64,000 nucleotides of DNA, taken from assembly GCA_035506275.1 (NCBI GenBank), contig DATJPT010000008.1, positions 186,001-250,000 on the forward strand, read 5' to 3'. The notes under the pieces were generated by a model, which was not told the DNA's origin, searched no databases, and saw only the letters and a program-made list of their open reading frames with translations. Positions 1 to 64,000 of this stretch are shown piece after piece. The translations under genes and the position numbers were made by a program. The stretch comes from Bacteroidota bacterium (GTDB lineage: Bacteria > Bacteroidota > Ignavibacteria > UBA10030 > UBA8401). The number at the start of each line of letters is the position of its first letter. The stretch's first letter is position 1.

Positions 1-1167
1 CGCGACGCTCGATTTATCAGGACGGGGTTTCAACGTCACGATCTTTTCAACGGCAGATTTGTCCCTCCAAATTTGCAGGGTCACTTTCTCTCCGGGATGC
101 CGTCCCGCGATGATCGATTGAAGTTCGTTCGGAGCCTTGACAAGTTTTCCATCCACCGAAAGGATAATATCTCCTTCTTTGATTCCGGCATCCTTCGCCG
201 CTCCCCCTTCGACAAGATCCTGCACTAAAACACCTTCGATCTTCTCAAGCCCCGCCGCTTTCGCAACCGTCGCATCGACGGCGGAAATGGACACACCGAT
301 ATATCCGCGTTCAACCTTTCCATGGAGAATAAGGTCTTGGGCAACAGTGCGGGCAAGGTTGATCGGGATGGCAAAGCCGTACCCCTGGTAACGGGCGTTC
401 GTTGTTGCGATGGCGGTGTTGATCCCGATGACCTCACCGTAGATGTTCACAAGCGCGCCGCCGCTGTTCCCCGGATTGATCGCCGCATCGGTCTGAATGA
501 AGTTTTCGACCCCGTAGTTGTCGCCGATAATTTGAATATTGCGGCCGAGGTAACTGATGATCCCGGCGGTCACGGTGGACGTCAGGGCGAGAGGATTGCC
601 GATCGCGACCGCCCACTGTCCGACCTGGAGATCATCGGAGTTGCCGAGCATCGCGACGGGAAGATCGGTTGCATCGATCTTGACAACGCCGACGTCCGTC
701 AGCGGATCGGTGCCGACAAGCTTTGCCTTGAAACGACGCGTATCGCTGAGGACGACCTCAATTCCCCCTTCGGCCGCGTCTTCGACGACATGGTTGTTCG
801 TTATAATGTAGCCGTCGCCGGTGACGATGACGCCGGACCCCGCTCCTTGCGTTTGTTCTTCTTCAGGCATCCTGAATTTGAAATCCGGAAAGAAATGGAA
901 GAACTCGTTGTCCTGGGGCTTTTTGGCTTTTGTCGTAACCACGATCGAAACGACCGAAGGCGTCGCTTCCTTCGCGACGCCGACGAATGCTTCGTTGAGC
1001 GCTTTCAACTCGGAATTCCCCTTCATGGGACTTTTTTCCGCGCCGAGCTTCACCGACTTATTCTGAGCCAATCCGAGATCGACGCCATCAAAGTTGGACA
1101 CAAGGACCGCGCCAAAAATGACGCCGATGAGAATAAGAAACAGAGCAGCGAACACAGATTTTTTCAT
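1..1167 (-). CDS. degP: DegP/HtrA-type periplasmic serine protease (C-terminus cut by window edge)
   Basis: Periplasmic trypsin-like protease/chaperone that degrades misfolded envelope proteins. 389 codons are visible, reading leftward off the window. Residues 1-24 form a signal anchor (MKKSVFAALFLILIGVIFGA). The protease domain carries the triad His126 (ITNNHVVED), Asp158 (DPLTDVGVV) and Ser235 (NPGNSGGAL). A PDZ domain begins near GYIGVSI (289-293) and runs to about residue 380; a second PDZ, usual for the Do subgroup, would lie outside. The loop at 80-105 is rich in acidic residues, Phe and Gln, as in DegP LA loops. ATG at 1167 is the natural start because the signal sequence begins there. 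It is the last gene of the run that includes recO. No heat-shock promoter was recognised. Confidence 0.95.
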   Translation of the reverse strand, partial: MKKSVFAALFLILIGVIFGAVLVSNFDGVDLGLAQNKSVKLGAEKSPMKGNSELKALNEAFVGVAKEATPSVVSIVVTTKAKKPQDNEFFHFFPDFKFRMPEEEQTQGAGSGVIVTGDGYIITNNHVVEDAAEGGIEVVLSDTRRFKAKLVGTDPLTDVGVVKIDATDLPVAMLGNSDDLQVGQWAVAIGNPLALTSTVTAGIISYLGRNIQIIGDNYGVENFIQTDAAINPGNSGGALVNIYGEVIGINTAIATTNARYQGYGFAIPINLARTVAQDLILHGKVERGYIGVSISAVDATVAKAAGLEKIEGVLVQDLVEGGAAKDAGIKEGDIILSVDGKLVKAPNELQSIIAGRHPGEKVTLQIWRDKSAVEKIVTLKPRPDKSSVA

Positions 1168-1210
1168 GTTTCAACAGCCTCCTGCAAACAGTAAATGGTG
1201 ATTGTGATGT

Positions 1211-1978
1211 TCATAAACTTGTAAACAACGAAAGCGACTTCAACGTTCGCACACCTGCAATATGATACTGCAAATAGGTTTGCAGCAATCCGAGAATTTC
1301 GTCTTTCACCGGCGGGGGAACCTTCAGGTCGCCGACTGCACTGATCGGCAGGGACTGGAACTGGACCAGTAATCGGACAATTCCTTTGGATGCTTTGATT
1401 CCGCCGGAGCGCAGTTCCGCGTGGCACCCCGGACACATGACCGAACCGCTTGCCAGGAGGATATACGATCCGCCTCCGTGCTCGCCTTCGACGACGTCTC
1501 GTCCGCAGCGCGCGCAGGCGCGAAGGTCCAATCCATAGCCGAAAATTTCAAGGAGGCGGAGCTCAAAAGCAAAAAAAATATTCAACAAATTTCCCGCGGC
1601 ACGATCGACCGCTTCAAGCGCATCCACGAGGAGCGAGAACATCGGAAGATTTTCTTCTTCATCGTGCATCACCTGATTCACGAGCTCGACCAATGCGAGG
1701 CCCACTGCTAACTTGTCCCCGTCGTCTCCAAACTTGAAAATCGGTCTGCTGATCTCGCACTTGGAAAGCAGGTGGAGTTCGCGCTGTTCTTTCTTATAGA
1801 AGAGGGCCGAAGAATGCGTCATCGGCTCGAGCGAGGCGCCGAATTTGCTTTTTGCGCTCCTGGCCCCTTTCGCAATGACTTTGATCTTGCCGAACTTTTT
1901 CGAATACAGCGTTACGATCTTGCTCGTTTCGCCGTATTTCATCGAACGGAGGACAATCGCGTCGGTCGAAACTAACAC
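1211..1978 (-). CDS. recO: DNA repair protein RecO
   Basis: RecO helps RecR load RecA on SSB-coated single-stranded DNA in RecF-pathway recombination. The 255-residue length is typical. The N-terminal OB fold begins VSTDAIVLRSMKYGETSKIVTLYSKKFGK, and a C-terminal zinc finger uses Cys155, Cys158, Cys182 and Cys185 (CARC...CPGC), present in many but not all RecO proteins. The start is GTG at 1978, with GGAGG seven bases upstream. It overlaps the mtnA stop by seven bases, so the two are probably translationally coupled. Confidence 0.93.
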   Translation of the reverse strand: MLVSTDAIVLRSMKYGETSKIVTLYSKKFGKIKVIAKGARSAKSKFGASLEPMTHSSALFYKKEQRELHLLSKCEISRPIFKFGDDGDKLAVGLALVELVNQVMHDEEENLPMFSLLVDALEAVDRAAGNLLNIFFAFELRLLEIFGYGLDLRACARCGRDVVEGEHGGGSYILLASGSVMCPGCHAELRSGGIKASKGIVRLLVQFQSLPISAVGDLKVPPPVKDEILGLLQTYLQYHIAGVRTLKSLSLFTSL

Positions 1979-3027
1979 GCGCCTCCTCCGCTCGTTTCAA
2001 GATCGAGCGATCGGATCGCTTCGCCGAACGGCGGGCGCAGCACTCCTCTTTCCGTGATGATCGCCGAGAGATATCGATGCGGGGTCACATCGAACGCCGG
2101 GGAATAAATTCTGGCACCTTCGGGAGCCGTCCGCCTTCCGAACCCATCAGAAACTTCTTTCGGATCCCGTTCTTCAATGGGGATCCGCGAGCCGTCGGCA
2201 ACGGATGCGTCGATCGTGGAGGTCGGTGCGGCGACATAGAACGGAATGTGATGCTCTTTGGCGATGATCGCGAGGTTGTATGTCCCTACTTTGTTGGCCG
2301 TATCGCCGTTCGCCGCGATCCGGTCGGCGCCGACGACAACGAGGTCGATGCTCTTCTTCGCCATCACGACGGCGGCCGCATTGTCGGTAATGACGGTAAC
2401 GTTGATCCCGTACTTCTGTAATTCGTATGCCGTTAAACGCGCTCCTTGAAGCAGCGGACGCGTTTCATCGGCAAAAACTAGGATCTTTTTCCCCTGGTCA
2501 AATGCCGTTGTTATGATCGATTGGGCCGTCCCGCTTCCGCCTGTGGCAAGTGCGCCGGTATTGCAATGCGTGAGAATCGCCGCTTCATCCGGCACTAACG
2601 CTGCACCATGCCTCCCGATCGCAGCGCACATTTCCCTGTCCTCCTCGTGGATACGCAGCGCTTCATCCAGCAGACGTTTCTGAAGCCCTTCTACGCTTTC
2701 ATGAAGATTTAGACGGCAGACGGACCGCATTCGTTCCAACGCCCAAAAAAGATTTTTCGCCGTCGGACGGGTTTGCGCAATTGCCGCGGCGGCATGTTCG
2801 ACTGTTTCAGAGAGCTGCTGTGAGGATCGGGGATGAGAGCTTTGCACGCCAAGAACGACGCCGTACGCCGCCGCGACTCCGAGCGCGGGAGCGCCGCGGA
2901 CCTTCAGCGACCGTATGGCTTCGGCAAGAATCGAAAGGCTGTCTGTTTCAATGTAGCATTCTTCGGTGGGAAGTTTTGTCTGATCGATAAATCGAACCCT
3001 GCCGCCAATCCATTCAATGCTTTTCAT
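1972..3027 (-). CDS. mtnA: S-methyl-5-thioribose-1-phosphate isomerase
   Basis: Converts 5-methylthioribose-1-phosphate to 5-methylthioribulose-1-phosphate in methionine salvage, recycling the thio group released by polyamine synthesis. The expected catalytic residues are present: Cys155 in THCNTGALATGG and Asp235 in VVGADRIAANGDTANKVGT. Also seen are the IRSLKVRGAPALGVAAAYG and FADETRPLLQGARLTAYEL blocks of the eIF2B-like isomerase fold. Length 351 residues. ATG at 3027 is preferred to the TTG one codon upstream. It lies 16 bases after the PfkB kinase and overlaps recO. No other salvage gene (mtnBCD, mtnP) is in the window. The related ribose-1,5-bisphosphate isomerase is less likely given the length and motifs. 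Confidence 0.93.
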   Translation of the reverse strand: MKSIEWIGGRVRFIDQTKLPTEECYIETDSLSILAEAIRSLKVRGAPALGVAAAYGVVLGVQSSHPRSSQQLSETVEHAAAAIAQTRPTAKNLFWALERMRSVCRLNLHESVEGLQKRLLDEALRIHEEDREMCAAIGRHGAALVPDEAAILTHCNTGALATGGSGTAQSIITTAFDQGKKILVFADETRPLLQGARLTAYELQKYGINVTVITDNAAAVVMAKKSIDLVVVGADRIAANGDTANKVGTYNLAIIAKEHHIPFYVAAPTSTIDASVADGSRIPIEERDPKEVSDGFGRRTAPEGARIYSPAFDVTPHRYLSAIITERGVLRPPFGEAIRSLDLETSGGGAC

Positions 3028-3043
3028 CAAACTGCTGTGCTGA

Positions 3044-3949
3044 TCAGAATTTTGACAAGTCCCTGAACGACCGGAATCGATCCTGGATCTTCAAATGCGT
3101 CAGATCGTTCAAACCGTCCACTCCGAATTTCTCGACGCAGAACGATGCCATCGCGCTTCCGTAGATGACGGCCTTTTTCAGGTTTTCATCGGAGATATCG
3201 TCGCTCTTCTCAAGCCATCCGATGAAACCGCCGGCGAACGAGTCTCCCGCGCCGGTCGGGTCGTAGATGTTCTCCATCGGATATGCAGGAGCGGAGAATA
3301 TGGTATTCTCGGTAAGAAGGATCGCTCCATGCTCCCCTTTTTTGATGATGAGAATTTTCGGTCCCATGCCGATCACTTTTTTCCCGGCACGGATGAGGTT
3401 CGGCTCCTGCGTCAAAAGCCGCGCCTCGGAATCGTTGATGATCAAGACATCAAAATGTTTCATCGTCTTCAACAGCTCGTCGCGTTTCCCTTCGATCCAA
3501 AAATTCATTGTATCGCCCACCACGAGCTTCGGCTTCTCGATCTGCTCGAGCACTTTTCTCTGGAGAACCGGGTCGATGTTCCCGAGGCACACATAGCGGC
3601 TTTTGCGGTACGATTCGGGAATTTTCGGATCGAATTTCTCGAACACGTTGAGCTTGGTAAAGAGCGTGTCCCGCATATTCAAGTCGTAATGGTATTTCCC
3701 CGACCACCGGAAGGTCTTGCCGTTCTCGATGCGTTGCAGCCCTTCAAGGTCGATGTTGCGCTCGCTCAGGAACGACATCGCCTGTTCGGGGAAATCTCCG
3801 CCGACGACTCCGACCAAACGAACTTGCGGGGCAAAATAGCTGGCCGCGGTCGAAATATAAACGGCCGATCCTCCCAGTGTTTCCTGGGCTTTGCCGAACG
3901 GCGTCTCGATGGTATCAAGCGCAAGCGAACCGACGACGAGTAAACTCAC
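3044..3949 (-). CDS. PfkB-family carbohydrate/nucleoside kinase
   Basis: ATP-dependent ribokinase-fold kinase of 301 residues. The PfkB signature DPTGAGDSFAGGF contains the catalytic base Asp236 and the anion-hole glycines. The substrate-side GGSAVYISTAASYFAP segment (26-41) and the IIKKGEHGAI strand are also typical. The substrate cannot be read from sequence: the short N-terminus and lack of a clear lid resemble adenosine/sugar kinases of the PfkB group. Being 16 bases ahead of mtnA raises the possibility of a nucleoside or thiosugar substrate, which is inference only. The GTG start at 3949 has AGGAG six bases upstream. Confidence 0.85.
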   Translation of the reverse strand: MSLLVVGSLALDTIETPFGKAQETLGGSAVYISTAASYFAPQVRLVGVVGGDFPEQAMSFLSERNIDLEGLQRIENGKTFRWSGKYHYDLNMRDTLFTKLNVFEKFDPKIPESYRKSRYVCLGNIDPVLQRKVLEQIEKPKLVVGDTMNFWIEGKRDELLKTMKHFDVLIINDSEARLLTQEPNLIRAGKKVIGMGPKILIIKKGEHGAILLTENTIFSAPAYPMENIYDPTGAGDSFAGGFIGWLEKSDDISDENLKKAVIYGSAMASFCVEKFGVDGLNDLTHLKIQDRFRSFRDLSKF

Positions 3950-3994
3950 GGGTTTCTCCTGTGTGGTACGTGGTACAGCGATTTTAGTGATGCG

Positions 3995-4471
3995 TTACAT
4001 CTTGCCTACGGGAATCTCTGTCAGCATGGCCGCCAGCTTCCCTTGAATAATATACTCATGAATAATGTCTAATGCTTGAACTTGCCCCGGCCAAACCAAG
4101 AGCTGCTTTGCGCGATCCGACGAACACCACTCAAACTCATAATGTTCTTGCGAAAGGACGGGCATCGTTCCTTCCGGAACTTGTGCGGCGAATACGGCAG
4201 AGATATGCACGACATCGCGCTTCGGGTTCAGAAACGTGTTCATATGAGGCACAAGCCAATACCGCTCCGGCATGAGGCCGGTTTCTTCTTTCAATTCTCT
4301 AAGCGACGCCTTCACCGCGGTCTCGTTTCCCTCGATCGACCCGCTCACCATTTGCCATGTGTCCGGATAGATGCGGTCCGTCTTCGAACGCCGGAGCAGC
4401 AGGAAACGGGGCGCATTTCCCGAGAAACAAAAAATACACACTTCGACAATATTGCACTCGATCGTAGACAT
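3995..4471 (-). CDS. Nudix hydrolase
   Basis: Hydrolyses a nucleoside-diphosphate-linked substrate (X). The complete Nudix box GX5EX7REUXEEXGU is at residues 44-66 (G44...E50...RELKEETGL), so the Mg-binding glutamates are intact. The fold starts at EVCIFCFSG, and the protein is 158 residues. The overall look, with LLLRRSKTDRIYPDTWQMVSGSI before the box, resembles NudB-like dihydroneopterin-triphosphate pyrophosphatases, but there is no folate gene nearby to confirm this. Its ATG overlaps the stop of the pseudouridine synthase (TAATG), implying coupled translation. Confidence 0.88.
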   Translation of the reverse strand: MSTIECNIVEVCIFCFSGNAPRFLLLRRSKTDRIYPDTWQMVSGSIEGNETAVKASLRELKEETGLMPERYWLVPHMNTFLNPKRDVVHISAVFAAQVPEGTMPVLSQEHYEFEWCSSDRAKQLLVWPGQVQALDIIHEYIIQGKLAAMLTEIPVGKM

Positions 4472-5208
4472 TACACGACGTTTCTTTGAACGCTTGCGAC
4501 CTCTTGGGTTGTCAACCGGCGTGTTGCGCCGGAGGGAAGCGAAGCAAGCTCCAGCGGGCCGATGCTCACCCGCTCAAGCGCGACCACCTTGTGTCCAACC
4601 GCATCGAACATCTTTCGTATCTGCCTGTTCTTGCCTTCGATGATGGTCACATCGCAGCTGGTTGATGAATCCCCCATGACGATATTCGCAATGATGGCCG
4701 GGCGGGTCGTGTATTTTTCCTCTATTCTCACTCCGCGTCGGAGCGTCTCGAGCGACGACGCCTCGACAATTCCTTCCACGGTGACCCGGTACGTTTTAGG
4801 AACTTTTGAAACCGGATTCGTCAGGCGTTCGCCAAGCTGAGAATCGTTGGTGAACAACAATGCACCCGACGTCTCTTTATCGAGTCTTCCGACGGGCACA
4901 ATGAACGGTATTCCCTCCGGTAGCAAATCGAACACCGTCTTCCTTCCCCGCTCGTCGGACCGTGTCGTGACAACACCCGCGGGTTTGTTCATCAACAGAT
5001 AGACAAATTCCTTTTTTGCCGCGAGCGTTTTTTCCTGCACGCGAATCGTGTCGTGCGAGGGGTCAACGCGGAACGCCGGCTGGCGAACGATCTCGCCGTT
5101 GACCGAGACCTTTCCCTCGACGACAAACTGTTCTGCCTGAGAGCGTGAGCAATATCCGAGTTTAGAAAGAGCGCGGGAGAGACTGACAACCCGATTGAGT
5201 TTCACCAC
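4471..5208 (-). CDS. rluB: RsuA/RluB-family rRNA pseudouridine synthase
   Basis: Isomerises a uridine in rRNA to pseudouridine. An N-terminal S4 RNA-binding domain (about residues 6-55: [27 protein letters not shown]) is followed by the synthase domain, with catalytic Asp110 in [17 protein letters not shown] and the [11 protein letters not shown] and [16 protein letters not shown] blocks. At 245 residues it matches the RluB/RsuA size. RluB is favoured over RsuA or RluE by habit of the family in this phylum, not by a decisive residue. The start is GTG at 5208, just after the SDR gene; the next gene overlaps its stop. Confidence 0.9.
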
Positions 5209-5212
5209 AACC

Positions 5213-6124
5213 TTAAAATCCTTTGTGGAGGTTTTCCACTATACGGAGCGGGGAAATGGAAAAATCCTCATAAAATTCTTTCCAGCGGTCGGACACGTTC
5301 CCTTCCTCAAGCATCGTGATCTGATCCCTCGACACGGGGAAAAATCGGTAACCGCCGAGCAACGACGCCATCGCTTTCATTACGATCATCGGTTGATGAA
5401 TTTTAACCTTGTGCCTGCCGACCACATACGCAACCATGTCGAGCAATTCGTCGTAGGTGTATCGGTCCGGTCCGGCCACGTCGTATATTTTTCCGATCGA
5501 CCTGTCGTCCGTGAGTGCTTTCACGAACCCTTCCGAAACATTCTGGAGAGCGACCGGCTGAAATTGATATTTCCCGTCACCGAGGACCGGCACGACGAAA
5601 GGCGCCATGCGTAGAAGATCCCTCAGAACGCTTATGAAATTCGCGTAACCTTCTTTTTCATTTCCGAACATGAGCGATGGTCTGAAGATCGTCCATCGCA
5701 GCCCTGCCGCCTTCAGGTATTCTTCCGCCCGATATTTCGTCTCCTGATATTTCGGCTTCGCCCCCTCGCGCACGCCAAGAGCGCTCATGTGGATGAATCT
5801 CAGCGGCCCGGCCGCCCGTACCAGGTCAACGAGATGTCTGGTCCCGAGAAAATGAACCCCCTCAAACGTTATCCCCTTGTTTGGAAACTCACGAAGCAAC
5901 CCTGGTAGGTTCACAACGGCCTCGCAGGATTGCAGCGCTTCGCGGTATGATTCCGGCTTTGATGAATCCCCGGGGACGAGTGTTATTCTTCCTGCAACTT
6001 TTTCGGGCAACTTTGCTTCGGACCCTTCGCGCACCAACGCCGTCACGGAGTGCCCGGCATTCAGCAAGTCACGGAGAATTTGCCGGCCTACATATCCTGT
6101 CCCGCCTGTGAGAAATACCTTCAT
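5213..6124 (-). CDS. NAD(P)-binding SDR, complex I NDUFA9-like
   Basis: Atypical short-chain dehydrogenase/epimerase-type protein of 303 residues. The Rossmann motif TGGTGYVG is at residues 6-13, followed by [12 protein letters not shown], a D-binding segment (GDSSKPES), and [43 protein letters not shown], which holds the Tyr-x3-Lys pair (YQETK). This arrangement is typical of the NDUFA9-like (SDR a11) group, whose bacterial members often have no assigned reaction. No quinone-biosynthesis or complex I gene lies alongside. It sits directly before rluB, four bases apart, in the same minus-strand run. Confidence 0.85.
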
Positions 6125-6179
6125 TTCTATTAACCGACCTGAATATAAAAATAATTTCGTTGGACTTCAACGGGAACCG

Positions 6180-7097
6180 TCACGCGATTGGCACTGAATT
6201 TCTCACTCCGGCGCGAATCGATTCAGCGGTCACTTCCGCGCCCATTTCGGCGATCAGATCAACCGGTGCGGAGATCGTTCCGGCGCTGAGAACAAAGGCG
6301 GTATCGCCGTCAAACGTTGTATGCGAAGGAACAATCGCCCGGGCCATTCCGTCGTGAGCCCGCTGAGCCGCACGATAACAATCGACTTTGCTCAATTGTG
6401 CATTCGTTGCAACAACGACCAGGGTTGTATTGATATTGCGCAAGAGCATCCCTTCATTTCGTAAACTTTTAAGCCTGTTCTCTTCCCCGAGCGGCTTCCC
6501 GCGCTCCTGAGCGCCGGCCAATATTTTTCCGTCCTTCCCGACAACGTCGCCGACCGCATTCACGACCGCAATCGCTCCGACGACCGCTTCGCCGATCCTG
6601 AGCGACGCTGTCCCAACGCCCCCTTTCATCGCGGATTCGAGGCCGTGCCACTTACCGACCGTCGCACCGGTCCCTGCGCCAACACTCCCTTCTTGAACGT
6701 GCGCCGAGGCATTGAGACATGCCGTGTAAGCATCTTCCGCCCCGGGAAAAGCTTTCGGGTCGCCGACGTTCAAATCGAAGATGACAGCAGAGGGAACGAT
6801 CGGAACGAGCGCCCACGGAGTCCGGTAGCCTGTGTTCCTTTCCGCCAAGAATTTCATTACGCCGTTGGCCGCACCGAGTCCAAAGGCACTCCCCCCCGTA
6901 AGCAGCACCGCATGAATTTCTTGCATCTGTTTGTCCGGAGCGAGGGCCGCGAGCTCCCGTGAGCCGGGTGCACTTCCCCGGACATCGCAGCTAGCGACCG
7001 TTTTCGGAGGGCACAAAACCACGGTGCAGCCGGTCAATGCAGAACGATCGGTATAATGGCCGACAAGAACTCCGGGAACGTCTGTGATCATTGGCAT
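6180..7097 (-). CDS. P1-family (DmpA-like) aminopeptidase/amidase
   Basis: Self-processing N-terminal-nucleophile hydrolase, MEROPS family S58/P1. The 305-residue protein starts ITDVPGVLVGHYTD, as is usual, and contains LLTGGSAFGLGAANGVM and GSVGAGTGATVGK. The processing site is LLRNINTTLVVVATNA; Thr224 or Thr225 is the likely nucleophile freed by autocleavage (inference from DmpA/BapA). Members release N-terminal amino acids or hydrolyse beta-peptides; the true substrate is unknown. No signal peptide is seen, so it is probably cytoplasmic. Confidence 0.9.
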   Translation of the reverse strand: MPMITDVPGVLVGHYTDRSALTGCTVVLCPPKTVASCDVRGSAPGSRELAALAPDKQMQEIHAVLLTGGSAFGLGAANGVMKFLAERNTGYRTPWALVPIVPSAVIFDLNVGDPKAFPGAEDAYTACLNASAHVQEGSVGAGTGATVGKWHGLESAMKGGVGTASLRIGEAVVGAIAVVNAVGDVVGKDGKILAGAQERGKPLGEENRLKSLRNEGMLLRNINTTLVVVATNAQLSKVDCYRAAQRAHDGMARAIVPSHTTFDGDTAFVLSAGTISAPVDLIAEMGAEVTAESIRAGVRNSVPIA

Positions 7098-7134
7098 ATC
7101 TGGGAGATCAATTTATCCGGAACCTAACTCACGA

Positions 7135-7944
7135 TCAGTCCTTTTGCTGAAAGGCGTGATGCGAAAGAAGTATTCCGGCTGCAGCACCTGCATTTAACGA
7201 TTCCGCTCTGCCGAATTTAGGAATGGAAACGTGCGTGTCGAGGATTTTCAGCATTTCCGGGGAAATTCCGCGCGCTTCATTTCCGACAACGAGCACAGCT
7301 TTCTTCGGCCAGAGAAAGCTGCGGACGTCGACATTGCCTGCAACTTCTGCTCCAACGATCGTGAATCCGCTCTTTTTCATCGTGGTCAAAATATCCGCGA
7401 ACAAACCGGCGTCATCCGAGCAATCGATGAGGGGGAGGTGGAAGATCGAACCGACCGTGGACCGAACAACTTTTGGATTATACGGTTCGACACAATTTGG
7501 GCTGAGAAGAACAGCGTCGACGCCGAACCAATCGCTGGTCCGGACGATAGCTCCGAGATTTCCCGGGTCCGAGATCTGGTCGAGAGCAACGACAAATGCC
7601 CGATCGCGATGCAGAATCTTTTCAACCGCATCGCGGGCATTCAACGGCTGTTTTTTTACGACCGCAGCAATTCCTTGGCCTGTTACCGTGTCTGCAACAA
7701 GATTAAATTCTTTCGGTGAAGCTTCAAGCACCTCATTTGATTTTTTCTTTGCAGCACGAAGCACGGACGCGAATCGCTGGTTTGATCCGGCATCTTTTGT
7801 GCAAACAAGAATCTCGATCTCATTCAACGCGGCACATACTTCTTCAACGGCCCGCCATCCCTCGACGACAAAGACCCCCTCGTTTTCCCGGTGTTTTTTT
7901 TGCGAAAGATTCTTTAGGTATTGAAGTTTTGGTCTACTGATCAT
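7135..7944 (-). CDS. TrmH/SpoU-family rRNA 2'-O-methyltransferase
   Basis: SAM-dependent ribose methyltransferase with a trefoil-knot fold, 269 residues. An N-terminal substrate-binding domain (residues 1-90, KLQYLKNLSQKKHRENEGVFVVEG) precedes the SpoU domain with motif 1 DQISDPGNLGAIVRTSDWFGV, motif 2 VLVVGNEARGISPEM and motif 3 VSIPKFGRAESLNAGAAAGIL. Conserved Asn, Arg, Glu and Ser of the three motifs are present. The exact nucleotide (RlmB, RlmL-type or other TsnR-like) cannot be assigned. It lies 59 bases downstream of the mutase gene. Confidence 0.9.
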   Translation of the reverse strand: MISRPKLQYLKNLSQKKHRENEGVFVVEGWRAVEEVCAALNEIEILVCTKDAGSNQRFASVLRAAKKKSNEVLEASPKEFNLVADTVTGQGIAAVVKKQPLNARDAVEKILHRDRAFVVALDQISDPGNLGAIVRTSDWFGVDAVLLSPNCVEPYNPKVVRSTVGSIFHLPLIDCSDDAGLFADILTTMKKSGFTIVGAEVAGNVDVRSFLWPKKAVLVVGNEARGISPEMLKILDTHVSIPKFGRAESLNAGAAAGILLSHHAFQQKD

Positions 7945-8003
7945 GAGACGGTGTTTGGTTCTAAGAGCTCAGGATGAACTGTTAAGTGTTCATTGTTGAT
8001 TGT

Positions 8004-9581
8004 TCACTGACCGTATTCTCCCCATGCTTCACGCAATGCGTCCGATATCTCCCCTATCGATGCATACGATTCGACCGCTTGTAGAATACGAGGAACAACA
8101 TTTTCCGTTCCGACCGCCGCGTCATGTAATTGGACGAGGCTGGTTTTCACCGCCTTTCCATCGCGATGATCCTTTACGGCTTTCAACCGCTCGATCTGTT
8201 CCAGCCGTATTGATTCGTCCACTTCCAGTAATTCCTGTGAACTCTGCTCTTCTATCTGAAACGCGTTGACGCCGACAATCGTCTTTCTCTTCTCGTCGAT
8301 CGCTTTCTGATACTGGTATGCGCTCTCGGCGATCTCGGATTGATAATACTGCGCCTCGATGGCTCTCACGGCGCCGCCAAGCGCATCGATTTTTGCGAGG
8401 TATTCCTTTGCGCGAAGCTCCGTTTCATCGGTCAAATGCTCGATAAAATATGAACCCGCAAGCGGATCCACCGTTTCCGCGACGCCCGATTCAAACGCAA
8501 TGATCTGCTGCGTTCGAAGGGCAAGCCGGGCTGTTTCCTCGGTGGGAAGCGCAAGCGCTTCATCCTTGCCGTTCACGTGCAGCGATTGACATCCGCCAAG
8601 GACGGCGGCCAAAGCCTGAAGCGTCGTTCGGGGCACGTTGTTGTCGATCTGCTGTGCGGCCAGCGTCGACCCTCCCGTCTGCGCGTGGAACCGCAGTCTC
8701 ATCGCGTCCGGGTTTTTCGCTCCAAATTCATTTTTCATGATCGACGCCCACAGCCGCCGGGCAGCCCGGAACTTCGCGACCTCTTCGAGGAGGTTATTGT
8801 GAGCATTGAAAAAAAACGACAGCCGCGGCGCGAATTGATCGACCGACAATCCGGTTTTGACCGCAGCGGCGACGTATTCACGGGCATTGGCAAGCGTGAA
8901 GGCGATTTCCTGCACAGCGGTCGACCCGGCCTCTCGGATATGGTAACCGCTGATCGAAATCGTGTTCCACCCGGGAACATGTTCGCTGCACCAGGAAAAA
9001 ATGTCGGTCACGAGGCGCATTGATTCGCGCGGCGGATAGATGTATGTTCCGCGGGCGATATACTCTTTCAAAATATCATTTTGAATCGTCCCGGATAGGG
9101 TTCTGAGGTCGGCGTGCTGTTTTTTTGCAAGGGCGACGTACATGCAGAGCAGAATTGCCGCGGTTGCATTGATCGTCATCGAAGTGGAAATATCCTGAAG
9201 CCTGATCCCGTCAAACAGCGTTTCGACATCCGCGAGGGTGTTGATCGCAACACCGACTTTGCCGACTTCCCCTTCGGCCAGCGGATGGTCGGAATCGTAC
9301 CCCATTTGCGTCGGAAGGTCAAAGGCGACGGACAAGCCGGTCGTTCCGTTCGCGAGCAAGTATCGATAGCGCTCGTTCGACTGTTTCGCCGTTCCAAATC
9401 CGGCGTACTGCCGCATGGTCCACAACTTCGTACGATACATGTCCGGATAGACGCCTCGCGTGAAAGGAAATTCTCCCGCGTTGCCGAGCTTCTCCCGGTA
9501 ATCAAAGCTCCAAGGCGTATATTGAGCACGAATCTCGATCCCTGAGTCTGTCTTGAACTGCCGCGGTTTTTCGTTAGGCAT
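8004..9581 (-). CDS. Methylmalonyl-CoA mutase, large (substrate-binding) chain without B12 domain
   Basis: TIM-barrel catalytic part of an adenosylcobalamin-dependent acyl-CoA mutase. It interconverts methylmalonyl-CoA and succinyl-CoA in the propionate pathway. About 525 residues from ATG at 9581; a TTG at 9596 is an alternative. Full-length fused mutases have a C-terminal cobalamin domain with DxHxxG; here the protein ends at [12 protein letters not shown], so a separate small B12 subunit must exist outside the window. Tyr59 in RQYAGFGTA and Arg177 in [13 protein letters not shown] match the Tyr/Arg pair of methylmalonyl-CoA mutase, not the Phe/Gln of isobutyryl-CoA mutase. The start overlaps the stop of the small membrane protein upstream. 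The cobalamin-uptake locus at 35.6-40 kb could feed its cofactor. Confidence 0.92.
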
Positions 9582-9771
9582 CTTCGGAGCCGTCAAATGA
9601 GGCGCCGTCGTGGACGGCTTTTCCTTTTACTAAGCGATAAATGATTGGCGGAACAAAGATAATAAAAAGAAAGAATATTTTGAAGAGGAGATAAAGCGTC
9701 ACAGTGACGGCAAGGCTGACAACGATGATCAGCGCTGAAATAAGGTTCGCCTTTTGTTGAATGGTTGCCAT
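9574..9771 (-). CDS. Small two-helix membrane protein, unknown function
   Basis: 65-residue protein with two hydrophobic segments (about 12-30 and 32-46: [38 protein letters not shown]) and a polar, acidic C-terminus ([12 protein letters not shown]). I do not recognise the family. It lies between comEC and the mutase and overlaps the mutase start by eight bases, which supports it being a translated gene of the same unit. Start ATG at 9771, preceded by CAGGGC. Confidence 0.6.
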
Positions 9772-9801
9772 GCCCTGAGTCAGATGTTCCTTTGAATATA
9801 G

Positions 9802-12249
9802 TCATTCCTTCCGCCAATTGACACGCCAAAGAGAGTCGCCGTCGGATTCAAAGACGATCCCCCCTTCCTCATCAGTACGGTGAACGTTTATTCCGAGATC
9901 CTTAAATCGCTTGATGACCTTTGCAGACGGATGATGAAATTTATTGAACTTGCCGACCGAAACGACAACTTCTTTCGGCGCGACGTTGGCAAGAAAATCC
10001 GCCGAACTGCTCGTCGAAGAACCATGGTGTCCCGCCTTGAGCAGATCGCTGTGAAGAAATCCGCCATACACGGAGTCCAAATGTTCTTCCACCGGAATCT
10101 CGGCATCCCCGGCAAAAAGGAACGACGTCTTCCCGAAAACCAGCTTGAAAACAACGGAAGTATTATTGAGGTGGTCATAACCGTCGGTTGAATCGACGTC
10201 GAGAAAAGAGCATGTCGGATGAAGCGTATACAAGCGAATGTTATGAATGGCGGCTAGCTGTGCTCCGGCCGCAACCACACGCCGAAGCCGCGGAACGAGC
10301 GACTCGTAGTCATAATACAGCGACGATTGGGCGCGCTGGCTTGCGTCGACCACTTCGCTGACCTCGAAATTTCGCAGAAGGTACGGGACACCCCCGAGGT
10401 GATCGCTATGAGGATGCGTGACAACGATCGCATCGATGTGCGATATGCGATGACGACGAAGGAACGGCCCCACGACCTTTTCCCCGGCGTCATACGAGAG
10501 CGTTTTCGGGCCGGCATCGACGACATAGCTCTCCCCCGAAGGAAATTCGATGAGCGCGGCGTCTCCCTGACCGACATCAAGAAAATCGATGCGTAAATTA
10601 TTGTGAGCCCTATGCTCAGCATCAAAGAATGAAGCACACAGAAGAATATTCAGCGCGGCAAGAAAAACCAGGAATGTTCGTTTCAGGAAAATCCTATTGT
10701 TGAGATTGAAGAGCGCGCCCACGACAAGAGAATAGAAGAAGCCTTCCGTAAACCCGAACGAGGCGGATGGGATCGACGCATACGGAACCGAATTCGCGAG
10801 CATGACAAATTTTAAGGCAACCCATGACAGCACATTATTGACTTCGTTAAAGCACGTGGAGATCCATATCGAAAAAACTCCTGCCAATACAGAGACGAAA
10901 CCGACGATAACGATCACCTCGACGACCGGCACCACGACAAGGTTTGCCGCAAGCGAGATAAGCGACACTTTTCCGAAAAAATACGCGGTGAAAGGAATAG
11001 CGCCGAGCTGGGCAGCCAGCGACACTGCCAGCAGTTTGAAAAGATAGCCGGTCACTTTCCCTCGCCGATACCTCTCAGGGATTTTTTCTATCATCGCGGT
11101 CAGCTTCGGATACAAATACGCGATCGCAAAGACAGCCGAATACGAGAGCTGAAACCCAGCGTCGAAAAGCTGCATCGGATCGCAGGCCAGGATGATGACG
11201 GCGGAAATTCCAAGGGAATTATAGACATTAACCCGTTCCTGAAATATTTTTGCAAACAGCGCGGTTGTCGCCATCAACGAAGCGCGGACCACCGGAGGCG
11301 CCGCACCGGTAAGTTCCATGTAAAAAAAGATTCCGACAATCGAAGCGATCGTTTTTTCCCGCTCCGGCAGCCGGAGCAGTCCGAACAGAGTGTACAAGAT
11401 CACCGCCACGAGAGCAACGCGCATTCCCGCGACAATGAGCACGTGAATGGTGCCGGTATTGATAAACGCTTCCTTGATCTCCGTTGAGAGATCCGTCCTG
11501 TCGCCGAGCAGCAGGCCTAGCATAAAGCTGGCCTCGTTTCCCTTCATCGCCTCATCAATCACATGAGCGACAAAGTGTTTTGAAGGGAAAATTATTCGGT
11601 CGAAAAAGAAATTCGGGACACCCGGGGAAATTGTCTGCACTTCTGAGTATCCGAACACGCGGACCGTGGCGGCGATGTCGTTCAGTTCAAGGTATTCGCG
11701 GTAGCTGAACTCCCCCGGGTTCCGAGAACCGATCGGCGTACTGAGGAATCCCACAAACGAGATCATCGAGCCATAGTGAAACTCTCTGGGCCGCTCGTTC
11801 AGTCTTTTATCTTTGATGATTGTTAGAATCGCATCCCCTTCCGTCGATATCGAGTCTTTTCCGTGCTTGAGGGACAGCACATGAACTAAAACAATTGTCC
11901 TCTCATCTTTCACTCTCGGTTCGTCCGCGATTTCACAAACGATCGCAAGAGGCTCGGGGGAATCGAGGAAATGTTTTATGTGCAACGGCGGGGTGAGTTG
12001 AATGATGGCAGAGCAATACGCCGCGGAAGAAAAAAGAAGGAGCAAAGGGAATGAAGCGGAATGGAAAGCCTCTCGTCCAAGCCGTCGGCGCGTTCGATAC
12101 AAGGCTAACGCCGAACAGAAGAAACAAAAAGCGGCGGCGATCCCCCAGAGGTACCACCGAATGTCAGCACAGCGAGCAGCATACGTTCCGCAGCATATCA
12201 CCAGGGCTGCGGCAACTGCCGGCTTGTCCTTCCACATGCTCCCCCCCAT
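9802..12249 (-). CDS. comEC: ComEC/Rec2 DNA-internalisation channel
   Basis: Inner-membrane channel for uptake of transforming single-stranded DNA. 815 residues with the full three-part plan: an N-terminal soluble/OB-like region after the first helices (about 60-210), the Competence domain with many helices (about 230-520: GLLLGDRTDLSTEIKEAFINTGTIHVLIVAGMRVALV), and a C-terminal metallo-beta-lactamase domain starting at RIDFLDVGQGDAALIEFPSGESYVVDAGP with HxHxDH as THPHSDHLGG. The metal-binding residues are intact, so the nuclease-like domain may be active. No other competence gene is adjacent. ATG at 12249; a second ATG four codons in is possible. Confidence 0.93.
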   Translation of the reverse strand: MGGSMWKDKPAVAAALVICCGTYAARCADIRWYLWGIAAAFCFFCSALALYRTRRRLGREAFHSASFPLLLLFSSAAYCSAIIQLTPPLHIKHFLDSPEPLAIVCEIADEPRVKDERTIVLVHVLSLKHGKDSISTEGDAILTIIKDKRLNERPREFHYGSMISFVGFLSTPIGSRNPGEFSYREYLELNDIAATVRVFGYSEVQTISPGVPNFFFDRIIFPSKHFVAHVIDEAMKGNEASFMLGLLLGDRTDLSTEIKEAFINTGTIHVLIVAGMRVALVAVILYTLFGLLRLPEREKTIASIVGIFFYMELTGAAPPVVRASLMATTALFAKIFQERVNVYNSLGISAVIILACDPMQLFDAGFQLSYSAVFAIAYLYPKLTAMIEKIPERYRRGKVTGYLFKLLAVSLAAQLGAIPFTAYFFGKVSLISLAANLVVVPVVEVIVIVGFVSVLAGVFSIWISTCFNEVNNVLSWVALKFVMLANSVPYASIPSASFGFTEGFFYSLVVGALFNLNNRIFLKRTFLVFLAALNILLCASFFDAEHRAHNNLRIDFLDVGQGDAALIEFPSGESYVVDAGPKTLSYDAGEKVVGPFLRRHRISHIDAIVVTHPHSDHLGGVPYLLRNFEVSEVVDASQRAQSSLYYDYESLVPRLRRVVAAGAQLAAIHNIRLYTLHPTCSFLDVDSTDGYDHLNNTSVVFKLVFGKTSFLFAGDAEIPVEEHLDSVYGGFLHSDLLKAGHHGSSTSSSADFLANVAPKEVVVSVGKFNKFHHPSAKVIKRFKDLGINVHRTDEEGGIVFESDGDSLWRVNWRKE

Positions 12250-12265
12250 TTTTATTCACACGGTA

Positions 12266-13171
12266 CTACCGCAAAACAAAAGATTCGACGGCCGGAGTGA
12301 CATCGGTAAGCTTCGAGATCCTTTCGGAAAAAAACCTTCGCTGACTCCCAACCAGAATCAGCGGCACCGGATTACGCGTATGCGATTTTGTCGAGAGATC
12401 TTCGATGTTCCCATGGTCGCTGATGAACAAGAGGATATCGTGTTCATCGTCGAAGGAATGCAGAATCCCTCCGAGGAATCCGTCAATACGTTCCAGCACG
12501 TCGACGGCGGTTTTCATCGATCGGGAATGCCCGGCCTTATCCGAAAAAAAATATTCAAACACCGTGAAATCATAAGAGCGGCCGATCTCGTAAAATCTCT
12601 TTCCGGCCTCGAAGGGAGACAGGACGGGAAGATGGTAGCCGAAGGTATTCAAGCCTTCGTTCGTGCAATCGGCGGAGAGAGCGCTCCCCGCAGCGATATC
12701 GTCAACCGTATTGAGTTTCCGCCCGGAAGAGAGATAGGACAGAGCGACGACAGGCGTCTTGCCGCGGGGAGAGTTGATGTAATCGAAATACCGCTTCGGA
12801 AAGCCGTTGGCAAAGAAGGCGTTCTTTTGGCGGCGCTGCAGCCGGACAAAAATGTTCTTTTCCTTAATAACCGGAACAAGGGTCGAATACGGATGAGGCC
12901 CGAAATGTTTCCCGATCTTTTTAGGGGCGTTTACGCCCGTAAAAATCGCGGTCTGCCCCGTTCCGCTTTGCGGAAGCCCCGGGACTCCAAGCGTGCTGTT
13001 GACCGGAGTTATCGACGCAGCTGACGAGAATATTTTCCGGTTATGGAGGGAAGGAAGAGAGCCGTCAAACAATGTTCTTAACGTTGGCAGTTTCGCAACG
13101 AAAAAAGGATTGACCGAAGGGTCCTCTTTTCCGTATCCAACCCCATCCCAAAAAATCATGAGAACGGCCAT
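12266..13171 (-). CDS. iPGM/alkaline-phosphatase-superfamily metalloenzyme
   Basis: 301-residue protein of the binuclear-metal phosphatase/mutase superfamily. It keeps the metal ligands of cofactor-independent phosphoglycerate mutase: Asp in FWDGVGYG, the nucleophile region PQSGTGQTAIFTG, Asp and His in FSDKAGHSRS, Asp-His in SDHGNIED and His in SHTRNPVPLILVG. It lacks the large inserted phosphotransferase domain of true iPGM (about 510 residues), so it is more likely a phosphatase or phospho-sugar enzyme than a glycolytic mutase. The substrate is unknown. It lies between dtd and comEC with short gaps. Confidence 0.8.
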   Translation of the reverse strand: MAVLMIFWDGVGYGKEDPSVNPFFVAKLPTLRTLFDGSLPSLHNRKIFSSAASITPVNSTLGVPGLPQSGTGQTAIFTGVNAPKKIGKHFGPHPYSTLVPVIKEKNIFVRLQRRQKNAFFANGFPKRYFDYINSPRGKTPVVALSYLSSGRKLNTVDDIAAGSALSADCTNEGLNTFGYHLPVLSPFEAGKRFYEIGRSYDFTVFEYFFSDKAGHSRSMKTAVDVLERIDGFLGGILHSFDDEHDILLFISDHGNIEDLSTKSHTRNPVPLILVGSQRRFFSERISKLTDVTPAVESFVLR

Positions 13172-13174
13172 CGG

Positions 13175-13624
13175 CTATCCTTTGCTCTCGACCATGACGG
13201 TCACCGGGCCGCTGTTCGTCAATTCCACATCCATCATCGCTTTGAACACGCCGGTGGCCACTTTTTCAACTCCCAACCGGGCGCGCAGTTCTTCGACAAA
13301 AATATCATAAAGCGGTTCAGCCGCCTTTGGCGGTGCCGCTTCGATAAAACTTGGCCGGTTTCCCTTCCGCGTGTCGCCGTAGAGCGTAAACTGCGAAACC
13401 GCAAGCGCCGATCCCCCGACCTCGCGCACCGATAAATTCATTTTCTGCTGATCGTCCTCAAAGATCCTCAACGAACAGCATTTCGCCGCGAGAGAGCGTG
13501 CGTCCTCCTCCGTGTCGCTAGTTTTGATTCCGACAAGAATCAGCAGACCATTGCCGATCGAGCTGTACGTCGTTCCATTGATGGCCACGCTGGCTTTTGA
13601 TACTCGTTGGATCAGCGCTTTCAT
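13175..13624 (-). CDS. dtd: D-aminoacyl-tRNA deacylase
   Basis: Removes D-amino acids (and glycine mischarged on tRNA-Ala) from tRNA. 149 residues, starting [13 protein letters not shown] as almost all DTDs do. Both active-site signatures are present: [17 protein letters not shown] and the cross-subunit Gly-cisPro motif in [13 protein letters not shown]. The ATG overlaps the prmC stop (ATGA), so the two are translationally coupled. Confidence 0.96.
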
Positions 13625-14526
13625 GGACTTCTCAAAAATTCTGCTGCGATGAGGCCTCGGGGATTTCCGTCGTAATCGTCGAACGGCTCGATTTCTCTGT
13701 AGCCTTCATCGGCGAATATAGTTTTCGCGGACTCTGATTGATCGAACGCATGTTCGACGATTATTCCCCCTCCCGGCTCGAGCATCTGTTTTCCGCTATG
13801 CGCAATGCGACGGTAAAAACTCAAGCCGTCCCCGTCATCCGTAAGGGCAAGCGGCGGCTCGAAATCTCTGATCTCCGGCTGAAGCTCCGCAAATTGACCC
13901 TGTGAGACGTATGGCGGATTGGACACTATGAGATGAAATCGAAACGAAAAATCAGCCTCGGCGATCTTGAAAAGATCCTTTACCGCAAAAATGGTCTTTT
14001 TCCCAACGCCGTTCTCCTCCGCGTTACGCACGGCAACTTGGACGGCATCCGGACTCGCGTCAATCGCGGTCACAGAGATACTTTCGATCATCGCGGCAAG
14101 CGACACAGCGATGCATCCGCTGCCGGTTCCAATTTCGAGTACCCTTGCCGCTTGACCCGGAAAACGCTCTTTGACGAAGCGGACGGCCTGCTCAACGACG
14201 ACCTCAGTCTCCGGCCGGGGGATCAGAACACGCCGGTCGACGGCGAATTTGCGCCCCATGAATTCTGTTGAGCCGACGATGTATTGCAGCGGTTCGTGCT
14301 GCAGGCGCCGCTGCAACAGACCTTTGAAGGACGCCAATTCCCCCTCCGTCAGAGGTTTATCGAAATTTGTGTACAGCTGAATTCGTTGAAGGTTGAGAAC
14401 GTGACCGAGAAGCAGTTCGATCGTCAGGCGTGACTCATCAAACCCCTTTTCCGCAAGATACGAGGTCCCCCATTGAAGCATGTCAAGGATTGTCCAGATT
14501 TTTTTTTGAAACGGAACAACTGCCAA
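13621..14526 (-). CDS. prmC: Peptide chain release factor N5-glutamine methyltransferase
   Basis: Methylates the Gln of the GGQ motif in RF1/RF2. The N-terminal helical domain ([28 protein letters not shown]) is followed by the Rossmann methyltransferase with SAM motif [15 protein letters not shown] and the catalytic NPPY (IVSNPPYVS). The GREFMGRKF-like [23 protein letters not shown] block is also characteristic. 301 residues from a TTG at 14526; an ATG at 14481 would give 286 residues and no strong ribosome binding site separates them. It overlaps dtd by four bases. Confidence 0.94.
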
Positions 14527-14531
14527 AAAAG

Positions 14532-15089
14532 CTACTTCTTTCTACTTTTGGATGAGGATTTTCCCTTCGAAGTTTTTTTGATGGACTTCTGCCGGGGGGG
14601 GATGGATTTCTTTTTTGTTCCGTTCGTTCCGGAGCGGGGAACGCGAAGAATCTCAGACAATTCTCGCTCGGCGGCCGCCGATCCGCTGTCATAGAGCGAT
14701 GAATCTGACAGCTCCTCGTCCAATTCCTCGATCGACACTGCCGCGTCCAACGCGTCGACGCTTCCCGGGTCGTCGTCCTCGGCGGGCAAGCGGATGCGCC
14801 GCAGTTTCACTTTCTGGTCCCCGGAAAAACCCAGCTTTTCCATTTCGTCGTGCTCAAGGAGATCTTCCAGCGAGGGGACGGGACGGGCGGGAGATCCTTC
14901 ATCATTCGCGAACTCAAAACGTTTATCACCTTCCAAAAGACATTCGAAATCGGCCATGAGGGAGGGAACGGCAAATTTATTTGCTTTTCCTTCCTTTACC
15001 ATTGCATTCCACACTTGCCTTACTGAGACAACCACTTCCCTTCGGCTTCCAAGGTACCGTTCAGTCTGTTTGAGGAGGCGTTCGTACAT
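14532..15089 (-). CDS. Unknown protein with acidic middle and Lys/Ser-rich basic tail
   Basis: 185 residues, family not recognised. The N-terminal 60 residues (YERLLKQTERYLGSRREVVVSVRQVWNAMVKEGKANKFAVPSLMADFECLLEGDKRFEF) look helical, like a small winged-helix/HARE-type domain. They are followed by a strongly acidic stretch (AEDDDPGSVDALDAAVSIEELDEEL) and a basic tail rich in Lys, Ser and Thr (residues 155-185). The mix recalls RNA-polymerase delta or histone-like tails, but that is only a resemblance. ATG at 15089 is preferred to a TTG two codons upstream because AAGGA lies six bases before it. It is immediately upstream of prmC (5-base gap). Confidence 0.7.
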   Translation of the reverse strand: MYERLLKQTERYLGSRREVVVSVRQVWNAMVKEGKANKFAVPSLMADFECLLEGDKRFEFANDEGSPARPVPSLEDLLEHDEMEKLGFSGDQKVKLRRIRLPAEDDDPGSVDALDAAVSIEELDEELSDSSLYDSGSAAAERELSEILRVPRSGTNGTKKKSIPPRQKSIKKTSKGKSSSKSRKK

Positions 15090-15214
15090 CGGCAATCCTT
15101 TTTCCCTTCAGCTAAAAAAAATTATGCAGAGTATCTTTTCGCAAATTTAGAAGAAGTTTTCTGAAAATCAAGCAAGGATACGTCGTCGTTTGGCGATTTC
15201 GGACCGGAGTTGCG

Positions 15215-17005
15215 TTACTTCCCCTCCTGCGGTTCTTTTTCATATGCGACCTTGCCGCCGACTATTACGGCTGTGACGTCGGTCGAAAGTATTTCGCGGG
15301 GGGGAATTGTCATGATATCCTTCGAAAGAATGGTAAGGTCCGCAAGCTTGCCTTTCTCAATGGAGCCTTTTTCGTGTTCGGCAAACTCAGCGTAGGCTCC
15401 CCAGATCGTGAATGCGCGCAGCGCCTCCTCACGGGTCATCTTTTGATTGGCGTACCATCCGTTCACAAAGGCCGACGAGTCTCTGATGCCGTCCGAAGAA
15501 AGCTGGAATGACCGGGCAACATCTTCAGCGTTGCGGGGAATCCCGTTCCGATCTTGTCTCGTGATCGCCGCATAAAATCCGAGCAATGGATTAGGGCTCT
15601 CGACCGGAAAGTCTGATCCTCCCGGTATGATGTTGCCGTCATCGAGCAGTGAGCGCCATGCGTACGCACCGCGAATCCGCGACGGGCCAAGCCGGGCCTC
15701 TGCCCATCGCATATCGGAAGTGCAGTGCGTCGGCTGCATGCTGGGAATGATGCCGAGTTTCTTGAAGCGAAGAATATCGGGGGGGTCGAGCACCTGAGCA
15801 TGTTCGATGCGAAGGCGGGCGTCTTTCGAACGCGACGGATTTTGCTGCATTGCCTGTTCGTATGCGTTCAGCACGATGTTATTTCCGCGGTCGCCGATCG
15901 CATGAGTGCAGACTTGAAAACCGTGCGCAATGGCTTCGGACGTGACCATCCGAAGCGTTTCGAACGAGTTCACTGTCAGTCCGCGATTGCCCGGGTCGTC
16001 GCTGTAAGGATCGATCAACGCCGCACCTCGCGAACCGAGAGCGCCGTCGATATACATCTTAATGGTGCGAACGGTCAGAAAATGCCGGTGTGCATCGATG
16101 AAAGGCCCGGTGACCAAAAACTGCTGCCAAAGGTCGCCGTCACCGCCTATTGCCGCATACACGCGAATCGGCAGGCTGTCGCTTTCAAGCAATTCTCTGT
16201 AGACGGAATAATCTTCCGTGTCGATCCCCATATCGTGAACGCTCGTCAATCCGAATTGAAGGCACTCCCGCAAGGCCAACAAAATGGAATGCTGAATTTC
16301 CTCTCTCGAATACGGAGGAACACTCTTCATCACCGTCCCGACGGCGTTGTCAATAAAGACCCCGGTCGGTTTCCCCGAAGGATCGCGGACGATACGACCT
16401 CCTTCGACATCCGACAACCGGGGGTTTTCTTGACTCCCCGATTCCACGATCTCGAGAGCTTTAGAATTGAGCCAAACGGCATGGCCGTCGACGCGGAACA
16501 GGACCACCGGATTGTTCGGCGAGCTCCTGTCAAGCATCGACGCAGCCGGAAACGGTCTATCCCCCTTTTTACTCTGCCAGTTGTTTTGATCCCATCCGCG
16601 GCCCCGGATCCATTGTCCCGGCTTCACCGAAGACGCCTTTTTCGAAACCATCTCGGCGATCTGCTGGACGGATGTCGTCCCGACCAAGTTGAGTTCGACA
16701 AGGCTTGCTCCCAGCCCGTTCACATGGCCGTGCGAATCGATGAGCCCGGGAACGATCGTTTTCCCCTGCGCATCATATACATGTTCGGACACGTACCGTT
16801 TCTTGATCTCATCAGTGGAGCCGACCGCGACGATCTTATTCCCCCGAATCGCGACCGCCTCGGCGACTGAATTTTGTTCGTCCACCGTATAGACCTTTGC
16901 GTTGATGATCACCATATCTGCCTGCTGCGTTGTGAATGTAATGAACCAGGCGAAAACTGCGATTCCGCCGCCGAGAAGAACAAGGGCCGGGATGATTTTT
17001 TTCAT
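15215..17005 (-). CDS. Exported/membrane-anchored amidohydrolase (YtcJ-like)
   Basis: Amidohydrolase-3 family metal-dependent hydrolase of 596 residues. A hydrophobic N-terminal segment (about residues 5-25, IPALVLLGGGIAVFAWFITF) should anchor or export it. The metal-binding DSHGHVNGLG (HxH) follows the composite-domain start ADMVIINAKVYTVDEQNSVAEAVAIRGNKIVAVG. Further blocks are QVCTHAIGDRGNNIVLNAYE, RIEHAQVLDP, MQPTHCTSDM and GSDFPVESPNPL. The substrate is not predictable for this family. It is divergent from mazG. Confidence 0.88.
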   Translation of the reverse strand: MKKIIPALVLLGGGIAVFAWFITFTTQQADMVIINAKVYTVDEQNSVAEAVAIRGNKIVAVGSTDEIKKRYVSEHVYDAQGKTIVPGLIDSHGHVNGLGASLVELNLVGTTSVQQIAEMVSKKASSVKPGQWIRGRGWDQNNWQSKKGDRPFPAASMLDRSSPNNPVVLFRVDGHAVWLNSKALEIVESGSQENPRLSDVEGGRIVRDPSGKPTGVFIDNAVGTVMKSVPPYSREEIQHSILLALRECLQFGLTSVHDMGIDTEDYSVYRELLESDSLPIRVYAAIGGDGDLWQQFLVTGPFIDAHRHFLTVRTIKMYIDGALGSRGAALIDPYSDDPGNRGLTVNSFETLRMVTSEAIAHGFQVCTHAIGDRGNNIVLNAYEQAMQQNPSRSKDARLRIEHAQVLDPPDILRFKKLGIIPSMQPTHCTSDMRWAEARLGPSRIRGAYAWRSLLDDGNIIPGGSDFPVESPNPLLGFYAAITRQDRNGIPRNAEDVARSFQLSSDGIRDSSAFVNGWYANQKMTREEALRAFTIWGAYAEFAEHEKGSIEKGKLADLTILSKDIMTIPPREILSTDVTAVIVGGKVAYEKEPQEGK

Positions 17006-17331
17006 GAGAGTCTTCTATGAGTTGTGAACGGACCGCTGACGGGGGGAAATATAAAGAAGGCAGCGAAGAAAAGCTACTGCGCTTCAGACGGACAGTTTCA
17101 GAATTTCCCCTCCCGCTCCCAGACTCAGTTTCGGAGCGGTTTCGGCAGTTCGTCTTTCGGCTGAAGCAATTCGCTTCGTTCCCAATCGGAGCCTGGGGCC
17201 AGGAGGACCATTGCCCAAACGCTTCAACTGTGCAACTGTGACAGCATCCACTGGGCAGGCAGCCCTCCGGGACGGGTATTTGCATCGCTGCCTCTTTTTT
17301 TCTATGTTGAACCGACGACGAAAGGAAAAAG
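17006..17331. other. Intergenic region between divergent amidohydrolase and mazG genes
   Basis: 326 bases with no convincing gene. Its right end holds a possible mazG promoter: TTTG at 17279-17282 and TATGTTG at 17303-17309, 20 bases apart, loosely like the Bacteroidota -33/-7 pattern. AAAGGA (17321-17326) then gives a good ribosome binding site before ATG 17332. The left part shows nothing clear. Confidence 0.35.
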
Positions 17332-18096
17332 ATGGATGCAGAAAAAGAGTTTCGGCGGCTGATCGACATCGTGCAGCGTCTAAGAAAAGAGTGCCCGTGG
17401 GACCGGGTGCAGACTCATGAATCGCTGCGTCAGGGGTTCATCGAAGAAACGTATGAGGCCGTGGAGGCGATCGATTCGAAAGACTGGAACGAATTGCGAA
17501 ACGAACTCGGCGACGTTCTCCTGCATGTTGCCCTTCAAAGCGCGATCGCCGAGGAGCATAACGAGTTCACGGTTGATGAAGTGATCCGCCGTATCAATGA
17601 AAAGCTGATCAGACGTCATCCTCACATATTCGGAAACGAGCCCGCCGTTGACCTCGCCGCGCAAAAACGGAATTGGGAGAAGATAAAGTTGTCCGAAGGG
17701 AGACATTCCGTGGTGGAAGGGGTCCCCAAAGAAATGCCGGCCCTCCTTCGGGCTCTTCGCCTGCAGGAAAAAGCGTCGAAAGTCGGGTTTGATTGGAACA
17801 ACAGCGAAGAAGTGTGGAAGAAGGTGACCGAGGAACTGCGGGAATTGCATGAGGCGGTCGAACAAAATGCGCAGGAAGAGATCTCGGACGAGTTCGGCGA
17901 TCTTCTTTTCTCTCTCGTCAATTACTCCCGGTTCCTCCGCCTTGACCCGGAGCAGGCGCTGAAGGCAACCTCCAACAAGTTCATCCGACGGTTCAACTAC
18001 ATCGAGGATCGTCTTCGCGAGAAGCAGAAGGACATTTACAGCACAACGCTTGCGGAGATGGATGCTTTGTGGAACGAAGCGAAGAACCTCCCGTAA
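17332..18096 (+). CDS. mazG: Nucleoside triphosphate pyrophosphohydrolase MazG
   Basis: All-alpha NTP pyrophosphatase that hydrolyses (d)NTPs to NMP and PPi, clearing aberrant nucleotides and lowering ppGpp in E. coli. 254 residues with two tandem MazG domains. The first has the metal site in FIEETYEAVEAIDSKDWNELRNELGDVLLHVALQS; the second has EELRELHEAVEQNAQEEISDEFGDLLFSLVNYSR. The start RLIDIVQRLRKECPWDRVQTHESLR is characteristic. It converges on phoH with no base between the two stop codons. Confidence 0.95.
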   Translation: MDAEKEFRRLIDIVQRLRKECPWDRVQTHESLRQGFIEETYEAVEAIDSKDWNELRNELGDVLLHVALQSAIAEEHNEFTVDEVIRRINEKLIRRHPHIFGNEPAVDLAAQKRNWEKIKLSEGRHSVVEGVPKEMPALLRALRLQEKASKVGFDWNNSEEVWKKVTEELRELHEAVEQNAQEEISDEFGDLLFSLVNYSRFLRLDPEQALKATSNKFIRRFNYIEDRLREKQKDIYSTTLAEMDALWNEAKNLP

Positions 18097-19068
18097 CTAT
18101 TTCGCCCCCTCGTCCATTCTTCCGTTGAATTTTCCGTAGGCATCGATAATGTCCTTGACCAGGCGGTGACGCACGACGTCGTTCCGGTCAAAATACGCGA
18201 AGTCGATGCCGTCAATATTCTTCAACACTTCCTGGATCTGCACTAAACCCGACGTCGTCTTCACCGGGAGGTCGATTTGAGTGACGTCTCCCGTGATGAT
18301 CGCTTTCGACCGCTCACCAAGCCGGGTGAGGAACATTTTCATCTGCATCGCGGTGGCGTTCTGCGCCTCGTCGAGAATGAGGAATGCGTTGTTCAGCGTC
18401 CTCCCGCGCATGTACGCCAGAGGAACGATCTCGATCACCCGGCGTTCCATGTACGTTTTCAGTTTCTCCGACGGCAACATATCATCGAGCGCGTCGTACA
18501 GGGGTCGGAGATACGGGTCCACTTTTTCTTTCAAGTCTCCGGGCAAGAATCCCAGGCTCTCTCCCGCTTCGACCGCCGGCCTTGCCAGCACAATTTTGCT
18601 CACCTCGCGGTTCTTCAGGTTTGCAACGGCCATTGCGACGGCGAGGTATGTTTTTCCCGTTCCGGCAGGACCGATCGCAAAGACGATGTCGTTCATCTGG
18701 ACGCGGCGGATGTACTCCCGCTGGCCTGCCGTCTTCGCCTTGATGATCGCGTTTTTGGTGAAAAGGATGATGGAATCCATTTCATCATTCGGCACCTGAG
18801 CGCGCAGCTGCGTTTGCGACGGCGAGTCGACGGCGATAAGGTCGAGCACAGTGTCGACGTCGTTCGCCGTCAGCGCCCCGTTCTTCGTCAGAAGAAACGT
18901 CAATTCTTTGAAGACACGCTCGATCTGTTGAACTTCGGATGATTCGCCGCGCAGCGTGATATTTTCCCCGCGGACGATGATGTCCGCATCGAATCGGTCC
19001 TCGATGAGCTGGAGATGGCTGTCGTTGATGCCGAGGAGAGAAAATGCATCAACGCCTTCAATCTTCAT
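18097..19068 (-). CDS. phoH: PhoH-family ATPase
   Basis: PhoH/YbeZ-type P-loop protein of 323 residues, probably acting in RNA metabolism and ribosome maturation (in E. coli ybeZ sits beside ybeY). An N-terminal KH-like segment (residues 1-70) is followed by Walker A GPAGTGKT (133-140), LARPAVEAGESLGFLPGDLKEKVDPYLRPLYDAL, Walker B FLILDEAQNAT and the sensor ITGDVTQIDLP. No ybeY homologue is adjacent here. Confidence 0.94.
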   Translation of the reverse strand: MKIEGVDAFSLLGINDSHLQLIEDRFDADIIVRGENITLRGESSEVQQIERVFKELTFLLTKNGALTANDVDTVLDLIAVDSPSQTQLRAQVPNDEMDSIILFTKNAIIKAKTAGQREYIRRVQMNDIVFAIGPAGTGKTYLAVAMAVANLKNREVSKIVLARPAVEAGESLGFLPGDLKEKVDPYLRPLYDALDDMLPSEKLKTYMERRVIEIVPLAYMRGRTLNNAFLILDEAQNATAMQMKMFLTRLGERSKAIITGDVTQIDLPVKTTSGLVQIQEVLKNIDGIDFAYFDRNDVVRHRLVKDIIDAYGKFNGRMDEGAK

Positions 19069-19107
19069 TTTTTTTTCTACCGTAACGCGTCCTCCTTGTC
19101 ACGATCC

Positions 19108-19152
19108 AAAAAATAAAAAGTCCTTCGCCCCGGTCTCAGCCGGGGGAAGGAC
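19108..19152 (-). terminator. Strong rho-independent terminator after LysM protein gene
   Basis: On the minus strand, GTCCTTC-CCCCGG pairs with CCGGGG-GAAGGAC across a short CTGAGA loop (19120-19152), followed by a T-rich run of about 12 bases (complement of 19108-19119). It ends the lipoprotein/LysM unit before phoH. Confidence 0.9.
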
Positions 19153-19195
19153 GTTCATCGTTGATGACAACTCAACAAGCGTTCTGCCGTACTCC

Positions 19196-19960
19196 TTATT
19201 TGGTACCGCCCCGCTTCTTTGCCCAGTAGCGCCGTTCGGCTTTCTTCTCCGAAGCCGTCAATGCACCGGCCTTCGGTATCTTCAGCCGCTGTCCTTTCCG
19301 GATGATATCGGGGTCTTTAATCTGGTCGCGGTTGCCCTGCCAGATCTTCGGCCACATGAACGGGTTGTTATAGATATCCTTCTTCTTCGAAATATTCCAC
19401 AAGCAGTCGCGGTTCTTCTTCCAAGAGCCGACGACATAGGTTTTTTCCAGACTCGCAAGGAATTCCGGCTTCGAAATGGCATCGCGGAGGCCGTTGATCT
19501 TCTGCTGCAGAGCGTTCAGTCTGTCGTGGTATTCGTCCAACGCCGCAAGCTTTGACTTCTCTAATGCATCCAAGCGGGCCTGAACGGAATCGATCTCGGC
19601 TTTGCGCGCATAGAGGTCCTGGTTCGATAACCGAGCAAGTTCGTTGATCCAGTTCTCGAGGGCGCTCAATTGCGCTTCGTAGGCCTTTCGCGCTTCGTCG
19701 CTCGCACCGGTCATCGTCCTTGTTTCGTTCACGGTCGATTCGATCTTCTGATTCAAGGAGGCGAGCAGAGCCTTAAGGCTGTCGACATCCTTGGTGAGCT
19801 GAGCGAGGGTCTTTTTCAGATTATCCCGCTGAGCAGTGTAATCGGTCATTGCCTTTTGCCATTCTTCTTTTGTCATCTTTGTCTGGGCGACGACCGAAGA
19901 ACCAGCAGCGGCAACGAACACGAGGATAAATCCTACAACACATAATTTTCTAAAATTCAT
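19196..19960 (-). CDS. Secreted coiled-coil protein with C-terminal LysM domain
   Basis: 254 residues from ATG 19960. A signal peptide (MNFRKLCVVGFILVFVAAAGSSVVAQ) precedes a long predicted coiled coil (about 30-160, many Leu/Lys/Gln heptads) and a LysM-like peptidoglycan-binding module (YVVGSWKKNRDCLWNISKKKDIYNNPFMWPKIWQGNRDQIKDPDIIRKGQRLKIPKAG). It ends with a basic tail (KKAERRYWAKKRGGTK). The start is fixed by GAAGGAGT five bases upstream; an in-frame ATG at 19984 lies before that site. It probably spans periplasm and cell wall. It follows the small lipoprotein gene and shares its promoter and terminator. Confidence 0.85.
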   Translation of the reverse strand: MNFRKLCVVGFILVFVAAAGSSVVAQTKMTKEEWQKAMTDYTAQRDNLKKTLAQLTKDVDSLKALLASLNQKIESTVNETRTMTGASDEARKAYEAQLSALENWINELARLSNQDLYARKAEIDSVQARLDALEKSKLAALDEYHDRLNALQQKINGLRDAISKPEFLASLEKTYVVGSWKKNRDCLWNISKKKDIYNNPFMWPKIWQGNRDQIKDPDIIRKGQRLKIPKAGALTASEKKAERRYWAKKRGGTK

Positions 19961-19980
19961 GAGTGACTCCTTCAAAATAA

Positions 19981-20247
19981 TCATTGCTGGCTTTTCAAGC
20001 GTTCGCGGGTTGCGTCTTGTTCTTTCACAGCTGCCGCAAGCTCTGCCTGTTTGTCTGCGATCTGCTTCTGCAGACTTGCTTTTTCGGCCTGCTTGGCATC
20101 GACCTCTTTCTGGAGTGACGCGACCTCAGCTTTCAACGCTTCCAACTGGGCGAGTTCATCGTCGCTGGGCCCGCTGCTGCAACCGGCAACCACAAACGTC
20201 AACGAGAGGAAAGCCGCTGCTGCAAATAGCTTCATTGCTTTCTTCAT
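19981..20247 (-). CDS. Small coiled-coil lipoprotein
   Basis: 88 residues. Signal peptide MKKAMKLFAAAAFLSLTFVVAGC with lipobox VVAG-C (Cys23), then SSGPSDDE and an uninterrupted Ala/Lys/Gln/Glu heptad coiled coil (LAQLEALKAEVASLQKEVDAKQAEKASLQKQIADKQAELAAAVKEQ). The build resembles Braun-type lipoproteins, although no C-terminal Lys-Arg for peptidoglycan attachment is present (it ends RLKSQQ). ATG 20247 is chosen because the signal peptide begins there and AGGAAACAGG lies upstream; the frame is open further upstream but without such features. First gene of a two-gene unit with the LysM protein. Confidence 0.85.
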   Translation of the reverse strand: MKKAMKLFAAAAFLSLTFVVAGCSSGPSDDELAQLEALKAEVASLQKEVDAKQAEKASLQKQIADKQAELAAAVKEQDATRERLKSQQ

Positions 20248-20305
20248 AATGTACCTGTTTCCTGTATAATGAGATGTTCTGGAAAAACCGACATTTCCCA
20301 CGTGA

Positions 20306-20334
20306 AAAATAGCGAAATGGTTGAACGATGTCAA
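20306..20334 (-). promoter_or_regulatory. Sigma-70-type promoter of the lipoprotein/LysM unit
   Basis: Minus strand: TTGACA (20329-20334), 17-base spacer, TATTTT (20306-20311). Transcription would start near 20299, about 50 bases before the lipoprotein ATG. Confidence 0.75.
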
Positions 20335-20444
20335 GCGAAAAAACGGCCTATCTTCCAGGTCAAGCATATTTATACAATTTTTTCGACGGAATTCCGCACT
20401 CCCGCCGGCTTAAAAAGAATTAATCCCATCAGAAATCCGCAAAA

Positions 20445-20462
20445 GGATCGGCCGGTCGGTCC
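20445..20462 (-). terminator. Possible terminator after radC
   Basis: Imperfect inverted repeat (AAGGA-CCG-ACCGG-CCG-TCCTT on the minus strand) followed by TTTT, located 45 bases after the radC stop. Mismatches and a very small loop make it only a candidate. Confidence 0.4.
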
Positions 20463-20506
20463 TTCTCTGAGGTTCTGACCCCGGCATGCGGTGTCCTTGG
20501 CAGGAA

Positions 20507-21229
20507 TTACATCAATCCTCTCTCGGCGAAGCTTGTGAAGTTCGCACCGGCGATGATGATGTGGTCGTGAACCGGTATGCCGATGACTTTTCCCGCCTCG
20601 ACGATTTGTTTCGTGATCGAAACATCCTCCTGACTCGGCTCCGGATTTCCGCTCGGATGATTGTGCATCAAAATGACGCTGGCTGCATGCTCTAGAATTG
20701 CATGGCGAAAAACCTCGCGCGGATGCGTAAGGGACGAGTTGAGCAGCCCTTTGGTAATGGTAATTTCCCTGATAATTTTATTCGCGCTGTTCAGAAGAAC
20801 GACAAGGAATACTTCCTGCTGGAGATCCCGGAGGGACGGAATGAACTGCTCGGCAATGTCCGCAGGGGACCTGATCATCTTCCGCTCGATCTCAGGGGAG
20901 GATTGAAGACGGCGCGCAAGCTCGAAGGCCGCCGCGATCGTGACCGCTTTTGCATCGCCGATACCTTTGAACTGTTTCAGGTCGGCGACGGCCATGCCGG
21001 CAAGCCCTCTGAGCGTTCCTTTTTCGATGAACAGAGTTTTCGCGAGGTCGAGTGCCGTGACCTTTCCGCTTCCCGACCCTATCAAAATTGCCAGCAGCTC
21101 CGCATCGCTGAGCAATTCCGGTCCGACGTTGATGAGCTTTTCGCGCGGCCGTTCGTTACGAGGCCAGTCTTTGATTCTGGAGTGGTAGAACGAAGATTCG
21201 TTGACGTTTCTTTTCGACGATCCATCCAT
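20507..21229 (-). CDS. radC: RadC-family JAB/MPN protein
   Basis: 240 residues. An N-terminal helix-hairpin-helix-like part (PRNERPREKLINVGPELLSDAELLAILIGSG, FKGIGDAKAVTIAAAFEL) precedes the JAB1/MPN metalloprotease-like domain with HxH-x10-D: His189, His191 and Asp202 in LMHNHPSGNPEPSQEDVSIT. The metal ligands are intact. Despite the name, a DNA repair role is not established for the family. ATG is preceded by GGGGGGA. Confidence 0.93.
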   Translation of the reverse strand: MDGSSKRNVNESSFYHSRIKDWPRNERPREKLINVGPELLSDAELLAILIGSGSGKVTALDLAKTLFIEKGTLRGLAGMAVADLKQFKGIGDAKAVTIAAAFELARRLQSSPEIERKMIRSPADIAEQFIPSLRDLQQEVFLVVLLNSANKIIREITITKGLLNSSLTHPREVFRHAILEHAASVILMHNHPSGNPEPSQEDVSITKQIVEAGKVIGIPVHDHIIIAGANFTSFAERGLM

Positions 21230-21251
21230 AGGTCCCCCCTGACGCGATGGT

Positions 21252-23258
21252 TTATTGTGGTGCTGCGTCTTTCTTGTAGAAAATTTCGTCGATCTTTGAA
21301 ATTTTCCCCTTTTTGTATTGAAGAATGTGAAGAAAGGAATTGACTCTGCTTTCGGTGAACGAGATCCTGGAATGGTATCCGGGAAAATCGGAAACTTTTC
21401 CCAGCAGCTCCGTCAGCCGTTCTCGCGTCGTGCCGCCGTTCTGAATCTGTGCGAGGACGAGCGACATCGCGTCGTAACCGAACAAGACGTTGTCGGTGGG
21501 TTGGCGCTGCGTGGCCTGAGTAAACTGCGCCGTGAACTGGCTGTAGGCGTACGAGTTTTCGATCCATCGGTCGGAGCTGAAGATAACTCCGTCGGCGTAA
21601 CGTTTGTTGAAATCGAGCTCCGTCGGGTCGTTCCACTCTCCCGTGCCGAGCAGCGTCGTCCTGATGTTATAGTACGTCAGCTGCGACGTGATAATGCCGA
21701 TCTCGCTGCTGTTTGAGATCGGACTGAAGACCGCTTGTATCGACGTGACGGGGTATTGCAAGCTGTCGAGGTAGAACGGTTCGACGATCAGCGGAATACC
21801 GAGCGAGTCGGCGATCGCTTTCCCCTTTTGCCCGAAGAGGCGCTGCACGACAACTTTTCCTTGCTTCTCCGCCAGCGAATCGATCGTTGATTTTCGCGCG
21901 CCCACGCTCGTCAGGCGTTTGATGATCTCCGGATAGCTCACCGTTCCCTTAAAATCGATCGATTGCTCTTCGCCGAAGACCGCGCCTTCGCTCCGCATGG
22001 CGCTGAAAAGATACCGCAGGTCGGTCGCCCCTTTCAAATACCGTTTGTCGGAGATGATCCGCGCCCCCAGCCTGATGGATTCCGCGACGAAGGAATCCGC
22101 GATCGCGCTGCTCGGCTGAAAGCTCGGCGCCACAACCGCAAGGTCTTTCAGACCGAGCTTCAGCACCGCGTATTGCGCCATCGCCTTGCCCCGCGTCGCA
22201 TAATCGGGGTTCGCCTGAAAAATATAATCGCCGACGGCGGCGATGCCGTTGTCCGTCGCCGTCGGAGTGATCAACGGGATCTTTCGCGAGTTGGCAATCC
22301 CGGCAACCGGAGATACCTCATAGCTGAACACCGGCCCGACGATCCCGATGAACTCCTTATCGTCCAGCCATGGCTGAATTTCTCGGGCGGCCACGATCGG
22401 ATCTTTTTCCGAATCGCGTACGTCGACGACCACCGTGACTCCCTGTTTCGAATTCTTAAGATTGTATTCGTCGACGGCGTACTTGATTCCATCAAGAATT
22501 TCATTCGCCAGCTTCTTTTCACGCAGGGCGCCGTCCGTCTTTTGCATCAGCGGCAGGATCACGCCGAGTTTGACCGACGTTCCGCTTTGAAGCCGGACGA
22601 GCAGCGATCGCGCGCGCTGGGCGCTCAGCGCATCCTCCTTGCCGGCCAGCACTTCCCGGGCGTGGGCCATCGATTCCGTATACAGCCCCTGGTCGAATTC
22701 CTGTTCGGCAAGATGGAGCGTCAGGAGTTTTTTTGACCGGTCGGTCTTTGCAAAATAGAGAAGGTCTTTGATCTCCTGCACTGTGAGAAACTCGGAAGCG
22801 ACGTTTTCAAAGATACGCTGGGCTCTGAGGAACGTCTTGCGCTCTTTTCCGCTCTCGAGGATGATCAGGAGTTCGCCGGCGGCATCGGGGTACCGGTTGA
22901 GTCTGTAATAGTTCAGGGCGAGCGTGAAGTGCGCGTCTTCGGCATAGGTACTCTGCGGATAGGTATCGAGAAAATCTTTGAGAAGGCGTATCGACTCGCG
23001 GAAGCTGTGCAATTGAAAAAGTGTTTTGGCGGACATGATCAGCGCTCCCGTCGTCCGCTGATTGCGAACCGGATCCTCAACGACCTTCTGGAACGAAAGG
23101 TACGCCGCTTTGAAATCCCCCTGCACATACTCCCTCGTTCCTATCAAAAAACTGTCTTCGTCATTCTGACTGAAGACGACCTCATCCTGCGCGACGAGCA
23201 ACTCTCCGCTAAACAGCAGTCCGATGATTCCTGCAATAAGTATTTTAGAGAGCGACAT
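21252..23258 (-). CDS. TPR plus periplasmic-binding-fold protein (LpoA-like / branched-chain amino-acid binding family)
   Basis: 668 residues. Signal peptide SKILIAGIIGLLFSGELLVAQ, no lipobox. Residues 35-225 are TPR-like repeats (YVQGDFKAAYLSFQKVVEDP, SFRESIRLLKDFLDTYPQSTYAEDAHFTLALNYYRLNRYPDAAGEL). Residues 230-650 form a type I periplasmic binding domain (VKLGVILPLMQKTDGALREKKLANEILDGIKYAVDEYN, GIVGPVFSYEVSPVAGIANSRKIPLITPTATDNGI). This order is that of LpoA, the outer-membrane activator of penicillin-binding protein 1A, but the lack of a lipid anchor and of permease partners leaves function open. Confidence 0.8.
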   Translation of the reverse strand: MSLSKILIAGIIGLLFSGELLVAQDEVVFSQNDEDSFLIGTREYVQGDFKAAYLSFQKVVEDPVRNQRTTGALIMSAKTLFQLHSFRESIRLLKDFLDTYPQSTYAEDAHFTLALNYYRLNRYPDAAGELLIILESGKERKTFLRAQRIFENVASEFLTVQEIKDLLYFAKTDRSKKLLTLHLAEQEFDQGLYTESMAHAREVLAGKEDALSAQRARSLLVRLQSGTSVKLGVILPLMQKTDGALREKKLANEILDGIKYAVDEYNLKNSKQGVTVVVDVRDSEKDPIVAAREIQPWLDDKEFIGIVGPVFSYEVSPVAGIANSRKIPLITPTATDNGIAAVGDYIFQANPDYATRGKAMAQYAVLKLGLKDLAVVAPSFQPSSAIADSFVAESIRLGARIISDKRYLKGATDLRYLFSAMRSEGAVFGEEQSIDFKGTVSYPEIIKRLTSVGARKSTIDSLAEKQGKVVVQRLFGQKGKAIADSLGIPLIVEPFYLDSLQYPVTSIQAVFSPISNSSEIGIITSQLTYYNIRTTLLGTGEWNDPTELDFNKRYADGVIFSSDRWIENSYAYSQFTAQFTQATQRQPTDNVLFGYDAMSLVLAQIQNGGTTRERLTELLGKVSDFPGYHSRISFTESRVNSFLHILQYKKGKISKIDEIFYKKDAAPQ

Positions 23259-23300
23259 AGATTTCGAAAATGTAGTAACGACGACCGGTCCTTAGGGATG

Positions 23301-24989
23301 TTATACGTCTCTTGCGAGCGCCCGTACGCCAATGGAGTGTGAAACAACTGCGACGACCACGGAAAGAAATCCGATCACTCCGAGCGCATAGTAAAGCAGA
23401 TGATTTTTTTTAGGGATCTCGTAATAAATTGAATTGAACACGGAAAGAATCGGGAAAAAGAATACGCTGACAAGAATGACGAGAAACACGATGCTGAGGA
23501 GGAACGTCAGCGTCGCCCCCTGCGACGACGCGATCCTGATCGGGTTCTTTTCATCGTAATTTACAAAGTAGGATCCCATGCCGAAATTGAGGCTCACCAG
23601 CGCAACCGCAATAAATCCCATCCCGGCAGTGGTAATTCCAGGGAGCGGCGAGAGGCGGAGATAAGGAAAATTGGAAAGCACGGCCAGCGTCATTCCGATC
23701 ACCAGGAGCGGAACGAGCACAAGAGCGAATTTTGTCCAGTAGACTCTCGACACGTTCAGAGGCGCGCTGCGAATGGTCCAATACGCATCCCCTTCAAGGC
23801 TCATCATCGGGAAGGCAAAACGGAGCGCGATCGAAGTGATCAAAAAGGCATCGAAGATGTAGACGACGAGAAAGACCGCCGTCCGTAACTTGGGGTCCTG
23901 AAGCCCGAAGTCCATCGACGTCACGCTTGAAAGAAACGTAAAGACCAGGAAAAGCATGACGACGAGGTGGATCCACTGGCTCGGCTCCCGCAGGAACTGC
24001 CAGTATTCCCTTTTCAAAATCGATTCATGTTGTGGCGAAAAATTTGACCGCCGTTCGAAGCTGAACAAGGTTCCCGTGAATTCAAATTTTTTGATCGAAA
24101 ATGATCTGAATGAAAGCGAGGTGATCCAGGTCGGATAAAACAAGCGGTCGCCGGCCACCACGAGAGCGATGAACGCCGCTGCGCTCGAAAGAACCAACAT
24201 CGCGCAATAGCCGGCCACAGCCGTTCCCTTCCCGGTCGCGTAGAAGAAAAGTATCTGCGAGATCCAGAAATTCGGGAGATACCTGGACACCGGAGGGTCG
24301 AACTGGCCGAAATAGAGGTTGACATTCGGGTAGTACCGCATCACTTCGCGGACGAGATGGATCGGGCTCGTGACATGGAAATAGAGGTATATTTGCGCGA
24401 TATAAAATAGGACGAGCGCGCCGACGAGAACCTTGAAATTTATTTTCGACGCCAGTTTCATCAGCACCAGCAGAATGATGACGGCGGTGCAGCCGGCAAG
24501 AAACATGAACGGGACCAAAACGCCCAGCATCACCAACACATAGAAATGCCACGGAAACCCGAAATACGAGCCGTAACCGAGGAGCACGGAAAATCCCGCG
24601 AGGAAAAGAGTCCCCGAGCTGTAAAAGAAATTGTCGAGAAACTTGATGACGAAGATCGTCAAATGCGGAATCGGCCTCGTCAGCATGAAGTTGACCTCGG
24701 GGGACCGGTAGAGGGTAGAGAACGAAACGACCATGTTGCCGAGGCTGATCGTGATGAAGAAAACATACAGCAGCATTGACATAAAACGATGAAAAAGGAA
24801 CAAGCCGATCTTGACGTTTTCCAGGAGATACGCCGTCAGAAAGCGGGAGAACAAAAAAGCGCCGACGGCGAACGAGCCGAAGACGATGAAAGAGCCGATA
24901 TTCTTTACCAGGGATTGAACGCTGAGCGAGAACGTCACCTTCCAGAACATTTTGTTCTTGAAGGCAATGATGTGCAGAAACTTTCTCAC
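23301..24989 (-). CDS. ABC transporter permease (multi-helix exporter)
   Basis: 562-residue polytopic membrane protein with roughly 12 predicted helices, e.g. FIVFGSFAVGAFLFSRFLTAYLL, FVIKFLDNFFYSSGTLFLAGFSVLLGYGS, FLLSIVFLVILVSVFFFPIL. It lacks an ATPase domain and pairs with the ABC ATPase gene directly upstream. The start is taken as GTG 24989, giving VRKFLHIIAFKNKMFWKVTF: its GTGA overlaps the ATPase stop, a classic coupled junction. An ATG at 24950 is the alternative. The substrate is unknown. Confidence 0.85.
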   Translation of the reverse strand: MRKFLHIIAFKNKMFWKVTFSLSVQSLVKNIGSFIVFGSFAVGAFLFSRFLTAYLLENVKIGLFLFHRFMSMLLYVFFITISLGNMVVSFSTLYRSPEVNFMLTRPIPHLTIFVIKFLDNFFYSSGTLFLAGFSVLLGYGSYFGFPWHFYVLVMLGVLVPFMFLAGCTAVIILLVLMKLASKINFKVLVGALVLFYIAQIYLYFHVTSPIHLVREVMRYYPNVNLYFGQFDPPVSRYLPNFWISQILFFYATGKGTAVAGYCAMLVLSSAAAFIALVVAGDRLFYPTWITSLSFRSFSIKKFEFTGTLFSFERRSNFSPQHESILKREYWQFLREPSQWIHLVVMLFLVFTFLSSVTSMDFGLQDPKLRTAVFLVVYIFDAFLITSIALRFAFPMMSLEGDAYWTIRSAPLNVSRVYWTKFALVLVPLLVIGMTLAVLSNFPYLRLSPLPGITTAGMGFIAVALVSLNFGMGSYFVNYDEKNPIRIASSQGATLTFLLSIVFLVILVSVFFFPILSVFNSIYYEIPKKNHLLYYALGVIGFLSVVVAVVSHSIGVRALARDV

Positions 24990-25705
24990 TTCGTCAGCTC
25001 CAGGAAAACCGATTCCAGCTTTCCGTCGTACTTCGATTTGTGTTGATGGAGATTCTCTCTCGAATCGATGAAAATAAGCTTTCCCCCTTTGATGATGCCG
25101 ATGCGGTCGCACAATTCCTCGACCATTTCAAGGCTGTGCGTGGACATGAAGATCGTGACCCCCTGCTGTGATTTTTGCTTGAGGGAATCCTTCACGATGC
25201 GGGCGCTCCGAGGATCGAGTCCCACCATCGGTTCGTCAATAATGATCGTTTTCGGATCATGAAGAAACGCCGCGGTGATGGTGATGCGCTGGCGCATGCC
25301 CTGCGAATATTCCTCCGTCCGCTTGTCGACCCAATCGCCGATCTCAAAATGATCGATGAGTTCCTTCGAACGATCCCGAATAAGGTTCTTCGGCATGTTG
25401 AACAAGCCGCCGATGTAGTACAAAAATTCCCGGCCCGTCAGCTTATCGTACAAAAAGGGCTGGTCCGGAATATATCCGACCGACGTCTTTGCCTCCAACG
25501 CCTGTTTTTGGACGTCGAACCCGTTAACGACGATCGACCCTCTCGTCGGCGTGAACAAGCCGGTCATCATTTTTATCGTGGTCGTTTTCCCCGCGCCGTT
25601 CGGGCCAAGGAAGCCAAAAAATTCACCCTGAGGGACAACGAGCGAAAGGTCGTCCACCGCGGCAAACGAACCAAATCTCTTCGTGAGCTTTTCTAATACT
25701 ATCAT
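24986..25705 (-). CDS. ABC transporter ATP-binding protein
   Basis: 239-residue exporter-type ATPase. Walker A GPNGAGKTTTIKMM, Q-loop region SVGYIPDQPFLYDKLTGREF, signature YSQGMRQRI, Walker B TIIIDEPMVGLDP and the switch His in MSTHSLEM are all present. Like other ATPases of the CcmA/NatA type it would energise the adjacent permease, whose start overlaps its stop. Confidence 0.94.
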   Translation of the reverse strand: MIVLEKLTKRFGSFAAVDDLSLVVPQGEFFGFLGPNGAGKTTTIKMMTGLFTPTRGSIVVNGFDVQKQALEAKTSVGYIPDQPFLYDKLTGREFLYYIGGLFNMPKNLIRDRSKELIDHFEIGDWVDKRTEEYSQGMRQRITITAAFLHDPKTIIIDEPMVGLDPRSARIVKDSLKQKSQQGVTIFMSTHSLEMVEELCDRIGIIKGGKLIFIDSRENLHQHKSKYDGKLESVFLELTK

Positions 25706-25776
25706 CGGTGCTTTGTTGTTACGCGGAAATCCTTGTTACCGGTTGCTTCGTTCGGCATTTGTCATTCGACCTTGCT

Positions 25777-27318
25777 CTACTCCCACTCGATCGTCGACGG
25801 CGGCTTAGAGCTGACATCGTACACAACGCGGTTGACTCCCCGTACTTCATTGATGATCCGATTCGAAACGGCCGAAAGCACATCGTAGGGGAGGTGAGCC
25901 CAGTCGGCGGTCATCCCGTCGATGCTTGTCACCGCGCGAAGAGCGACGGTATTTTCGTATGTCCGTTCATCCCCCATAACGCCGACCGACTGCACGGGAA
26001 GAAGGACGGCGAATGCCTGCCAGATGTCATTATATAAATTATTCTTGTGAAGTTCCTCGATAAAAATAACGTCGGCGCTGCGGAGAATTTCGAGGCGCTC
26101 GCGCGTCACCTCGCCGAGCACCCGAATCGCGAGTCCCGGGCCGGGAAACGGGTGGCGGCCGATCATTTGCTCCGGAAGGCCGAGCGTCCGTCCGACCTCG
26201 CGGACTTCATCCTTAAATAATTCCCGGAACGGTTCGATCAGTTTCAAATGCATCTTCTCAGGGAGCCCGCCGACGTTGTGGTGCGTTTTGATCGTTGCGG
26301 ACGGTCCCTTGAACGATGTCGATTCGATGACATCGGGATACAACGTTCCCTGGGCAAGAAAAGAAGCGCCTTCGACCTTTTTCGCCTCCTTCTCGAAAAT
26401 ATCGATGAAGGTATTCCCGATAATCTTGCGTTTTTTTTCGGGATCGACAACGCCGCGGAGCCGTTCGAGGAAAATGCCGGAACCGTCGACAAAGTCGAGA
26501 GCGATATGGAACCCGTCGCGGAATGTTTTGACCACTTGTGCGCTTTCATCGCGGCGCATGACGCCGTTGTCGATATGGACGCAGAACAATTGGTCGCCGA
26601 TGGCTTTGTGTAAAAGAAGGGCGGCCACGGATGAATCAACACCGCCGCTGAGGGCGCAAAGGACCTTGCCGCTGCCGACCTTGTTCCTGATCTCCGCAAC
26701 TGAACGCTCGATAAACGAACCGGCATTCCAATCTCCTTTACACCCGCACACGTTGTAGAGAAAATTCCCGAGGATCTTCTTCCCCTCGCTGGTATGGACC
26801 ACTTCCGGGTGAAATTGCACGCCGTAGATCTTTTTCCGTTCGTTCCGGATGGCACAGATCGGCGCGTTTTGCGAATGCGCGATCGGCTCAAAACCGGCGG
26901 GAAGCTTCGTCAACGAATCGCCGTGGCTCATCCATACGTCCGTCGCCCTGCTCACGCCGGAAAATATCCCGCTGTCCGAATCGACGAGCAATTTCGCTCT
27001 GCCGAATTCGCGTTTTCCCGCTTTATCAACCTCGCCGCCCAGCTGGAACGCCATCAATTGAAGGCCGTAGCAAATTCCAAAGACGGGAATTCCAAGTTCA
27101 AAAATTCCTTCATCCGAGATCGGCGCGTCTGGAGCATAGACGCTTGCCGGTCCCCCGGATAAGATGATCCCCTTAGGATTGAACGCTTTTATCTTCTCAA
27201 GGGGGATGTTGAACGGATGGATCTCGCAGTAGACGTGAAGTTCGCGCACCCGACGGGCGATGAGCTGCGAATACTGGGCGCCGAAATCGAGAATAAGAAC
27301 AGCTTCAGGTTGAGACAT
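25777..27318 (-). CDS. guaA: GMP synthase (glutamine-hydrolysing)
   Basis: Amidates XMP to GMP in purine synthesis. 513 residues. The class I glutaminase domain has the nucleophile in [16 protein letters not shown] plus His/Glu in [10 protein letters not shown]. The ATP-pyrophosphatase domain has the PP-loop [16 protein letters not shown] and the dimerisation domain ends [14 protein letters not shown] as usual. ATG 27318 ([26 protein letters not shown]) matches the family start; in-frame codons upstream are not homologous. Monocistronic between the ABC unit and smpB. Confidence 0.96.
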
Positions 27319-27627
27319 TGGCACTAAACAATTTACCGAGGTCAGTGTTGAAAACTTTGCTCGCAACAGGGAGAAGTCAAGGGCAATAACGACGCCAGCG
27401 GATGAAGAGGGGGTTCTAGAATCTCTGCTTCACCGGCCAAGAGTGCGATCCCAAAAGCTATGCCGCGCGCGGAGATTTTTTCATCCGCATTGCGGCAGTA
27501 TTTTTATAAAGATACGGTATCTTCAGTCGTTCTGCAAGTATTTCCCGGATCGTCGGACATCGGCGGACACCGGCACTGCGCGATTAATTTGCATTGATTG
27601 TCGCCTTCGATTTCCTTAATTTAAGCC
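27319..27627. other. Intergenic region between divergent guaA and smpB
   Basis: 309 bases without a gene. It holds a possible smpB promoter near its right end (separate entry) and a short GC palindrome CCGCGCGCGG followed by AGATTTTTT (about 27462-27481). No purine riboswitch signature was seen. Confidence 0.4.
27594..27623 (+). promoter_or_regulatory. Candidate smpB promoter (possible leaderless transcript)
   Basis: TTGATT (27594-27599), 18-base spacer, TAATTT (27618-27623). The -10 box ends only four bases before the GTG start at 27628, and no ribosome binding site is visible, so the mRNA could begin at or next to the start codon. Confidence 0.4.
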
Positions 27628-28104
27628 GTGCATGAAGAACAAAAAGCGGTCGAAGAACGAATTGCCATCAACAACAGAAAAGCCCGGCATGACTATGAAG
27701 TGCTGGATTCTTTTGAGGCCGGTATCGTTCTTCGGGGCTCTGAAGTGAAATCTCTCCGTTTAGGAAATGCCAACCTGCAGGATAGTTATGCGTACATGAA
27801 CAACGCAGAAGTGTGGCTGTCGGGAATGCACATCAGCCCCTACGAGCAGGCGAACATTCTGAATCACGACCCGTTGCGGGAGCGGAAGCTGCTTCTTCAC
27901 AAAAAAGAAATCAGAAAATTAATTGGCAAAACAACCGAAAAAGGTTTAACTTTAATCCCGCTGAAGGTCTATTTCAAGAATGGCCGCGCAAAGGTCGAGG
28001 TCGGTATTTGCCGCGGCAGACGGAGCTACGACAAACGGGCGGCAATTGCCAAACGTGAAACCGAGCGTGAGATGCGAAGGCAATTTTCCAGAAAAGACTA
28101 TTAG
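27628..28104 (+). CDS. smpB: SsrA-binding protein SmpB
   Basis: Binds tmRNA and brings it to stalled ribosomes for trans-translation. 158 residues. The beta-barrel core has NRKARHDYEVLDSFEAGIVLRGSEVKSLR, NLQDSYAYMNNAEVWLSGMHISPYEQANILNHDPLRERKLLLHKKEI and the basic C-terminal tail YDKRAAIAKRETEREMRRQFSRKDY. The GTG at 27628 is the only in-frame start ahead of the conserved part; the ATG at 27632 is out of frame. First gene of a plus-strand trio with tyrS and the arginine decarboxylase. No tmRNA gene was recognised in the window. Confidence 0.95.
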   Translation: MHEEQKAVEERIAINNRKARHDYEVLDSFEAGIVLRGSEVKSLRLGNANLQDSYAYMNNAEVWLSGMHISPYEQANILNHDPLRERKLLLHKKEIRKLIGKTTEKGLTLIPLKVYFKNGRAKVEVGICRGRRSYDKRAAIAKRETEREMRRQFSRKDY

Positions 28105-28145
28105 CGGGCGCCATTTCCCACATCATAGAGGGTTAGCAGTAAGAA

Positions 28146-29375
28146 TTGTTTCCCACCGTTAAGGAACAGATGGATGTCATCAAGCGAGGCGTTTCGGAGA
28201 TTATTCCGGAAGATGAACTCGTCCGCAAGATCGAGCACTCCATCCGCCAGAACAAACCGCTCAATATCAAGCTCGGCTGCGACCCAAGCCGGCCCGATCT
28301 CCATTTAGGACATTCGGTCGTCTTGCGCAAGCTGCGGCAGTTCCAAGATTTGGGCCATCAGGCTATTTTGATCGTCGGCGATTTTACCGGAATGATCGGC
28401 GACCCTTCGGGGAGAAGCAAGACGCGGCCGTCGCTCTCGATCGAGGAGACCCGGAAGAACGGACAATCGTATTTCGACCAGGCAACAAAGATCCTTTCAG
28501 CGAGCAAAGTGAAGATGGTCTACAACTCCGAATGGCTGGCGCCGATGAATTTTGCGGACGTCATTCGACTCGGGAGCAAGTACACCGTCGCCCGAATGCT
28601 CGAGCGCGACGATTTCACGCTCAGGTATAAAGCCGGCGAGCCGATCTCCGTCCACGAGTTTCTCTACCCGCTCGCACAGGCGATGGATTCCGTTGCCATC
28701 GATTCCGACGTGGAACTCGGCGGAACGGACCAAAAATTCAACTTGCTCGTCGGCCGGGACATCCAGCGCGAATTCGGAAAAGAGCCGCAGGTGATATTGA
28801 CGATGCCGATCCTGGCCGGAACGGACGGGGTCGAGAAGATGAGCAAATCGCTCGACAACTACATCGGCATCGGCGACTCACCGAACGAGATGTACGGAAA
28901 AACGCTTTCCATCCCCGATTCGCTTATTTACGATTACTTCCTCCTTGCCACAAACATGCCGTCCGGCGATCTGGAAATCATCAGGAAAGAACTGGAGAGC
29001 AAATCGGTCAATCCCCGCGATATTAAACGGCGGTTGGCACGGACGATCGTTGCGCTCTATTATGATGAAGCGAGGGGGGACGCGGCCGAGCAGGAATTTG
29101 ACAAGGTCTTCATCAAAAAAGATGTCCCCGATGAGATCAAGGAATTTCAGTATCCCATGGCCTCCGGCAGGGTCGGCGTTTTGCAACTGCTGGCGGATAC
29201 AAAATTGGCGGCATCCAAAGGCGAGGCACGAAGACTCGTCGAACAAGGGGGAGTGTCCGTCGATGGAGTCAAAATTTCGGATATCAACGCGCACGTAACG
29301 CTCGTCAAACCGGTGATCCTCAAAGTTGGACCGCGAAGATTTTTGAAAATTATTCCGTCGGCTCCCCACCAATGA
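28146..29375 (+). CDS. tyrS: Tyrosyl-tRNA synthetase
   Basis: Charges tRNA-Tyr. 409 residues. The class I signature HIGH appears as HLGH (53-56) in [21 protein letters not shown], and KMSKS is at 231-235. A C-terminal S4 RNA-binding domain follows ([21 protein letters not shown]). The N-terminus [14 protein letters not shown] matches the TyrZ-like subgroup and supports a TTG start at 28146; ATG 28170, with AAGGA upstream, is an alternative that would remove eight residues. 41 bases after smpB. Confidence 0.95.
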
Positions 29376-29421
29376 CATTTACAATCAATCACAATCATTC
29401 TTAAAAAGCGGAGATGAGATA

Positions 29422-29967
29422 GTGTTCGTTCCTACAAAAATGTTCTTCACCAAAGGCGTTGGTCGTCACAAAGACTACCTTCAGTCATTCGAGCTTGCCC
29501 TCAGGAATGCCGGCATTGAAAAATGCAACCTGGTGAGTGTGTCAAGCATTTACCCGCCCAAGTGCAAACGCGTTCCTCCGGCAGAGGGGATCAAGCTCCT
29601 TGAACCCGGTGCGGTGACGTTCGTTGTCATGGCACGCAACGCAACGAACGAACCGAATCGACTCATCGCTTCGTCGATCGGCGTCGCTCAGGCGGCGGAT
29701 GAGTCGCAGTACGGCTATCTTTCGGAACATCATCCGTACGGGGAGACGGAAGAGAAGGCGGGAGAATACGCTGAGGACCTTGCGGCAACGATGCTGGCGA
29801 CCACTCTCGGACTGGAATTCGATCCGACCTTGGCATGGGACGAACGGGAAAAGCATTTCAAGATGAGCGGGAAGATCTTAAAGACGTTCAACATTACGCA
29901 GTCCGCGGAGGGAGATAAAGACGGAAAGTGGACAACGGTCGTTTCAATTGCAGTATTGCTCCCCTAG
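29422..29967 (+). CDS. Pyruvoyl-dependent arginine decarboxylase
   Basis: Decarboxylates arginine to agmatine, the first step of polyamine synthesis by the agmatine route. 181 residues. The proenzyme cleaves itself at the Ser-Ser bond (Ser41-Ser42 in [11 protein letters not shown]), turning the new N-terminal Ser42 into the pyruvoyl cofactor (known for PvlArgDC; the exact bond here is inferred). Conserved blocks [36 protein letters not shown] and [13 protein letters not shown] are present. GTG start with GGAG upstream. It is the third gene of the smpB-tyrS unit. Confidence 0.93.
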
Positions 29968-29973
29968 ATTTTT

Positions 29974-30016
29974 TTGGCAGGCGTAGGTCCGGCAAAACAC
30001 CGGCCTACGCGGGCTA
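29974..30016. repeat. Hairpin between convergent genes
   Basis: GCGTAGGTCCGG (29981-29992) pairs with CCGGCCTACGC (30000-30010) with one bulged base and loop CAAAACA. It lies between the convergent arginine decarboxylase and PAP2 genes. The T-run is upstream of the hairpin on the plus strand, so it is not a standard intrinsic terminator, though it may block readthrough. Confidence 0.5.
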
Positions 30017-30766
30017 GAATCTCACCATAATATTCATCAACGCCCCCCCGTTATTCGGAACAACGATCGCCGAGACATCATCCGATTCCTTCCTGCCGAC
30101 CATCCTGTTGACGATCGGCAGGATCTTACCCTGATACTTATAGACGATGTACGCGCTCCCGGCCCCGATCAAGCCACCTGCAAGAACATCGGACGGATAA
30201 TGGAGCCCAAAATAGATCCTTCCAAACGCCACAGTCCCGGCCCACAAAAAAGCAGGAACATACACTTCAGGCTTCGGATACCGAAGCGTGAGCAGAGTGG
30301 CAAGAGCAAACGCGCCGGTAGAATGTCCCGAAGGGAACGAATAGGGATCGGCACTTTCCATGTGATTCGTATGAACGTCGGTCAACGCCTCGTACGGCCG
30401 TTCCCTTCTTATGACCTCCTTTAGAACATATCCAAACGAATACGCCAAAATTTCGGACGTACCGAGCAAGACCCCGGAATCGAACGCTTCATCCTTTTTT
30501 GCGGCCAGACCGTAGCCCGCCAAAGAAAGGGGTGCAGCAACGAGGATGGGATAAACGGAATTGTCGGTTACGCTAATGACGGATGTTTTTAGCTGGCTCT
30601 GCGCGTTGTTGATCTCCCGAAAGAGCCGAACATCGAAGTTGGACGGGGAACTTTGACCAATTAACAATTGAGGAGGCTTGAGCAATAAGAAAGCCGCCAA
30701 GCAATAGAGCGATCTGCGCAGGCGGCCTTTATACAAAGCGAAACATACTCGATTAACGTCACACAT
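30014..30766 (-). CDS. PAP2-family membrane phosphatase
   Basis: Integral-membrane phosphatase of lipid or polyprenyl phosphates. 250 residues with an N-terminal signal/helix (SLYCLAAFLLLKPPQLL). The three PAP2 motifs are present: KEVIRRERP, PSGHSTGAF and GRIYFGLHYPSDVLAGG, including both catalytic His residues. Its start overlaps the end of the lytic transglycosylase gene by eight bases; the pair could act on cell-wall carriers (undecaprenyl diphosphate recycling is one possibility). Confidence 0.9.
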   Translation of the reverse strand: MCDVNRVCFALYKGRLRRSLYCLAAFLLLKPPQLLIGQSSPSNFDVRLFREINNAQSQLKTSVISVTDNSVYPILVAAPLSLAGYGLAAKKDEAFDSGVLLGTSEILAYSFGYVLKEVIRRERPYEALTDVHTNHMESADPYSFPSGHSTGAFALATLLTLRYPKPEVYVPAFLWAGTVAFGRIYFGLHYPSDVLAGGLIGAGSAYIVYKYQGKILPIVNRMVGRKESDDVSAIVVPNNGGALMNIMVRF

Positions 30767-31481
30767 CTTTAGGAATAGTCTTACAATACTCCTTGTAATA
30801 TGCCATTATTCGGTCAACATATCCAGTCGTTTGCTGCCATTGGGTATAGTACCCGTTCGTCGGGCGCCCTGCTTCCCAGACGTGCTCATGAAGAGACGAG
30901 TACTTTCTAGACAACAATGAAAGAGAAGACTTCACGGACTCCCATTCATTCGGGTCGTCGCTCATGTATTTTGCCATCATCCGGGCATCGGTGATCCGTC
31001 CAACCCCGGCATTATAAGCAGCAAGAGTCAATTTTATCCGATTCTCTTCGGTAATCCCCTTCCCTTCGAAAGACCGATAGATCTTACCAAGATAGTAGAT
31101 TCCCCCTCTGATATTTGTGTGCGGGGCGTGAAAATCTCCTTCATTGACGCCGAGTTCTTCAGCGATCTGGCTTTGCGTGACAGGCATAATCTGCATCAAT
31201 CCAACCGCGCCGCGATGACTGGATGCCTTCATAGAAAATCTCGATTCGGTCTTCATGACTGCCAGAACTAGCCGCCAATCAAAGCCGTATTTCTGTGAAT
31301 ATTTACGAATCGTAGGCCCGTATAACTGTATGAAATGTGCAGAGTTATAGTCGGAACCCTGAGAAGCTGAAATCCTTTCCGTTTCGGCGATTTTGGTGCT
31401 ATTAGACGATATAGAGTTTCCGAATCCAAAATACAATGCTGTAGGCAGAATCAGGAAACAGTTAATCCATAACTTACCCAT
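30759..31481 (-). CDS. Lytic transglycosylase (SLT family)
   Basis: Cleaves peptidoglycan glycan strands to form 1,6-anhydro products. 240 residues. A signal/anchor segment (CFLILPTALYFGFG) precedes the SLT domain (about 60-200) with catalytic Glu in VMKTESRFSMKASSHRGAVGLMQIMPVTQ and the NAGVGRI and AYNAG motifs. The small size and single domain suit MltF/Slt-like periplasmic enzymes. Cotranscribed with the PAP2 gene from a promoter at 31589-31617. Confidence 0.92.
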   Translation of the reverse strand: MGKLWINCFLILPTALYFGFGNSISSNSTKIAETERISASQGSDYNSAHFIQLYGPTIRKYSQKYGFDWRLVLAVMKTESRFSMKASSHRGAVGLMQIMPVTQSQIAEELGVNEGDFHAPHTNIRGGIYYLGKIYRSFEGKGITEENRIKLTLAAYNAGVGRITDARMMAKYMSDDPNEWESVKSSLSLLSRKYSSLHEHVWEAGRPTNGYYTQWQQTTGYVDRIMAYYKEYCKTIPKDV

Positions 31482-31795
31482 TAAACCCTCAAAATGTTAT
31501 ACATCCACTCTTCTTGAAATGCCTCAAACCCAGAAGAAAGGGCCTGTCTAAACAAAATTAAAATGATGAATTACCTACAGGCGTAACAAAAATATGAAGG
31601 AGGTAAGGCAAAGTCAATTGATACTTTTAAAATCGATATGAAACATCAACTGACATTGGTTACAATCGCAAAAAGCGGCGATGAGGCATGTATAAATAGC
31701 AGAACTGTATGACAAAAAGGCATTTCCAGCAAAATTTCCCACCGTAAAGTGCCAGAGATTTTAGATCTGCCCATTATGAGAGCCGACCAGGGAAT
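31482..31795. other. AT-rich intergenic region upstream of the transglycosylase
   Basis: 314 bases, richer in A and T than the flanks, separating the pseudo-phosphohexomutase unit from the transglycosylase/PAP2 unit. Apart from the promoter at 31589-31617 I see nothing gene-like. Confidence 0.5.
31589..31617 (-). promoter_or_regulatory. Sigma-70-type promoter for the transglycosylase/PAP2 unit
   Basis: Minus strand TTGACT (31612-31617), 17-base spacer, TATTTT (31589-31594), giving a leader of about 100 bases before ATG 31481. Confidence 0.6.
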
Positions 31796-32938
31796 TTACT
31801 GGATTTTCTGAATTATCTGATGAAGCGGCGCTGCGGATATCGCAATCATTTCCGCATAAAGAAGGGACGACAAAATTCCGTCGCATTCAGGAACATGGTT
31901 GCCAAAAACGTATCCCCCGGGGCTCAGATTTCCCATCAGTAATTTACCCGAGAGGAATTTGTCAAACCAGTTATCCGAGCCGGCCTCGATCAAAGGGGCA
32001 TTCCAAGCTTTAGCAAGTTTTTCGATTTTTCCTGTTGTAGAACCGGATCTCAGGATACCCCCTTTCCACTTCTTATTCGTTCGCAAATGCCATAAAAGAG
32101 CAAGGAAGGAGTCTTGTTCGTGCATCCAGGTACCGTCACTGAATACAATGCCGCAATGCGTGCAATCACCGTCTATCGCGACCCCAAATTGCGTATCGAC
32201 GACCTTGACGTTGTATTTCAGCGCATCCAGATGAGACGGGATTGATTCCGGCCGGCGGTCAAAAAAATTATTCTCATGACTTCCGAACAATGTTTGTGCC
32301 CGCCAACCGCATTCCACGAGGAAATCCTCGACGATAGTTTGTCCTGCTCCCCCCATTGAGTCGATCAGCAAGTTGGGGTTATTCTTCGGATCTTCGGCAA
32401 ACGATCGAATTGCGGAGCAATCGACGATCGTTTCGAGATGAGAAAGGTAATCCGGCATAAGGGGGGAGATAACGACCTCCCCTTTGTTTGAAGATGGCCC
32501 CCGCCCCTTCGGCTCTTTAACGGCTTCGGAGAGAAATGATCCTACCCTGGCCGTCTCTGCACGTGTGAATGGACCGCCGTAGCTCCCCTTAAACTCAACG
32601 CCGTTGTAATCGGAGGGCAAATTTCCCCCGGTGATCATGATACCGGCGTTGCACTTGTTATGCTTTACGGCGAACGAAAGGACGGGCGTGGGGACAACCG
32701 CAGAACTTAGCAACGCGTTGATACCGCTCGTCGCCAGAACTTCGGCGAGGAGAGAAGCAGATTCTTTGGAGTTCTTTCGCCCGTCGAATCCCACGGCGAT
32801 CAACGGGGGGCTGGGTGAACACTGCGCATCGAGATAAGCGGCAAAAGCGTGTCCGAGACGAACGAGATTCTGTTCGGAAAATTCTTCACCGATCTTTCCC
32901 AGCCATCCCGATGATCCGAGCGTCAATTCTCTCTTCAT
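31796..32938 (-). CDS. Phosphohexomutase-like protein with lost active-site motifs (probable pseudoenzyme)
   Basis: 380 residues, homologous to phosphomannomutase/phosphoglucomutase (LTLGSSGWLGKIGEEFSEQNLVRLGHAFAAYL at the N-terminus; GIMITGGNLPSDYNGVEFKGSYGGPFT). The family's catalytic phosphoserine loop TASHNP is here TGGNLP (103-108), so the phosphorylated Ser and adjacent His are gone. The Mg loop DGDxDR is DGDCTH (256-261), losing the third Asp and the Arg. The sugar loop GEESGH is not recognisable near 345-354 (FGNHVPECDG). The usual C-terminal fourth domain is missing (family about 450). The frame is intact, so it is a maintained gene, not a broken one; it may bind rather than convert a sugar phosphate. 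The ATG overlaps the zinc-ribbon gene stop (ATGA). Confidence 0.8.
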   Translation of the reverse strand: MKRELTLGSSGWLGKIGEEFSEQNLVRLGHAFAAYLDAQCSPSPPLIAVGFDGRKNSKESASLLAEVLATSGINALLSSAVVPTPVLSFAVKHNKCNAGIMITGGNLPSDYNGVEFKGSYGGPFTRAETARVGSFLSEAVKEPKGRGPSSNKGEVVISPLMPDYLSHLETIVDCSAIRSFAEDPKNNPNLLIDSMGGAGQTIVEDFLVECGWRAQTLFGSHENNFFDRRPESIPSHLDALKYNVKVVDTQFGVAIDGDCTHCGIVFSDGTWMHEQDSFLALLWHLRTNKKWKGGILRSGSTTGKIEKLAKAWNAPLIEAGSDNWFDKFLSGKLLMGNLSPGGYVFGNHVPECDGILSSLLYAEMIAISAAPLHQIIQKIQ

Positions 32939-33516
32939 GAACTTATCGGCGGAAGCTCGTCGCTGACAATTTCGACGGCTTCCAAATATTGATCGAGAGG
33001 GACAAAGACCTTTACCGGGTACTTGAGGATGGAACGGCCGATCGGCCCCTCGAGGAAGCCGTCGGCGATGAATCCGATGCTTGTATTGTTGCGCGGGTTT
33101 ACGGTGATGCCGGCGCTTTCCAGCTTCCCACGCACGATGTTGGCTTCGTAATAATCGACCGACTGGAATGCCACTGCCCAATCTTCCGAAACTTCAACGT
33201 TTCGGTGCTCTTCACAAAATCTCTTCACCCCCTTTTTTTTGGCACACTCATCGCACATCAATCGGCGGCAAATAACGCAGACAGCGACTGCATTCGACTG
33301 GGGGTGCCGCTCGCAATAAAGGTCATTGCCTGAGAATAACACTCCGCAGTGGACGCAAAAATCGCTTTCCGCGTCGACCGATTCAGAACAGTTCGCACAT
33401 TCCTCGTACTCGACCGGGACGTCGTCCGGCACACGGTCGACAAGCTCAACGTCGCAGTCGGCACAATGAGTTGTACCGGAGACATATTCGGTTTTGCAAT
33501 TCGGACAAAACGGCAA
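32935..33516 (-). CDS. Multi-zinc-ribbon protein with C-terminal DUF2007-like domain
   Basis: 193 residues. Three Cys-rich modules: CPNCKTEYVSGTTHCADCDVEL (4-25), CANCSESVDAESDFCVHC (40-57) and a B-box-like CERHPQSNAVAVCVICRRLMCDECAKKKGVKRFCEEH. The last 80 residues (WAVAFQSVDYYEANIVRGKLESAGITV...VKVFVPLDQYLEAVEIVSD) resemble DUF2007 'signal-transducing' domains. The start is TTG at 33516 with AAGGAG six bases upstream. It lies between nanE and the pseudo-mutase in one operon. The function is unknown; protein binding is likely. Confidence 0.75.
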   Translation of the reverse strand: MPFCPNCKTEYVSGTTHCADCDVELVDRVPDDVPVEYEECANCSESVDAESDFCVHCGVLFSGNDLYCERHPQSNAVAVCVICRRLMCDECAKKKGVKRFCEEHRNVEVSEDWAVAFQSVDYYEANIVRGKLESAGITVNPRNNTSIGFIADGFLEGPIGRSILKYPVKVFVPLDQYLEAVEIVSDELPPISS

Positions 33517-33543
33517 TCAAAGCTCCTTTTCGCGGTGAAATTA

Positions 33544-34251
33544 TTATTGTGATCCCTCTCTTCTTACATTCTTCAACACTTCAACAAATCGCTGGGTGAT
33601 AACCTTCGGGCGGGTGATCGCCGATCCGACGACCACGGCATATGCGCCGCACTTCAAGGCATGGGCAGCTTCGCTGGGACTCCAGATCCTTCCTTCCGCG
33701 ATGACCGGTGCATGGACTTCAGCTGTGAGCCGCTCGATCAAATTAAAATCGGGAAAGTCGTCGGCCCGGTCTTCCGTGTACTGCGTATATCCGGACAATG
33801 TCGTCGCGATCATATCCGCCCCCAATTCCGCGGCTCTGACGCCTTCAATATATGTGGAGACGTCTGCGATGACGGGGATTCGATATCGCTTGCGGACCAG
33901 TTCGAGAAATTCAAATCCGTCCATCCCGTTCGGACGAACGCGCTGCGTGACGTCCATCGCAATGATATCGGCGCCGGCGTGAATGAGCCCCTCAACGTCC
34001 GAAACATCGGGAGTAATGAGCGCCCACCCGTCCTCATAACTCCCGCGCGAAATACCGATGACCGGGAGCTTGACGGCAGCACGAACAGACTTGATATTCT
34101 CGAAACCCTGGACGCGGATGCCGGCCGCTCCTCCCATTTCTGCCGCCTTCGCAAACGCTGCGATATAATCGGGAAAATTGAACGGCTCGTCCCCTTCTGC
34201 ATGGCACAAAACAATAACTCCATTTTTGAGTCTTTCGATCTGGCTTCCCAT
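33544..34251 (-). CDS. nanE: N-acetylmannosamine-6-phosphate 2-epimerase
   Basis: Converts ManNAc-6-phosphate to GlcNAc-6-phosphate in sialic-acid or amino-sugar catabolism. 235-residue TIM barrel with GVIVLCHAEGDEPFN, AAGIRVQGFENIKSVRAAVKLPVIGISRGSYEDG, ADIIAMDVTQRVRP, PVIADVSTYIEGVRAAELGADMIATTLSGYT and APVIAEGRIWSPSEAAHALKCGAYAVVVGSAITRP. nanA, nanK, nagA and nagB are not in the window. It follows the FAD oxidoreductase gene by six bases. Confidence 0.92.
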   Translation of the reverse strand: MGSQIERLKNGVIVLCHAEGDEPFNFPDYIAAFAKAAEMGGAAGIRVQGFENIKSVRAAVKLPVIGISRGSYEDGWALITPDVSDVEGLIHAGADIIAMDVTQRVRPNGMDGFEFLELVRKRYRIPVIADVSTYIEGVRAAELGADMIATTLSGYTQYTEDRADDFPDFNLIERLTAEVHAPVIAEGRIWSPSEAAHALKCGAYAVVVGSAITRPKVITQRFVEVLKNVRREGSQ

Positions 34252-34257
34252 CGCCCG

Positions 34258-35487
34258 TTATTGTTTGTTCAAAGATTGACCGCTCATTTCGGCCGCCATT
34301 TTTCCTGCTGCCTCTCCTACCTGCATACTCGCCGGCTGGGCGTTTGTTGCGAACAACGCCGTCGGCGGAAAGATCGCCCTTCCGGTAACGATCAGGTTCT
34401 CAATCTCGGAGGGAATCATCGACCGCCGCGATACCTGATAAGTGCTCGCGGGGTTTCCCGGCATGGCGCAGGTCGCAACGGCATCCTCAAATACTCTTCC
34501 CGATACGACATCAGAATCTGACAGCACCACCATGCCGCAAATCTGACGGGAAGCATGAATTCCGACCTGAGACGCTCCCTCTTTAATTCTTGCCCCTGAA
34601 AAACCGGGGCACGAGTCTGTCATAAAACGAGCTGCTTTTGGAGTAAGCTGCCGGCATCTCATCTCTGCCCGGGCGATGCTATCAGGATCCTCTGGATCGA
34701 CATTTTGCAGCTCGATCATTGAAACAACAACCTGACCTCTCTGAACCGTTCCATCGATAATGATTGAATCCGACCGCCTCAATCCCGGCGCCTCTTCCAG
34801 CCACTTTCTCGTCAATGCCGTGAAGCCTTTAAGCGAAAAAAATTGTCCGCCGTTGATCGATGAATTCGCCGAAAATTCGTGAGGATTTTTCCGCGCGTAT
34901 CGGAGCACCTCCTCCTCGTCAACGTTCTCCATTGAAAAGCGGTATGACGCGTGGGTATCGCGGTCGACGGTACGGACTCCCGCTTTCTTTGCAACAGAGC
35001 CGGTGCCTGTTGCGTCAACAAAAACGCCAGCGCTTAAAGCGATCTCCCTTCCGCTTCGGCGAATCTGGAGAGACTCGATCTTTTTTCCATTCTTTTTGAC
35101 GGAGAAGAACTGAGAGCGGAACATCGCCGTGACATGTTCCTCGTTCACCGCTGACTCCAGGACCGACTTAAGCATCTGCCAATCGAACGGAGTGGCCGTA
35201 AAACTGATTCCGGTCGGGTCAAGCAGATGTCCCGGGCTTCCCCCCTCTGCCTGAAGACGCTTCTGAAGCTGGTCGCCTATGCCGGTAACCAATTGTTTAC
35301 CGAACGAATGAAATCCGCGCCATGGCTGAAACATGGCAGCGGTCGCCATCCCGCCAAGAAACTCGAGCCGCTCCACTACAACAGTTTCCGCTCCTTCGCG
35401 TGCCGCCGCTATTGCCGCACAGACTCCGGCCGGCCCGCCGCCTACAATGACAACGTCGTGCTTCTCTGTATCAACGGCGGGCGGCAT
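34258..35487 (-). CDS. FAD-dependent oxidoreductase (FAD_oxidored family)
   Basis: 409 residues. The dinucleotide motif VVIVGGGPAGVCAAIAAAREGAETVVVER is at about 11-39, followed by FLGGMATAAM and a second FAD contact near FVDATGTGSVAKKAGV. It ends with FPPTALFATNAQPASMQVGEAAGKMAA, as in the FAD_oxidored family, whose reactions are mostly unknown. First gene of the unit with nanE, the zinc-ribbon protein and the pseudo-mutase, so a carbohydrate-related oxidation is possible (inference). Ribosome binding site weak. Confidence 0.85.
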   Translation of the reverse strand: MPPAVDTEKHDVVIVGGGPAGVCAAIAAAREGAETVVVERLEFLGGMATAAMFQPWRGFHSFGKQLVTGIGDQLQKRLQAEGGSPGHLLDPTGISFTATPFDWQMLKSVLESAVNEEHVTAMFRSQFFSVKKNGKKIESLQIRRSGREIALSAGVFVDATGTGSVAKKAGVRTVDRDTHASYRFSMENVDEEEVLRYARKNPHEFSANSSINGGQFFSLKGFTALTRKWLEEAPGLRRSDSIIIDGTVQRGQVVVSMIELQNVDPEDPDSIARAEMRCRQLTPKAARFMTDSCPGFSGARIKEGASQVGIHASRQICGMVVLSDSDVVSGRVFEDAVATCAMPGNPASTYQVSRRSMIPSEIENLIVTGRAIFPPTALFATNAQPASMQVGEAAGKMAAEMSGQSLNKQ

Positions 35488-35601
35488 TATGGTGAATATG
35501 ACTTTCTTCGGGGACGAAGGATCTCGAATAACGGTTCAACGATCTTCGACAACCGTCGACCATGAACAGTTCCTTTTGCTGGAATATAGAAAGAAGGAAC
35601 T

Positions 35602-35631
35602 AAAATAAAAAGGCGTTGAGGAGTCAACGCC
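35602..35631 (-). terminator. Rho-independent terminator of the btuB unit
   Basis: Minus strand: GGCGTTGA / TCAACGCC stem (35612-35631) with a four-base loop, followed by TTTTTATTTT (35602-35611). 27 bases after the BtuG-like gene stop. Confidence 0.9.
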
Positions 35632-35657
35632 CGTTGTTCAAGCAAGGCGCGTTCAAC

Positions 35658-36716
35658 CTAATGTTTGAAGACAATGACGCCTGGTATAATGCCGACGGTG
35701 GCCGAATCTCCTATGAGACCGTTTTTATCGTAGGAATAAAGCATTCCGTTTTGCACATAGTCTTTTGCGTCCCCCAAATAGATCTTCTCGGTTACGTCGT
35801 CCACGGCGATGCAATAAGGAGATTTTGGAATAAAGACGGGAACAATTATCGACGCCGCTTTGGTGTCAAACTTTGCGATACCGTTCTGCGCGATGATAAA
35901 ACCGTACCCGCGGCTCGAAACAGCCAATCCGCTCGGATGACCGTACGCCGACAGCGGAAGGGGGATCGTTGCAACGACGGAGTTTCTGCTCGGATCGATC
36001 ACCGTAATGTTTCCCGGAGTATCGTTTGCGGAATTGGTATAGTCGACGTATCCGTAGCAGGCCACCACCAGATTTCCGTCCGCATCAACCGCAATGTTCG
36101 TCGGCTGCTTCGCAACGGTAATGGTCTGGACCACGGTATCGACCCCCGGATCGATCACGGAAATCGTGCTGTCGTCCCCGTACCCGGAATTACATACATA
36201 GACTTTGCCGTTCGCGATTGCGATCCCCTGAGGGTTTGAGCCTACTTTGATGCCGTCCTTGATGACCGTGTACGTCGTCGGGTTGAACGATGTGACAGAT
36301 CCGGAATATAGATTTGTAATATATCCTTTACTGTCGCTCAGAATGGCCAGCTTGTACGGACTGTCGCTCCCGACATACATGGTGCCGAGAGATCTATTGT
36401 TCGCGAGCGAGATGACCTCTACCTTGTTGGAATTATTGACCACGATGAAACCCTTGTTTTCAAATATGACCATGTCGTTCCCGACATCGCCGAGCGGGCG
36501 ACCGTTCGCGGCAAAAAAAACATCCGGGTACACTTTGTTGGAATCGGGGACATAGAATGAAAGCGACGAATTTGATTTCTGGAAATTTCCCTCATTGACG
36601 ACATAGACTCCGGTTGTCGATACAGGGAGTTCTTCACCCGAAGAGACAGGACCATTCTTCGTGCACCCGAGCAGCGTTATTGAAACGACGAAAACGGCAA
36701 TGAAATGGTTGAGCAT
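35658..36716 (-). CDS. BtuG-like beta-propeller surface lipoprotein (cobalamin capture)
   Basis: 352 residues. Lipobox ITLLGC (Cys18) then CTKNGPVSSGEELP. The body starts GVYVVNEGNFQKSNSSLSFYVPDSNKVYPDVFF, very like the VYVLNEGN...SSLSYYD opening of Bacteroides BtuG/DUF5074 proteins, and is built from about seven YncE-like blades (SPYKLAILSDSKGYITN, NPQGIAIANGKVYVCNSG, QPTNIAVDADGNLVVACYG, HPSGLAVSSRGYGFII, SPYCIAVDDVTEKIYLG). BtuG sits on BtuB at the cell surface and binds cobalamin very tightly (known for Bacteroides). It is 21 bases downstream of btuB and under the same riboswitch. Assignment rests on fold, context and opening motif. Confidence 0.8.
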   Translation of the reverse strand: MLNHFIAVFVVSITLLGCTKNGPVSSGEELPVSTTGVYVVNEGNFQKSNSSLSFYVPDSNKVYPDVFFAANGRPLGDVGNDMVIFENKGFIVVNNSNKVEVISLANNRSLGTMYVGSDSPYKLAILSDSKGYITNLYSGSVTSFNPTTYTVIKDGIKVGSNPQGIAIANGKVYVCNSGYGDDSTISVIDPGVDTVVQTITVAKQPTNIAVDADGNLVVACYGYVDYTNSANDTPGNITVIDPSRNSVVATIPLPLSAYGHPSGLAVSSRGYGFIIAQNGIAKFDTKAASIIVPVFIPKSPYCIAVDDVTEKIYLGDAKDYVQNGMLYSYDKNGLIGDSATVGIIPGVIVFKH

Positions 36717-36737
36717 GATTTCTCCTCTGTTGAAGAT

Positions 36738-38687
36738 TTATAATGACAATTCGGATGTCAGCATGAAATTCCTGAGCGGCACTGGATATCCCGAAATGAA
36801 CTGGTAGTCCTCGTTGAATGCATTATTCACTTCCCCCTTCAGCATCCAAACGGCTTTCCCGAGCCCGATGCGATACGACAAATTCGCTCCGACGGTCCCG
36901 AAGGATGGCAGTACGAATCGGGGATCATTATCCGCGGAGACATACCGAAAGCCTGTATACGAATACGTGACGGCCGCGGAAACATTCTGCACGTTCGTTC
37001 CGACAACAACCGTCGAGGTTTCCTGAGGCAGGTAGGGCAGATATTTATTTTGAGTCGCATCGCCCGGGAAATCAGCGCTCGTCTTCAGCGTCCGGACATA
37101 ATTCCCAGTGTAGCGGATGCTGATAAGGTTATTCCATAATTGCGCACGGATCGTACACTCCGCCCCTGTTGAAGAAACGGACTGCAGATTGACCGGTGAC
37201 CAGATGCCGTTCGGTCCAGGCTGCCAGACGATCTTGTCCGTCGCTTGAACCGAAAAATAATTCGCCTCCGCTTCGATATTCCCGAGGAGTTCCATCCGAT
37301 ACAGGAAACCGGCGTCAAAGCTGAGCGAGTGTTCAGGCTGAAGATTTGGATTTCCCCCTTGGGTCCAGTACAAATCGTTGAACGTCGGCGCGTTGAAGCT
37401 CTTGCCGTAGCTCGATCGAATTCTCAGCATCGGTTCGTCCAGCAGCCCGATGTTAACGCCGATTTTTGGGCTGACGTCCCCTTTCACGTCGCTGAACGAA
37501 TCGTACCGCAGCGACGGATAAACGATCACATCGAGGGGAACAGGAAGGCGGTCTTCGGATGAAAGAAAGCCGCTCAATTGCGTGCGGGAAGAATTTTTTA
37601 ATTCATCGCTCGAGATGAACGCAAATGCTGCATCGGCTCCTGCCAAAACTTTATCCGCATCCGACACGGCATACGTGCAGGTGGGAGAAGATGAAACAAC
37701 CCGGTTGTGATAAAAATCTGTCGTAGGCGAATTGCCGATCAGCAAATTCGGGTCAGCGTATGTTTCATAGCTGTCATGGAAGGAAACTGGGAGCGAATAC
37801 TGAATTCCGGAGGATGGCTGAAGTTCGATCGATGCGGTTGCGAACAGGTCTTTATCATCGATGCGGGCCAGGTTGTTTTGTACCGGACTCGTGACCGCGG
37901 AGGGCTGGCCCCGATCGGCATCGGAATATCTGATGCTGGTTGTAAACACTGCCGCAGGATTTAGCATTGCGCTTGAAGAAAGAGAGTAGTGTTTCAGCGA
38001 ATAGTCCGCCCCTTCCCGCTCGAGCATCCGGTTTGTGCTTCCATCGTCAAAATAGAACCCAAAATCATTCCGGGCATTTTCCATACCCATCGACCCGCGC
38101 AGGGACAACTGCTCATCCCCCGCTCCGACGGAGATCTGATATCCGCTCATCCCGAATGAACCAACGCTGCCGGAAACGGCGGCATCAAGTTTTCCGCTCG
38201 GTTTCTTTGTGATGATATTGACCACGCCGCCGATCGCGTCGGAACCGTACAACGAAGAATTCCCCCCGCTGGCGATTTCAATCCGGTCGACATCCATTAA
38301 GGAAAATATGCCAAGGTCCACGGTGTTCATCTCGTAGGTTGTAAAACGCTGTCCATTAAGGAGGATCAGCGAGTAGTCAGAGCCCATTCCGCGGATGGAA
38401 ATCGAGTGGAGTGCACCGTTCCCGCCGTAGCTTTCCAGGAATACCCCCGCGGACGCCGATACCACGTCCGCGACTGAAAAGCCGTTGCTTTGCGCCATTG
38501 AAACACTATCGACAACCTGCACCGATGATGGGAGGCGTTCAACCGGGACGGGCATCCTGTTTCCCGTGATAACGACTTCTTTTGCCACATACTGCCGCGT
38601 TGTATCCGTCCATTCTGAAAACAATGTCGAAGAGAGCGCGAGATCGACGCTCAGGGTGCACAGCATCACTAAAAGAAATTTCTTCAT
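36738..38687 (-). CDS. btuB: TonB-dependent vitamin B12 receptor
   Basis: Outer-membrane active transporter of cobalamin. 649 residues. Signal peptide MKKFLLVMLCTLSVDLALSS, TonB-box-like AKEVVITGNRMP, a plug domain (PSSVQVVDSVSMAQSNGFSVADVVSASAGVFLESYGGNGALHSISIRGMGSDYSLILLNGQRF, IEIASGGNSSLYGSDAIGGVVNIITKK) and a 22-strand barrel to the C-terminal aromatic end NFMLTSELSL. Specificity is given by the cobalamin riboswitch 110 bases upstream and by the BtuG-like gene downstream. The start at 38687 is set by the signal peptide. Confidence 0.92.
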   Translation of the reverse strand: MKKFLLVMLCTLSVDLALSSTLFSEWTDTTRQYVAKEVVITGNRMPVPVERLPSSVQVVDSVSMAQSNGFSVADVVSASAGVFLESYGGNGALHSISIRGMGSDYSLILLNGQRFTTYEMNTVDLGIFSLMDVDRIEIASGGNSSLYGSDAIGGVVNIITKKPSGKLDAAVSGSVGSFGMSGYQISVGAGDEQLSLRGSMGMENARNDFGFYFDDGSTNRMLEREGADYSLKHYSLSSSAMLNPAAVFTTSIRYSDADRGQPSAVTSPVQNNLARIDDKDLFATASIELQPSSGIQYSLPVSFHDSYETYADPNLLIGNSPTTDFYHNRVVSSSPTCTYAVSDADKVLAGADAAFAFISSDELKNSSRTQLSGFLSSEDRLPVPLDVIVYPSLRYDSFSDVKGDVSPKIGVNIGLLDEPMLRIRSSYGKSFNAPTFNDLYWTQGGNPNLQPEHSLSFDAGFLYRMELLGNIEAEANYFSVQATDKIVWQPGPNGIWSPVNLQSVSSTGAECTIRAQLWNNLISIRYTGNYVRTLKTSADFPGDATQNKYLPYLPQETSTVVVGTNVQNVSAAVTYSYTGFRYVSADNDPRFVLPSFGTVGANLSYRIGLGKAVWMLKGEVNNAFNEDYQFISGYPVPLRNFMLTSELSL

Positions 38688-38702
38688 GCCCTGTACAATA
38701 GA

Positions 38703-38731
38703 AAACCTCAGCCCTTGACAAGCTGAGGTTT
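38703..38731 (-). terminator. Intrinsic terminator between riboswitch 1 and btuB
   Basis: Minus strand: AAACCTCAGC pairs with GCTGAGGTTT (10 bp) and is followed by TTTCTATT. It lies between the cobalamin aptamer and the btuB start, where it would act as the off-state of a transcriptional riboswitch. Confidence 0.8.
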
Positions 38732-38799
38732 CACCAAACGATCCGTACGTCCGAAGACGGTGTCTGGCCACCATACCTCAACCCTCGAAGGCGATGACG

Positions 38800-38996
38800 A
38801 ACAACGCTGGCAGGTCTCCTGGCTCTCCCGATGTTCGCCCTGCCTTCCCGGCTGATTCACTCAGTCAGTGGCGTTGGGAATAATCCTATTCGGGATTACA
38901 GTTGCGGGTCAGCTTCCGATTTGCTGCGCTCAGCCGACGAGCGAGCGAAACTCACGGAATTCCCTTTTCATGGCGCCGCGGGGCGCCACACCAGCA
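38800..38996 (-). promoter_or_regulatory. Cobalamin riboswitch 1 (btuB-btuG leader)
   Basis: On the minus strand the region has the B12 aptamer landmarks in order: GGTGTGGCGCC (38984-38994), GGGAATTCCGTGA, GAAGCTGACCCGCAACTGTA, GCCACTGACTGA, GCCGGGAAGGCAGG, and the B12 box GAGCCAGGAGACCTGCC (38809-38825). Binding of adenosyl- or methylcobalamin should turn off btuB and the BtuG-like gene. The 38688-39028 gap holds this element and its terminator and nothing else. No strong promoter was found just upstream. Confidence 0.95.
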
Positions 38997-39028
38997 TCTT
39001 TTGAAACGGACTCTATCGCATTGAAAAT

Positions 39029-39568
39029 CTACGCGGATGCAGACTGCTCTGTCTCTTCCTTTTTCAGGAGAAGCAGTATTCCTTCATACGCACCGAACAT
39101 CACGGCGACGAAGAACACATCGCCGCTCAGCGTGTTGCGGAAAAACGGTATAGCCGCAACATAACATTCCACCAACCCACTCCAGGTTGGCGCGTACATC
39201 GATCCGGAAGTCATCCACACGCCGAAATTCGTAACGACAAAAAATAGAATCGAGCCTGCGATTGTTCCGCCTGCGATGTACAAGGGGCGCTTATGATCTT
39301 TCAGCCATAGACCGAGCAGGACGATAAGAAAAAAGCTGCCGTACACCCAATACATGCCGCTGTAAAATCCGATGAAGTAGTCGCTGATCAACATCGCCGC
39401 GATCGGCACGATGAACGCGAATCTCCTGTCAAGGTATACGCCGCCGAACAGGGCGATGCCGGCAATGGCCGTAAAATTCGCCGGATGCGGCAGCAGCCGG
39501 GAAAACGCGGCGATAACGATCAACACTGCCGCCGCGCCGTACCGTACCAACAATTGTTTATTCCTCAT
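39029..39568 (-). CDS. DUF6580-like membrane protein under B12 riboswitch control (candidate transporter component)
   Basis: 179-residue integral membrane protein with about five helices (VRYGAAAVLIVIAAFSRLL, NFTAIAGIALFGGVYLDRRFAFIVPIAAMLISDYFIGFY, MYWVYGSFFLIVLLGLWL, LYIAGGTIAGSILFFVVTNFGVWM, VFFVAVMFGAYEGILLLL). The layout, with PHPANFTAIAGIALFGGVYL near the start, is like ECF S-component-type proteins of the DUF6580 family, whose substrate is not established. ATG 39568 has AAGGAG eight bases upstream. The gene has its own cobalamin riboswitch and terminator, so a role in cobalamin or precursor (e.g. cobalt, dimethylbenzimidazole) uptake is inferred. No ECF ATPase is adjacent. Confidence 0.85.
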   Translation of the reverse strand: MRNKQLLVRYGAAAVLIVIAAFSRLLPHPANFTAIAGIALFGGVYLDRRFAFIVPIAAMLISDYFIGFYSGMYWVYGSFFLIVLLGLWLKDHKRPLYIAGGTIAGSILFFVVTNFGVWMTSGSMYAPTWSGLVECYVAAIPFFRNTLSGDVFFVAVMFGAYEGILLLLKKEETEQSASA

Positions 39569-39625
39569 GAATGATGCTCCTTTCATTAATGATGTATCGG
39601 ATAACATTCTTTGCGTCCAATAAAA

Positions 39626-39655
39626 AACCCCGACCTTTGTAAGGGAATCGGGGTT
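39626..39655 (-). terminator. Intrinsic terminator between riboswitch 2 and the DUF6580-like gene
   Basis: Minus strand: AACCCCGA / TCGGGGTT stem with an inner CCCTT/AAGG stem, followed by TTTTTTA. It is placed 58 bases before the ATG and after the aptamer, so it is the likely expression platform. Confidence 0.88.
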
Positions 39656-39723
39656 GAATAAAAATAAACTCATTCGTACTCAAGCTGTGCATCAACCTTT
39701 TTCCTCGAAGGCTCCGCGGCGTG

Positions 39724-39912
39724 AGATTGGCAGGTCTCCTGGCTCTCCCGATTCTCATCCTGCCTTCCCGGCTGACTCAATCAGCCAGTGGCGTTCGGAC
39801 CGTTCCTTTCGGGATCACAGTTGCGGGTCAGCTTCCGAATGATCGTTTCGTTGATAACGGAACAGATTCACGGAATTCCCTTTTCATGGCGCCGATGGCG
39901 CCACACCAACCT
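39724..39912 (-). promoter_or_regulatory. Cobalamin riboswitch 2 (DUF6580-like gene leader)
   Basis: Minus strand carries GGTGTGGCGCC, GGGAATTCCGTGA, GGAAGCTGACCCGCAACTGTG, GCCACTGGCTGA, GCCGGGAAGGCAGG and the B12 box GAGCCAGGAGACCTGCC (39729-39745), closely matching riboswitch 1. It controls the membrane-protein gene and, by readthrough, possibly the btuB unit too. Confidence 0.95.
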
Positions 39913-39943
39913 CAATTATTGCAAAGAACAAATTCCTCTCCTG

Positions 39944-39972
39944 AATATACAACCCGCTCAGCCCGTTGTCAA
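39944..39972 (-). promoter_or_regulatory. Sigma-70-type promoter of riboswitch 2 transcript
   Basis: Minus strand TTGACA (39967-39972), 17-base spacer, TATATT (39944-39949). Start of transcription would fall near 39937, about 25 bases before the aptamer. Confidence 0.85.
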
Positions 39973-40034
39973 GAAAGATTTTTGAATTGCATTCGCCATG
40001 AAGACGCCAAGACACGCGACCTGGGAAGGATGAT

Positions 40035-40186
40035 GCTCTCAAACTCTGTTTGGGAGCGAGAAACCGGGGATCGAGATCTTTGGGGGCCAGCCGACTTCCC
40101 CCGAGCCCATGAATCTCGTTCCCAACGTCCCGTTGGGAACGCATTGAAGGAGAACGTTTCGTAACTCAGTTTGGGAACGAAAGACG
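40035..40186. repeat. Three degenerate palindromic repeat units
   Basis: Related units at about 40035-40065, 40115-40146 and 40155-40185 share a core AACTC(T/A)GTTTGGGA(G/A)CGA or its palindromic form CGTTCCCAACGTCCCGTTGGGAACG. Each can fold into a short hairpin. They fill the space between the GH67 gene stop and the promoter of riboswitch 2 and look like REP/MITE-type intergenic repeats. Confidence 0.6.
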
Positions 40187-40192
40187 GTGAAG

Positions 40193-42334
40193 CTACGGGG
40201 ATCGCAAAATCGGCCTCTTGCTGAATTGCTGGAAGTATTTTAAGCAGGTGTCTCTCCAAATTGCTGCGTCCACTTTCTGCTTTTCAAGCCTGGCCTTGAC
40301 GTGCCGGAACATTTCCGGATCGATAGATTGCTGCAGATCGTTCCACGTTGCCAGCATTGAATCGACATACGCAGTTCCCGCATAATACTTATTGCAGAGT
40401 TCTTCCCAGAGAGTTCTGCCGGATTTCATTTTATGATTCCACCGGACATGATGAAACCAGAGCAAATATTTTTCAGGACAGGCCGCGGTATCGTCGAACA
40501 TTTCTTTCAACGGAGAGAAATACTGTCCCGCCGCGTTGCTGCCGGTGGATGACCGGTCGAAGCCGATCCCAATGCTGTCAGCCCGGTGATAGTAGACCGG
40601 CGTCCAGTCGAGCCGTCTTTTGTCGTACGACGGTTCCGGTCCATAATGAAAATCAGTCTGCATGATATGATGCAGACCAAGAGGCTCCATATAATCGACG
40701 CACGCTTCACGCGATCCCATCATCATCGAACGGACGGAGGCGACGACGTTGGAATCGTTGCTCAGCGTCATCCGGATCCATTCGTTCGCGATCTGTTCCG
40801 CTGAGAGATCATGATCCCATGCAAGCCGTCCGAACGCGTACCAGTTTGCCTGAGCGAAAAGATGGCCGCACCAATTCCGGTCGTCCCCGATATTTGCCAC
40901 TCCTGCCATGCCGGTCATTTGATAATGCTGCAGGGTGCCGTCAACGATCGAAGCCAGCGTAGAACCGGGGCCTTTTGCATAGAGGTCAAACTGAAGGTAC
41001 TCTTTCCACATCGGCGCGAGATAGACCAGATGCGTCGAGTGGCCGAGATATTCCTGTGTGATCTGCAGTTCGAGCATGAGCGGCGTCCTGGGCATTGCTC
41101 CGAAAAGCGCCTGTACCGGCTCCCGCGGCTGGAAGTCGAGCGGGCCGTTCTTTGCCTGGACGAAAACATTCGGCAAAAATTTTCCGTCGAACGGAACAAA
41201 CTCCTTGTACGCCCGTTTCACCCTGTCCGCATCGACATCTGCGTTATAGACGAAGGCGCGCCACATCACGATGCCGCCGTACGGCTGCAGCGCCTCCGCG
41301 AGCATGTTGGCGCCGTCGACGTGCGTCCTCCCAAAGTCCTGCGGACCGGGCATTCCCTCCGAATTTGCCTTTACCAAAAATCCGCCGAAGTCGGGAATGA
41401 TGGAATAGATCTCCTTCACCTTATTTTTCCACCACAATCTGACTTCGGGGTCGAGAGGATCGGCGGTCTTCAGCTTTCCTATCCCCCCTGCCCGGTTTCC
41501 TTCCAGTTCAAATTTCCCGGCCATCGGGGAAGCAAAATTCACCGAGAGAAATACGCGGATGCCGTATGGGCGAAAAAGATCAGCGAGCGCCTTTATTTTC
41601 AGGAGATGGTCTTCGTCGATGATCCTCGGGTCGGCATTGACATTGTTCAGGACGGTGCCGTTAATGCCGATGGATGATGCCGCCCGCGCATAGTCACGAT
41701 ACCGCGGGTCGAGAGTGTTCGGCAATTCGTCCCATTTCCAAAGCGATTTGCCGGCATATCCCCTTTCGATCGAACCGTCGAGATTATCCCAATGATCGAG
41801 AAGGCGATATTCCGTTCTTGGCCTGGATGTAATGTCGAGTGAATCGAGCGGCTGCAAGGTCTGGATAAGTCGGAGAAGATGGAATGCTCCGTACAACAAA
41901 CCGATATTCTCATTGGCTGCAAGAACAATGACTCTGTTCCCCTCAGTTACCGCCGTCTTCAGCACAAATCCTTCTTTTCCAAGCGATCCAATGCTCTTTG
42001 CATCGCACAACATTTTGACTATGGAGGATCTCTTAGGCGTACCGACAACAAGGACGTTTTGTCCGTGCAATGACGAGATAAAAGGGATTTTTCTCCCCAA
42101 CAAGCCGCCTAATCCATTTTCTAACTCTTCTCTTACGATCCGACAGGTTTCAGATGTATCCGTCAAGAGGATGGAAGATATGTGCCTCTGATATTCGACC
42201 AACCGTTTTTCATCAACGACCTTTTTATACTTCATCCACAATTCATATCCATCGTCTGCCATAGATTGTGCAATAAAAACGGCTGAGAGGATCAGGAGGT
42301 AAAAAATATGTCCGAGTAATCTTGGCTGTTTCAT
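40193..42334 (-). CDS. GH67 alpha-glucuronidase
   Basis: Removes (4-O-methyl-)glucuronic acid from xylo-oligosaccharides. 713 residues with signal peptide PRLLGHIFYLLILSAVFIAQSMA. GH67 hallmarks: YRLLDHWDNLDGSIERGYAGKSLW, the acid/base Glu in GFLVKANSEGMPGPQDFGRTHVDGANMLAEAL, GGIVMWRAFVYN, VQAKNGPLDFQPREP and ELQITQEYLGHSTHLVYLAP with the proposed base carboxylates. ATG 42334 is fixed by GGGGAG nine bases upstream; an ATG three codons earlier abuts that site. No xylanase or uronate gene is nearby, so it acts alone here. Confidence 0.95.
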   Translation of the reverse strand: MKQPRLLGHIFYLLILSAVFIAQSMADDGYELWMKYKKVVDEKRLVEYQRHISSILLTDTSETCRIVREELENGLGGLLGRKIPFISSLHGQNVLVVGTPKRSSIVKMLCDAKSIGSLGKEGFVLKTAVTEGNRVIVLAANENIGLLYGAFHLLRLIQTLQPLDSLDITSRPRTEYRLLDHWDNLDGSIERGYAGKSLWKWDELPNTLDPRYRDYARAASSIGINGTVLNNVNADPRIIDEDHLLKIKALADLFRPYGIRVFLSVNFASPMAGKFELEGNRAGGIGKLKTADPLDPEVRLWWKNKVKEIYSIIPDFGGFLVKANSEGMPGPQDFGRTHVDGANMLAEALQPYGGIVMWRAFVYNADVDADRVKRAYKEFVPFDGKFLPNVFVQAKNGPLDFQPREPVQALFGAMPRTPLMLELQITQEYLGHSTHLVYLAPMWKEYLQFDLYAKGPGSTLASIVDGTLQHYQMTGMAGVANIGDDRNWCGHLFAQANWYAFGRLAWDHDLSAEQIANEWIRMTLSNDSNVVASVRSMMMGSREACVDYMEPLGLHHIMQTDFHYGPEPSYDKRRLDWTPVYYHRADSIGIGFDRSSTGSNAAGQYFSPLKEMFDDTAACPEKYLLWFHHVRWNHKMKSGRTLWEELCNKYYAGTAYVDSMLATWNDLQQSIDPEMFRHVKARLEKQKVDAAIWRDTCLKYFQQFSKRPILRSP

Positions 42335-42358
42335 GAAGAGCATCTCCCCTCTGGAGTG

Positions 42359-43816
42359 TCATCCTTTTGATAGCAATTTTGCAGCGCGTGATATTTCCTC
42401 AGAATCAAAAAATCCGAAAAGGTAGAGGATCACCGGCCAGAAGAAGATCAATCCAGTGCGGAGCGGCAGGGAGCCATAACCGCTGCGGATGGAGAAAATT
42501 TCCGCAAGATACACAACCGCCACCGACGCAGCCAGCTTGAATATTCTTCCATACTCATACTCAATCCTGTAAAACTTCTGGACGATAAAGTACATGACGA
42601 TGGCCGAAAGAGCATACGCGATCAACGTGGCATACGCCGCCCCCATTATGCCATACACGGGGATGAGGAAGAAGTTGGCGACGATGTTTGAAACCGCGGC
42701 GAGGATCGACACCGGCAGGAGATACGCTGTTTTCTTCTCGATGAAAATCCCGGCGTTGAGGTGAATCGACACACCCCCGAAAATATACGCCAACAAGACA
42801 ACCGGTACGACGCTCAGTCCGCTCCAGTAATCGGGATGGATGATATGCCGTCCGAACAATCTGATCTGGACAAGGTCCGGAATGAAGAACGAGATCGCCA
42901 AGAATATTGCGCTCATGCCAAGCAGGAAATAGGTGAGCACCCTAGCAAAGAGGACTTTTGCATCTTTATCATTGGCGTGCGAAAGGAAGAACGGTTTCCA
43001 CGCGTAATCGAACATCGACGTGACGAGGTTCATGAAGATGCCAAGCCGGTAATTCGCCTGGTAGATGCCGACATTGCTGTCGTTGGTGAACGCTTTGAGC
43101 ATCGGGCGGTCGATCACCTGAAGGACCATCCCCGACAGTCCGACCGGTACATACGGCAGGCCGAATTTGAGCATATCGGAATATAACGTCCGCGAGAACT
43201 TCCATGACGAGCTTTGCATAATGTGCGGAACCATCAGGACAAACGTCAGCACCGACGACGCGAATCCGCTGATGAAGATCCCCTCCACCCCCCACTTCAA
43301 CCACAGGAGCGAAATAACATTGAAGGCGACGTTGGAAGCAATATTGACGATCTTCAACGAGGCAAAAAACTTCGGGCGTCGGGCGAGGCGAAGCGACGCG
43401 AACGGAACGATCACGAGCGCGTCGAAAAAGAGAATACCGGCGCTGAAATAGAGGATCCGATAGAGACTTTCGCTGATCAAAAACACATGGGTCAACGGAA
43501 CGGCGAACGCGAGGATCAATCCAGAGAAAAGCAGGGACGTGACGGCGATGGAGATGAACGGCGTGCTGAATCGTTCTTTTGCCTCGCCGTCTTCGAGCGC
43601 GGAGGCATAGCGGAAATAGGCCGACTCCATTCCGTAGTTATAGATGACGTTCAAAAAGGCAAGATACGAATAAACGTTCGCGACGATCCCGTACTGCGAG
43701 GTCGTCAAAACGTTCGTGTAAAAGGGGACGAGAAGGAACGTAAGGAAGCGGCCGACGATCGTGCTGATGCCGTAGATGGCCGTATCCGCACCGAGGCGCT
43801 TGATTTGGGAAAACAT
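42359..43816 (-). CDS. Wzx-like polysaccharide flippase (MOP superfamily)
   Basis: 485-residue protein with about 12-14 predicted helices (ADTAIYGISTIVGRFLTFLLVPFYTNVL at the N-terminus, GLPYVPVGLSGMVLQVIDRPMLKAF, AYILGGVSIHLNAGIFIEKKTAYLLPVSI-type helices). Such proteins move lipid-linked glycan units across the inner membrane. It lies 24 bases upstream of the GH67 gene and just after nadC, a few kilobases before the main glycan cluster, which has its own flippase. Confidence 0.85.
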   Translation of the reverse strand: MFSQIKRLGADTAIYGISTIVGRFLTFLLVPFYTNVLTTSQYGIVANVYSYLAFLNVIYNYGMESAYFRYASALEDGEAKERFSTPFISIAVTSLLFSGLILAFAVPLTHVFLISESLYRILYFSAGILFFDALVIVPFASLRLARRPKFFASLKIVNIASNVAFNVISLLWLKWGVEGIFISGFASSVLTFVLMVPHIMQSSSWKFSRTLYSDMLKFGLPYVPVGLSGMVLQVIDRPMLKAFTNDSNVGIYQANYRLGIFMNLVTSMFDYAWKPFFLSHANDKDAKVLFARVLTYFLLGMSAIFLAISFFIPDLVQIRLFGRHIIHPDYWSGLSVVPVVLLAYIFGGVSIHLNAGIFIEKKTAYLLPVSILAAVSNIVANFFLIPVYGIMGAAYATLIAYALSAIVMYFIVQKFYRIEYEYGRIFKLAASVAVVYLAEIFSIRSGYGSLPLRTGLIFFWPVILYLFGFFDSEEISRAAKLLSKG

Positions 43817-43819
43817 GGG

Positions 43820-44680
43820 TTACGAGACCAGTTCGAGGGAAATATCGAGCGCTTTTGGGGAATGCGTTAATGCGCCGACGGAAATAAAATCGACACCGGT
43901 TTCGGCGATGGCTTTCACCGTTTGAAGCGTGACACCGCCGGAGGCTTCGACCTCGACCACGTGGCCGATCAACTGCACGGCTTTTGCCATCGGTTCAAGT
44001 TCAAAATTATCCAGCAAGATCCTGTCGAGACCCCCGGTGGCCAACGCTTCCTCGATCTGCCCGAGCGAAGTCACTTCCAGCACGATTTTCACGTCGAGAT
44101 TGTGTTCGGCAAGGTAGTAGTTGCATTTCGTCAATGCGCCGGCGACGCTCCCCGCAGCGGCGATATGGTTGTCTTTGATCAACACCATCTGATCAAGGCC
44201 GAAACGGTGATTAACGCCGCCGCCGTCTCGGACGGCTTTTTTATCGAGCATGCGGAGGCCCGGGGCCGTCTTGCGCGTGTCGGTGATCTTCGCCTGAGTT
44301 CCGGCGACCGCATGAACAAATTTATGCGTGAGAGTCGCTATGCCCGACATGCGCTGTAAAAAATTCAGAGCGACGCGTTCTCCTAAAAGTATCCCTCGAA
44401 CCGTGCCGTAGATCTCGCCGATCTGATCTCCCGCTGAAATAACATCACCATCTTTTGCGTGCATCGTAGCGGACGTTCCCCCTTCCGCATACTGAAAGAC
44501 GAGACCGACAAGTTCCGTCCCCGAGAGAACGCCGTTTTCCTTCACCTGGAGAATTGCCCGGCCGAATTGATCCTCGGGAATGAGGGACTCGCTGGTCACG
44601 TCGCCGAACCCGATGTCTTCCTGAAGGGCCTGTTCGATCAGCCTCCCGATCTTACTGTCGTTGAGGAGGTCAGCGGGCAT
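43820..44680 (-). CDS. nadC: Nicotinate-nucleotide pyrophosphorylase (quinolinate phosphoribosyltransferase)
   Basis: Makes nicotinate mononucleotide from quinolinate and PRPP in de novo NAD synthesis. 286 residues. Blocks EDIGFGDVTSESLIPED, ALNFLQRMSGIATLTHKFV, ITDTRKTAPGLRMLDKKAVRDGGGVNHRFGLDQMVLIKDNH and VEASGGVTLQTVKAIAETGVDFISVGALTHS carry the substrate-binding Arg/Lys/His set. nadA and nadB are not in the window. Its ATG overlaps the end of the Trm112-like gene by 11 bases. Confidence 0.95.
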   Translation of the reverse strand: MPADLLNDSKIGRLIEQALQEDIGFGDVTSESLIPEDQFGRAILQVKENGVLSGTELVGLVFQYAEGGTSATMHAKDGDVISAGDQIGEIYGTVRGILLGERVALNFLQRMSGIATLTHKFVHAVAGTQAKITDTRKTAPGLRMLDKKAVRDGGGVNHRFGLDQMVLIKDNHIAAAGSVAGALTKCNYYLAEHNLDVKIVLEVTSLGQIEEALATGGLDRILLDNFELEPMAKAVQLIGHVVEVEASGGVTLQTVKAIAETGVDFISVGALTHSPKALDISLELVS

Positions 44681-44831
44681 CGTCGTTCACCAGCATGATC
44701 GGAATATCGTCTTTGACTTCGTAGATCCGGCCGCACTTTTTACACGTCAGCGTATTTGCCGCCGGCTTGTAGTCGAGTCCCCCTTTGCATTTCGGGCAGC
44801 AAAGGATCTCAAGCAATTCCTGTTTTACCAT
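44670..44831 (-). CDS. Trm112/YcaR-like zinc mini-protein
   Basis: 53 residues: MVKQELLEILCCPKCKGGLD, then a CKKCGRIYEV pair and DIPIMLVNDDAR. The CPxC...CKKC zinc site and the closing IPxML are the marks of the Trm112/UPF0434 family, small partners that stabilise or activate methyltransferases and other enzymes. It overlaps the thioesterase gene (by 23 bases) and nadC, so it belongs to one dense operon. Confidence 0.88.
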   Translation of the reverse strand: MVKQELLEILCCPKCKGGLDYKPAANTLTCKKCGRIYEVKDDIPIMLVNDDAR

Positions 44832-45267
44832 TGGGGACTCCTTTCTGCTTGTTTCGTTTAAACGCTTCTTCGAGAACTTCCACGAATTTCATCGGTGCGC
44901 GCGTCGGTTTTCCGGTCTGAGCATTGATAAAGCTGTGCACGGTAAACCCTTCGGCGATCGGCTCCTTCTCTCCTTCTCTGATTACCCGGTATTCGATCCT
45001 TACCCGCGCGATGGGAATTTCGTTGAGAGAAGTTTCGATATGAAGGAGGTCGTCGTACCGGGCGGAGCGTTTGTATTTTGCGCCGGCTTCGATAACGGGG
45101 AGATAAATGCCGATGCCTTCGATTTCGGGGTACGGCATTCCGATGTCCCGGAGCAGGTCGGACCTCCCCTGTTCAAAGTACTCGAAGAATTTTCCGTAGT
45201 AGACGAATTTCATTTGGTCCGTGTCGGCGTACCGGACACGAACGTCGGTGGTAAAGGTGATCGGCAT
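44809..45267 (-). CDS. YbgC-like acyl-CoA thioesterase (hot-dog fold)
   Basis: 152 residues, 4-hydroxybenzoyl-CoA thioesterase-like: TTDVRVRYADTDQMKFVYYGKFFEYFEQGR has the catalytic Asp (RYADTDQM). The natural acyl-CoA is unknown. 1 base after accA's neighbour region; it lies between accA and the Trm112-like gene. Confidence 0.9.
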   Translation of the reverse strand: MPITFTTDVRVRYADTDQMKFVYYGKFFEYFEQGRSDLLRDIGMPYPEIEGIGIYLPVIEAGAKYKRSARYDDLLHIETSLNEIPIARVRIEYRVIREGEKEPIAEGFTVHSFINAQTGKPTRAPMKFVEVLEEAFKRNKQKGVPNGKTGIA

Positions 45268-45268
45268 T

Positions 45269-46219
45269 TTACTCGTTCCAGGCTCCCATCGCGCTGAACT
45301 TCTCTATCCTCTTCTCGATGAGCTTTTCAGTCTTCATTTTTTTCAGCGGACGCAATTCCTCGACGAGCGTATCCTTCAATATCTGCGCTGTCTGCTGCGG
45401 ATTGCGGTGCGCTCCTCCCGGAGGCTCGGGAACGATCTTATCGATGATCTTCTGCTCATAAAGATCGCGGGCTGTGAGACGGAGCGCTTCGGCCGCCTGC
45501 TCTTTATATTCCCAGCTTCTCCAGAGGATGCTAGAGCACGATTCCGGTGCGATGACAGAATACCAGGTATTCTCAAGCATCAGGATCCTGTCGCCGACGC
45601 CAATTCCAAGCGCCCCTCCCGAAGCCCCTTCGCCGATCACCACGACGATGATCGGGACGGGAAGGTGCGACATCTCAAAAAGATTGCGCGCGATCGCTTC
45701 AGCCTGGCCGCGCTCTTCGGCTTCGATGCCCGGATACGCTCCCGGCGTGTCGAGCAGCGTGATGACGGGCTTGCCGAATTTCGCCGCGAGCTTCATCAAG
45801 CGAAGCGCTTTGCGGTAGCCTTCCGGCTGCGGCATGCCGAAATTTCTGAACAGGTTCGACTTTGTGTCCCGCCCCTTTTGGTGGCCGATGATCATGACGG
45901 TGTCGTCCTCGAGCTTGCAAAAGCCGCCGACGATCGATTTGTCGTCGCCGAAGAGCCGGTCTCCATGCAGCTCGATAAACCCCGTGGTCATCATGCCGAT
46001 ATAATCGAGCGTATACGGCCGCTCGGGATGGCGCGCGAGCTGAACTCTTTGCCACCGCGTGAGGTTCGAAAAAACGTTTTCGCGAAGCTGGCTCACTTTT
46101 TTCTCCAGGGTTGTGATTTCGTCTGCGATGTCGAGGTTGTCGGACAGCTTCCTCATTTCGTCAATCTTCTGCTCAAGCTCCACAATCGGTTTTTCAAAAT
46201 CCAACACAGCTTTTCCCAT
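45269..46219 (-). CDS. accA: Acetyl-CoA carboxylase carboxyltransferase alpha subunit
   Basis: Transfers the carboxyl group from biotin to acetyl-CoA, first step of fatty acid synthesis, with AccD. 316 residues: [111 protein letters not shown] and [26 protein letters not shown] 46219 is set by GGAG six bases upstream; a GTG at 46243 would add eight unrelated residues. accD is not in the window. Confidence 0.96.
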
Positions 46220-46235
46220 GCACGCTCCGGTATGA

Positions 46236-48248
46236 TTAGACACTATGCCGGAAAGAGTTCACCACTGCTTTCACGATGATCTCAAAATCCAGCATCAACG
46301 ATTGGTTCTTTGCATAATACAATTCGTACTGCTCCTGCTCTTCGGCGGTCATGGACCGGTCCGCGTGAATCTGCACGATGCCGGTCACACCCGGCTTCCC
46401 GAGGTAAATTCCGTTGTGAGCGGACGGTGCGCGGGAAGGAGCGCCGCCGGCTGGACGCCCGATGATGGACATCGAACCGCGGAGCACTTTCGGCATCGCC
46501 AACATTGCTGATGAAAACGCGGACGGCTGAGAGCGAAACAGGAGACGGCCTAAAGATACAAAAGGAGCGCATAAAATCAAAAGGAAAAGCGCGGCAACAA
46601 TATCGACCGCGCGCTTCGTGAACCGGTGCATCGGCTTGTCGATATTGTATTGAAGCTCGATGAACGGTATTTCGTCCAGCTGGTCGATGCGGGACTTGCC
46701 GATGATGACCTCAAGGGAATTCGGCACAAGCTTAAATTCGACCATCCGGTTCCTGCTCTTGCTGATCACCGAGAGAATGGTCGAGTACGGGATCGCATCC
46801 GCCGAAAAGATCACGTCGTCGATCCTGTGATCGTTGATCACCTTCCCGATCGTGTCGACGCTGCCGAGGATCTCGACGTCGAGGATCTTCTGGTTGAGCC
46901 GTTGCCGGTTCACGTCGATAAAGCCGACGACGTCGTAGCCGTCTCCCGGTCTGCTGCGCAATTTCTTTAAGACCTCCTGCCCTGTTGGACCCGCTCCGAC
47001 AATGAGGGTCCTTCTGCCGAAGAGCGTTTTCCGCGAAAAAGAACTTCCTGTTCCCGTCAACCTGATCGCGAGGCGCCATCCCGGGATCAAGAAAACGCTC
47101 AGCGCTCCCGATACCACCATCACCATTCGGCTGAATGCAAAATCTTTGACGAATGCCGTGAGCGCCGAGATGATCACAAACGCAAAGAAGACCGCGCTGA
47201 ACGAGTGCGAGAGCGAGAGCTTCCTGATGGTATAGGCCCCGGCGGCGTACAATGAAACGACAACGACGGAGGCCGGAACGATAAGGGCCCACGGATAGGC
47301 ATAGGCAGGGAAGGAGAAAAATGTTCCGGAACGGATGTCGGCAGCGACGAGGATCGTCCCAAGCACCACGCAAAAATCGAAAATAGAAACAAGGAATGGT
47401 TTGCCGTACCGCACCACCGCCGCGAGAAACCGGCGGGCGTCGATGCCCATCTCAATGACCGATTCGAACAGAACCGATCCCCGATGATGCTTGCGTACGA
47501 AAAGCCTCATCGCCTTGTAAAAAATGCTCAACTCGTCGATGTCGCTGCGGCGCGTGCTCTCCCCTTTGTAATGGATAATTTTCGTCTCGGCGACATAGAA
47601 CACTTTCCAGCCGGCCTGCTGAACGCGGTAGCACCAGTCAAGATCCTCGCCGTACATGAAAAAGCTCTCGTCGAGGCCGCCGATCTGTTCGTACGCGGTG
47701 CGGCGGATCATCATGCAGGAACCGCTGATGGCGTCGACCTCGGTACTTTCGTCGGGACTCAGGTAGGTCAGATTATACTTTCCAAAGATCTTAGATCCGC
47801 TGAAGATCGAACTTAACCCGGAAACTTTTGTAAACGCGACCCAGGGCGACGGAAAACTCCTCCGGCAGGCGAGCTGCAGCGATCCGTCGGGGTTCAGGAT
47901 CTTGCAGCCGGCCATACCGACATCTTCATTCGCTTCAAAAAAATCTATCAGCGTGCGAAAGGTGTCTTCCTGGACGATCGTATCGGGGTTCAAGAGAAGG
48001 AGATATTTCCCCGAAGCCAGAGCGAGAGCTTGATTGTTCGCTTTGGCAAAGCCGACGTTCGTCGTGTTCGCGATCAAACGAACGTGCGGAAACGATTGAC
48101 GGACAAGGTCGCAGCTGCCGTCGTCGGATGCGTTATCGACGACGAACACTTCTCCCTTCAGTCCTTCCAGCGCTTTGCTCACAGAAACGAGCGCGTTGTT
48201 CAGAAAGTCGCGAACGTTATAGTTGACGATAATAATTGAGACATCCAT
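46236..48248 (-). CDS. Fusion: GT2 glycosyltransferase + PHPT-type membrane module with deleted catalytic core
   Basis: 670 residues in one frame. Residues 1-235 are a GT2 rhamnosyltransferase-like domain ([47 protein letters not shown]). Residues 285-395 hold about four helices; 405-540 the CoA-binding-like domain of WcaJ-type proteins ([19 protein letters not shown]). From 541 the sugar-transferase domain keeps [30 protein letters not shown] and GKPGVTG...[22 protein letters not shown], but the segment with the KFRSM and LDE(L/I)PQ catalytic motifs is absent, so it should not transfer sugar phosphate. The neighbour at 48991 is an intact copy. It starts the glycan cluster (minus-strand end). 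Confidence 0.82.
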
Positions 48249-48257
48249 GGCGAGAGG

Positions 48258-48974
48258 TTACAACAGATTGAACATGCTGCGGAGCTTGAGCTTCCACACC
48301 ATAAACGCGGCTTCGTAGACGATGTTCTTCGACATCTTTGAAACGCCCCGGTCGCGGTCGACGAAAATGATCGGGATTTCGCAGAGGCGAAAACCCTTCC
48401 TCCATGCCTTGTAGTTCATTTCGATCTGGAAGGCATAGCCGTTCGACCGGATTTCGTCGAGATTGATGTTCTCGAGCACCGTGCGCCTGTAGCATTTGAA
48501 ACCGGCGGTGGCATCCTTCACCGGCAGTCCCGTGATCACCCGCGTGTACAAATTGGCAAAATAGCTGAGCAGCAGCCGCCGGAACGGCCAGTAGACCACG
48601 CTCACGCCGCGAATGTAGCGGGAGCCGATGACCAGGTCGTATTCCTGGATCTTCACGAGAAAATTAAGGAGCTCTTTGGGATTGTGCGAGAAATCGGCAT
48701 CCATCTCGAAGACATAATCGTACTGATGCTCGATCGCGAACTTGAACCCGGCCACGTAGGCGGTCCCGAGCCCCATCTTCCGCGGACGTTCGATGAGATG
48801 CACGCGCGGATTTTTTTGCTGGAACTCTTTAACGATCGCGGCCGTACCGTCGGGGGAATTGTCGTCGATGATCAGAATCTCGATATCCGTGGACTGGTGA
48901 AGCACCTGCGGGATGAGGTTCGGAAGGTTGACGGCTTCGTTGTACGTCGGCGTTATGACAAGCGCTTTAGGCAT
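48258..48974 (-). CDS. Polyprenol-phosphate mannose synthase-like GT2
   Basis: Cytoplasmic GT2 of 238 residues resembling dolichol-phosphate mannosyltransferase: ALVITPTYNEAVNLPNLI, IEILIIDDNSPDGTA, ERPRKMGLGTAYVAGF, FEMDADFSHNP (DxD), IGSRYIRG, DATAGFKCYRRTVLE and IPIIFVDRDRGVSKMS. It would transfer mannose or glucose to undecaprenyl phosphate. There is no C-terminal membrane domain. Between the fusion gene and the WcaJ-type gene, spacing about 10-16 bases. Confidence 0.9.
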   Translation of the reverse strand: MPKALVITPTYNEAVNLPNLIPQVLHQSTDIEILIIDDNSPDGTAAIVKEFQQKNPRVHLIERPRKMGLGTAYVAGFKFAIEHQYDYVFEMDADFSHNPKELLNFLVKIQEYDLVIGSRYIRGVSVVYWPFRRLLLSYFANLYTRVITGLPVKDATAGFKCYRRTVLENINLDEIRSNGYAFQIEMNYKAWRKGFRLCEIPIIFVDRDRGVSKMSKNIVYEAAFMVWKLKLRSMFNLL

Positions 48975-48990
48975 TCGCGAGGGTTCAGAG

Positions 48991-50433
48991 TTAATGGCCT
49001 TTCCCCATCAGCATAACATAGAATGTATATAAAATTATCTTAATGTCCATCCGGAACGACATATTCTCGATGTAGAAAAGGTCGTACCGTACTTTTGATT
49101 TCACGTCGTCGATCGTCCTATCATACCCCTGTTTGATCTGCGCCCAGCCGGTGATGCCGGGACGGACCTTCAGCCGGCGGTGGTACAACGGAATTTCCTT
49201 GGAGAGTTTATCAACGAAGTACGGCCGTTCGGGCCGGGGCCCCACGAGACTCATGTCGCCGTCCAGGACGTTGATGAACTGCGGGATTTCATCGAGGCGG
49301 GAATTCCTCAGGAATCTCCCTACCTTGGTCACGCGGTCATCGTGCTTTGGCGCCCAGACCGGTCCAGTCTCTTTCTCCGCATCAGCCCGCATCGAACGGA
49401 ATTTATGCATCTTAAAGATCTTTCCGTCCTTCCCGACGCGTTCCTGGCTGTAGACGACGGGCCCGGGCGTATCCAATTTGATCGCAATTGAAATGAGCAC
49501 CCACAACGGCGAAGAGAACACGAGCACGAACAGGGCGGCGAAAATATCCGTCAGCCGTTTCATGCTCTGCTCCCACGGCTGCATGATCTCCGGAGAGATT
49601 TCGATGAGCGGGAAGCCGTAAAGCTGGTTGGTCCTCGCCTGTCCGCTGATGATGTCGTACATGTCGGGGAGGATCTTCATGCTAATGTCGTGTCCGTTGC
49701 ACCGGGAGATGACGTCCAGCAGTTTACCGTGATCGGCAGACTCGAGAGCAAAGAGAATGTCCCTGACGGCAAACCGTTGAATGAGCGAAGGGAGTTCATC
49801 GCTCGTTCCGAGGCAATGAATACCTCCGTACTCCCCGGCGCGGTTGCGTTTATCAAGGCGAACAAAACCGACGACGCGGTATCCGAGCGCCGGGTGCTGC
49901 AGGACAAGGTCGTAGAGAGATTTCCCTTTTTCATTCCATCCAACGATGAGCGTATTGCGAAGGCCGATACCGGCGGCCAGAAGCCTCCTGCGCATGCTCA
50001 GGAAGATCATCCTGCCAAGCCCCACAAAGACGATCATCAAACCCCAGTAGACCAAAATCACCGAGCGAAAGACAACACGCGCTCCGATGCTTGTATCGTC
50101 TATCAGAAAGACGAAGACAAGAAGGAAACAGCCGAAGGAAATCGCCTTGACGACCGAAATAAATTCATCCAGCCGCGATTTGGCCCGCCAGGGGCGATAG
50201 AGTCCGAAAAAGAAGAAAACCACGAACCAAAAAATGCCGATCGCAATCATCGGCAGCCAGAAATCCGGCACGACGGCAACCCTGAAAATTCCGCTGTTGA
50301 CGCGCAAGCTGTAAAAAACCGAGAATGCGAGAGCGAAAGAAACAAGGTCGAACGCAACGTGCGCAAATCTCCCCAAGATCCTTCTGGTAGTGCCGGTAAT
50401 CATTGCGTCTGCCATCAAATGGTAGCGAACCAC
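48991..50433 (-). CDS. Undecaprenyl-phosphate sugar phosphotransferase (WcaJ type)
   Basis: Primes glycan synthesis by moving a sugar-1-phosphate (often glucose or galactose) onto undecaprenyl phosphate. 480 residues: four or five N-terminal helices, a CoA-binding-like domain (NTLIVGWNEKGKSLYDLVL) and a full bacterial sugar transferase domain with QERVGKDGKIFKMHKFRSM (331-348), RNSRLDEIPQFINVLDGDMSLVGPRP (376-401) and RPGITGWAQ. The catalytic Asp/Glu pair is present. The start is GTG 50433 or ATG 50415; neither has a clear ribosome binding site. Confidence 0.9.
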   Translation of the reverse strand: MVRYHLMADAMITGTTRRILGRFAHVAFDLVSFALAFSVFYSLRVNSGIFRVAVVPDFWLPMIAIGIFWFVVFFFFGLYRPWRAKSRLDEFISVVKAISFGCFLLVFVFLIDDTSIGARVVFRSVILVYWGLMIVFVGLGRMIFLSMRRRLLAAGIGLRNTLIVGWNEKGKSLYDLVLQHPALGYRVVGFVRLDKRNRAGEYGGIHCLGTSDELPSLIQRFAVRDILFALESADHGKLLDVISRCNGHDISMKILPDMYDIISGQARTNQLYGFPLIEISPEIMQPWEQSMKRLTDIFAALFVLVFSSPLWVLISIAIKLDTPGPVVYSQERVGKDGKIFKMHKFRSMRADAEKETGPVWAPKHDDRVTKVGRFLRNSRLDEIPQFINVLDGDMSLVGPRPERPYFVDKLSKEIPLYHRRLKVRPGITGWAQIKQGYDRTIDDVKSKVRYDLFYIENMSFRMDIKIILYTFYVMLMGKGH

Positions 50434-50443
50434 AGTATGCTGT

Positions 50444-51607
50444 TCAGCGCGGCGTCGATTGCCAGATTGTCGATTGCCTGCCCTGCGCGAACCGAACGAA
50501 GCCGATCAGAAGAGCTGCATTTGAGAGAATAAAAAAATAGATCCCCGAAAAAATCGAGATCCTGATCTTAACAAGTGAAAAAAGATATCCGATAAGCCCT
50601 ATTCCATAGAAGATCAACTGGGCATCGAGCATAACCGAATAAAATTCCGATTCCGATCTCAGAGCGATGTTCGTTGCCATCAGACCGACGAGAATAAAGG
50701 GAAAAAACCATCGGATGATTTTGTGGGACCAAAACGCGAACGATAAAAGTACATTTCTGTTGAAGAACAGGCCCTTGACGTAGGCAAGGGTCTGGTAGTT
50801 TGTTGCTGCGAACCTGATCTTCCTCCTGAATTCCGAAAAGAGCTCTTCGGGGAGGTCCTCGGACGCGATCGCATGTTCTTCATAAATGAATTTTCGACCC
50901 TTCATCAGCACGGACAGCGTGATGTAGAGATCGTCGGTGACGGCTGCCGGAGGAAAAGACTGAAACAGCGACTTCCGCACCGCAAAAATACCGCCGTTCG
51001 CCCCTATCAGGATTCCGCATTTCCCTTCAGACTTCTTTATGAACGTTTCGTATTCCCAGTATTTCTTCTCTTCAATGCTTTTGAACCGATGCTGGTTGGT
51101 CTCGCGCAGGATCAAACGCCCGCAGACTCCTCCAACGTCTTGATCTGCAAACCCCTGCACAAGCCTCTTGACGGCAGATCGTTCAAATTCGGAATTCGCA
51201 TCGGTAAAGACCAGAAGCTCGTAACGGGCTGAGTTCATGAGGTCGCTCAGCACGGCGGCCTTGCCGCGGCGCTGGTCAAAGAAGAACACGTTCAGCCACG
51301 AATACTTTTTCTTCAGTTGAAGGAGGATCTCATTCGTTCCGTCCGATGATTGATCGGAGCCGATCAGCAATTCGAGCTTCGTAAAATCGTAGTCCAGTGC
51401 GGCAATGTTTTCGATGCGATCAGCGATCACCTTTTCTTCATTGAAGGCTGAAATCAAGATCGACACCGGCGGAACATTCTGGATGTCGGCGACCGGCGGC
51501 CGAAATGAAGCGATGGCTTTCATGATGACCGGATAAAATACATACGTGTGAAATGCAAGGAACAGGAGTGCGATGAAAAGAATACTGAAGAGAGAATCAA
51601 CAAACAT
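50444..51607 (-). CDS. Membrane-associated GT2 glycosyltransferase
   Basis: 387 residues. An N-terminal helix (LFSILFIALLFLAFHTYVFYP), a GT2 domain with PVSILISAFNEEKVIADRIENI, DQSSDGTNEIL, VFTDANSEFERSAV (DxN variant of DxD), GANGGIFAVRKSLF, VTDDLYITLSVLMKG and three C-terminal helices. The architecture is that of poly-sugar synthases of the BcsA/IcaA sort, though shorter and without the QxxRW motif (RRKIRFAATNYQTL). The sugar is unknown. Confidence 0.85.
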   Translation of the reverse strand: MFVDSLFSILFIALLFLAFHTYVFYPVIMKAIASFRPPVADIQNVPPVSILISAFNEEKVIADRIENIAALDYDFTKLELLIGSDQSSDGTNEILLQLKKKYSWLNVFFFDQRRGKAAVLSDLMNSARYELLVFTDANSEFERSAVKRLVQGFADQDVGGVCGRLILRETNQHRFKSIEEKKYWEYETFIKKSEGKCGILIGANGGIFAVRKSLFQSFPPAAVTDDLYITLSVLMKGRKFIYEEHAIASEDLPEELFSEFRRKIRFAATNYQTLAYVKGLFFNRNVLLSFAFWSHKIIRWFFPFILVGLMATNIALRSESEFYSVMLDAQLIFYGIGLIGYLFSLVKIRISIFSGIYFFILSNAALLIGFVRFAQGRQSTIWQSTPR

Positions 51608-51763
51608 TTATGCGGCGCAATTATGACACGATCATCAAAATTCGAATCGTCAAGCGTAATCAATCCCCACTATCTTTTCGCAGCATCATACCATCACGAA
51701 ACGACGGGCGGCCCAGTGCCTCGTGCCTGGATTCACATCCGACAAATGGTCCCTGACCGCGGT

Positions 51764-53347
51764 TTACCGGGCTTCAACGTCCGCCGGCATGCGACCCGGC
51801 GCAGCAGCCTGTCCGTGCTTCACTCCGAAAGAAGGAACATCAATATTCTTTCTTTGGACCGAACCAGCGGCCAATTTTGTTTCAAATTTATTCTTGTTCT
51901 CTTTGTGGCTGCCGCCGAACAGGTACTTATAGAATGACAAGAACGCCTTGAGGGTCCTTCTCAGCTCTGCCGGATTCCTCAGCACCGATTTCAGCTTCAT
52001 GAACATATAGGCCGGCCGAAGATAGTATTCCCTGCGCGCGTAATTACAGAAATCTACGATTTCCTGAGCGGTGAGGTCGTGGGTCCGCACGACAGTGTTG
52101 TGGAGCCCTTCCGGCGTAAGCCACTCGTCGAATGATTTTGCATCGATCAGGTTTTCCTTTTTCGCCCACTCGTACGCTTCGGTACCTGGATAAATCATCA
52201 GCGGGAAGAACTGCGCAGTGTCTGTATTCAATTTTTTTGCCAGGTTGAGGGTCTCGTACATTGTCTCGAGCGTTTCCCCCCTGTTTCCCATCATGTAACA
52301 CGCGTGGATCAGCAGACCGGTTTTCTTGGCATTTTCCGCAGCCTTGAATTGCTCGACGCTGACCCCTTTTTTCATCAGTTTCAGGATCTCATTCGAGCCG
52401 CTTTCAAAGCCGACGATGACCAGCCGGCAATTCGCCCTCTTCATCCATCGCATCGTCTCTTCATCGAGGTCCGCGCGGACGTTGCATGTCCATGTCAGCG
52501 TGTTCTTCTGCGCGATCAGCAGTTTGCAAACGTCGATCGTATGCTTTTTATAGACGGTAAACGTATCGTCCTCGATCGTGACTTCGACGACCTCGGGAAA
52601 GTTTTGTTCAATGTACCGGAATTCGGCCGCGATGCTTTCGGGGGAACGATGGATGTACGTGTGGCCGTAAAAGTTCTGGGGATAAACGCAATACGTGCAA
52701 AGGTACGGACAGCCTCTTCCGGTATACACCATCATTTGCGGATATCGGCCGGCCGCAAAAAAGTAGTCGCGCGGTTTGCAAAATCTTTTGAATATCTCGC
52801 TGGCAAACGGCATATCATCAAGCTTCTGATTGGCGGGCCGTTGAGGGTTCGAGCGAACAGATCCTCCGTCGCGCCAGGTGAGGGACGTCACTTTTTCCAG
52901 CGCTCCCCCGCCGGAGAGGACACCGGCTAATTCGACGATCGTTTCTTCGTATTCGTTTCGGGCAACGGCATCGGCCACCGGGTACTGGTTCAGCACTTCT
53001 TCGTGAAGGGCCGTTGCGTGATTCCCGACGAGGCAGACAAAAATCGAAGGGAACGTTTGTTTCAACTGTTCGGCGAAGCGTATATCGCTCGAGATACTCC
53101 CCGTACTGGTCTCTACGACCGCAAGCCCCGGCCGGAATTGATGAAGGCGTTCGATGACCTGCTCGGCTGAAATGATCTCCGCCGGCGCGTCGATCAGCGT
53201 TATGGAATGTCCGCGTTTCTCCGCTACCCCGGCGGCTAGTGCCAGCCAGATCGGGTAGTATACCGTTCCGCTTTTTGTGACCGCCGGACTTCGCGAACCG
53301 CGGGAGTATTTCGGGTGAAATGGGGGGTTAATGAACGCTATATTCAT
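51764..53347 (-). CDS. B12-binding-domain radical SAM protein
   Basis: 527 residues. Residues 1-150 form a cobalamin-binding-like Rossmann domain (FINPPFHPK..., LVGNHATALHEEVLNQYP; no DxHxxG, as is common in this class). The radical SAM barrel has the 4Fe-4S motif Cx3Cx2C in GRGCPYLCTYCVYPQNFYG. After it come TIEDDTFTV, CNVRADLD and VGFESGSNEILKLMKKGVS. Such enzymes in glycan clusters often methylate or rearrange sugars or lipids; no reaction can be named. The ATG overlaps the upstream GT2 stop (ATGA), fixing the start. The C-terminal tail of about 60 residues is low complexity. Confidence 0.85.
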   Translation of the reverse strand: MNIAFINPPFHPKYSRGSRSPAVTKSGTVYYPIWLALAAGVAEKRGHSITLIDAPAEIISAEQVIERLHQFRPGLAVVETSTGSISSDIRFAEQLKQTFPSIFVCLVGNHATALHEEVLNQYPVADAVARNEYEETIVELAGVLSGGGALEKVTSLTWRDGGSVRSNPQRPANQKLDDMPFASEIFKRFCKPRDYFFAAGRYPQMMVYTGRGCPYLCTYCVYPQNFYGHTYIHRSPESIAAEFRYIEQNFPEVVEVTIEDDTFTVYKKHTIDVCKLLIAQKNTLTWTCNVRADLDEETMRWMKRANCRLVIVGFESGSNEILKLMKKGVSVEQFKAAENAKKTGLLIHACYMMGNRGETLETMYETLNLAKKLNTDTAQFFPLMIYPGTEAYEWAKKENLIDAKSFDEWLTPEGLHNTVVRTHDLTAQEIVDFCNYARREYYLRPAYMFMKLKSVLRNPAELRRTLKAFLSFYKYLFGGSHKENKNKFETKLAAGSVQRKNIDVPSFGVKHGQAAAPGRMPADVEAR

Positions 53348-54336
53348 CGCTCTTTTCTCCAATCAAAATTATTGGCAAACGCCAGCTCGATAATGCTCCT
53401 TAGACATTGAATTTCCTGCACCAGAAAAGGGCTAAGTCCGGAATGGCTTATTCTTTTAATATAGGCAAGGAAGAGCCTCAAAGTAAAGCCCTGTATCACA
53501 ATTAACCGTAATAACATCAATTTTGCAAATCCGTAATGCTTTTGAAAGAAGTAAAACATCCCACGATACCGCTCGACCAGAAGCCTGTTCGCCGTCTGCT
53601 TTTGGACCCGTTGTTTTGTAGAGTATCCGAAATGATGAATGATCGAAGATCCGGGAAGAAACACGGTCTTGTAGCCCGCACATTTCATCCTGTAACTCCA
53701 TTCAACCTCTTCATTGTAGAGAAAAAACGCCTCATCAAGAAGCCCCACCCTGTCGATTGCCGCTCTCCGCACCATCATACATGCGCCGGTAACATGGTCG
53801 ACTTCCATGATGCTTGAATGATCGCTATAGCTGTTGAGCGATTTGGCCGGAATAAATCTCCGTAACAACCCACCGACGACGCTATCATAGCGCACCAGTG
53901 ATTTAAGAAATTCGTTAGCGTGAAAGAACTCCTTTGTCAGCGTCGGAAAAGAGTGGGTAGAATGTTCGATGCCTCCCAGTGAATCAAAGATCTTGCAGCC
54001 TGACACGGCGACATCCCTGTGCTCCTCTAAATATTCTATCATCGGGGGAAGCGAACCGGGGTTGAGAACGGTATCGGGGTTCAAAAGCAGAACATATGTC
54101 CCGGAGGATTGGAGAATCCCTGCGTTGCAGGCTCCCGCGAAACCAATATTCGCCGGATTAAAAACAAAGACGAAGGCCTGGAATTCATCCTTGAGGTCGC
54201 TGATGCTTTCGTCGGAGGCGTTGTCGATGATAAAGACTTCATAAGGAAATGGAAGCTGACATTCAAGGATCGAGTGCAGGCATCGTCTCAATACTGGCTT
54301 TGAATTGTAGTTGACTATAATAATAGACAGAACCAA
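53344..54336 (-). CDS. GT2 glycosyltransferase (rhamnosyltransferase-like)
   Basis: 330 residues: [70 protein letters not shown] (DxD equivalent NPDT), DHVTGACMMVRRAAIDRVGLLDEAFFLYNEEVEWSYRMKCAG. This is the same GT2 subgroup as the N-terminal part of the fusion at 46236. Start TTG 54336 with GGAGAGG upstream. Overlaps the radical SAM gene. Confidence 0.9.
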   Translation of the reverse strand: MVLSIIIVNYNSKPVLRRCLHSILECQLPFPYEVFIIDNASDESISDLKDEFQAFVFVFNPANIGFAGACNAGILQSSGTYVLLLNPDTVLNPGSLPPMIEYLEEHRDVAVSGCKIFDSLGGIEHSTHSFPTLTKEFFHANEFLKSLVRYDSVVGGLLRRFIPAKSLNSYSDHSSIMEVDHVTGACMMVRRAAIDRVGLLDEAFFLYNEEVEWSYRMKCAGYKTVFLPGSSIIHHFGYSTKQRVQKQTANRLLVERYRGMFYFFQKHYGFAKLMLLRLIVIQGFTLRLFLAYIKRISHSGLSPFLVQEIQCLRSIIELAFANNFDWRKER

Positions 54337-54351
54337 AGACCTCTCCGGCTT

Positions 54352-55257
54352 CTACTGATATTGACCAACAATATTCTTTTTGAAATCTCTCAGCCCTTTC
54401 CGCGACGCCTCATACAGCATTCTGTCCGTGAAGTACCACACCGTCATTTTCAACCTTATCACAAAATAGAAATAGCATTTGGCGATCAACGGAAATGAAG
54501 TATCGATGAGCAAGTTCCTATTTCGTACGGCATAATACAGCGTTTGAGCCTTCAACAAGCGCTCTCCCCTGCACTTATGATAAATGACGGAAGACGGAAC
54601 ATACAGGAGTCTCAGACCATTTTTAACCGCCCTGGCCGAGTATTCGATATCTTCAAGATACAGAAAAAACCTCTCATCCAGGAATCCCAGCCTGGGCAGG
54701 TCCGCGACTCTGAGACAGAGATAACATCCGCTTGCGAATGTCACGAATTCGGGTTCTTTCTTCGCCGAGCCGACATCGACTGATTCGTCTCTATATCGGT
54801 GAACAGCCAGCCCTCTCCACCCAACAAGTTTTCCGCCCGCGTACCAAATTTTTTTCTTTTCGGGGTAATATGTAATCAGCCCGGTGCCGATGGAGGCATT
54901 GGTGTGATGGTCCATTTGCCGGAGAAGGGTTACAATCGCATTCTGTTCAACCAGCGTATCGTTATTTAATAAAATGACGTACTCGGCAGAGCGATCGGCC
55001 GCATAGCGAATGCCAATGTTGTTGGCCCCGGAAAAACCGAGGTTATGATCGTTGTGAAGGACCTTCACGCTGGAAAGACATTCCGACAATTTATCGAATG
55101 AATTGTCGGTCGATCCGTTTTCAATAATGAGGATACTATCATCCCCGACGCCTCCTTGTCCCAATGACCGGACACATTCGACTGTATCAGACCAGTTATT
55201 GTAATTCACCAACACAATGACGTATTTAAGCTTCTCCTTTGTCATAGGTCCGGTCAT
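54352..55257 (-). CDS. GT2 glycosyltransferase
   Basis: 301 residues: KYVIVLVNYNNWSDTVECVRSL, ILIIENGSTDNS, HNLGFSGANNIGIRYA, YVILLNNDTLVEQNAI, GCYLCLRVADLPRLGFLDERFFLYLEDIEYSARAVKNG. Rhamnosyltransferase-like subgroup; acceptor and donor unknown. ATG 55257, or ATG 55245 four codons in. Confidence 0.9.
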   Translation of the reverse strand: MTGPMTKEKLKYVIVLVNYNNWSDTVECVRSLGQGGVGDDSILIIENGSTDNSFDKLSECLSSVKVLHNDHNLGFSGANNIGIRYAADRSAEYVILLNNDTLVEQNAIVTLLRQMDHHTNASIGTGLITYYPEKKKIWYAGGKLVGWRGLAVHRYRDESVDVGSAKKEPEFVTFASGCYLCLRVADLPRLGFLDERFFLYLEDIEYSARAVKNGLRLLYVPSSVIYHKCRGERLLKAQTLYYAVRNRNLLIDTSFPLIAKCYFYFVIRLKMTVWYFTDRMLYEASRKGLRDFKKNIVGQYQ

Positions 55258-55284
55258 CTTCGCAGCAGCGCGAGGGCCATGAGT

Positions 55285-56541
55285 TCAGTGCCTTCGAATT
55301 CCATCCACCACACCGTTGAATATTCTTGACAAATATTCATCGCTAAATTCTATTGGAACGTCTGTTTGATAATTCCCCGACCGGCATGCGCTGAGAAATT
55401 CTGTCACCGTAGAATAGTCCTTTTCCTTGCCGGAGAAGCTGTCGAACAGATAGACCTGAGGAATTCGCCCGCATAATTTCCACACCGCACTTCCCCGGGG
55501 CGTTACCGCCAGAATCGGTTTTAATGCAGCAATGTACTCAAATAGCTTGCTCGGTATCGCCGCGTTTGACGCGGAGAGCAACAGCAGGCCGTTGGCCTCC
55601 TGGATCATTTCCAGCGCTGCGCTGCGCGGGACCCGGGGAACATGGGACAGGGTCCATCCGAGGCCGGCGATTTTTTCCTTCCATCGGTCAAATTCGTTGA
55701 GGTCAGGGGGTTCTAAATTTCCAAGGAGCCTAATGTCAATCTTCCGAGCCACCCCGCCATGCTGTCCTCCTCCGAGAATCGGATCTAGAAGAGATCCAAT
55801 TTTCCGTGTGCGGCTTGACGCATAGAATTGTCCCGAATGCACCAGCGTAATAGCCTTCGAACCAGGGATCTTCGCCGTGCTGTTTTTCACACGGTCGTTG
55901 GCCACTGGATAACCGTTCGTAAGAACCGTCGTTTTTGCCGAAGCATGAGGGTATCGCTCCCCCAATTGTTCCTTCCATCGCTCCGACGTCACAAGAATTG
56001 CGTCGGCTTTGGCGATGATCTTTTCTTCCAGCCGGCTCTCAAGAAACCTTCGCAACCACAATTGATCGACAATCGGGCGCAAGGGTTCGTCAAGCCAGCC
56101 GTCGCGCAAATCGATGATCAGGGGCGCACCACATGTGCGCGATATTTCAAGAGATGCGACGTGAGACGACTCAGGGGGACTTGAGGAGAGCACGAGGGCC
56201 ACATCGCGAAGGTGTTCTTTCACGATCGAGTTCCTCTTAATCCTCATGGCCCAAAAAATAGTTTGATCGGGGATTATTGAGACATAGGAAAAAAAACGCC
56301 ATGCCCGCCGCAGGTAGCGATATTTATCCTTCCGTCCGTCTTTGTGGTCTGTGTATTTACCGGACATTTTCAAGGGATCCTTGAGCGTTATTTCAACGCC
56401 CCACGGCTGTTCCTGCACGTTATCTCTCACCCCCGCACTGAGAAGGACAATCCGGTTCCCTTCCTTGCTCAGCCATCTGATAAACCGCTCCATCCGATAG
56501 ACCCCGACGTGGAAAGGGTTGGTCCAAAATGGGGCTATCAA
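55285..56541 (-). CDS. GT4-like glycosyltransferase
   Basis: 418 residues of GT-B type. The N-terminal part begins LIAPFWTNPFHVGVYRMERFIRWLSKEG. Donor-side motifs: ITLVHSGQFYASSRTRKIGSLL, VRLLGNL-like KIDIRLLGNLEPPDL, HVPRVPRSAALEMIQEANGLLLLSASNAAIPSKLFEYIAALKPILAV. The start is uncertain: TTG 56541 lacks a ribosome binding site, while an in-frame ATT at 56574 has GGAGGG eight bases before it and gives INALEKSRTILLIAPFW. No ATG or GTG fits. Confidence 0.82.
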   Translation of the reverse strand: MIAPFWTNPFHVGVYRMERFIRWLSKEGNRIVLLSAGVRDNVQEQPWGVEITLKDPLKMSGKYTDHKDGRKDKYRYLRRAWRFFSYVSIIPDQTIFWAMRIKRNSIVKEHLRDVALVLSSSPPESSHVASLEISRTCGAPLIIDLRDGWLDEPLRPIVDQLWLRRFLESRLEEKIIAKADAILVTSERWKEQLGERYPHASAKTTVLTNGYPVANDRVKNSTAKIPGSKAITLVHSGQFYASSRTRKIGSLLDPILGGGQHGGVARKIDIRLLGNLEPPDLNEFDRWKEKIAGLGWTLSHVPRVPRSAALEMIQEANGLLLLSASNAAIPSKLFEYIAALKPILAVTPRGSAVWKLCGRIPQVYLFDSFSGKEKDYSTVTEFLSACRSGNYQTDVPIEFSDEYLSRIFNGVVDGIRRH

Positions 56542-56598
56542 CAGAATGGTGCGGGATTTTTCAAGTGCGTTAATGAGACACCCTCCGGGCCGATAGCA

Positions 56599-57750
56599 TC
56601 ATCGGAGATATGATGCGTAAATGTTTTCCAGCTTTTGTAGCTGAGTCGTAAGGTTATAGTTTTCAGCGATGTGCTCTCTGCCGGCCTTGCCGAACGCCGC
56701 CATGGTTTCAGGCGCCTGAATGAGGCGCGAGAGTTCTTCGGCGAGTTTTACGCTATCTCTTTCCGGAACCAGGGATCCTGTGACCCGGTCGAGAACCACC
56801 TCGGGAATATCTGCGTGCACGGTAGAAACAACAGGAAGTCCCACTGCACTCGCTTCAATGATCCCGACCGGCGCACCCCCTTCATTGTCCCCGTCGGCTG
56901 CGGTCACGCTTGGATGGAGGAAAATATCCGCCTTGACCATTTCTTCTATAGTTTCGTGATGGCCTCGAGGGCCCAGAAGGGAGACACAATCTCCGATATT
57001 CAGCCGGAGGACCAATGATCGAATTCGCTCTTCGGCTTCCGGCTCGTCGCCGGAGCCGATCAGACGAAATTCAACTTCGCAACCGGCCTTCCGCAGAAGC
57101 GCCACAGCTTCCAGAGAATATTGGATCCCTTTTTTTTCTCGAAACGATGAAACCTGGAGAAGAATGAGCCTCCGTTTTGCTTTCCGTCCTTCGAATTGTT
57201 TTTGCGGGTATTTTTTGAGTTCAACCCCAAGATGTTGAATAATGATCTTGTCGCTGGGACATCCAAGATCGACCAATTGTCTTTTTAAGAAACTCCCTTC
57301 CGCAAGGAAGGCGGTACCATAATCAAAGAGCCCCTCATACCTTTTTTGCCACGACGGTATTTTTCCCAGTTTGGAAGCATCGACTCCATAAAATGTCGTA
57401 AACAACGGCAAGCCCATCCGCTCGACAAAGCCGAGCCAGCGGGCTCCTTCATATCCGAGATGGGCCTGGAACAGCGACGGCTTCAGTTCTCGAACTGTCT
57501 TTTCAAAAAAAAGGCCGTAACGGTCGGTTGCACGCCGCCATGCTCTATTGACCAACTGCTCGGGCATGGAAAAATCGTCTGGCGTGAAGACGTCTTTGAA
57601 CGGGAACCGATCCCGGTGCTCGGAACGTTGTGAAAACACGACGTTGCGGAAATGCTCCAGTCCGGTCAATTGAGAATAGATCCAGGAACCGGTGAGGAAC
57701 AAATAGGGGGTAACAAGATGAACGATGACGGGCTTCGGCGCACTATCCAT
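56599..57750 (-). CDS. GT4 glycosyltransferase
   Basis: 383 residues, GT-B fold. VIVHLVTPYLFLTGSWIYSQLTGL, FQAHLGYEGARWLGF, LLQVSSFREKKGIQYSLEAVALL, RLIGSGDEPEAEERIRSLV, VSLLGPRGHHETIEEMVKADIFLHPSVTAADGDNEGGAPVGIIEASAVGLPVVSTVHADIPEVV with the EGGAPVGIIEA (Ex7E) motif. ATG 57750 overlaps the O-antigen ligase stop by eight bases; an ATG 11 codons upstream is possible. Confidence 0.92.
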   Translation of the reverse strand: MDSAPKPVIVHLVTPYLFLTGSWIYSQLTGLEHFRNVVFSQRSEHRDRFPFKDVFTPDDFSMPEQLVNRAWRRATDRYGLFFEKTVRELKPSLFQAHLGYEGARWLGFVERMGLPLFTTFYGVDASKLGKIPSWQKRYEGLFDYGTAFLAEGSFLKRQLVDLGCPSDKIIIQHLGVELKKYPQKQFEGRKAKRRLILLQVSSFREKKGIQYSLEAVALLRKAGCEVEFRLIGSGDEPEAEERIRSLVLRLNIGDCVSLLGPRGHHETIEEMVKADIFLHPSVTAADGDNEGGAPVGIIEASAVGLPVVSTVHADIPEVVLDRVTGSLVPERDSVKLAEELSRLIQAPETMAAFGKAGREHIAENYNLTTQLQKLENIYASYLR

Positions 57751-59128
57751 GTTCTGTTCCAATCCGAAGGGCACCAAATTCAACGGTCGCTATCATGATC
57801 GCCCACACGAGATTCAGGTTGTACTTCGTTAGGGAGGCGCTAAAAAAAGACAACAGGATAAGTCCGCAGAATCCGGAAAAAAAACCGGCCGAATACCATT
57901 TGAAAAACGGCTCTTTCGTGTTCCGAAAAAGAAAATACGCCCGCCTCAAGACAAGGATGAGAAGAGCGACATAGACCGTGAATCCGACGATTCCCATTTT
58001 CCACAACATCGTCAGGTGCGACGTGTCCAGGCTCCAAACGCTCAAGTTGCTAAAAAACTTGTAAGCGACCTTATCCCCTAATCCCGCACCGAGGATTGGG
58101 AATTGACGGATACGCTGAATTGCGGCGAGATCAAGCTCAACGCGCATCATCAGCGAAACATCCTGACCGGTCTTTGAAAAACTTTCTGCCCTCTGTGTAA
58201 TTTGCTGAGTCGAGCGAGATTCCGTAAGGCTGGTCAGGGTGTCCGGAGCAAAAACAAGAACTATCGCAGATACGAACAAAACGAGTGCCCCAAGCAGAAG
58301 GATGTATTTCGGTTGGACCTTTTTATCCTTCACAAGAAAAAATCCGAGGATGGTCAACGAAAGTGCGGAGGCCGCCCACTCTGCGCGCGTCAGCGAAATG
58401 ATAAGTCCTGAAAGGAGAAGAACGCAGATTCCCCCCGCGATGACTTTCAGATTCCTTTTGGGGGTATAAACAATAAGCGCTGCAAGCAGCGTAAGAAGCA
58501 TGGGATACATATCGGCATGATACGTCGCAATTCTACTGAATTTTCCCGCTGCAACCAAAATGCCGATATATTGAATACATGCGATCACTCCGCCCCCAAA
58601 AACAAACTTCAGGAGAAGCTTGGCATTTTGGTCCTCCTGCAACTCGACGAGGACAATAAAATAAAACGCGAAGTAAAGAAGCATGTGCCATTCCAGAACC
58701 AGCACATTCAAAGGGCGCCCGAGGGTATATCCGATCACGGCCGCGAGCAAGGTCATCAAAAGGAACAGACCCATGCCTTTGGAGAGCCCGCTCCAGTGAA
58801 GTTTGGCCCCTCGCCCTTCAACAACGTGTGCCACAAAGAGAAAAACGGAGACGCCTAGGAAAACATCCTGAATAAAGGGCATGAACGGAGCGTCCGTGTA
58901 CGCATTCCACAAAACGCAAAAGGTGAGGGTCGAAATCCCTATGAAGAAGATATTCGGTGAAGAGTGGATGAACGCAAGCACGATAAAAAAGACGACCGCA
59001 GCAGACAGCGCTGTATACTCAAAGTTGACGAATACGGCAGCAGTGACGAACAGCATGAAACACGATAGAGCGGCTACGATCTTCTTGTCGAATCGAAATA
59101 CCATCACTTTGTCATGAGCTGCAATCAT
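57743..59128 (-). CDS. O-antigen ligase/polymerase (Wzy/WaaL-like)
   Basis: 461-residue protein with about 12 helices. A large periplasmic loop between helices near 285-345 contains RAESFSKTGQDVSLMMRVELDLAAIQRIRQFPILGAGLGDKVA, the R-x-R/GxG pattern of Wzy_C proteins, then HLTMLWKMGIVGFTVYVALLILVLRRAYFLF. It ligates or polymerises lipid-linked glycans in the periplasm. ATG overlaps the flippase stop (ATGA). Confidence 0.88.
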   Translation of the reverse strand: MIAAHDKVMVFRFDKKIVAALSCFMLFVTAAVFVNFEYTALSAAVVFFIVLAFIHSSPNIFFIGISTLTFCVLWNAYTDAPFMPFIQDVFLGVSVFLFVAHVVEGRGAKLHWSGLSKGMGLFLLMTLLAAVIGYTLGRPLNVLVLEWHMLLYFAFYFIVLVELQEDQNAKLLLKFVFGGGVIACIQYIGILVAAGKFSRIATYHADMYPMLLTLLAALIVYTPKRNLKVIAGGICVLLLSGLIISLTRAEWAASALSLTILGFFLVKDKKVQPKYILLLGALVLFVSAIVLVFAPDTLTSLTESRSTQQITQRAESFSKTGQDVSLMMRVELDLAAIQRIRQFPILGAGLGDKVAYKFFSNLSVWSLDTSHLTMLWKMGIVGFTVYVALLILVLRRAYFLFRNTKEPFFKWYSAGFFSGFCGLILLSFFSASLTKYNLNLVWAIMIATVEFGALRIGTEHG

Positions 59129-60564
59129 GCCTGGCGAATGTATGAAATAATTGATTTCATGGATTCGCGGTTTAGTACGAGGCTGCAGAGGAGATAGACC
59201 GATATACCGGAAAGAAGCAATCCGATCAGTGTCTCAACCGGTGTCAACCAATCGCCGCAGGATGCCTTTAACGCGAAGATAACGGCAAGCATGAGTGCAG
59301 CGCAAGAAAAAGGCCTCCATACTTTTTTCAGGAGTTCGAGAATACTCAATCCAATCAGGCTGAACGGGATTGCAAGACCTGGATACAACCAAATCAAGCT
59401 CGCAATCAAATAGCCTGTTGCAACCCCGATCACGCCCCAATGCAGACCGATCACAAAGGCCGCGACGCCTGAAATACCCGTGGCGATTCCCCAGCGGAAC
59501 ATCCAGTCTGTCCGGCTCTTCGCCAGATAGATCGACCCCGTTGTTGAATCGATGGATTGCAGAAGACCGATCGGCGCTAAAATAACGATCAGCGAACTCA
59601 CGGTCCTCCATTGGTCCCCAAAAAAGACATGGACGAGTGGACTGCTTACGCCGATGAGCCCGAGCATCATTGGAAATGCAATCGCAGCGATCGTTGATGC
59701 AACGTTGAGATAAGCTCTCCGAAACGTCATGTTGTCTTGGTTTAGCTTTGAGTACACAGGGAACATTACTCTCGAGATCACTGACGTCACATTTTGCCAA
59801 GGGTACAGGACGATACGGTATGCAAGGACATAATATCCTAGGTCCTGAGCCCCGAGGTATTTTCCGATGAGAAGTGAGTCTGCATTGCGAATAAAATAGT
59901 TCGTCATATTGAAGCCAGAGAGGTTGAGGCTGAAACGGGCCACGCTTTTTATCTCCGCCACGCTAAAAACCAGTCTCGGCTTCCAGCGGCTTAGTACCAG
60001 CGATAGCAATGTCGAAGACAACAGGGCAGTCGACAAAGCTTGGGCGACGAGGCTCCATACTCCCGCTCCGCGGATGGCAAGCGTGATCCCCACAACCGCT
60101 CCGAAAAGTGTCGAAGAGATTTCCGCCTTCGCCAGCTTTTCAAACTGAAGCTCGCGTTCCAAGAGCGCCTGGTGGGATATCCCAATACTTGAAATAAAAA
60201 ACGACGCCGAAAGCGCTTTGAGGATCGGCACTAACCTTGCCTCCCCATAAAAAGATGCAAACAGAGGAGCGAGGACGAACACCAGCGACATCACGACTAT
60301 CCCGAAGATCACGTTTAACCAAAAGATCCCCGATAATAATGTACCGGAAATCTCGTTGCGCTGAATGATCGCTGAGGATGTGCCTAAGTCCCTAAACACA
60401 TTGAGGAAACCGACCACTACCATCGCCATGCTCATCAACCCGAAATCTGAAGGGGCCAGCGTGCGAGCTAGTACGATCGTCGTAACAAGCTGGAGGATCT
60501 GCCTGCCGAATTGCGAGATAGACGACCATTTTACTCCAGTGAGAATAGAGGGTAACAACGGCAT
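59125..60564 (-). CDS. WzxC-like lipopolysaccharide flippase
   Basis: 479 residues, about 14 helices, MOP superfamily: GVKWSSISQFGRQILQLVTTIVLARTLAPSDFGLMSMAMVVVGFLNVFRDLGTSSAIIQR and GFNMTNYFIRNADSLLIGKYLGAQDLGYYVLAYRIVLYPWQNVTSVISRVMFPVYSKL are hallmarks of the colanic-acid WzxC group. Together with the O-antigen ligase and Wzz gene it completes a Wzx/Wzy-type export route. A 229-base gap with no obvious gene separates it from the methyltransferase. Confidence 0.93.
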   Translation of the reverse strand: MPLLPSILTGVKWSSISQFGRQILQLVTTIVLARTLAPSDFGLMSMAMVVVGFLNVFRDLGTSSAIIQRNEISGTLLSGIFWLNVIFGIVVMSLVFVLAPLFASFYGEARLVPILKALSASFFISSIGISHQALLERELQFEKLAKAEISSTLFGAVVGITLAIRGAGVWSLVAQALSTALLSSTLLSLVLSRWKPRLVFSVAEIKSVARFSLNLSGFNMTNYFIRNADSLLIGKYLGAQDLGYYVLAYRIVLYPWQNVTSVISRVMFPVYSKLNQDNMTFRRAYLNVASTIAAIAFPMMLGLIGVSSPLVHVFFGDQWRTVSSLIVILAPIGLLQSIDSTTGSIYLAKSRTDWMFRWGIATGISGVAAFVIGLHWGVIGVATGYLIASLIWLYPGLAIPFSLIGLSILELLKKVWRPFSCAALMLAVIFALKASCGDWLTPVETLIGLLLSGISVYLLCSLVLNRESMKSIISYIRQA

Positions 60565-60793
60565 GCTTAAAGCCTTCTTGCTATGCTGATGGCGCGTGTC
60601 GCAGAAGCGATTTCATTCTCGGCCCCTGCCAGCAGAATACTACGGGCACGCCGGATAGAGGGACGCAGGATGATCTTCGATTGTCCCGCATCAACCGGTG
60701 ATTTCACTGGCACATCCAATCGTGACGATTCCTATTGAACTGGAGGCGGGAAGGCCGAACGTGATCACGCCGAGTACGCATGAACGGGATTTT

Positions 60794-61459
60794 TCAATGC
60801 CTTCCTGACAGGATTGAAATTCTTTCTCCTAAGTCTTCATAGTCATGAAGATGAACGAGATTTCTGCCGGGGAACATGGCAGTGTACTGAGAGACAGTCC
60901 TGAATTTCCAATATGGTCCATCTTCTTTATCGCTCGTATTTTCAACGAGGAACAACAACCCGTCAGGTTTCAGAACTCTTTCGATCTCGCGAACGGCGCG
61001 AACCAATTCGTTTCCTTGAATGCCTCCGAGAACCAAACATACCCACGCCACATCGACCGAACCATCCACAAGCGGAATCGTGCCTTGTTCCATCTGTTTG
61101 TATTCGACGCCGGAGCGTGCAGGCGCCTGTGCAAGCAGATCACGAATCGGGTCGATGCCAACGGCGTTCCCATGAATCATCTCAGCTAAGTCGCCAGTAA
61201 AGCGTCCTGGGCCGCATCCAAAATCCATCACCAATCGTTCCTTCCCTGTGAGCTGCCTGCGAAACCACGGATAGAGTTGCAGTTTTTGCTGTTCCGTGAC
61301 TTTTTCAAATTCGATCGTTCCGTGCCCCAGGTTCAGCACGGAGTGGGCTCCGAATTTGCGGGCTCTCCATTTCCAATAACTGATCCCTCCTCTTCTCCAC
61401 CCGCGCAGATACGGAATGTCGCGTATCGTATTCAGCAAACTAAAAACAAAATTGCGCAT
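60794..61459 (-). CDS. SAM-dependent methyltransferase (class I)
   Basis: 221 residues from ATG 61459: N-terminal FSLLNTIRDIPYLRGWRRGGISYWKWRARKFG, SAM site LVMDFGCGPGRFTGDLAEMIHGNAVGIDP, then VDVAWVCLVLGGIQGNELVRAVREIERVLKPDGLLFLVENTS. Probably methylates a sugar or glycan end. An open frame reaches 61546 inside the Wzz gene, but the ATG after that gene's stop (61489) is more likely. Ribosome binding site weak. Confidence 0.85.
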   Translation of the reverse strand: MRNFVFSLLNTIRDIPYLRGWRRGGISYWKWRARKFGAHSVLNLGHGTIEFEKVTEQQKLQLYPWFRRQLTGKERLVMDFGCGPGRFTGDLAEMIHGNAVGIDPIRDLLAQAPARSGVEYKQMEQGTIPLVDGSVDVAWVCLVLGGIQGNELVRAVREIERVLKPDGLLFLVENTSDKEDGPYWKFRTVSQYTAMFPGRNLVHLHDYEDLGERISILSGRH

Positions 61460-61488
61460 CGCTTTTTGCAACAAAGAACATTCGCAGA

Positions 61489-62652
61489 CTATTTCCACTT
61501 GAATATGTTTGACCTGATGAATTTCATTTTTTCCGAATTTTTCCACTCGGAATTTTCGTTCAACAGAATATAAAAAAAGGCGATGAGCAGACCAACAACC
61601 GTAATGATTAAGCTGAACAGAAAGCGGGGCGGATACGATTTCTTCTCCGGAACCACCGGAAAATCGATCACTTGCAGAACAGGGGTATTCTTCTGCTCGT
61701 CAAATCTCGATTGTTCGTACATTGGAACCAAAAATTCCAGTATCTTCGAGTAGATTTCAACGTCGCGGAAATGGCGAAAATACTGTTTAGCAGCGGACGG
61801 GAGTGAATCAAGCGCGAGGATAACACCATTCCCTTCGCTTCCGGTCTTCATGGCGTTGAGTTTCTTTTCATACTCGTTGACTTGCAGCCGAACGCTTTCG
61901 AGTTGGGGCGACTCCTTCGATTGAGTCTTTTCGAGAATGGCAAGCTCCATTTGTTTCGAGATGAGGTCGGCTTCCAGGGACGAATACGCGCTAATAATGA
62001 GCTTCGATTGCTCTATGGCTTCGAGCATACCGGTATTTTCCTGGTAGAATTGGAGTGAATCTTCAGCAAGGCGGAGGTTCTTAGTCATTTCACTGTACCG
62101 CTGCTCTAAAAAGATTCGATTGTCCCGGGATTTCGCGACGTTAAGTTCGACAACATCCCTGTTCAGCTCTTCCAAAATATAATTTGCCATGTCAGCCGAT
62201 TTCCGTGGCGAGCTGGCTCGGACGATAATTTCGTAAGCATTTTCATCAGTGACCCGTTTCTTTATTTTTGTACGCAATACCTCAACTGCCTTCTCCATGC
62301 TTGTAAGGTGATAGTCGTTCAACAGGTCAAATTTCATTACGATTTTCTCGAGCATCGCCCGGCTGCCCAGTATGGTCGAGTAGAGATCCATATCAACGGC
62401 ACGCGTTGAAGTTCCAATCCCTCCAAGTCCCATCGGCAGCGTGCCGATGTTTTTCATGAGATTAGAGATCCCATTCTGTTGCGATTCTGTCGGCAAGATA
62501 ATTGCGCTTGAATCATATTGTGGATCGACAAAGAGATAGACCATCAAATATGAGAAGAGCATCAATCCAACTGCCAGAGAAACCAGAACTTTTTTCCATT
62601 TGACGACCAGCACGAGGTAGTCGACAAATTCCGATTCATGAGTTTCAGCCAT
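61489..62652 (-). CDS. Wzz-type chain-length determinant
   Basis: 387 residues with the two flanking helices of polysaccharide co-polymerases (ACWKKVLVSLAVGLMLFSYLMVYLF-like near 20-42 and RFLFSLIITVVGLLIAFFYILL near 345-366) around a coiled-coil periplasmic part (MEKAVEVLRTKIKKRVTDENAYEIIVRASSPRKSADMANYILEEL). A Pro-rich SYPPRF precedes the second helix as in Wzz. No tyrosine kinase domain is attached. Sets the length of the polymer made by the ligase/polymerase. Confidence 0.92.
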   Translation of the reverse strand: MAETHESEFVDYLVLVVKWKKVLVSLAVGLMLFSYLMVYLFVDPQYDSSAIILPTESQQNGISNLMKNIGTLPMGLGGIGTSTRAVDMDLYSTILGSRAMLEKIVMKFDLLNDYHLTSMEKAVEVLRTKIKKRVTDENAYEIIVRASSPRKSADMANYILEELNRDVVELNVAKSRDNRIFLEQRYSEMTKNLRLAEDSLQFYQENTGMLEAIEQSKLIISAYSSLEADLISKQMELAILEKTQSKESPQLESVRLQVNEYEKKLNAMKTGSEGNGVILALDSLPSAAKQYFRHFRDVEIYSKILEFLVPMYEQSRFDEQKNTPVLQVIDFPVVPEKKSYPPRFLFSLIITVVGLLIAFFYILLNENSEWKNSEKMKFIRSNIFKWK

Positions 62653-62712
62653 TCATAATCCTTATCGACAATGATTCATTTTCAGGGAACGTTCTTGCCG
62701 CTCGGTGCGACC

Positions 62713-63873
62713 TTACGAGGAATGAGTGTTAAGAATCGCCGTCACAGCTTCTATCACATCTTTAACATCTTCTTCCGTGAGTTTTGCTGAAAAGGGGATC
62801 GAGACGGTGCGATCTGCAACGTACTCGGTGTTTGGAAAATCTCCCTTTTTGTACCCGAATCGTTCGCGATAGTATGGGTGCAAGTGCAGCGCGGTGTAGT
62901 GAACGCCGGTCCCAATATTCTGCTTAAACAAGAGCTCCATAAATTGATCGCGCGTAATTGTTAGGTCTTCCAAATTGAGGAGCAAGGTGTACAGGTGGTA
63001 GGCATGGCGAGTATTCGGTTCAACCGGAGAGGGCAGGGTGACCGGAAGACCCTTAAAGGCGTCGTTGTACCGATCCCAGATCTCTTTCCGCCGCCTGGAG
63101 TAAGCTTCGATCTTCGGCAGTTGGCGAATGCCGATAGCCGCCTGGAGGTCCATCATGTTATACTTAAATCCTGGAAAAACTACTTCATAGTGTTTGAAGC
63201 CGGCATCCGAGTAACGCTGCCAGGCATCTTTCGTCATGCCGTGAAGAGCGTACATTTTTATTTTGTCGGCGATCTCCTTATCGTCGGTGGCAACCATGCC
63301 CCCCTCACCCGTGGTAATATTTTTGGTCGCATAAAAACTGTAGGCGGCCATTGCTCCGTAGTGACTGATTTTCTTTCCGCAATATTCCGTCTCGATAGCG
63401 TGGGCTGCATCGTTGATGACGATCGCTTTGGCGTCGTTCGCAATCGCCATGATCGACTTCATGTCGCAAGCCCGCCCGGCAAAATGCACGGGCAAGATCG
63501 CCTTTGTTGCATGCGTCAATTTCTTCTTGATCTGCTGAGGGTCAATGTTCAAGGTGGCGCGGTCGATATCGGCGAAAACCGGAAGGGCGCCGGTGTGTAG
63601 GATGGCATTCGCCGTGGCTGCAAACGTCATCGGCGTGGTAATCACTTCATCTCCTGCCTTGACGTGCGAAGCGACAAGAGAAAGGTGAAGAGCGGCAGTA
63701 CACGAATGAACGGCCACGGCGTAGCGCGACCCAACATACTCCCGGAACATCGCCTCGAATCTTGCAACTTTAGGACCGGTACCAAGCCACGCGGAGCGCA
63801 ATGAATCAACGACTTCCGCAATTTCATCTTCCTCGATACGCGGACTGCCGAACACTAAGAAAGAACTACGCAT
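62713..63873 (-). CDS. DegT/DnrJ/EryC1/StrS aminotransferase
   Basis: PLP-dependent sugar aminotransferase, 386 residues. The PLP lysine is in MAAYSFYATKNITTGEGGMVATDD; other marks are SCTAALHLSLVASHVKAGDEVITTPMTFAATANAIL, DIDRATLNIDP, LPVHFAGRACDM, VINDAAHAIETEY and NMMDLQAAIGIRQL. Makes a 4-amino- or 3-amino-deoxysugar nucleotide for the glycan; the exact one is not readable (ArnB/PseC-like). It is close to the Wzz gene. Confidence 0.94.
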   Translation of the reverse strand: MRSSFLVFGSPRIEEDEIAEVVDSLRSAWLGTGPKVARFEAMFREYVGSRYAVAVHSCTAALHLSLVASHVKAGDEVITTPMTFAATANAILHTGALPVFADIDRATLNIDPQQIKKKLTHATKAILPVHFAGRACDMKSIMAIANDAKAIVINDAAHAIETEYCGKKISHYGAMAAYSFYATKNITTGEGGMVATDDKEIADKIKMYALHGMTKDAWQRYSDAGFKHYEVVFPGFKYNMMDLQAAIGIRQLPKIEAYSRRRKEIWDRYNDAFKGLPVTLPSPVEPNTRHAYHLYTLLLNLEDLTITRDQFMELLFKQNIGTGVHYTALHLHPYYRERFGYKKGDFPNTEYVADRTVSIPFSAKLTEEDVKDVIEAVTAILNTHSS

Positions 63874-63920
63874 GAATAACTCCTGGGATAGCGGACAGCA
63901 ATTCCTGCCGCCGTATCCTT

Positions 63921-64000
63921 CTATTTCTTCAATTGCACAACGAGCACTGCGGCAGTGACAATCGTCCCTATGATGCTGAACAATTGTCCATAGATCTGCA
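63921..64000 (-). CDS. C-terminal end of a membrane-anchored protein, possibly polysaccharide export protein (partial)
   Basis: 26 codons enter the window from the right and end at a TAG (63921-63923): IYGQLFSIIGTIVTAAVLVVQLKK. It is a single hydrophobic segment with a short basic end. Position before the aminotransferase and Wzz genes suggests a Wza/SLBB-type export protein with a C-terminal helix, but the visible part is too short to identify. Confidence 0.45.
   Translation of the reverse strand, partial: QIYGQLFSIIGTIVTAAVLVVQLKK

Follow-up and report, generated by a model that had tools for sequence, protein, structure and literature searches.

A B12 uptake locus on the minus strand of an uncultured Ignavibacteria-like bacterium, carrying two cobalamin riboswitches, appears to be organised as a single transcription unit repressed by B12, in which two OFF riboswitches follow one another and a DUF6580 membrane protein would replace BtuCD as the importer; we give this reading a probability of roughly 0.7. 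The window, i.e. the whole 64,000-nucleotide stretch of DNA analysed, contains the elements listed in Table 1, in the order promoter, first riboswitch (RS1), terminator 1, DUF6580, second riboswitch (RS2), terminator 2, btuB and btuG. As likely start codons we took the ATGs at 39568 (DUF6580) and 38687 (btuB), both 3' of the terminators, rather than the starts of the longer open reading frames. The protein domain matches agree with the order given in an earlier note on this DNA, with DUF6580 after the first aptamer and a TonB-dependent receptor and a BtuG-like lipoprotein after the second.

Table 1. Features of the B12 uptake unit, in order of transcription (window coordinates)
Feature	Position	Strand	Remarks
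Putative promoter of the whole unit, sigma70-type	39944..39972	-	TTGACA-N17-TATATT, 11/12 consensus matches
boxA-like motif GTTCTTT, 5' edge of RS1	39923..39929	-	Core identical to rRNA-leader motif
RS1, cobalamin aptamer	39712..39925	-	RF00174, 103.5 bits, E 8.2e-25
P13/L13 hairpin of RS1	39696..39711	-	CCUUCGAGGAAAAAGG; family-conserved; candidate kissing loop with aptamer L5
Terminator 1 hairpin	39626..39655 (U run on to 39621)	-	dG -14.0
DUF6580 membrane protein, 179 aa	39029..39568	-	PF20221, 4.1e-52; predicted BtuM-like B12 importer
RS2, cobalamin aptamer	38792..39010	-	RF00174, 103.3 bits, E 9.6e-25
P13/L13 hairpin of RS2	38776..38791	-	CCUUCGAGGGUUGAGG; L5/L13 comparison across family
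Terminator 2 hairpin	38703..38731	-	dG -16.7; U run short, interrupted (UUUUCU)
btuB-like TonB-dependent receptor, 649 aa	36738..38687	-	BtuB1 8blw_A match
BtuG-like beta-propeller lipoprotein, 352 aa	35658..36716	-	PF16819, 2.6e-17; DUF5074 lipoprotein
Unit-end terminator	35611..35632	-	9-pair stem and T run

When the window was searched with cmscan at the Rfam gathering thresholds, exactly two matches were obtained, both to RF00174 over the full model length (positions 1-189) and far above its cut-off of 31.5 bits, and no third cobalamin aptamer was detected in the whole 3.7 Mb genome. The two lie on the same strand 915 bp apart, start to start, in keeping with the distance of about 0.9 kb claimed before, but "near-identical" was an overstatement, since their identity ranges from 74% (tree columns) to 81% (aptamer core). 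The intrinsic terminator proposed after each aptamer was recovered as a stable hairpin, and a chance origin was ruled out, as 0 of 30 mononucleotide shuffles were as good as the real site for terminator 1 and likewise 0 of 30 for terminator 2. Nearly every riboswitch of the family is followed by a terminator; in the window the U run is weaker at terminator 2 than at terminator 1. The strand preceding terminator 2 is able to pair with the 5' arm of this terminator (-15.0 kcal/mol). The earlier note had overlooked four points treated below: that there is one promoter, what DUF6580 may be, that the aptamers have evolved in concert, and the boxA-like motif.

Among the riboswitches of the family, the closing pair of P13 is standard in 32 of 36, occurring as A-U, U-A, G-C or G-U, and in the four with the L5 variant CGCGC the L13 loop is altered too (4/4). 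Judged by covariation only, an L5-L13 kissing loop would join the aptamer to the expression platform. With B12 bound, L13 of the hairpin that follows the aptamer would dock on L5, which would take the GAGG strand out of its antiterminator role and let the terminator form; both switches presumably respond to the ligand in this manner.

Upstream of RS1, 15 of 18 family members have a promoter of the type TTGACA-N17-TAT(A/C)TT, placed at a similar distance in each, with 9-11 of 12 consensus matches and a 17-nt spacer. Before RS2 it was found in none, the best scores there being no better than background, in a scan that covered the sigma70 consensus only. The presence of a promoter before RS1 and its absence before RS2 would thus place btuB behind both switches. 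It is unlikely that there are instead two separate transcription units, with a promoter for RS2 inside the end of DUF6580, btuBG under one switch and the neighbourhood of the genes reflecting mere clustering. Bacteroidota use other promoter types as well, and the scan was limited in this respect, but the consistent presence of the promoter at RS1 and never at RS2 argues against two units, as does the gap between the DUF6580 stop codon and RS2, which is mostly below 60 nt in the family and leaves too little room for a promoter of its own between the two.

In the single unit, transcription would read through from DUF6580 into btuB. When B12 is scarce, RNA polymerase would pass terminator 1 and the inner-membrane importer DUF6580 would be made, whereas terminator 2 must also be passed for the production of the outer-membrane receptor BtuB and the capture lipoprotein BtuG. 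The output of DUF6580 would then follow one read-through probability and that of btuBG the product of two, so that the outer-membrane parts should have less basal expression and be shut off more steeply. Such an operon would be a natural two-gate circuit, with neighbouring genes controlled by the same sensor once or twice, and would allow a direct measurement of graded control by serial riboswitches.

Tandem riboswitches for the same ligand have been reviewed, including AdoCbl, TPP and glutamine doublets (PMC9481103). As in these, two complete switches for one ligand would lie one behind the other on a single transcript, each followed by a terminator, and a pseudo-cooperative response would be expected for the last genes. 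Unlike them, a gene lies between the switches, leaving the first gene behind one gate and the others behind two, and the pair has become fixed in a bacterial family, with homogenised aptamers and distinct platforms. The locus is not a strict tandem riboswitch (one leader with no gene between), as DUF6580 intervenes in all assembled members.

The layout RS1-DUF6580-RS2-btuB was found on one contig in 17 of the 22 genomes of the family, was split or truncated yet consistent in three more, and was found in none of the other 76 genomes of the order (0/76). Several family members that retain both switches lack BtuG. The expression platforms form two clean groups by position, RS1 and RS2 (100/100), whereas the aptamers pair with their partner in the same genome, and a clade of RS1 aptamers was rejected (AU test, p 8e-15). 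This difference points to gene conversion between RS1 and RS2 limited to the aptamer part of the riboswitch. The likeness within genomes could also come from repeated independent duplications, or from metagenome contigs in which near-identical repeats were wrongly assembled, as most genomes are metagenome assemblies and in one genome (G089) both copies share an odd insertion. We consider this improbable, given that the platforms form their two clean groups in the very genomes whose aptamers pair, and that the gene order and the flanking flippase and NanE genes are common to the members. For the window pair an assembly duplication was ruled out, since its copies differ at many scattered sites.

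The btuB product has as its best solved-structure match BtuB1 of Bacteroides thetaiotaomicron (8blw_A, 2.5e-41, residues 5-644). We call it BtuB-like because it scored below the cut-offs of the NCBIfam BtuB equivalogs (182 versus 599.7 for TIGR01779, and 141 versus 836 for NF007926), B. thetaiotaomicron BtuB1 being the closest to it. The gene 21 bp downstream in the window encodes a protein with full-length homology to Bacteroides BtuG (8bmx_D, 2.4e-37, residues 6-350). It carries a lipobox-like LLGC, and the stretch C-TKNGPVSSGEEL has no acidic residue beside the cysteine. The pocket tryptophans of BtuG2 are apparently not all conserved in the BtuG alignment. Together with the RF00174 matches, these proteins bear out the claim of a riboswitch-controlled B12 uptake locus with Bacteroides-type BtuB and BtuG homologues outside gut Bacteroides. 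As in the B12 loci of B. thetaiotaomicron (PMC10404256, PMC6143338), btuB stands beside btuG under B12-riboswitch control with full-length homology to BtuB1 and BtuG. The locus differs from them in the lack of BtuFCD genes, with DUF6580 in the inner-membrane place, in being one locus instead of three, and, as far as the sequence suggests, in showing no obvious acidic signal for lipoprotein export behind the cysteine.

A study of 313 genomes from the human gut reported BtuG to be exclusive to Bacteroidetes (PMC6143338); Ignavibacteria lie within or next to this phylum. Judging from the protein sequences, the homology to Bacteroides BtuB and BtuG is genuine and extends through the order. The step from serial riboswitches to a BtuB/BtuG system older or wider than usually described is weak. 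Its breadth is supported by this protein homology and not by the riboswitch pair, which is limited to a single family and says nothing of the system's age.

Many B12-dependent bacteria have BtuB without BtuCD, which makes the crossing of the inner membrane by B12 puzzling, and DUF6580 offers a specific and testable candidate. It is likely to be an inner-membrane B12 importer that has escaped notice and that, as a solitary S-component-like protein, would stand in for BtuCD. An AlphaFold2 model (pLDDT 96.5) showed the six-helix fold of ECF S-components, with BtuM as best fold match (8ovv and 8c7p, Z 13.5 and 13.4) followed by other S-components; each of the 22 best-ranked rows (Z 8.4-13.5) was an S-component, an ECF complex or CbiM. 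The S-components for biotin, folate and riboflavin reached Z 12.2-12.4, within about 1.3 of BtuM, so that the proposed substrate, B12, rests on context, the match to BtuM being barely ahead. The sole sequence-profile match in the PDB was weak (6fnp_A, E 0.27), and belongs to what we take to be the complex of CbrT, a B12-specific ECF S-component (compare PMC5997447). CbrT differs in that it pairs with an ECF module; in the window genome there is only a CbiMQO-like cluster. Use of a shared ECF module by DUF6580 was discarded, as CbiQ occurs in 7 of the 22 family genomes and the only CbiQ of the window genome sits within that metal cluster.

Like BtuM of Thiobacillus denitrificans (PMC6072759; 8c7p, 8ovv), its best fold match, DUF6580 is a small solitary membrane protein that accompanies BtuB where BtuCDF is missing. 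It differs from BtuM in taxonomic spread, in the lack of detectable sequence similarity and in having no counterpart of the invariant cobalt-binding Cys80: the loop 3 cysteine, between a conserved Asp and a Tyr in BtuM, is absent from residues 63-76 of the window protein, and the family alignment shows no conserved cysteine at this stretch. No paper on DUF6580 was found in the collection of papers searched.

A cobalamin riboswitch lies within 6 kb of 48 of the 60 DUF6580 genes of the order. This linkage is seen in several phyla, not only here, which supports the candidacy; many DUF6580 genes of Patescibacteria showed no B12 riboswitch in the DNA examined. Within the order, DUF6580 and BtuC are for the most part mutually exclusive, with 51 genomes having DUF6580 only, 31 FecCD only, 8 both and 8 neither (Fisher p 4e-11, genomes being treated as unrelated and FecCD including iron permeases), and no FecCD (BtuC-type) permease was found in the complete window genome. 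Import of a B12 precursor (alpha-ribazole or cobinamide) or of cobalt, rather than of whole B12, seems to us rather unlikely. Proteins of the S-component type share their fold despite differing substrates, and B12 riboswitches control precursor transporters as well, but genomes with DUF6580 mostly lack a FecCD permease, which leaves no other known inner-membrane route for the B12 delivered by BtuB, and the window genome has its separate CbiMQO-like metal transporter.

The boxA-like motif at RS1 is absent at RS2 of the window. Among the rRNA leaders of the order that were anchored with 500 nt or more of upstream sequence, 18 of 18 carried the same GTTCTTT core, 109-153 nt before 16S; all were from relatives, as the window assembly has no 16S. 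Its place in the leader and its similarity to the known boxA suggest that it is the rRNA boxA of the clade. It also precedes most cobalamin aptamers of the family and many TPP riboswitches. Tentatively, and with slightly less than even odds, we propose that riboswitch leaders of the order commonly start with an rRNA-type boxA that loads Nus antitermination complexes before a long untranslated sensor RNA, this being joined in one family to a two-gate B12 operon with aptamers homogenised by gene conversion, diverging platforms and a first gene from widespread BtuM-like DUF6580 importers.

That the motif is instead a start-site signal or an extra segment of the aptamer is a possibility of some weight, though not the one we would favour: in many leaders it lies 5-20 nt after the -10 box, but it is kept at promoterless RS2 copies (16/20), precedes the unrelated TPP aptamers and equals the core upstream of 16S. 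Pairing of GTTCTTT with a strand of the platform was discarded, as inspection by eye gave no consistent complement. If the boxA reading holds, the presence of the motif ahead of riboswitches of two unrelated classes would tie their control to Nus antitermination. The leaders resemble the boxA/Nus regulation of rRNA and suhB (PMC5725501) in having a short motif of the rRNA boxA type before a regulated transcript, and differ from it in that the motif is ahead of riboswitch aptamers; the word "riboswitch" is absent from that paper. In the window genome, promoter and GTTCTTT occur together twice, at RS1 and before a TPP riboswitch.

Both cobalamin aptamers that the earlier note had proposed in the window scored far above the family threshold, and an intrinsic terminator, a hairpin with a T run, was confirmed 3' of each. 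The genes behind them follow in the predicted order and encode a DUF6580 membrane protein (PF20221), a TonB receptor and a propeller lipoprotein with DUF5074. The aptamers were not near-identical as had been claimed, since the first (RS1) and second (RS2) in transcription order share 74-81% identity, depending on the columns used. No third cobalamin riboswitch was detected in the whole window genome (3.7 Mb, 100% complete). Along its entire length the lipoprotein matched BtuG chains of Bacteroides (2.4e-37), and the best match of the receptor, which falls below the NCBIfam BtuB cut-offs, was B. theta BtuB1 (2.5e-41); such btuB-like/BtuG-like pairs are widespread in the order.

Coordinates of the riboswitches and genes described in the text
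Feature	Location	Strand	Remark
RS1 cobalamin aptamer	window 39712-39925	(-)	RF00174, 103.5 bits, threshold 31.5
RS2 cobalamin aptamer	window 38792-39010	(-)	RF00174, 103.3 bits, threshold 31.5
GH67 gene	window 40193-42343		alpha-glucuronidase family; between conserved flippase and B12 locus
TPP riboswitch of window genome	L240 / G000:C17:122694-122742		behind promoter and GTTCTTT; only other strict-pattern site
Serial cobalamin riboswitches	L161:1703-3059		deltaproteobacterial contig; two, upstream of DUF6580
Cobalamin riboswitch at DUF6580 3' end	L146:453-1157		Omnitrophota contig
Patescibacteria DUF6580 genes	L115:3994-4073, L125:4096-4231		behind AdoCbl-II and cobalamin riboswitches

The layout was compared in 98 genomes of the order, 22 from the family of the window and 76 from other families. 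Two cobalamin riboswitches on the same contig, at a distance of 0.7-1.1 kb, were found in 17 of the 22; in one further genome the locus is divided between two contigs, in two the contig starts within DUF6580 and retains RS2, and the remaining two lack both the switches and DUF6580. No same-contig pair was detected in the 76 other genomes. There, a single riboswitch is typically followed by btuB, in many cases by BtuG, and at the end by DUF6580 if the locus has it; BtuF-like and DUF71-like genes are sometimes included. The window and distant family members have in common a polysaccharide flippase on the upstream side and NanE on the downstream side, so the locus is orthologous. The GH67 gene of the window had no match among the other loci compared. 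BtuG is optional, being absent from several family members that retain the two switches together with a diverged receptor. The serial riboswitch B12 locus is a real, conserved new variant built from known parts. Same-ligand tandem riboswitches, among them 26 AdoCbl doublets, have been called pseudo-cooperative (PMC9481103), and a survey of contiguous riboswitches published in 2025 (PMC12452182) contains neither the word Bacteroidota nor the word Ignavibacter.

Two 1.7 Mb genomes (G086 and G087; L042, L043) keep both riboswitches and DUF6580, with btuB and BtuG only as fragments. G077 (L034) has a third cobalamin riboswitch, behind which lie another DUF6580 gene and two open frames (241 and 324 aa) that match no Pfam family. 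The deltaproteobacterial serial pair is perhaps an independent case, and the Omnitrophota riboswitch begins at the DUF6580 3' end, as RS2 does in the window.

DUF6580 is single-copy beside the riboswitches in the family, and 48 of the 60 DUF6580 genes of the order have a cobalamin riboswitch within 6 kb on the same contig. An AlphaFold2 model built from 61 sequences (mean pLDDT 96.5) retrieved BtuM first in Foldseek (TM 0.66, E 0.011) and gave a Z of 13.5 with BtuM in VIA-align, other ECF S-components being close behind. Given this small lead, the predicted fold argues for an S-component and the context for B12 as its substrate. The BtuM cysteine is absent, so DUF6580 was not assigned to BtuM, though it probably works like it. 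His28, Asp63, Tyr76 and Arg144 follow the same order as BtuM His28, Asp67, Tyr85 and Arg153, order being all that was compared. The window genome encodes B12-binding proteins, no FecCD (BtuC-type) permease was found in it, and its sole CbiQ adjoins CbiM- and CbiO-like genes. Across the order, 51 genomes have only DUF6580, 31 only a full FecCD, 8 both and 8 neither. In Planctomycetota, SAR324, Melioribacteraceae and Patescibacteria, too, DUF6580 has a cobalamin riboswitch upstream. In another Patescibacterium the riboswitch is of the AdoCbl-II class, and the Patescibacteria cases suggest B12 import in these reduced bacteria. B12 uptake is a strong candidate function of DUF6580; a literature search outside most subscription journals returned no paper on DUF6580.

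Directly 3' of each aptamer lies a hairpin N-CCUU...GAGG-N, whose closing pair is standard in 32 of 36 cases, with four pair types and a preference for A-U in RS1 and U-A in RS2. Its loop, L13, reads CGNGG in 30 of the 31 cases in which L5 is CCCGC, and is altered in all four with L5 CGCGC, two of them having a fully pairing CGCG. The covariation of L13 with L5 and that within the closing pair support that the L5-L13 docking known from cobalamin riboswitches would hold here. In the window, the GAGG strand can pair strongly with the terminator 5' arm in RS2 (-15.0 kcal/mol) and more weakly in RS1 (-6.7). No convincing terminator was found for RS2 of G083.

A sigma70-type promoter match, TTGACA-N17-TAT(A/C)TT or a close variant, precedes RS1 by 15-20 nt in 15 of 18 genomes, with weaker matches in the other three, whereas the best match in the 60 nt before RS2 (8/12) equals background. 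As the DUF6580 stop also lies only shortly upstream of RS2, the anatomy of the unit places btuB most likely behind both terminators.

In the ten genomes taken as a core set, the 60-nt expression platforms separated cleanly into RS1 and RS2 (support 100/100), whereas this split was rejected for the aptamers of the same genomes (AU p 8e-15), which paired within G079, G091 and G096 with starred support. In a larger aptamer set the two of the window also paired (95/87), and an RS1 clade was rejected (4e-6). Since platforms split by position while aptamers pair within genomes, one ancient duplication followed by conversion limited to the aptamer would explain the data best; for the most similar pairs, metagenome assembly error is possible. 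In G089 (L045) the 3' half, which holds the B12 box, is missing from both riboswitches, and the two carry the same palindrome-like insertion of ~60 nt, either by conversion or as an assembly artefact.

GTTCTTT, a boxA-like motif that in most cases continues with NNNA, stands directly before the aptamer, with one mismatch allowed, in 18/18 RS1, 16/20 RS2 (the window RS2 lacks it) and 28/39 single riboswitches of the order (background 4.2%); exact G(T/C)TCTTT occurs in 14, 16 and 23, respectively. It is mostly absent from cobalamin riboswitches of other phyla. The idea arose post hoc, in such a way that these counts are descriptive, and rRNA and TPP checks were made later on new sequences. The core was present 109-153 nt upstream of 16S in all 18 anchored rRNA leaders with 500 nt upstream (the window assembly lacks 16S), and before TPP riboswitches in 15/19 cases in the window's family and 11/11, 2/8 and 1/2 in families f5, f4 and f2 (background 1.2%). 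The motif may recruit Nus factors. The strict pattern of promoter plus motif occurred at two sites in the window genome, before the cobalamin and TPP riboswitches, and the reversed control pattern at one.
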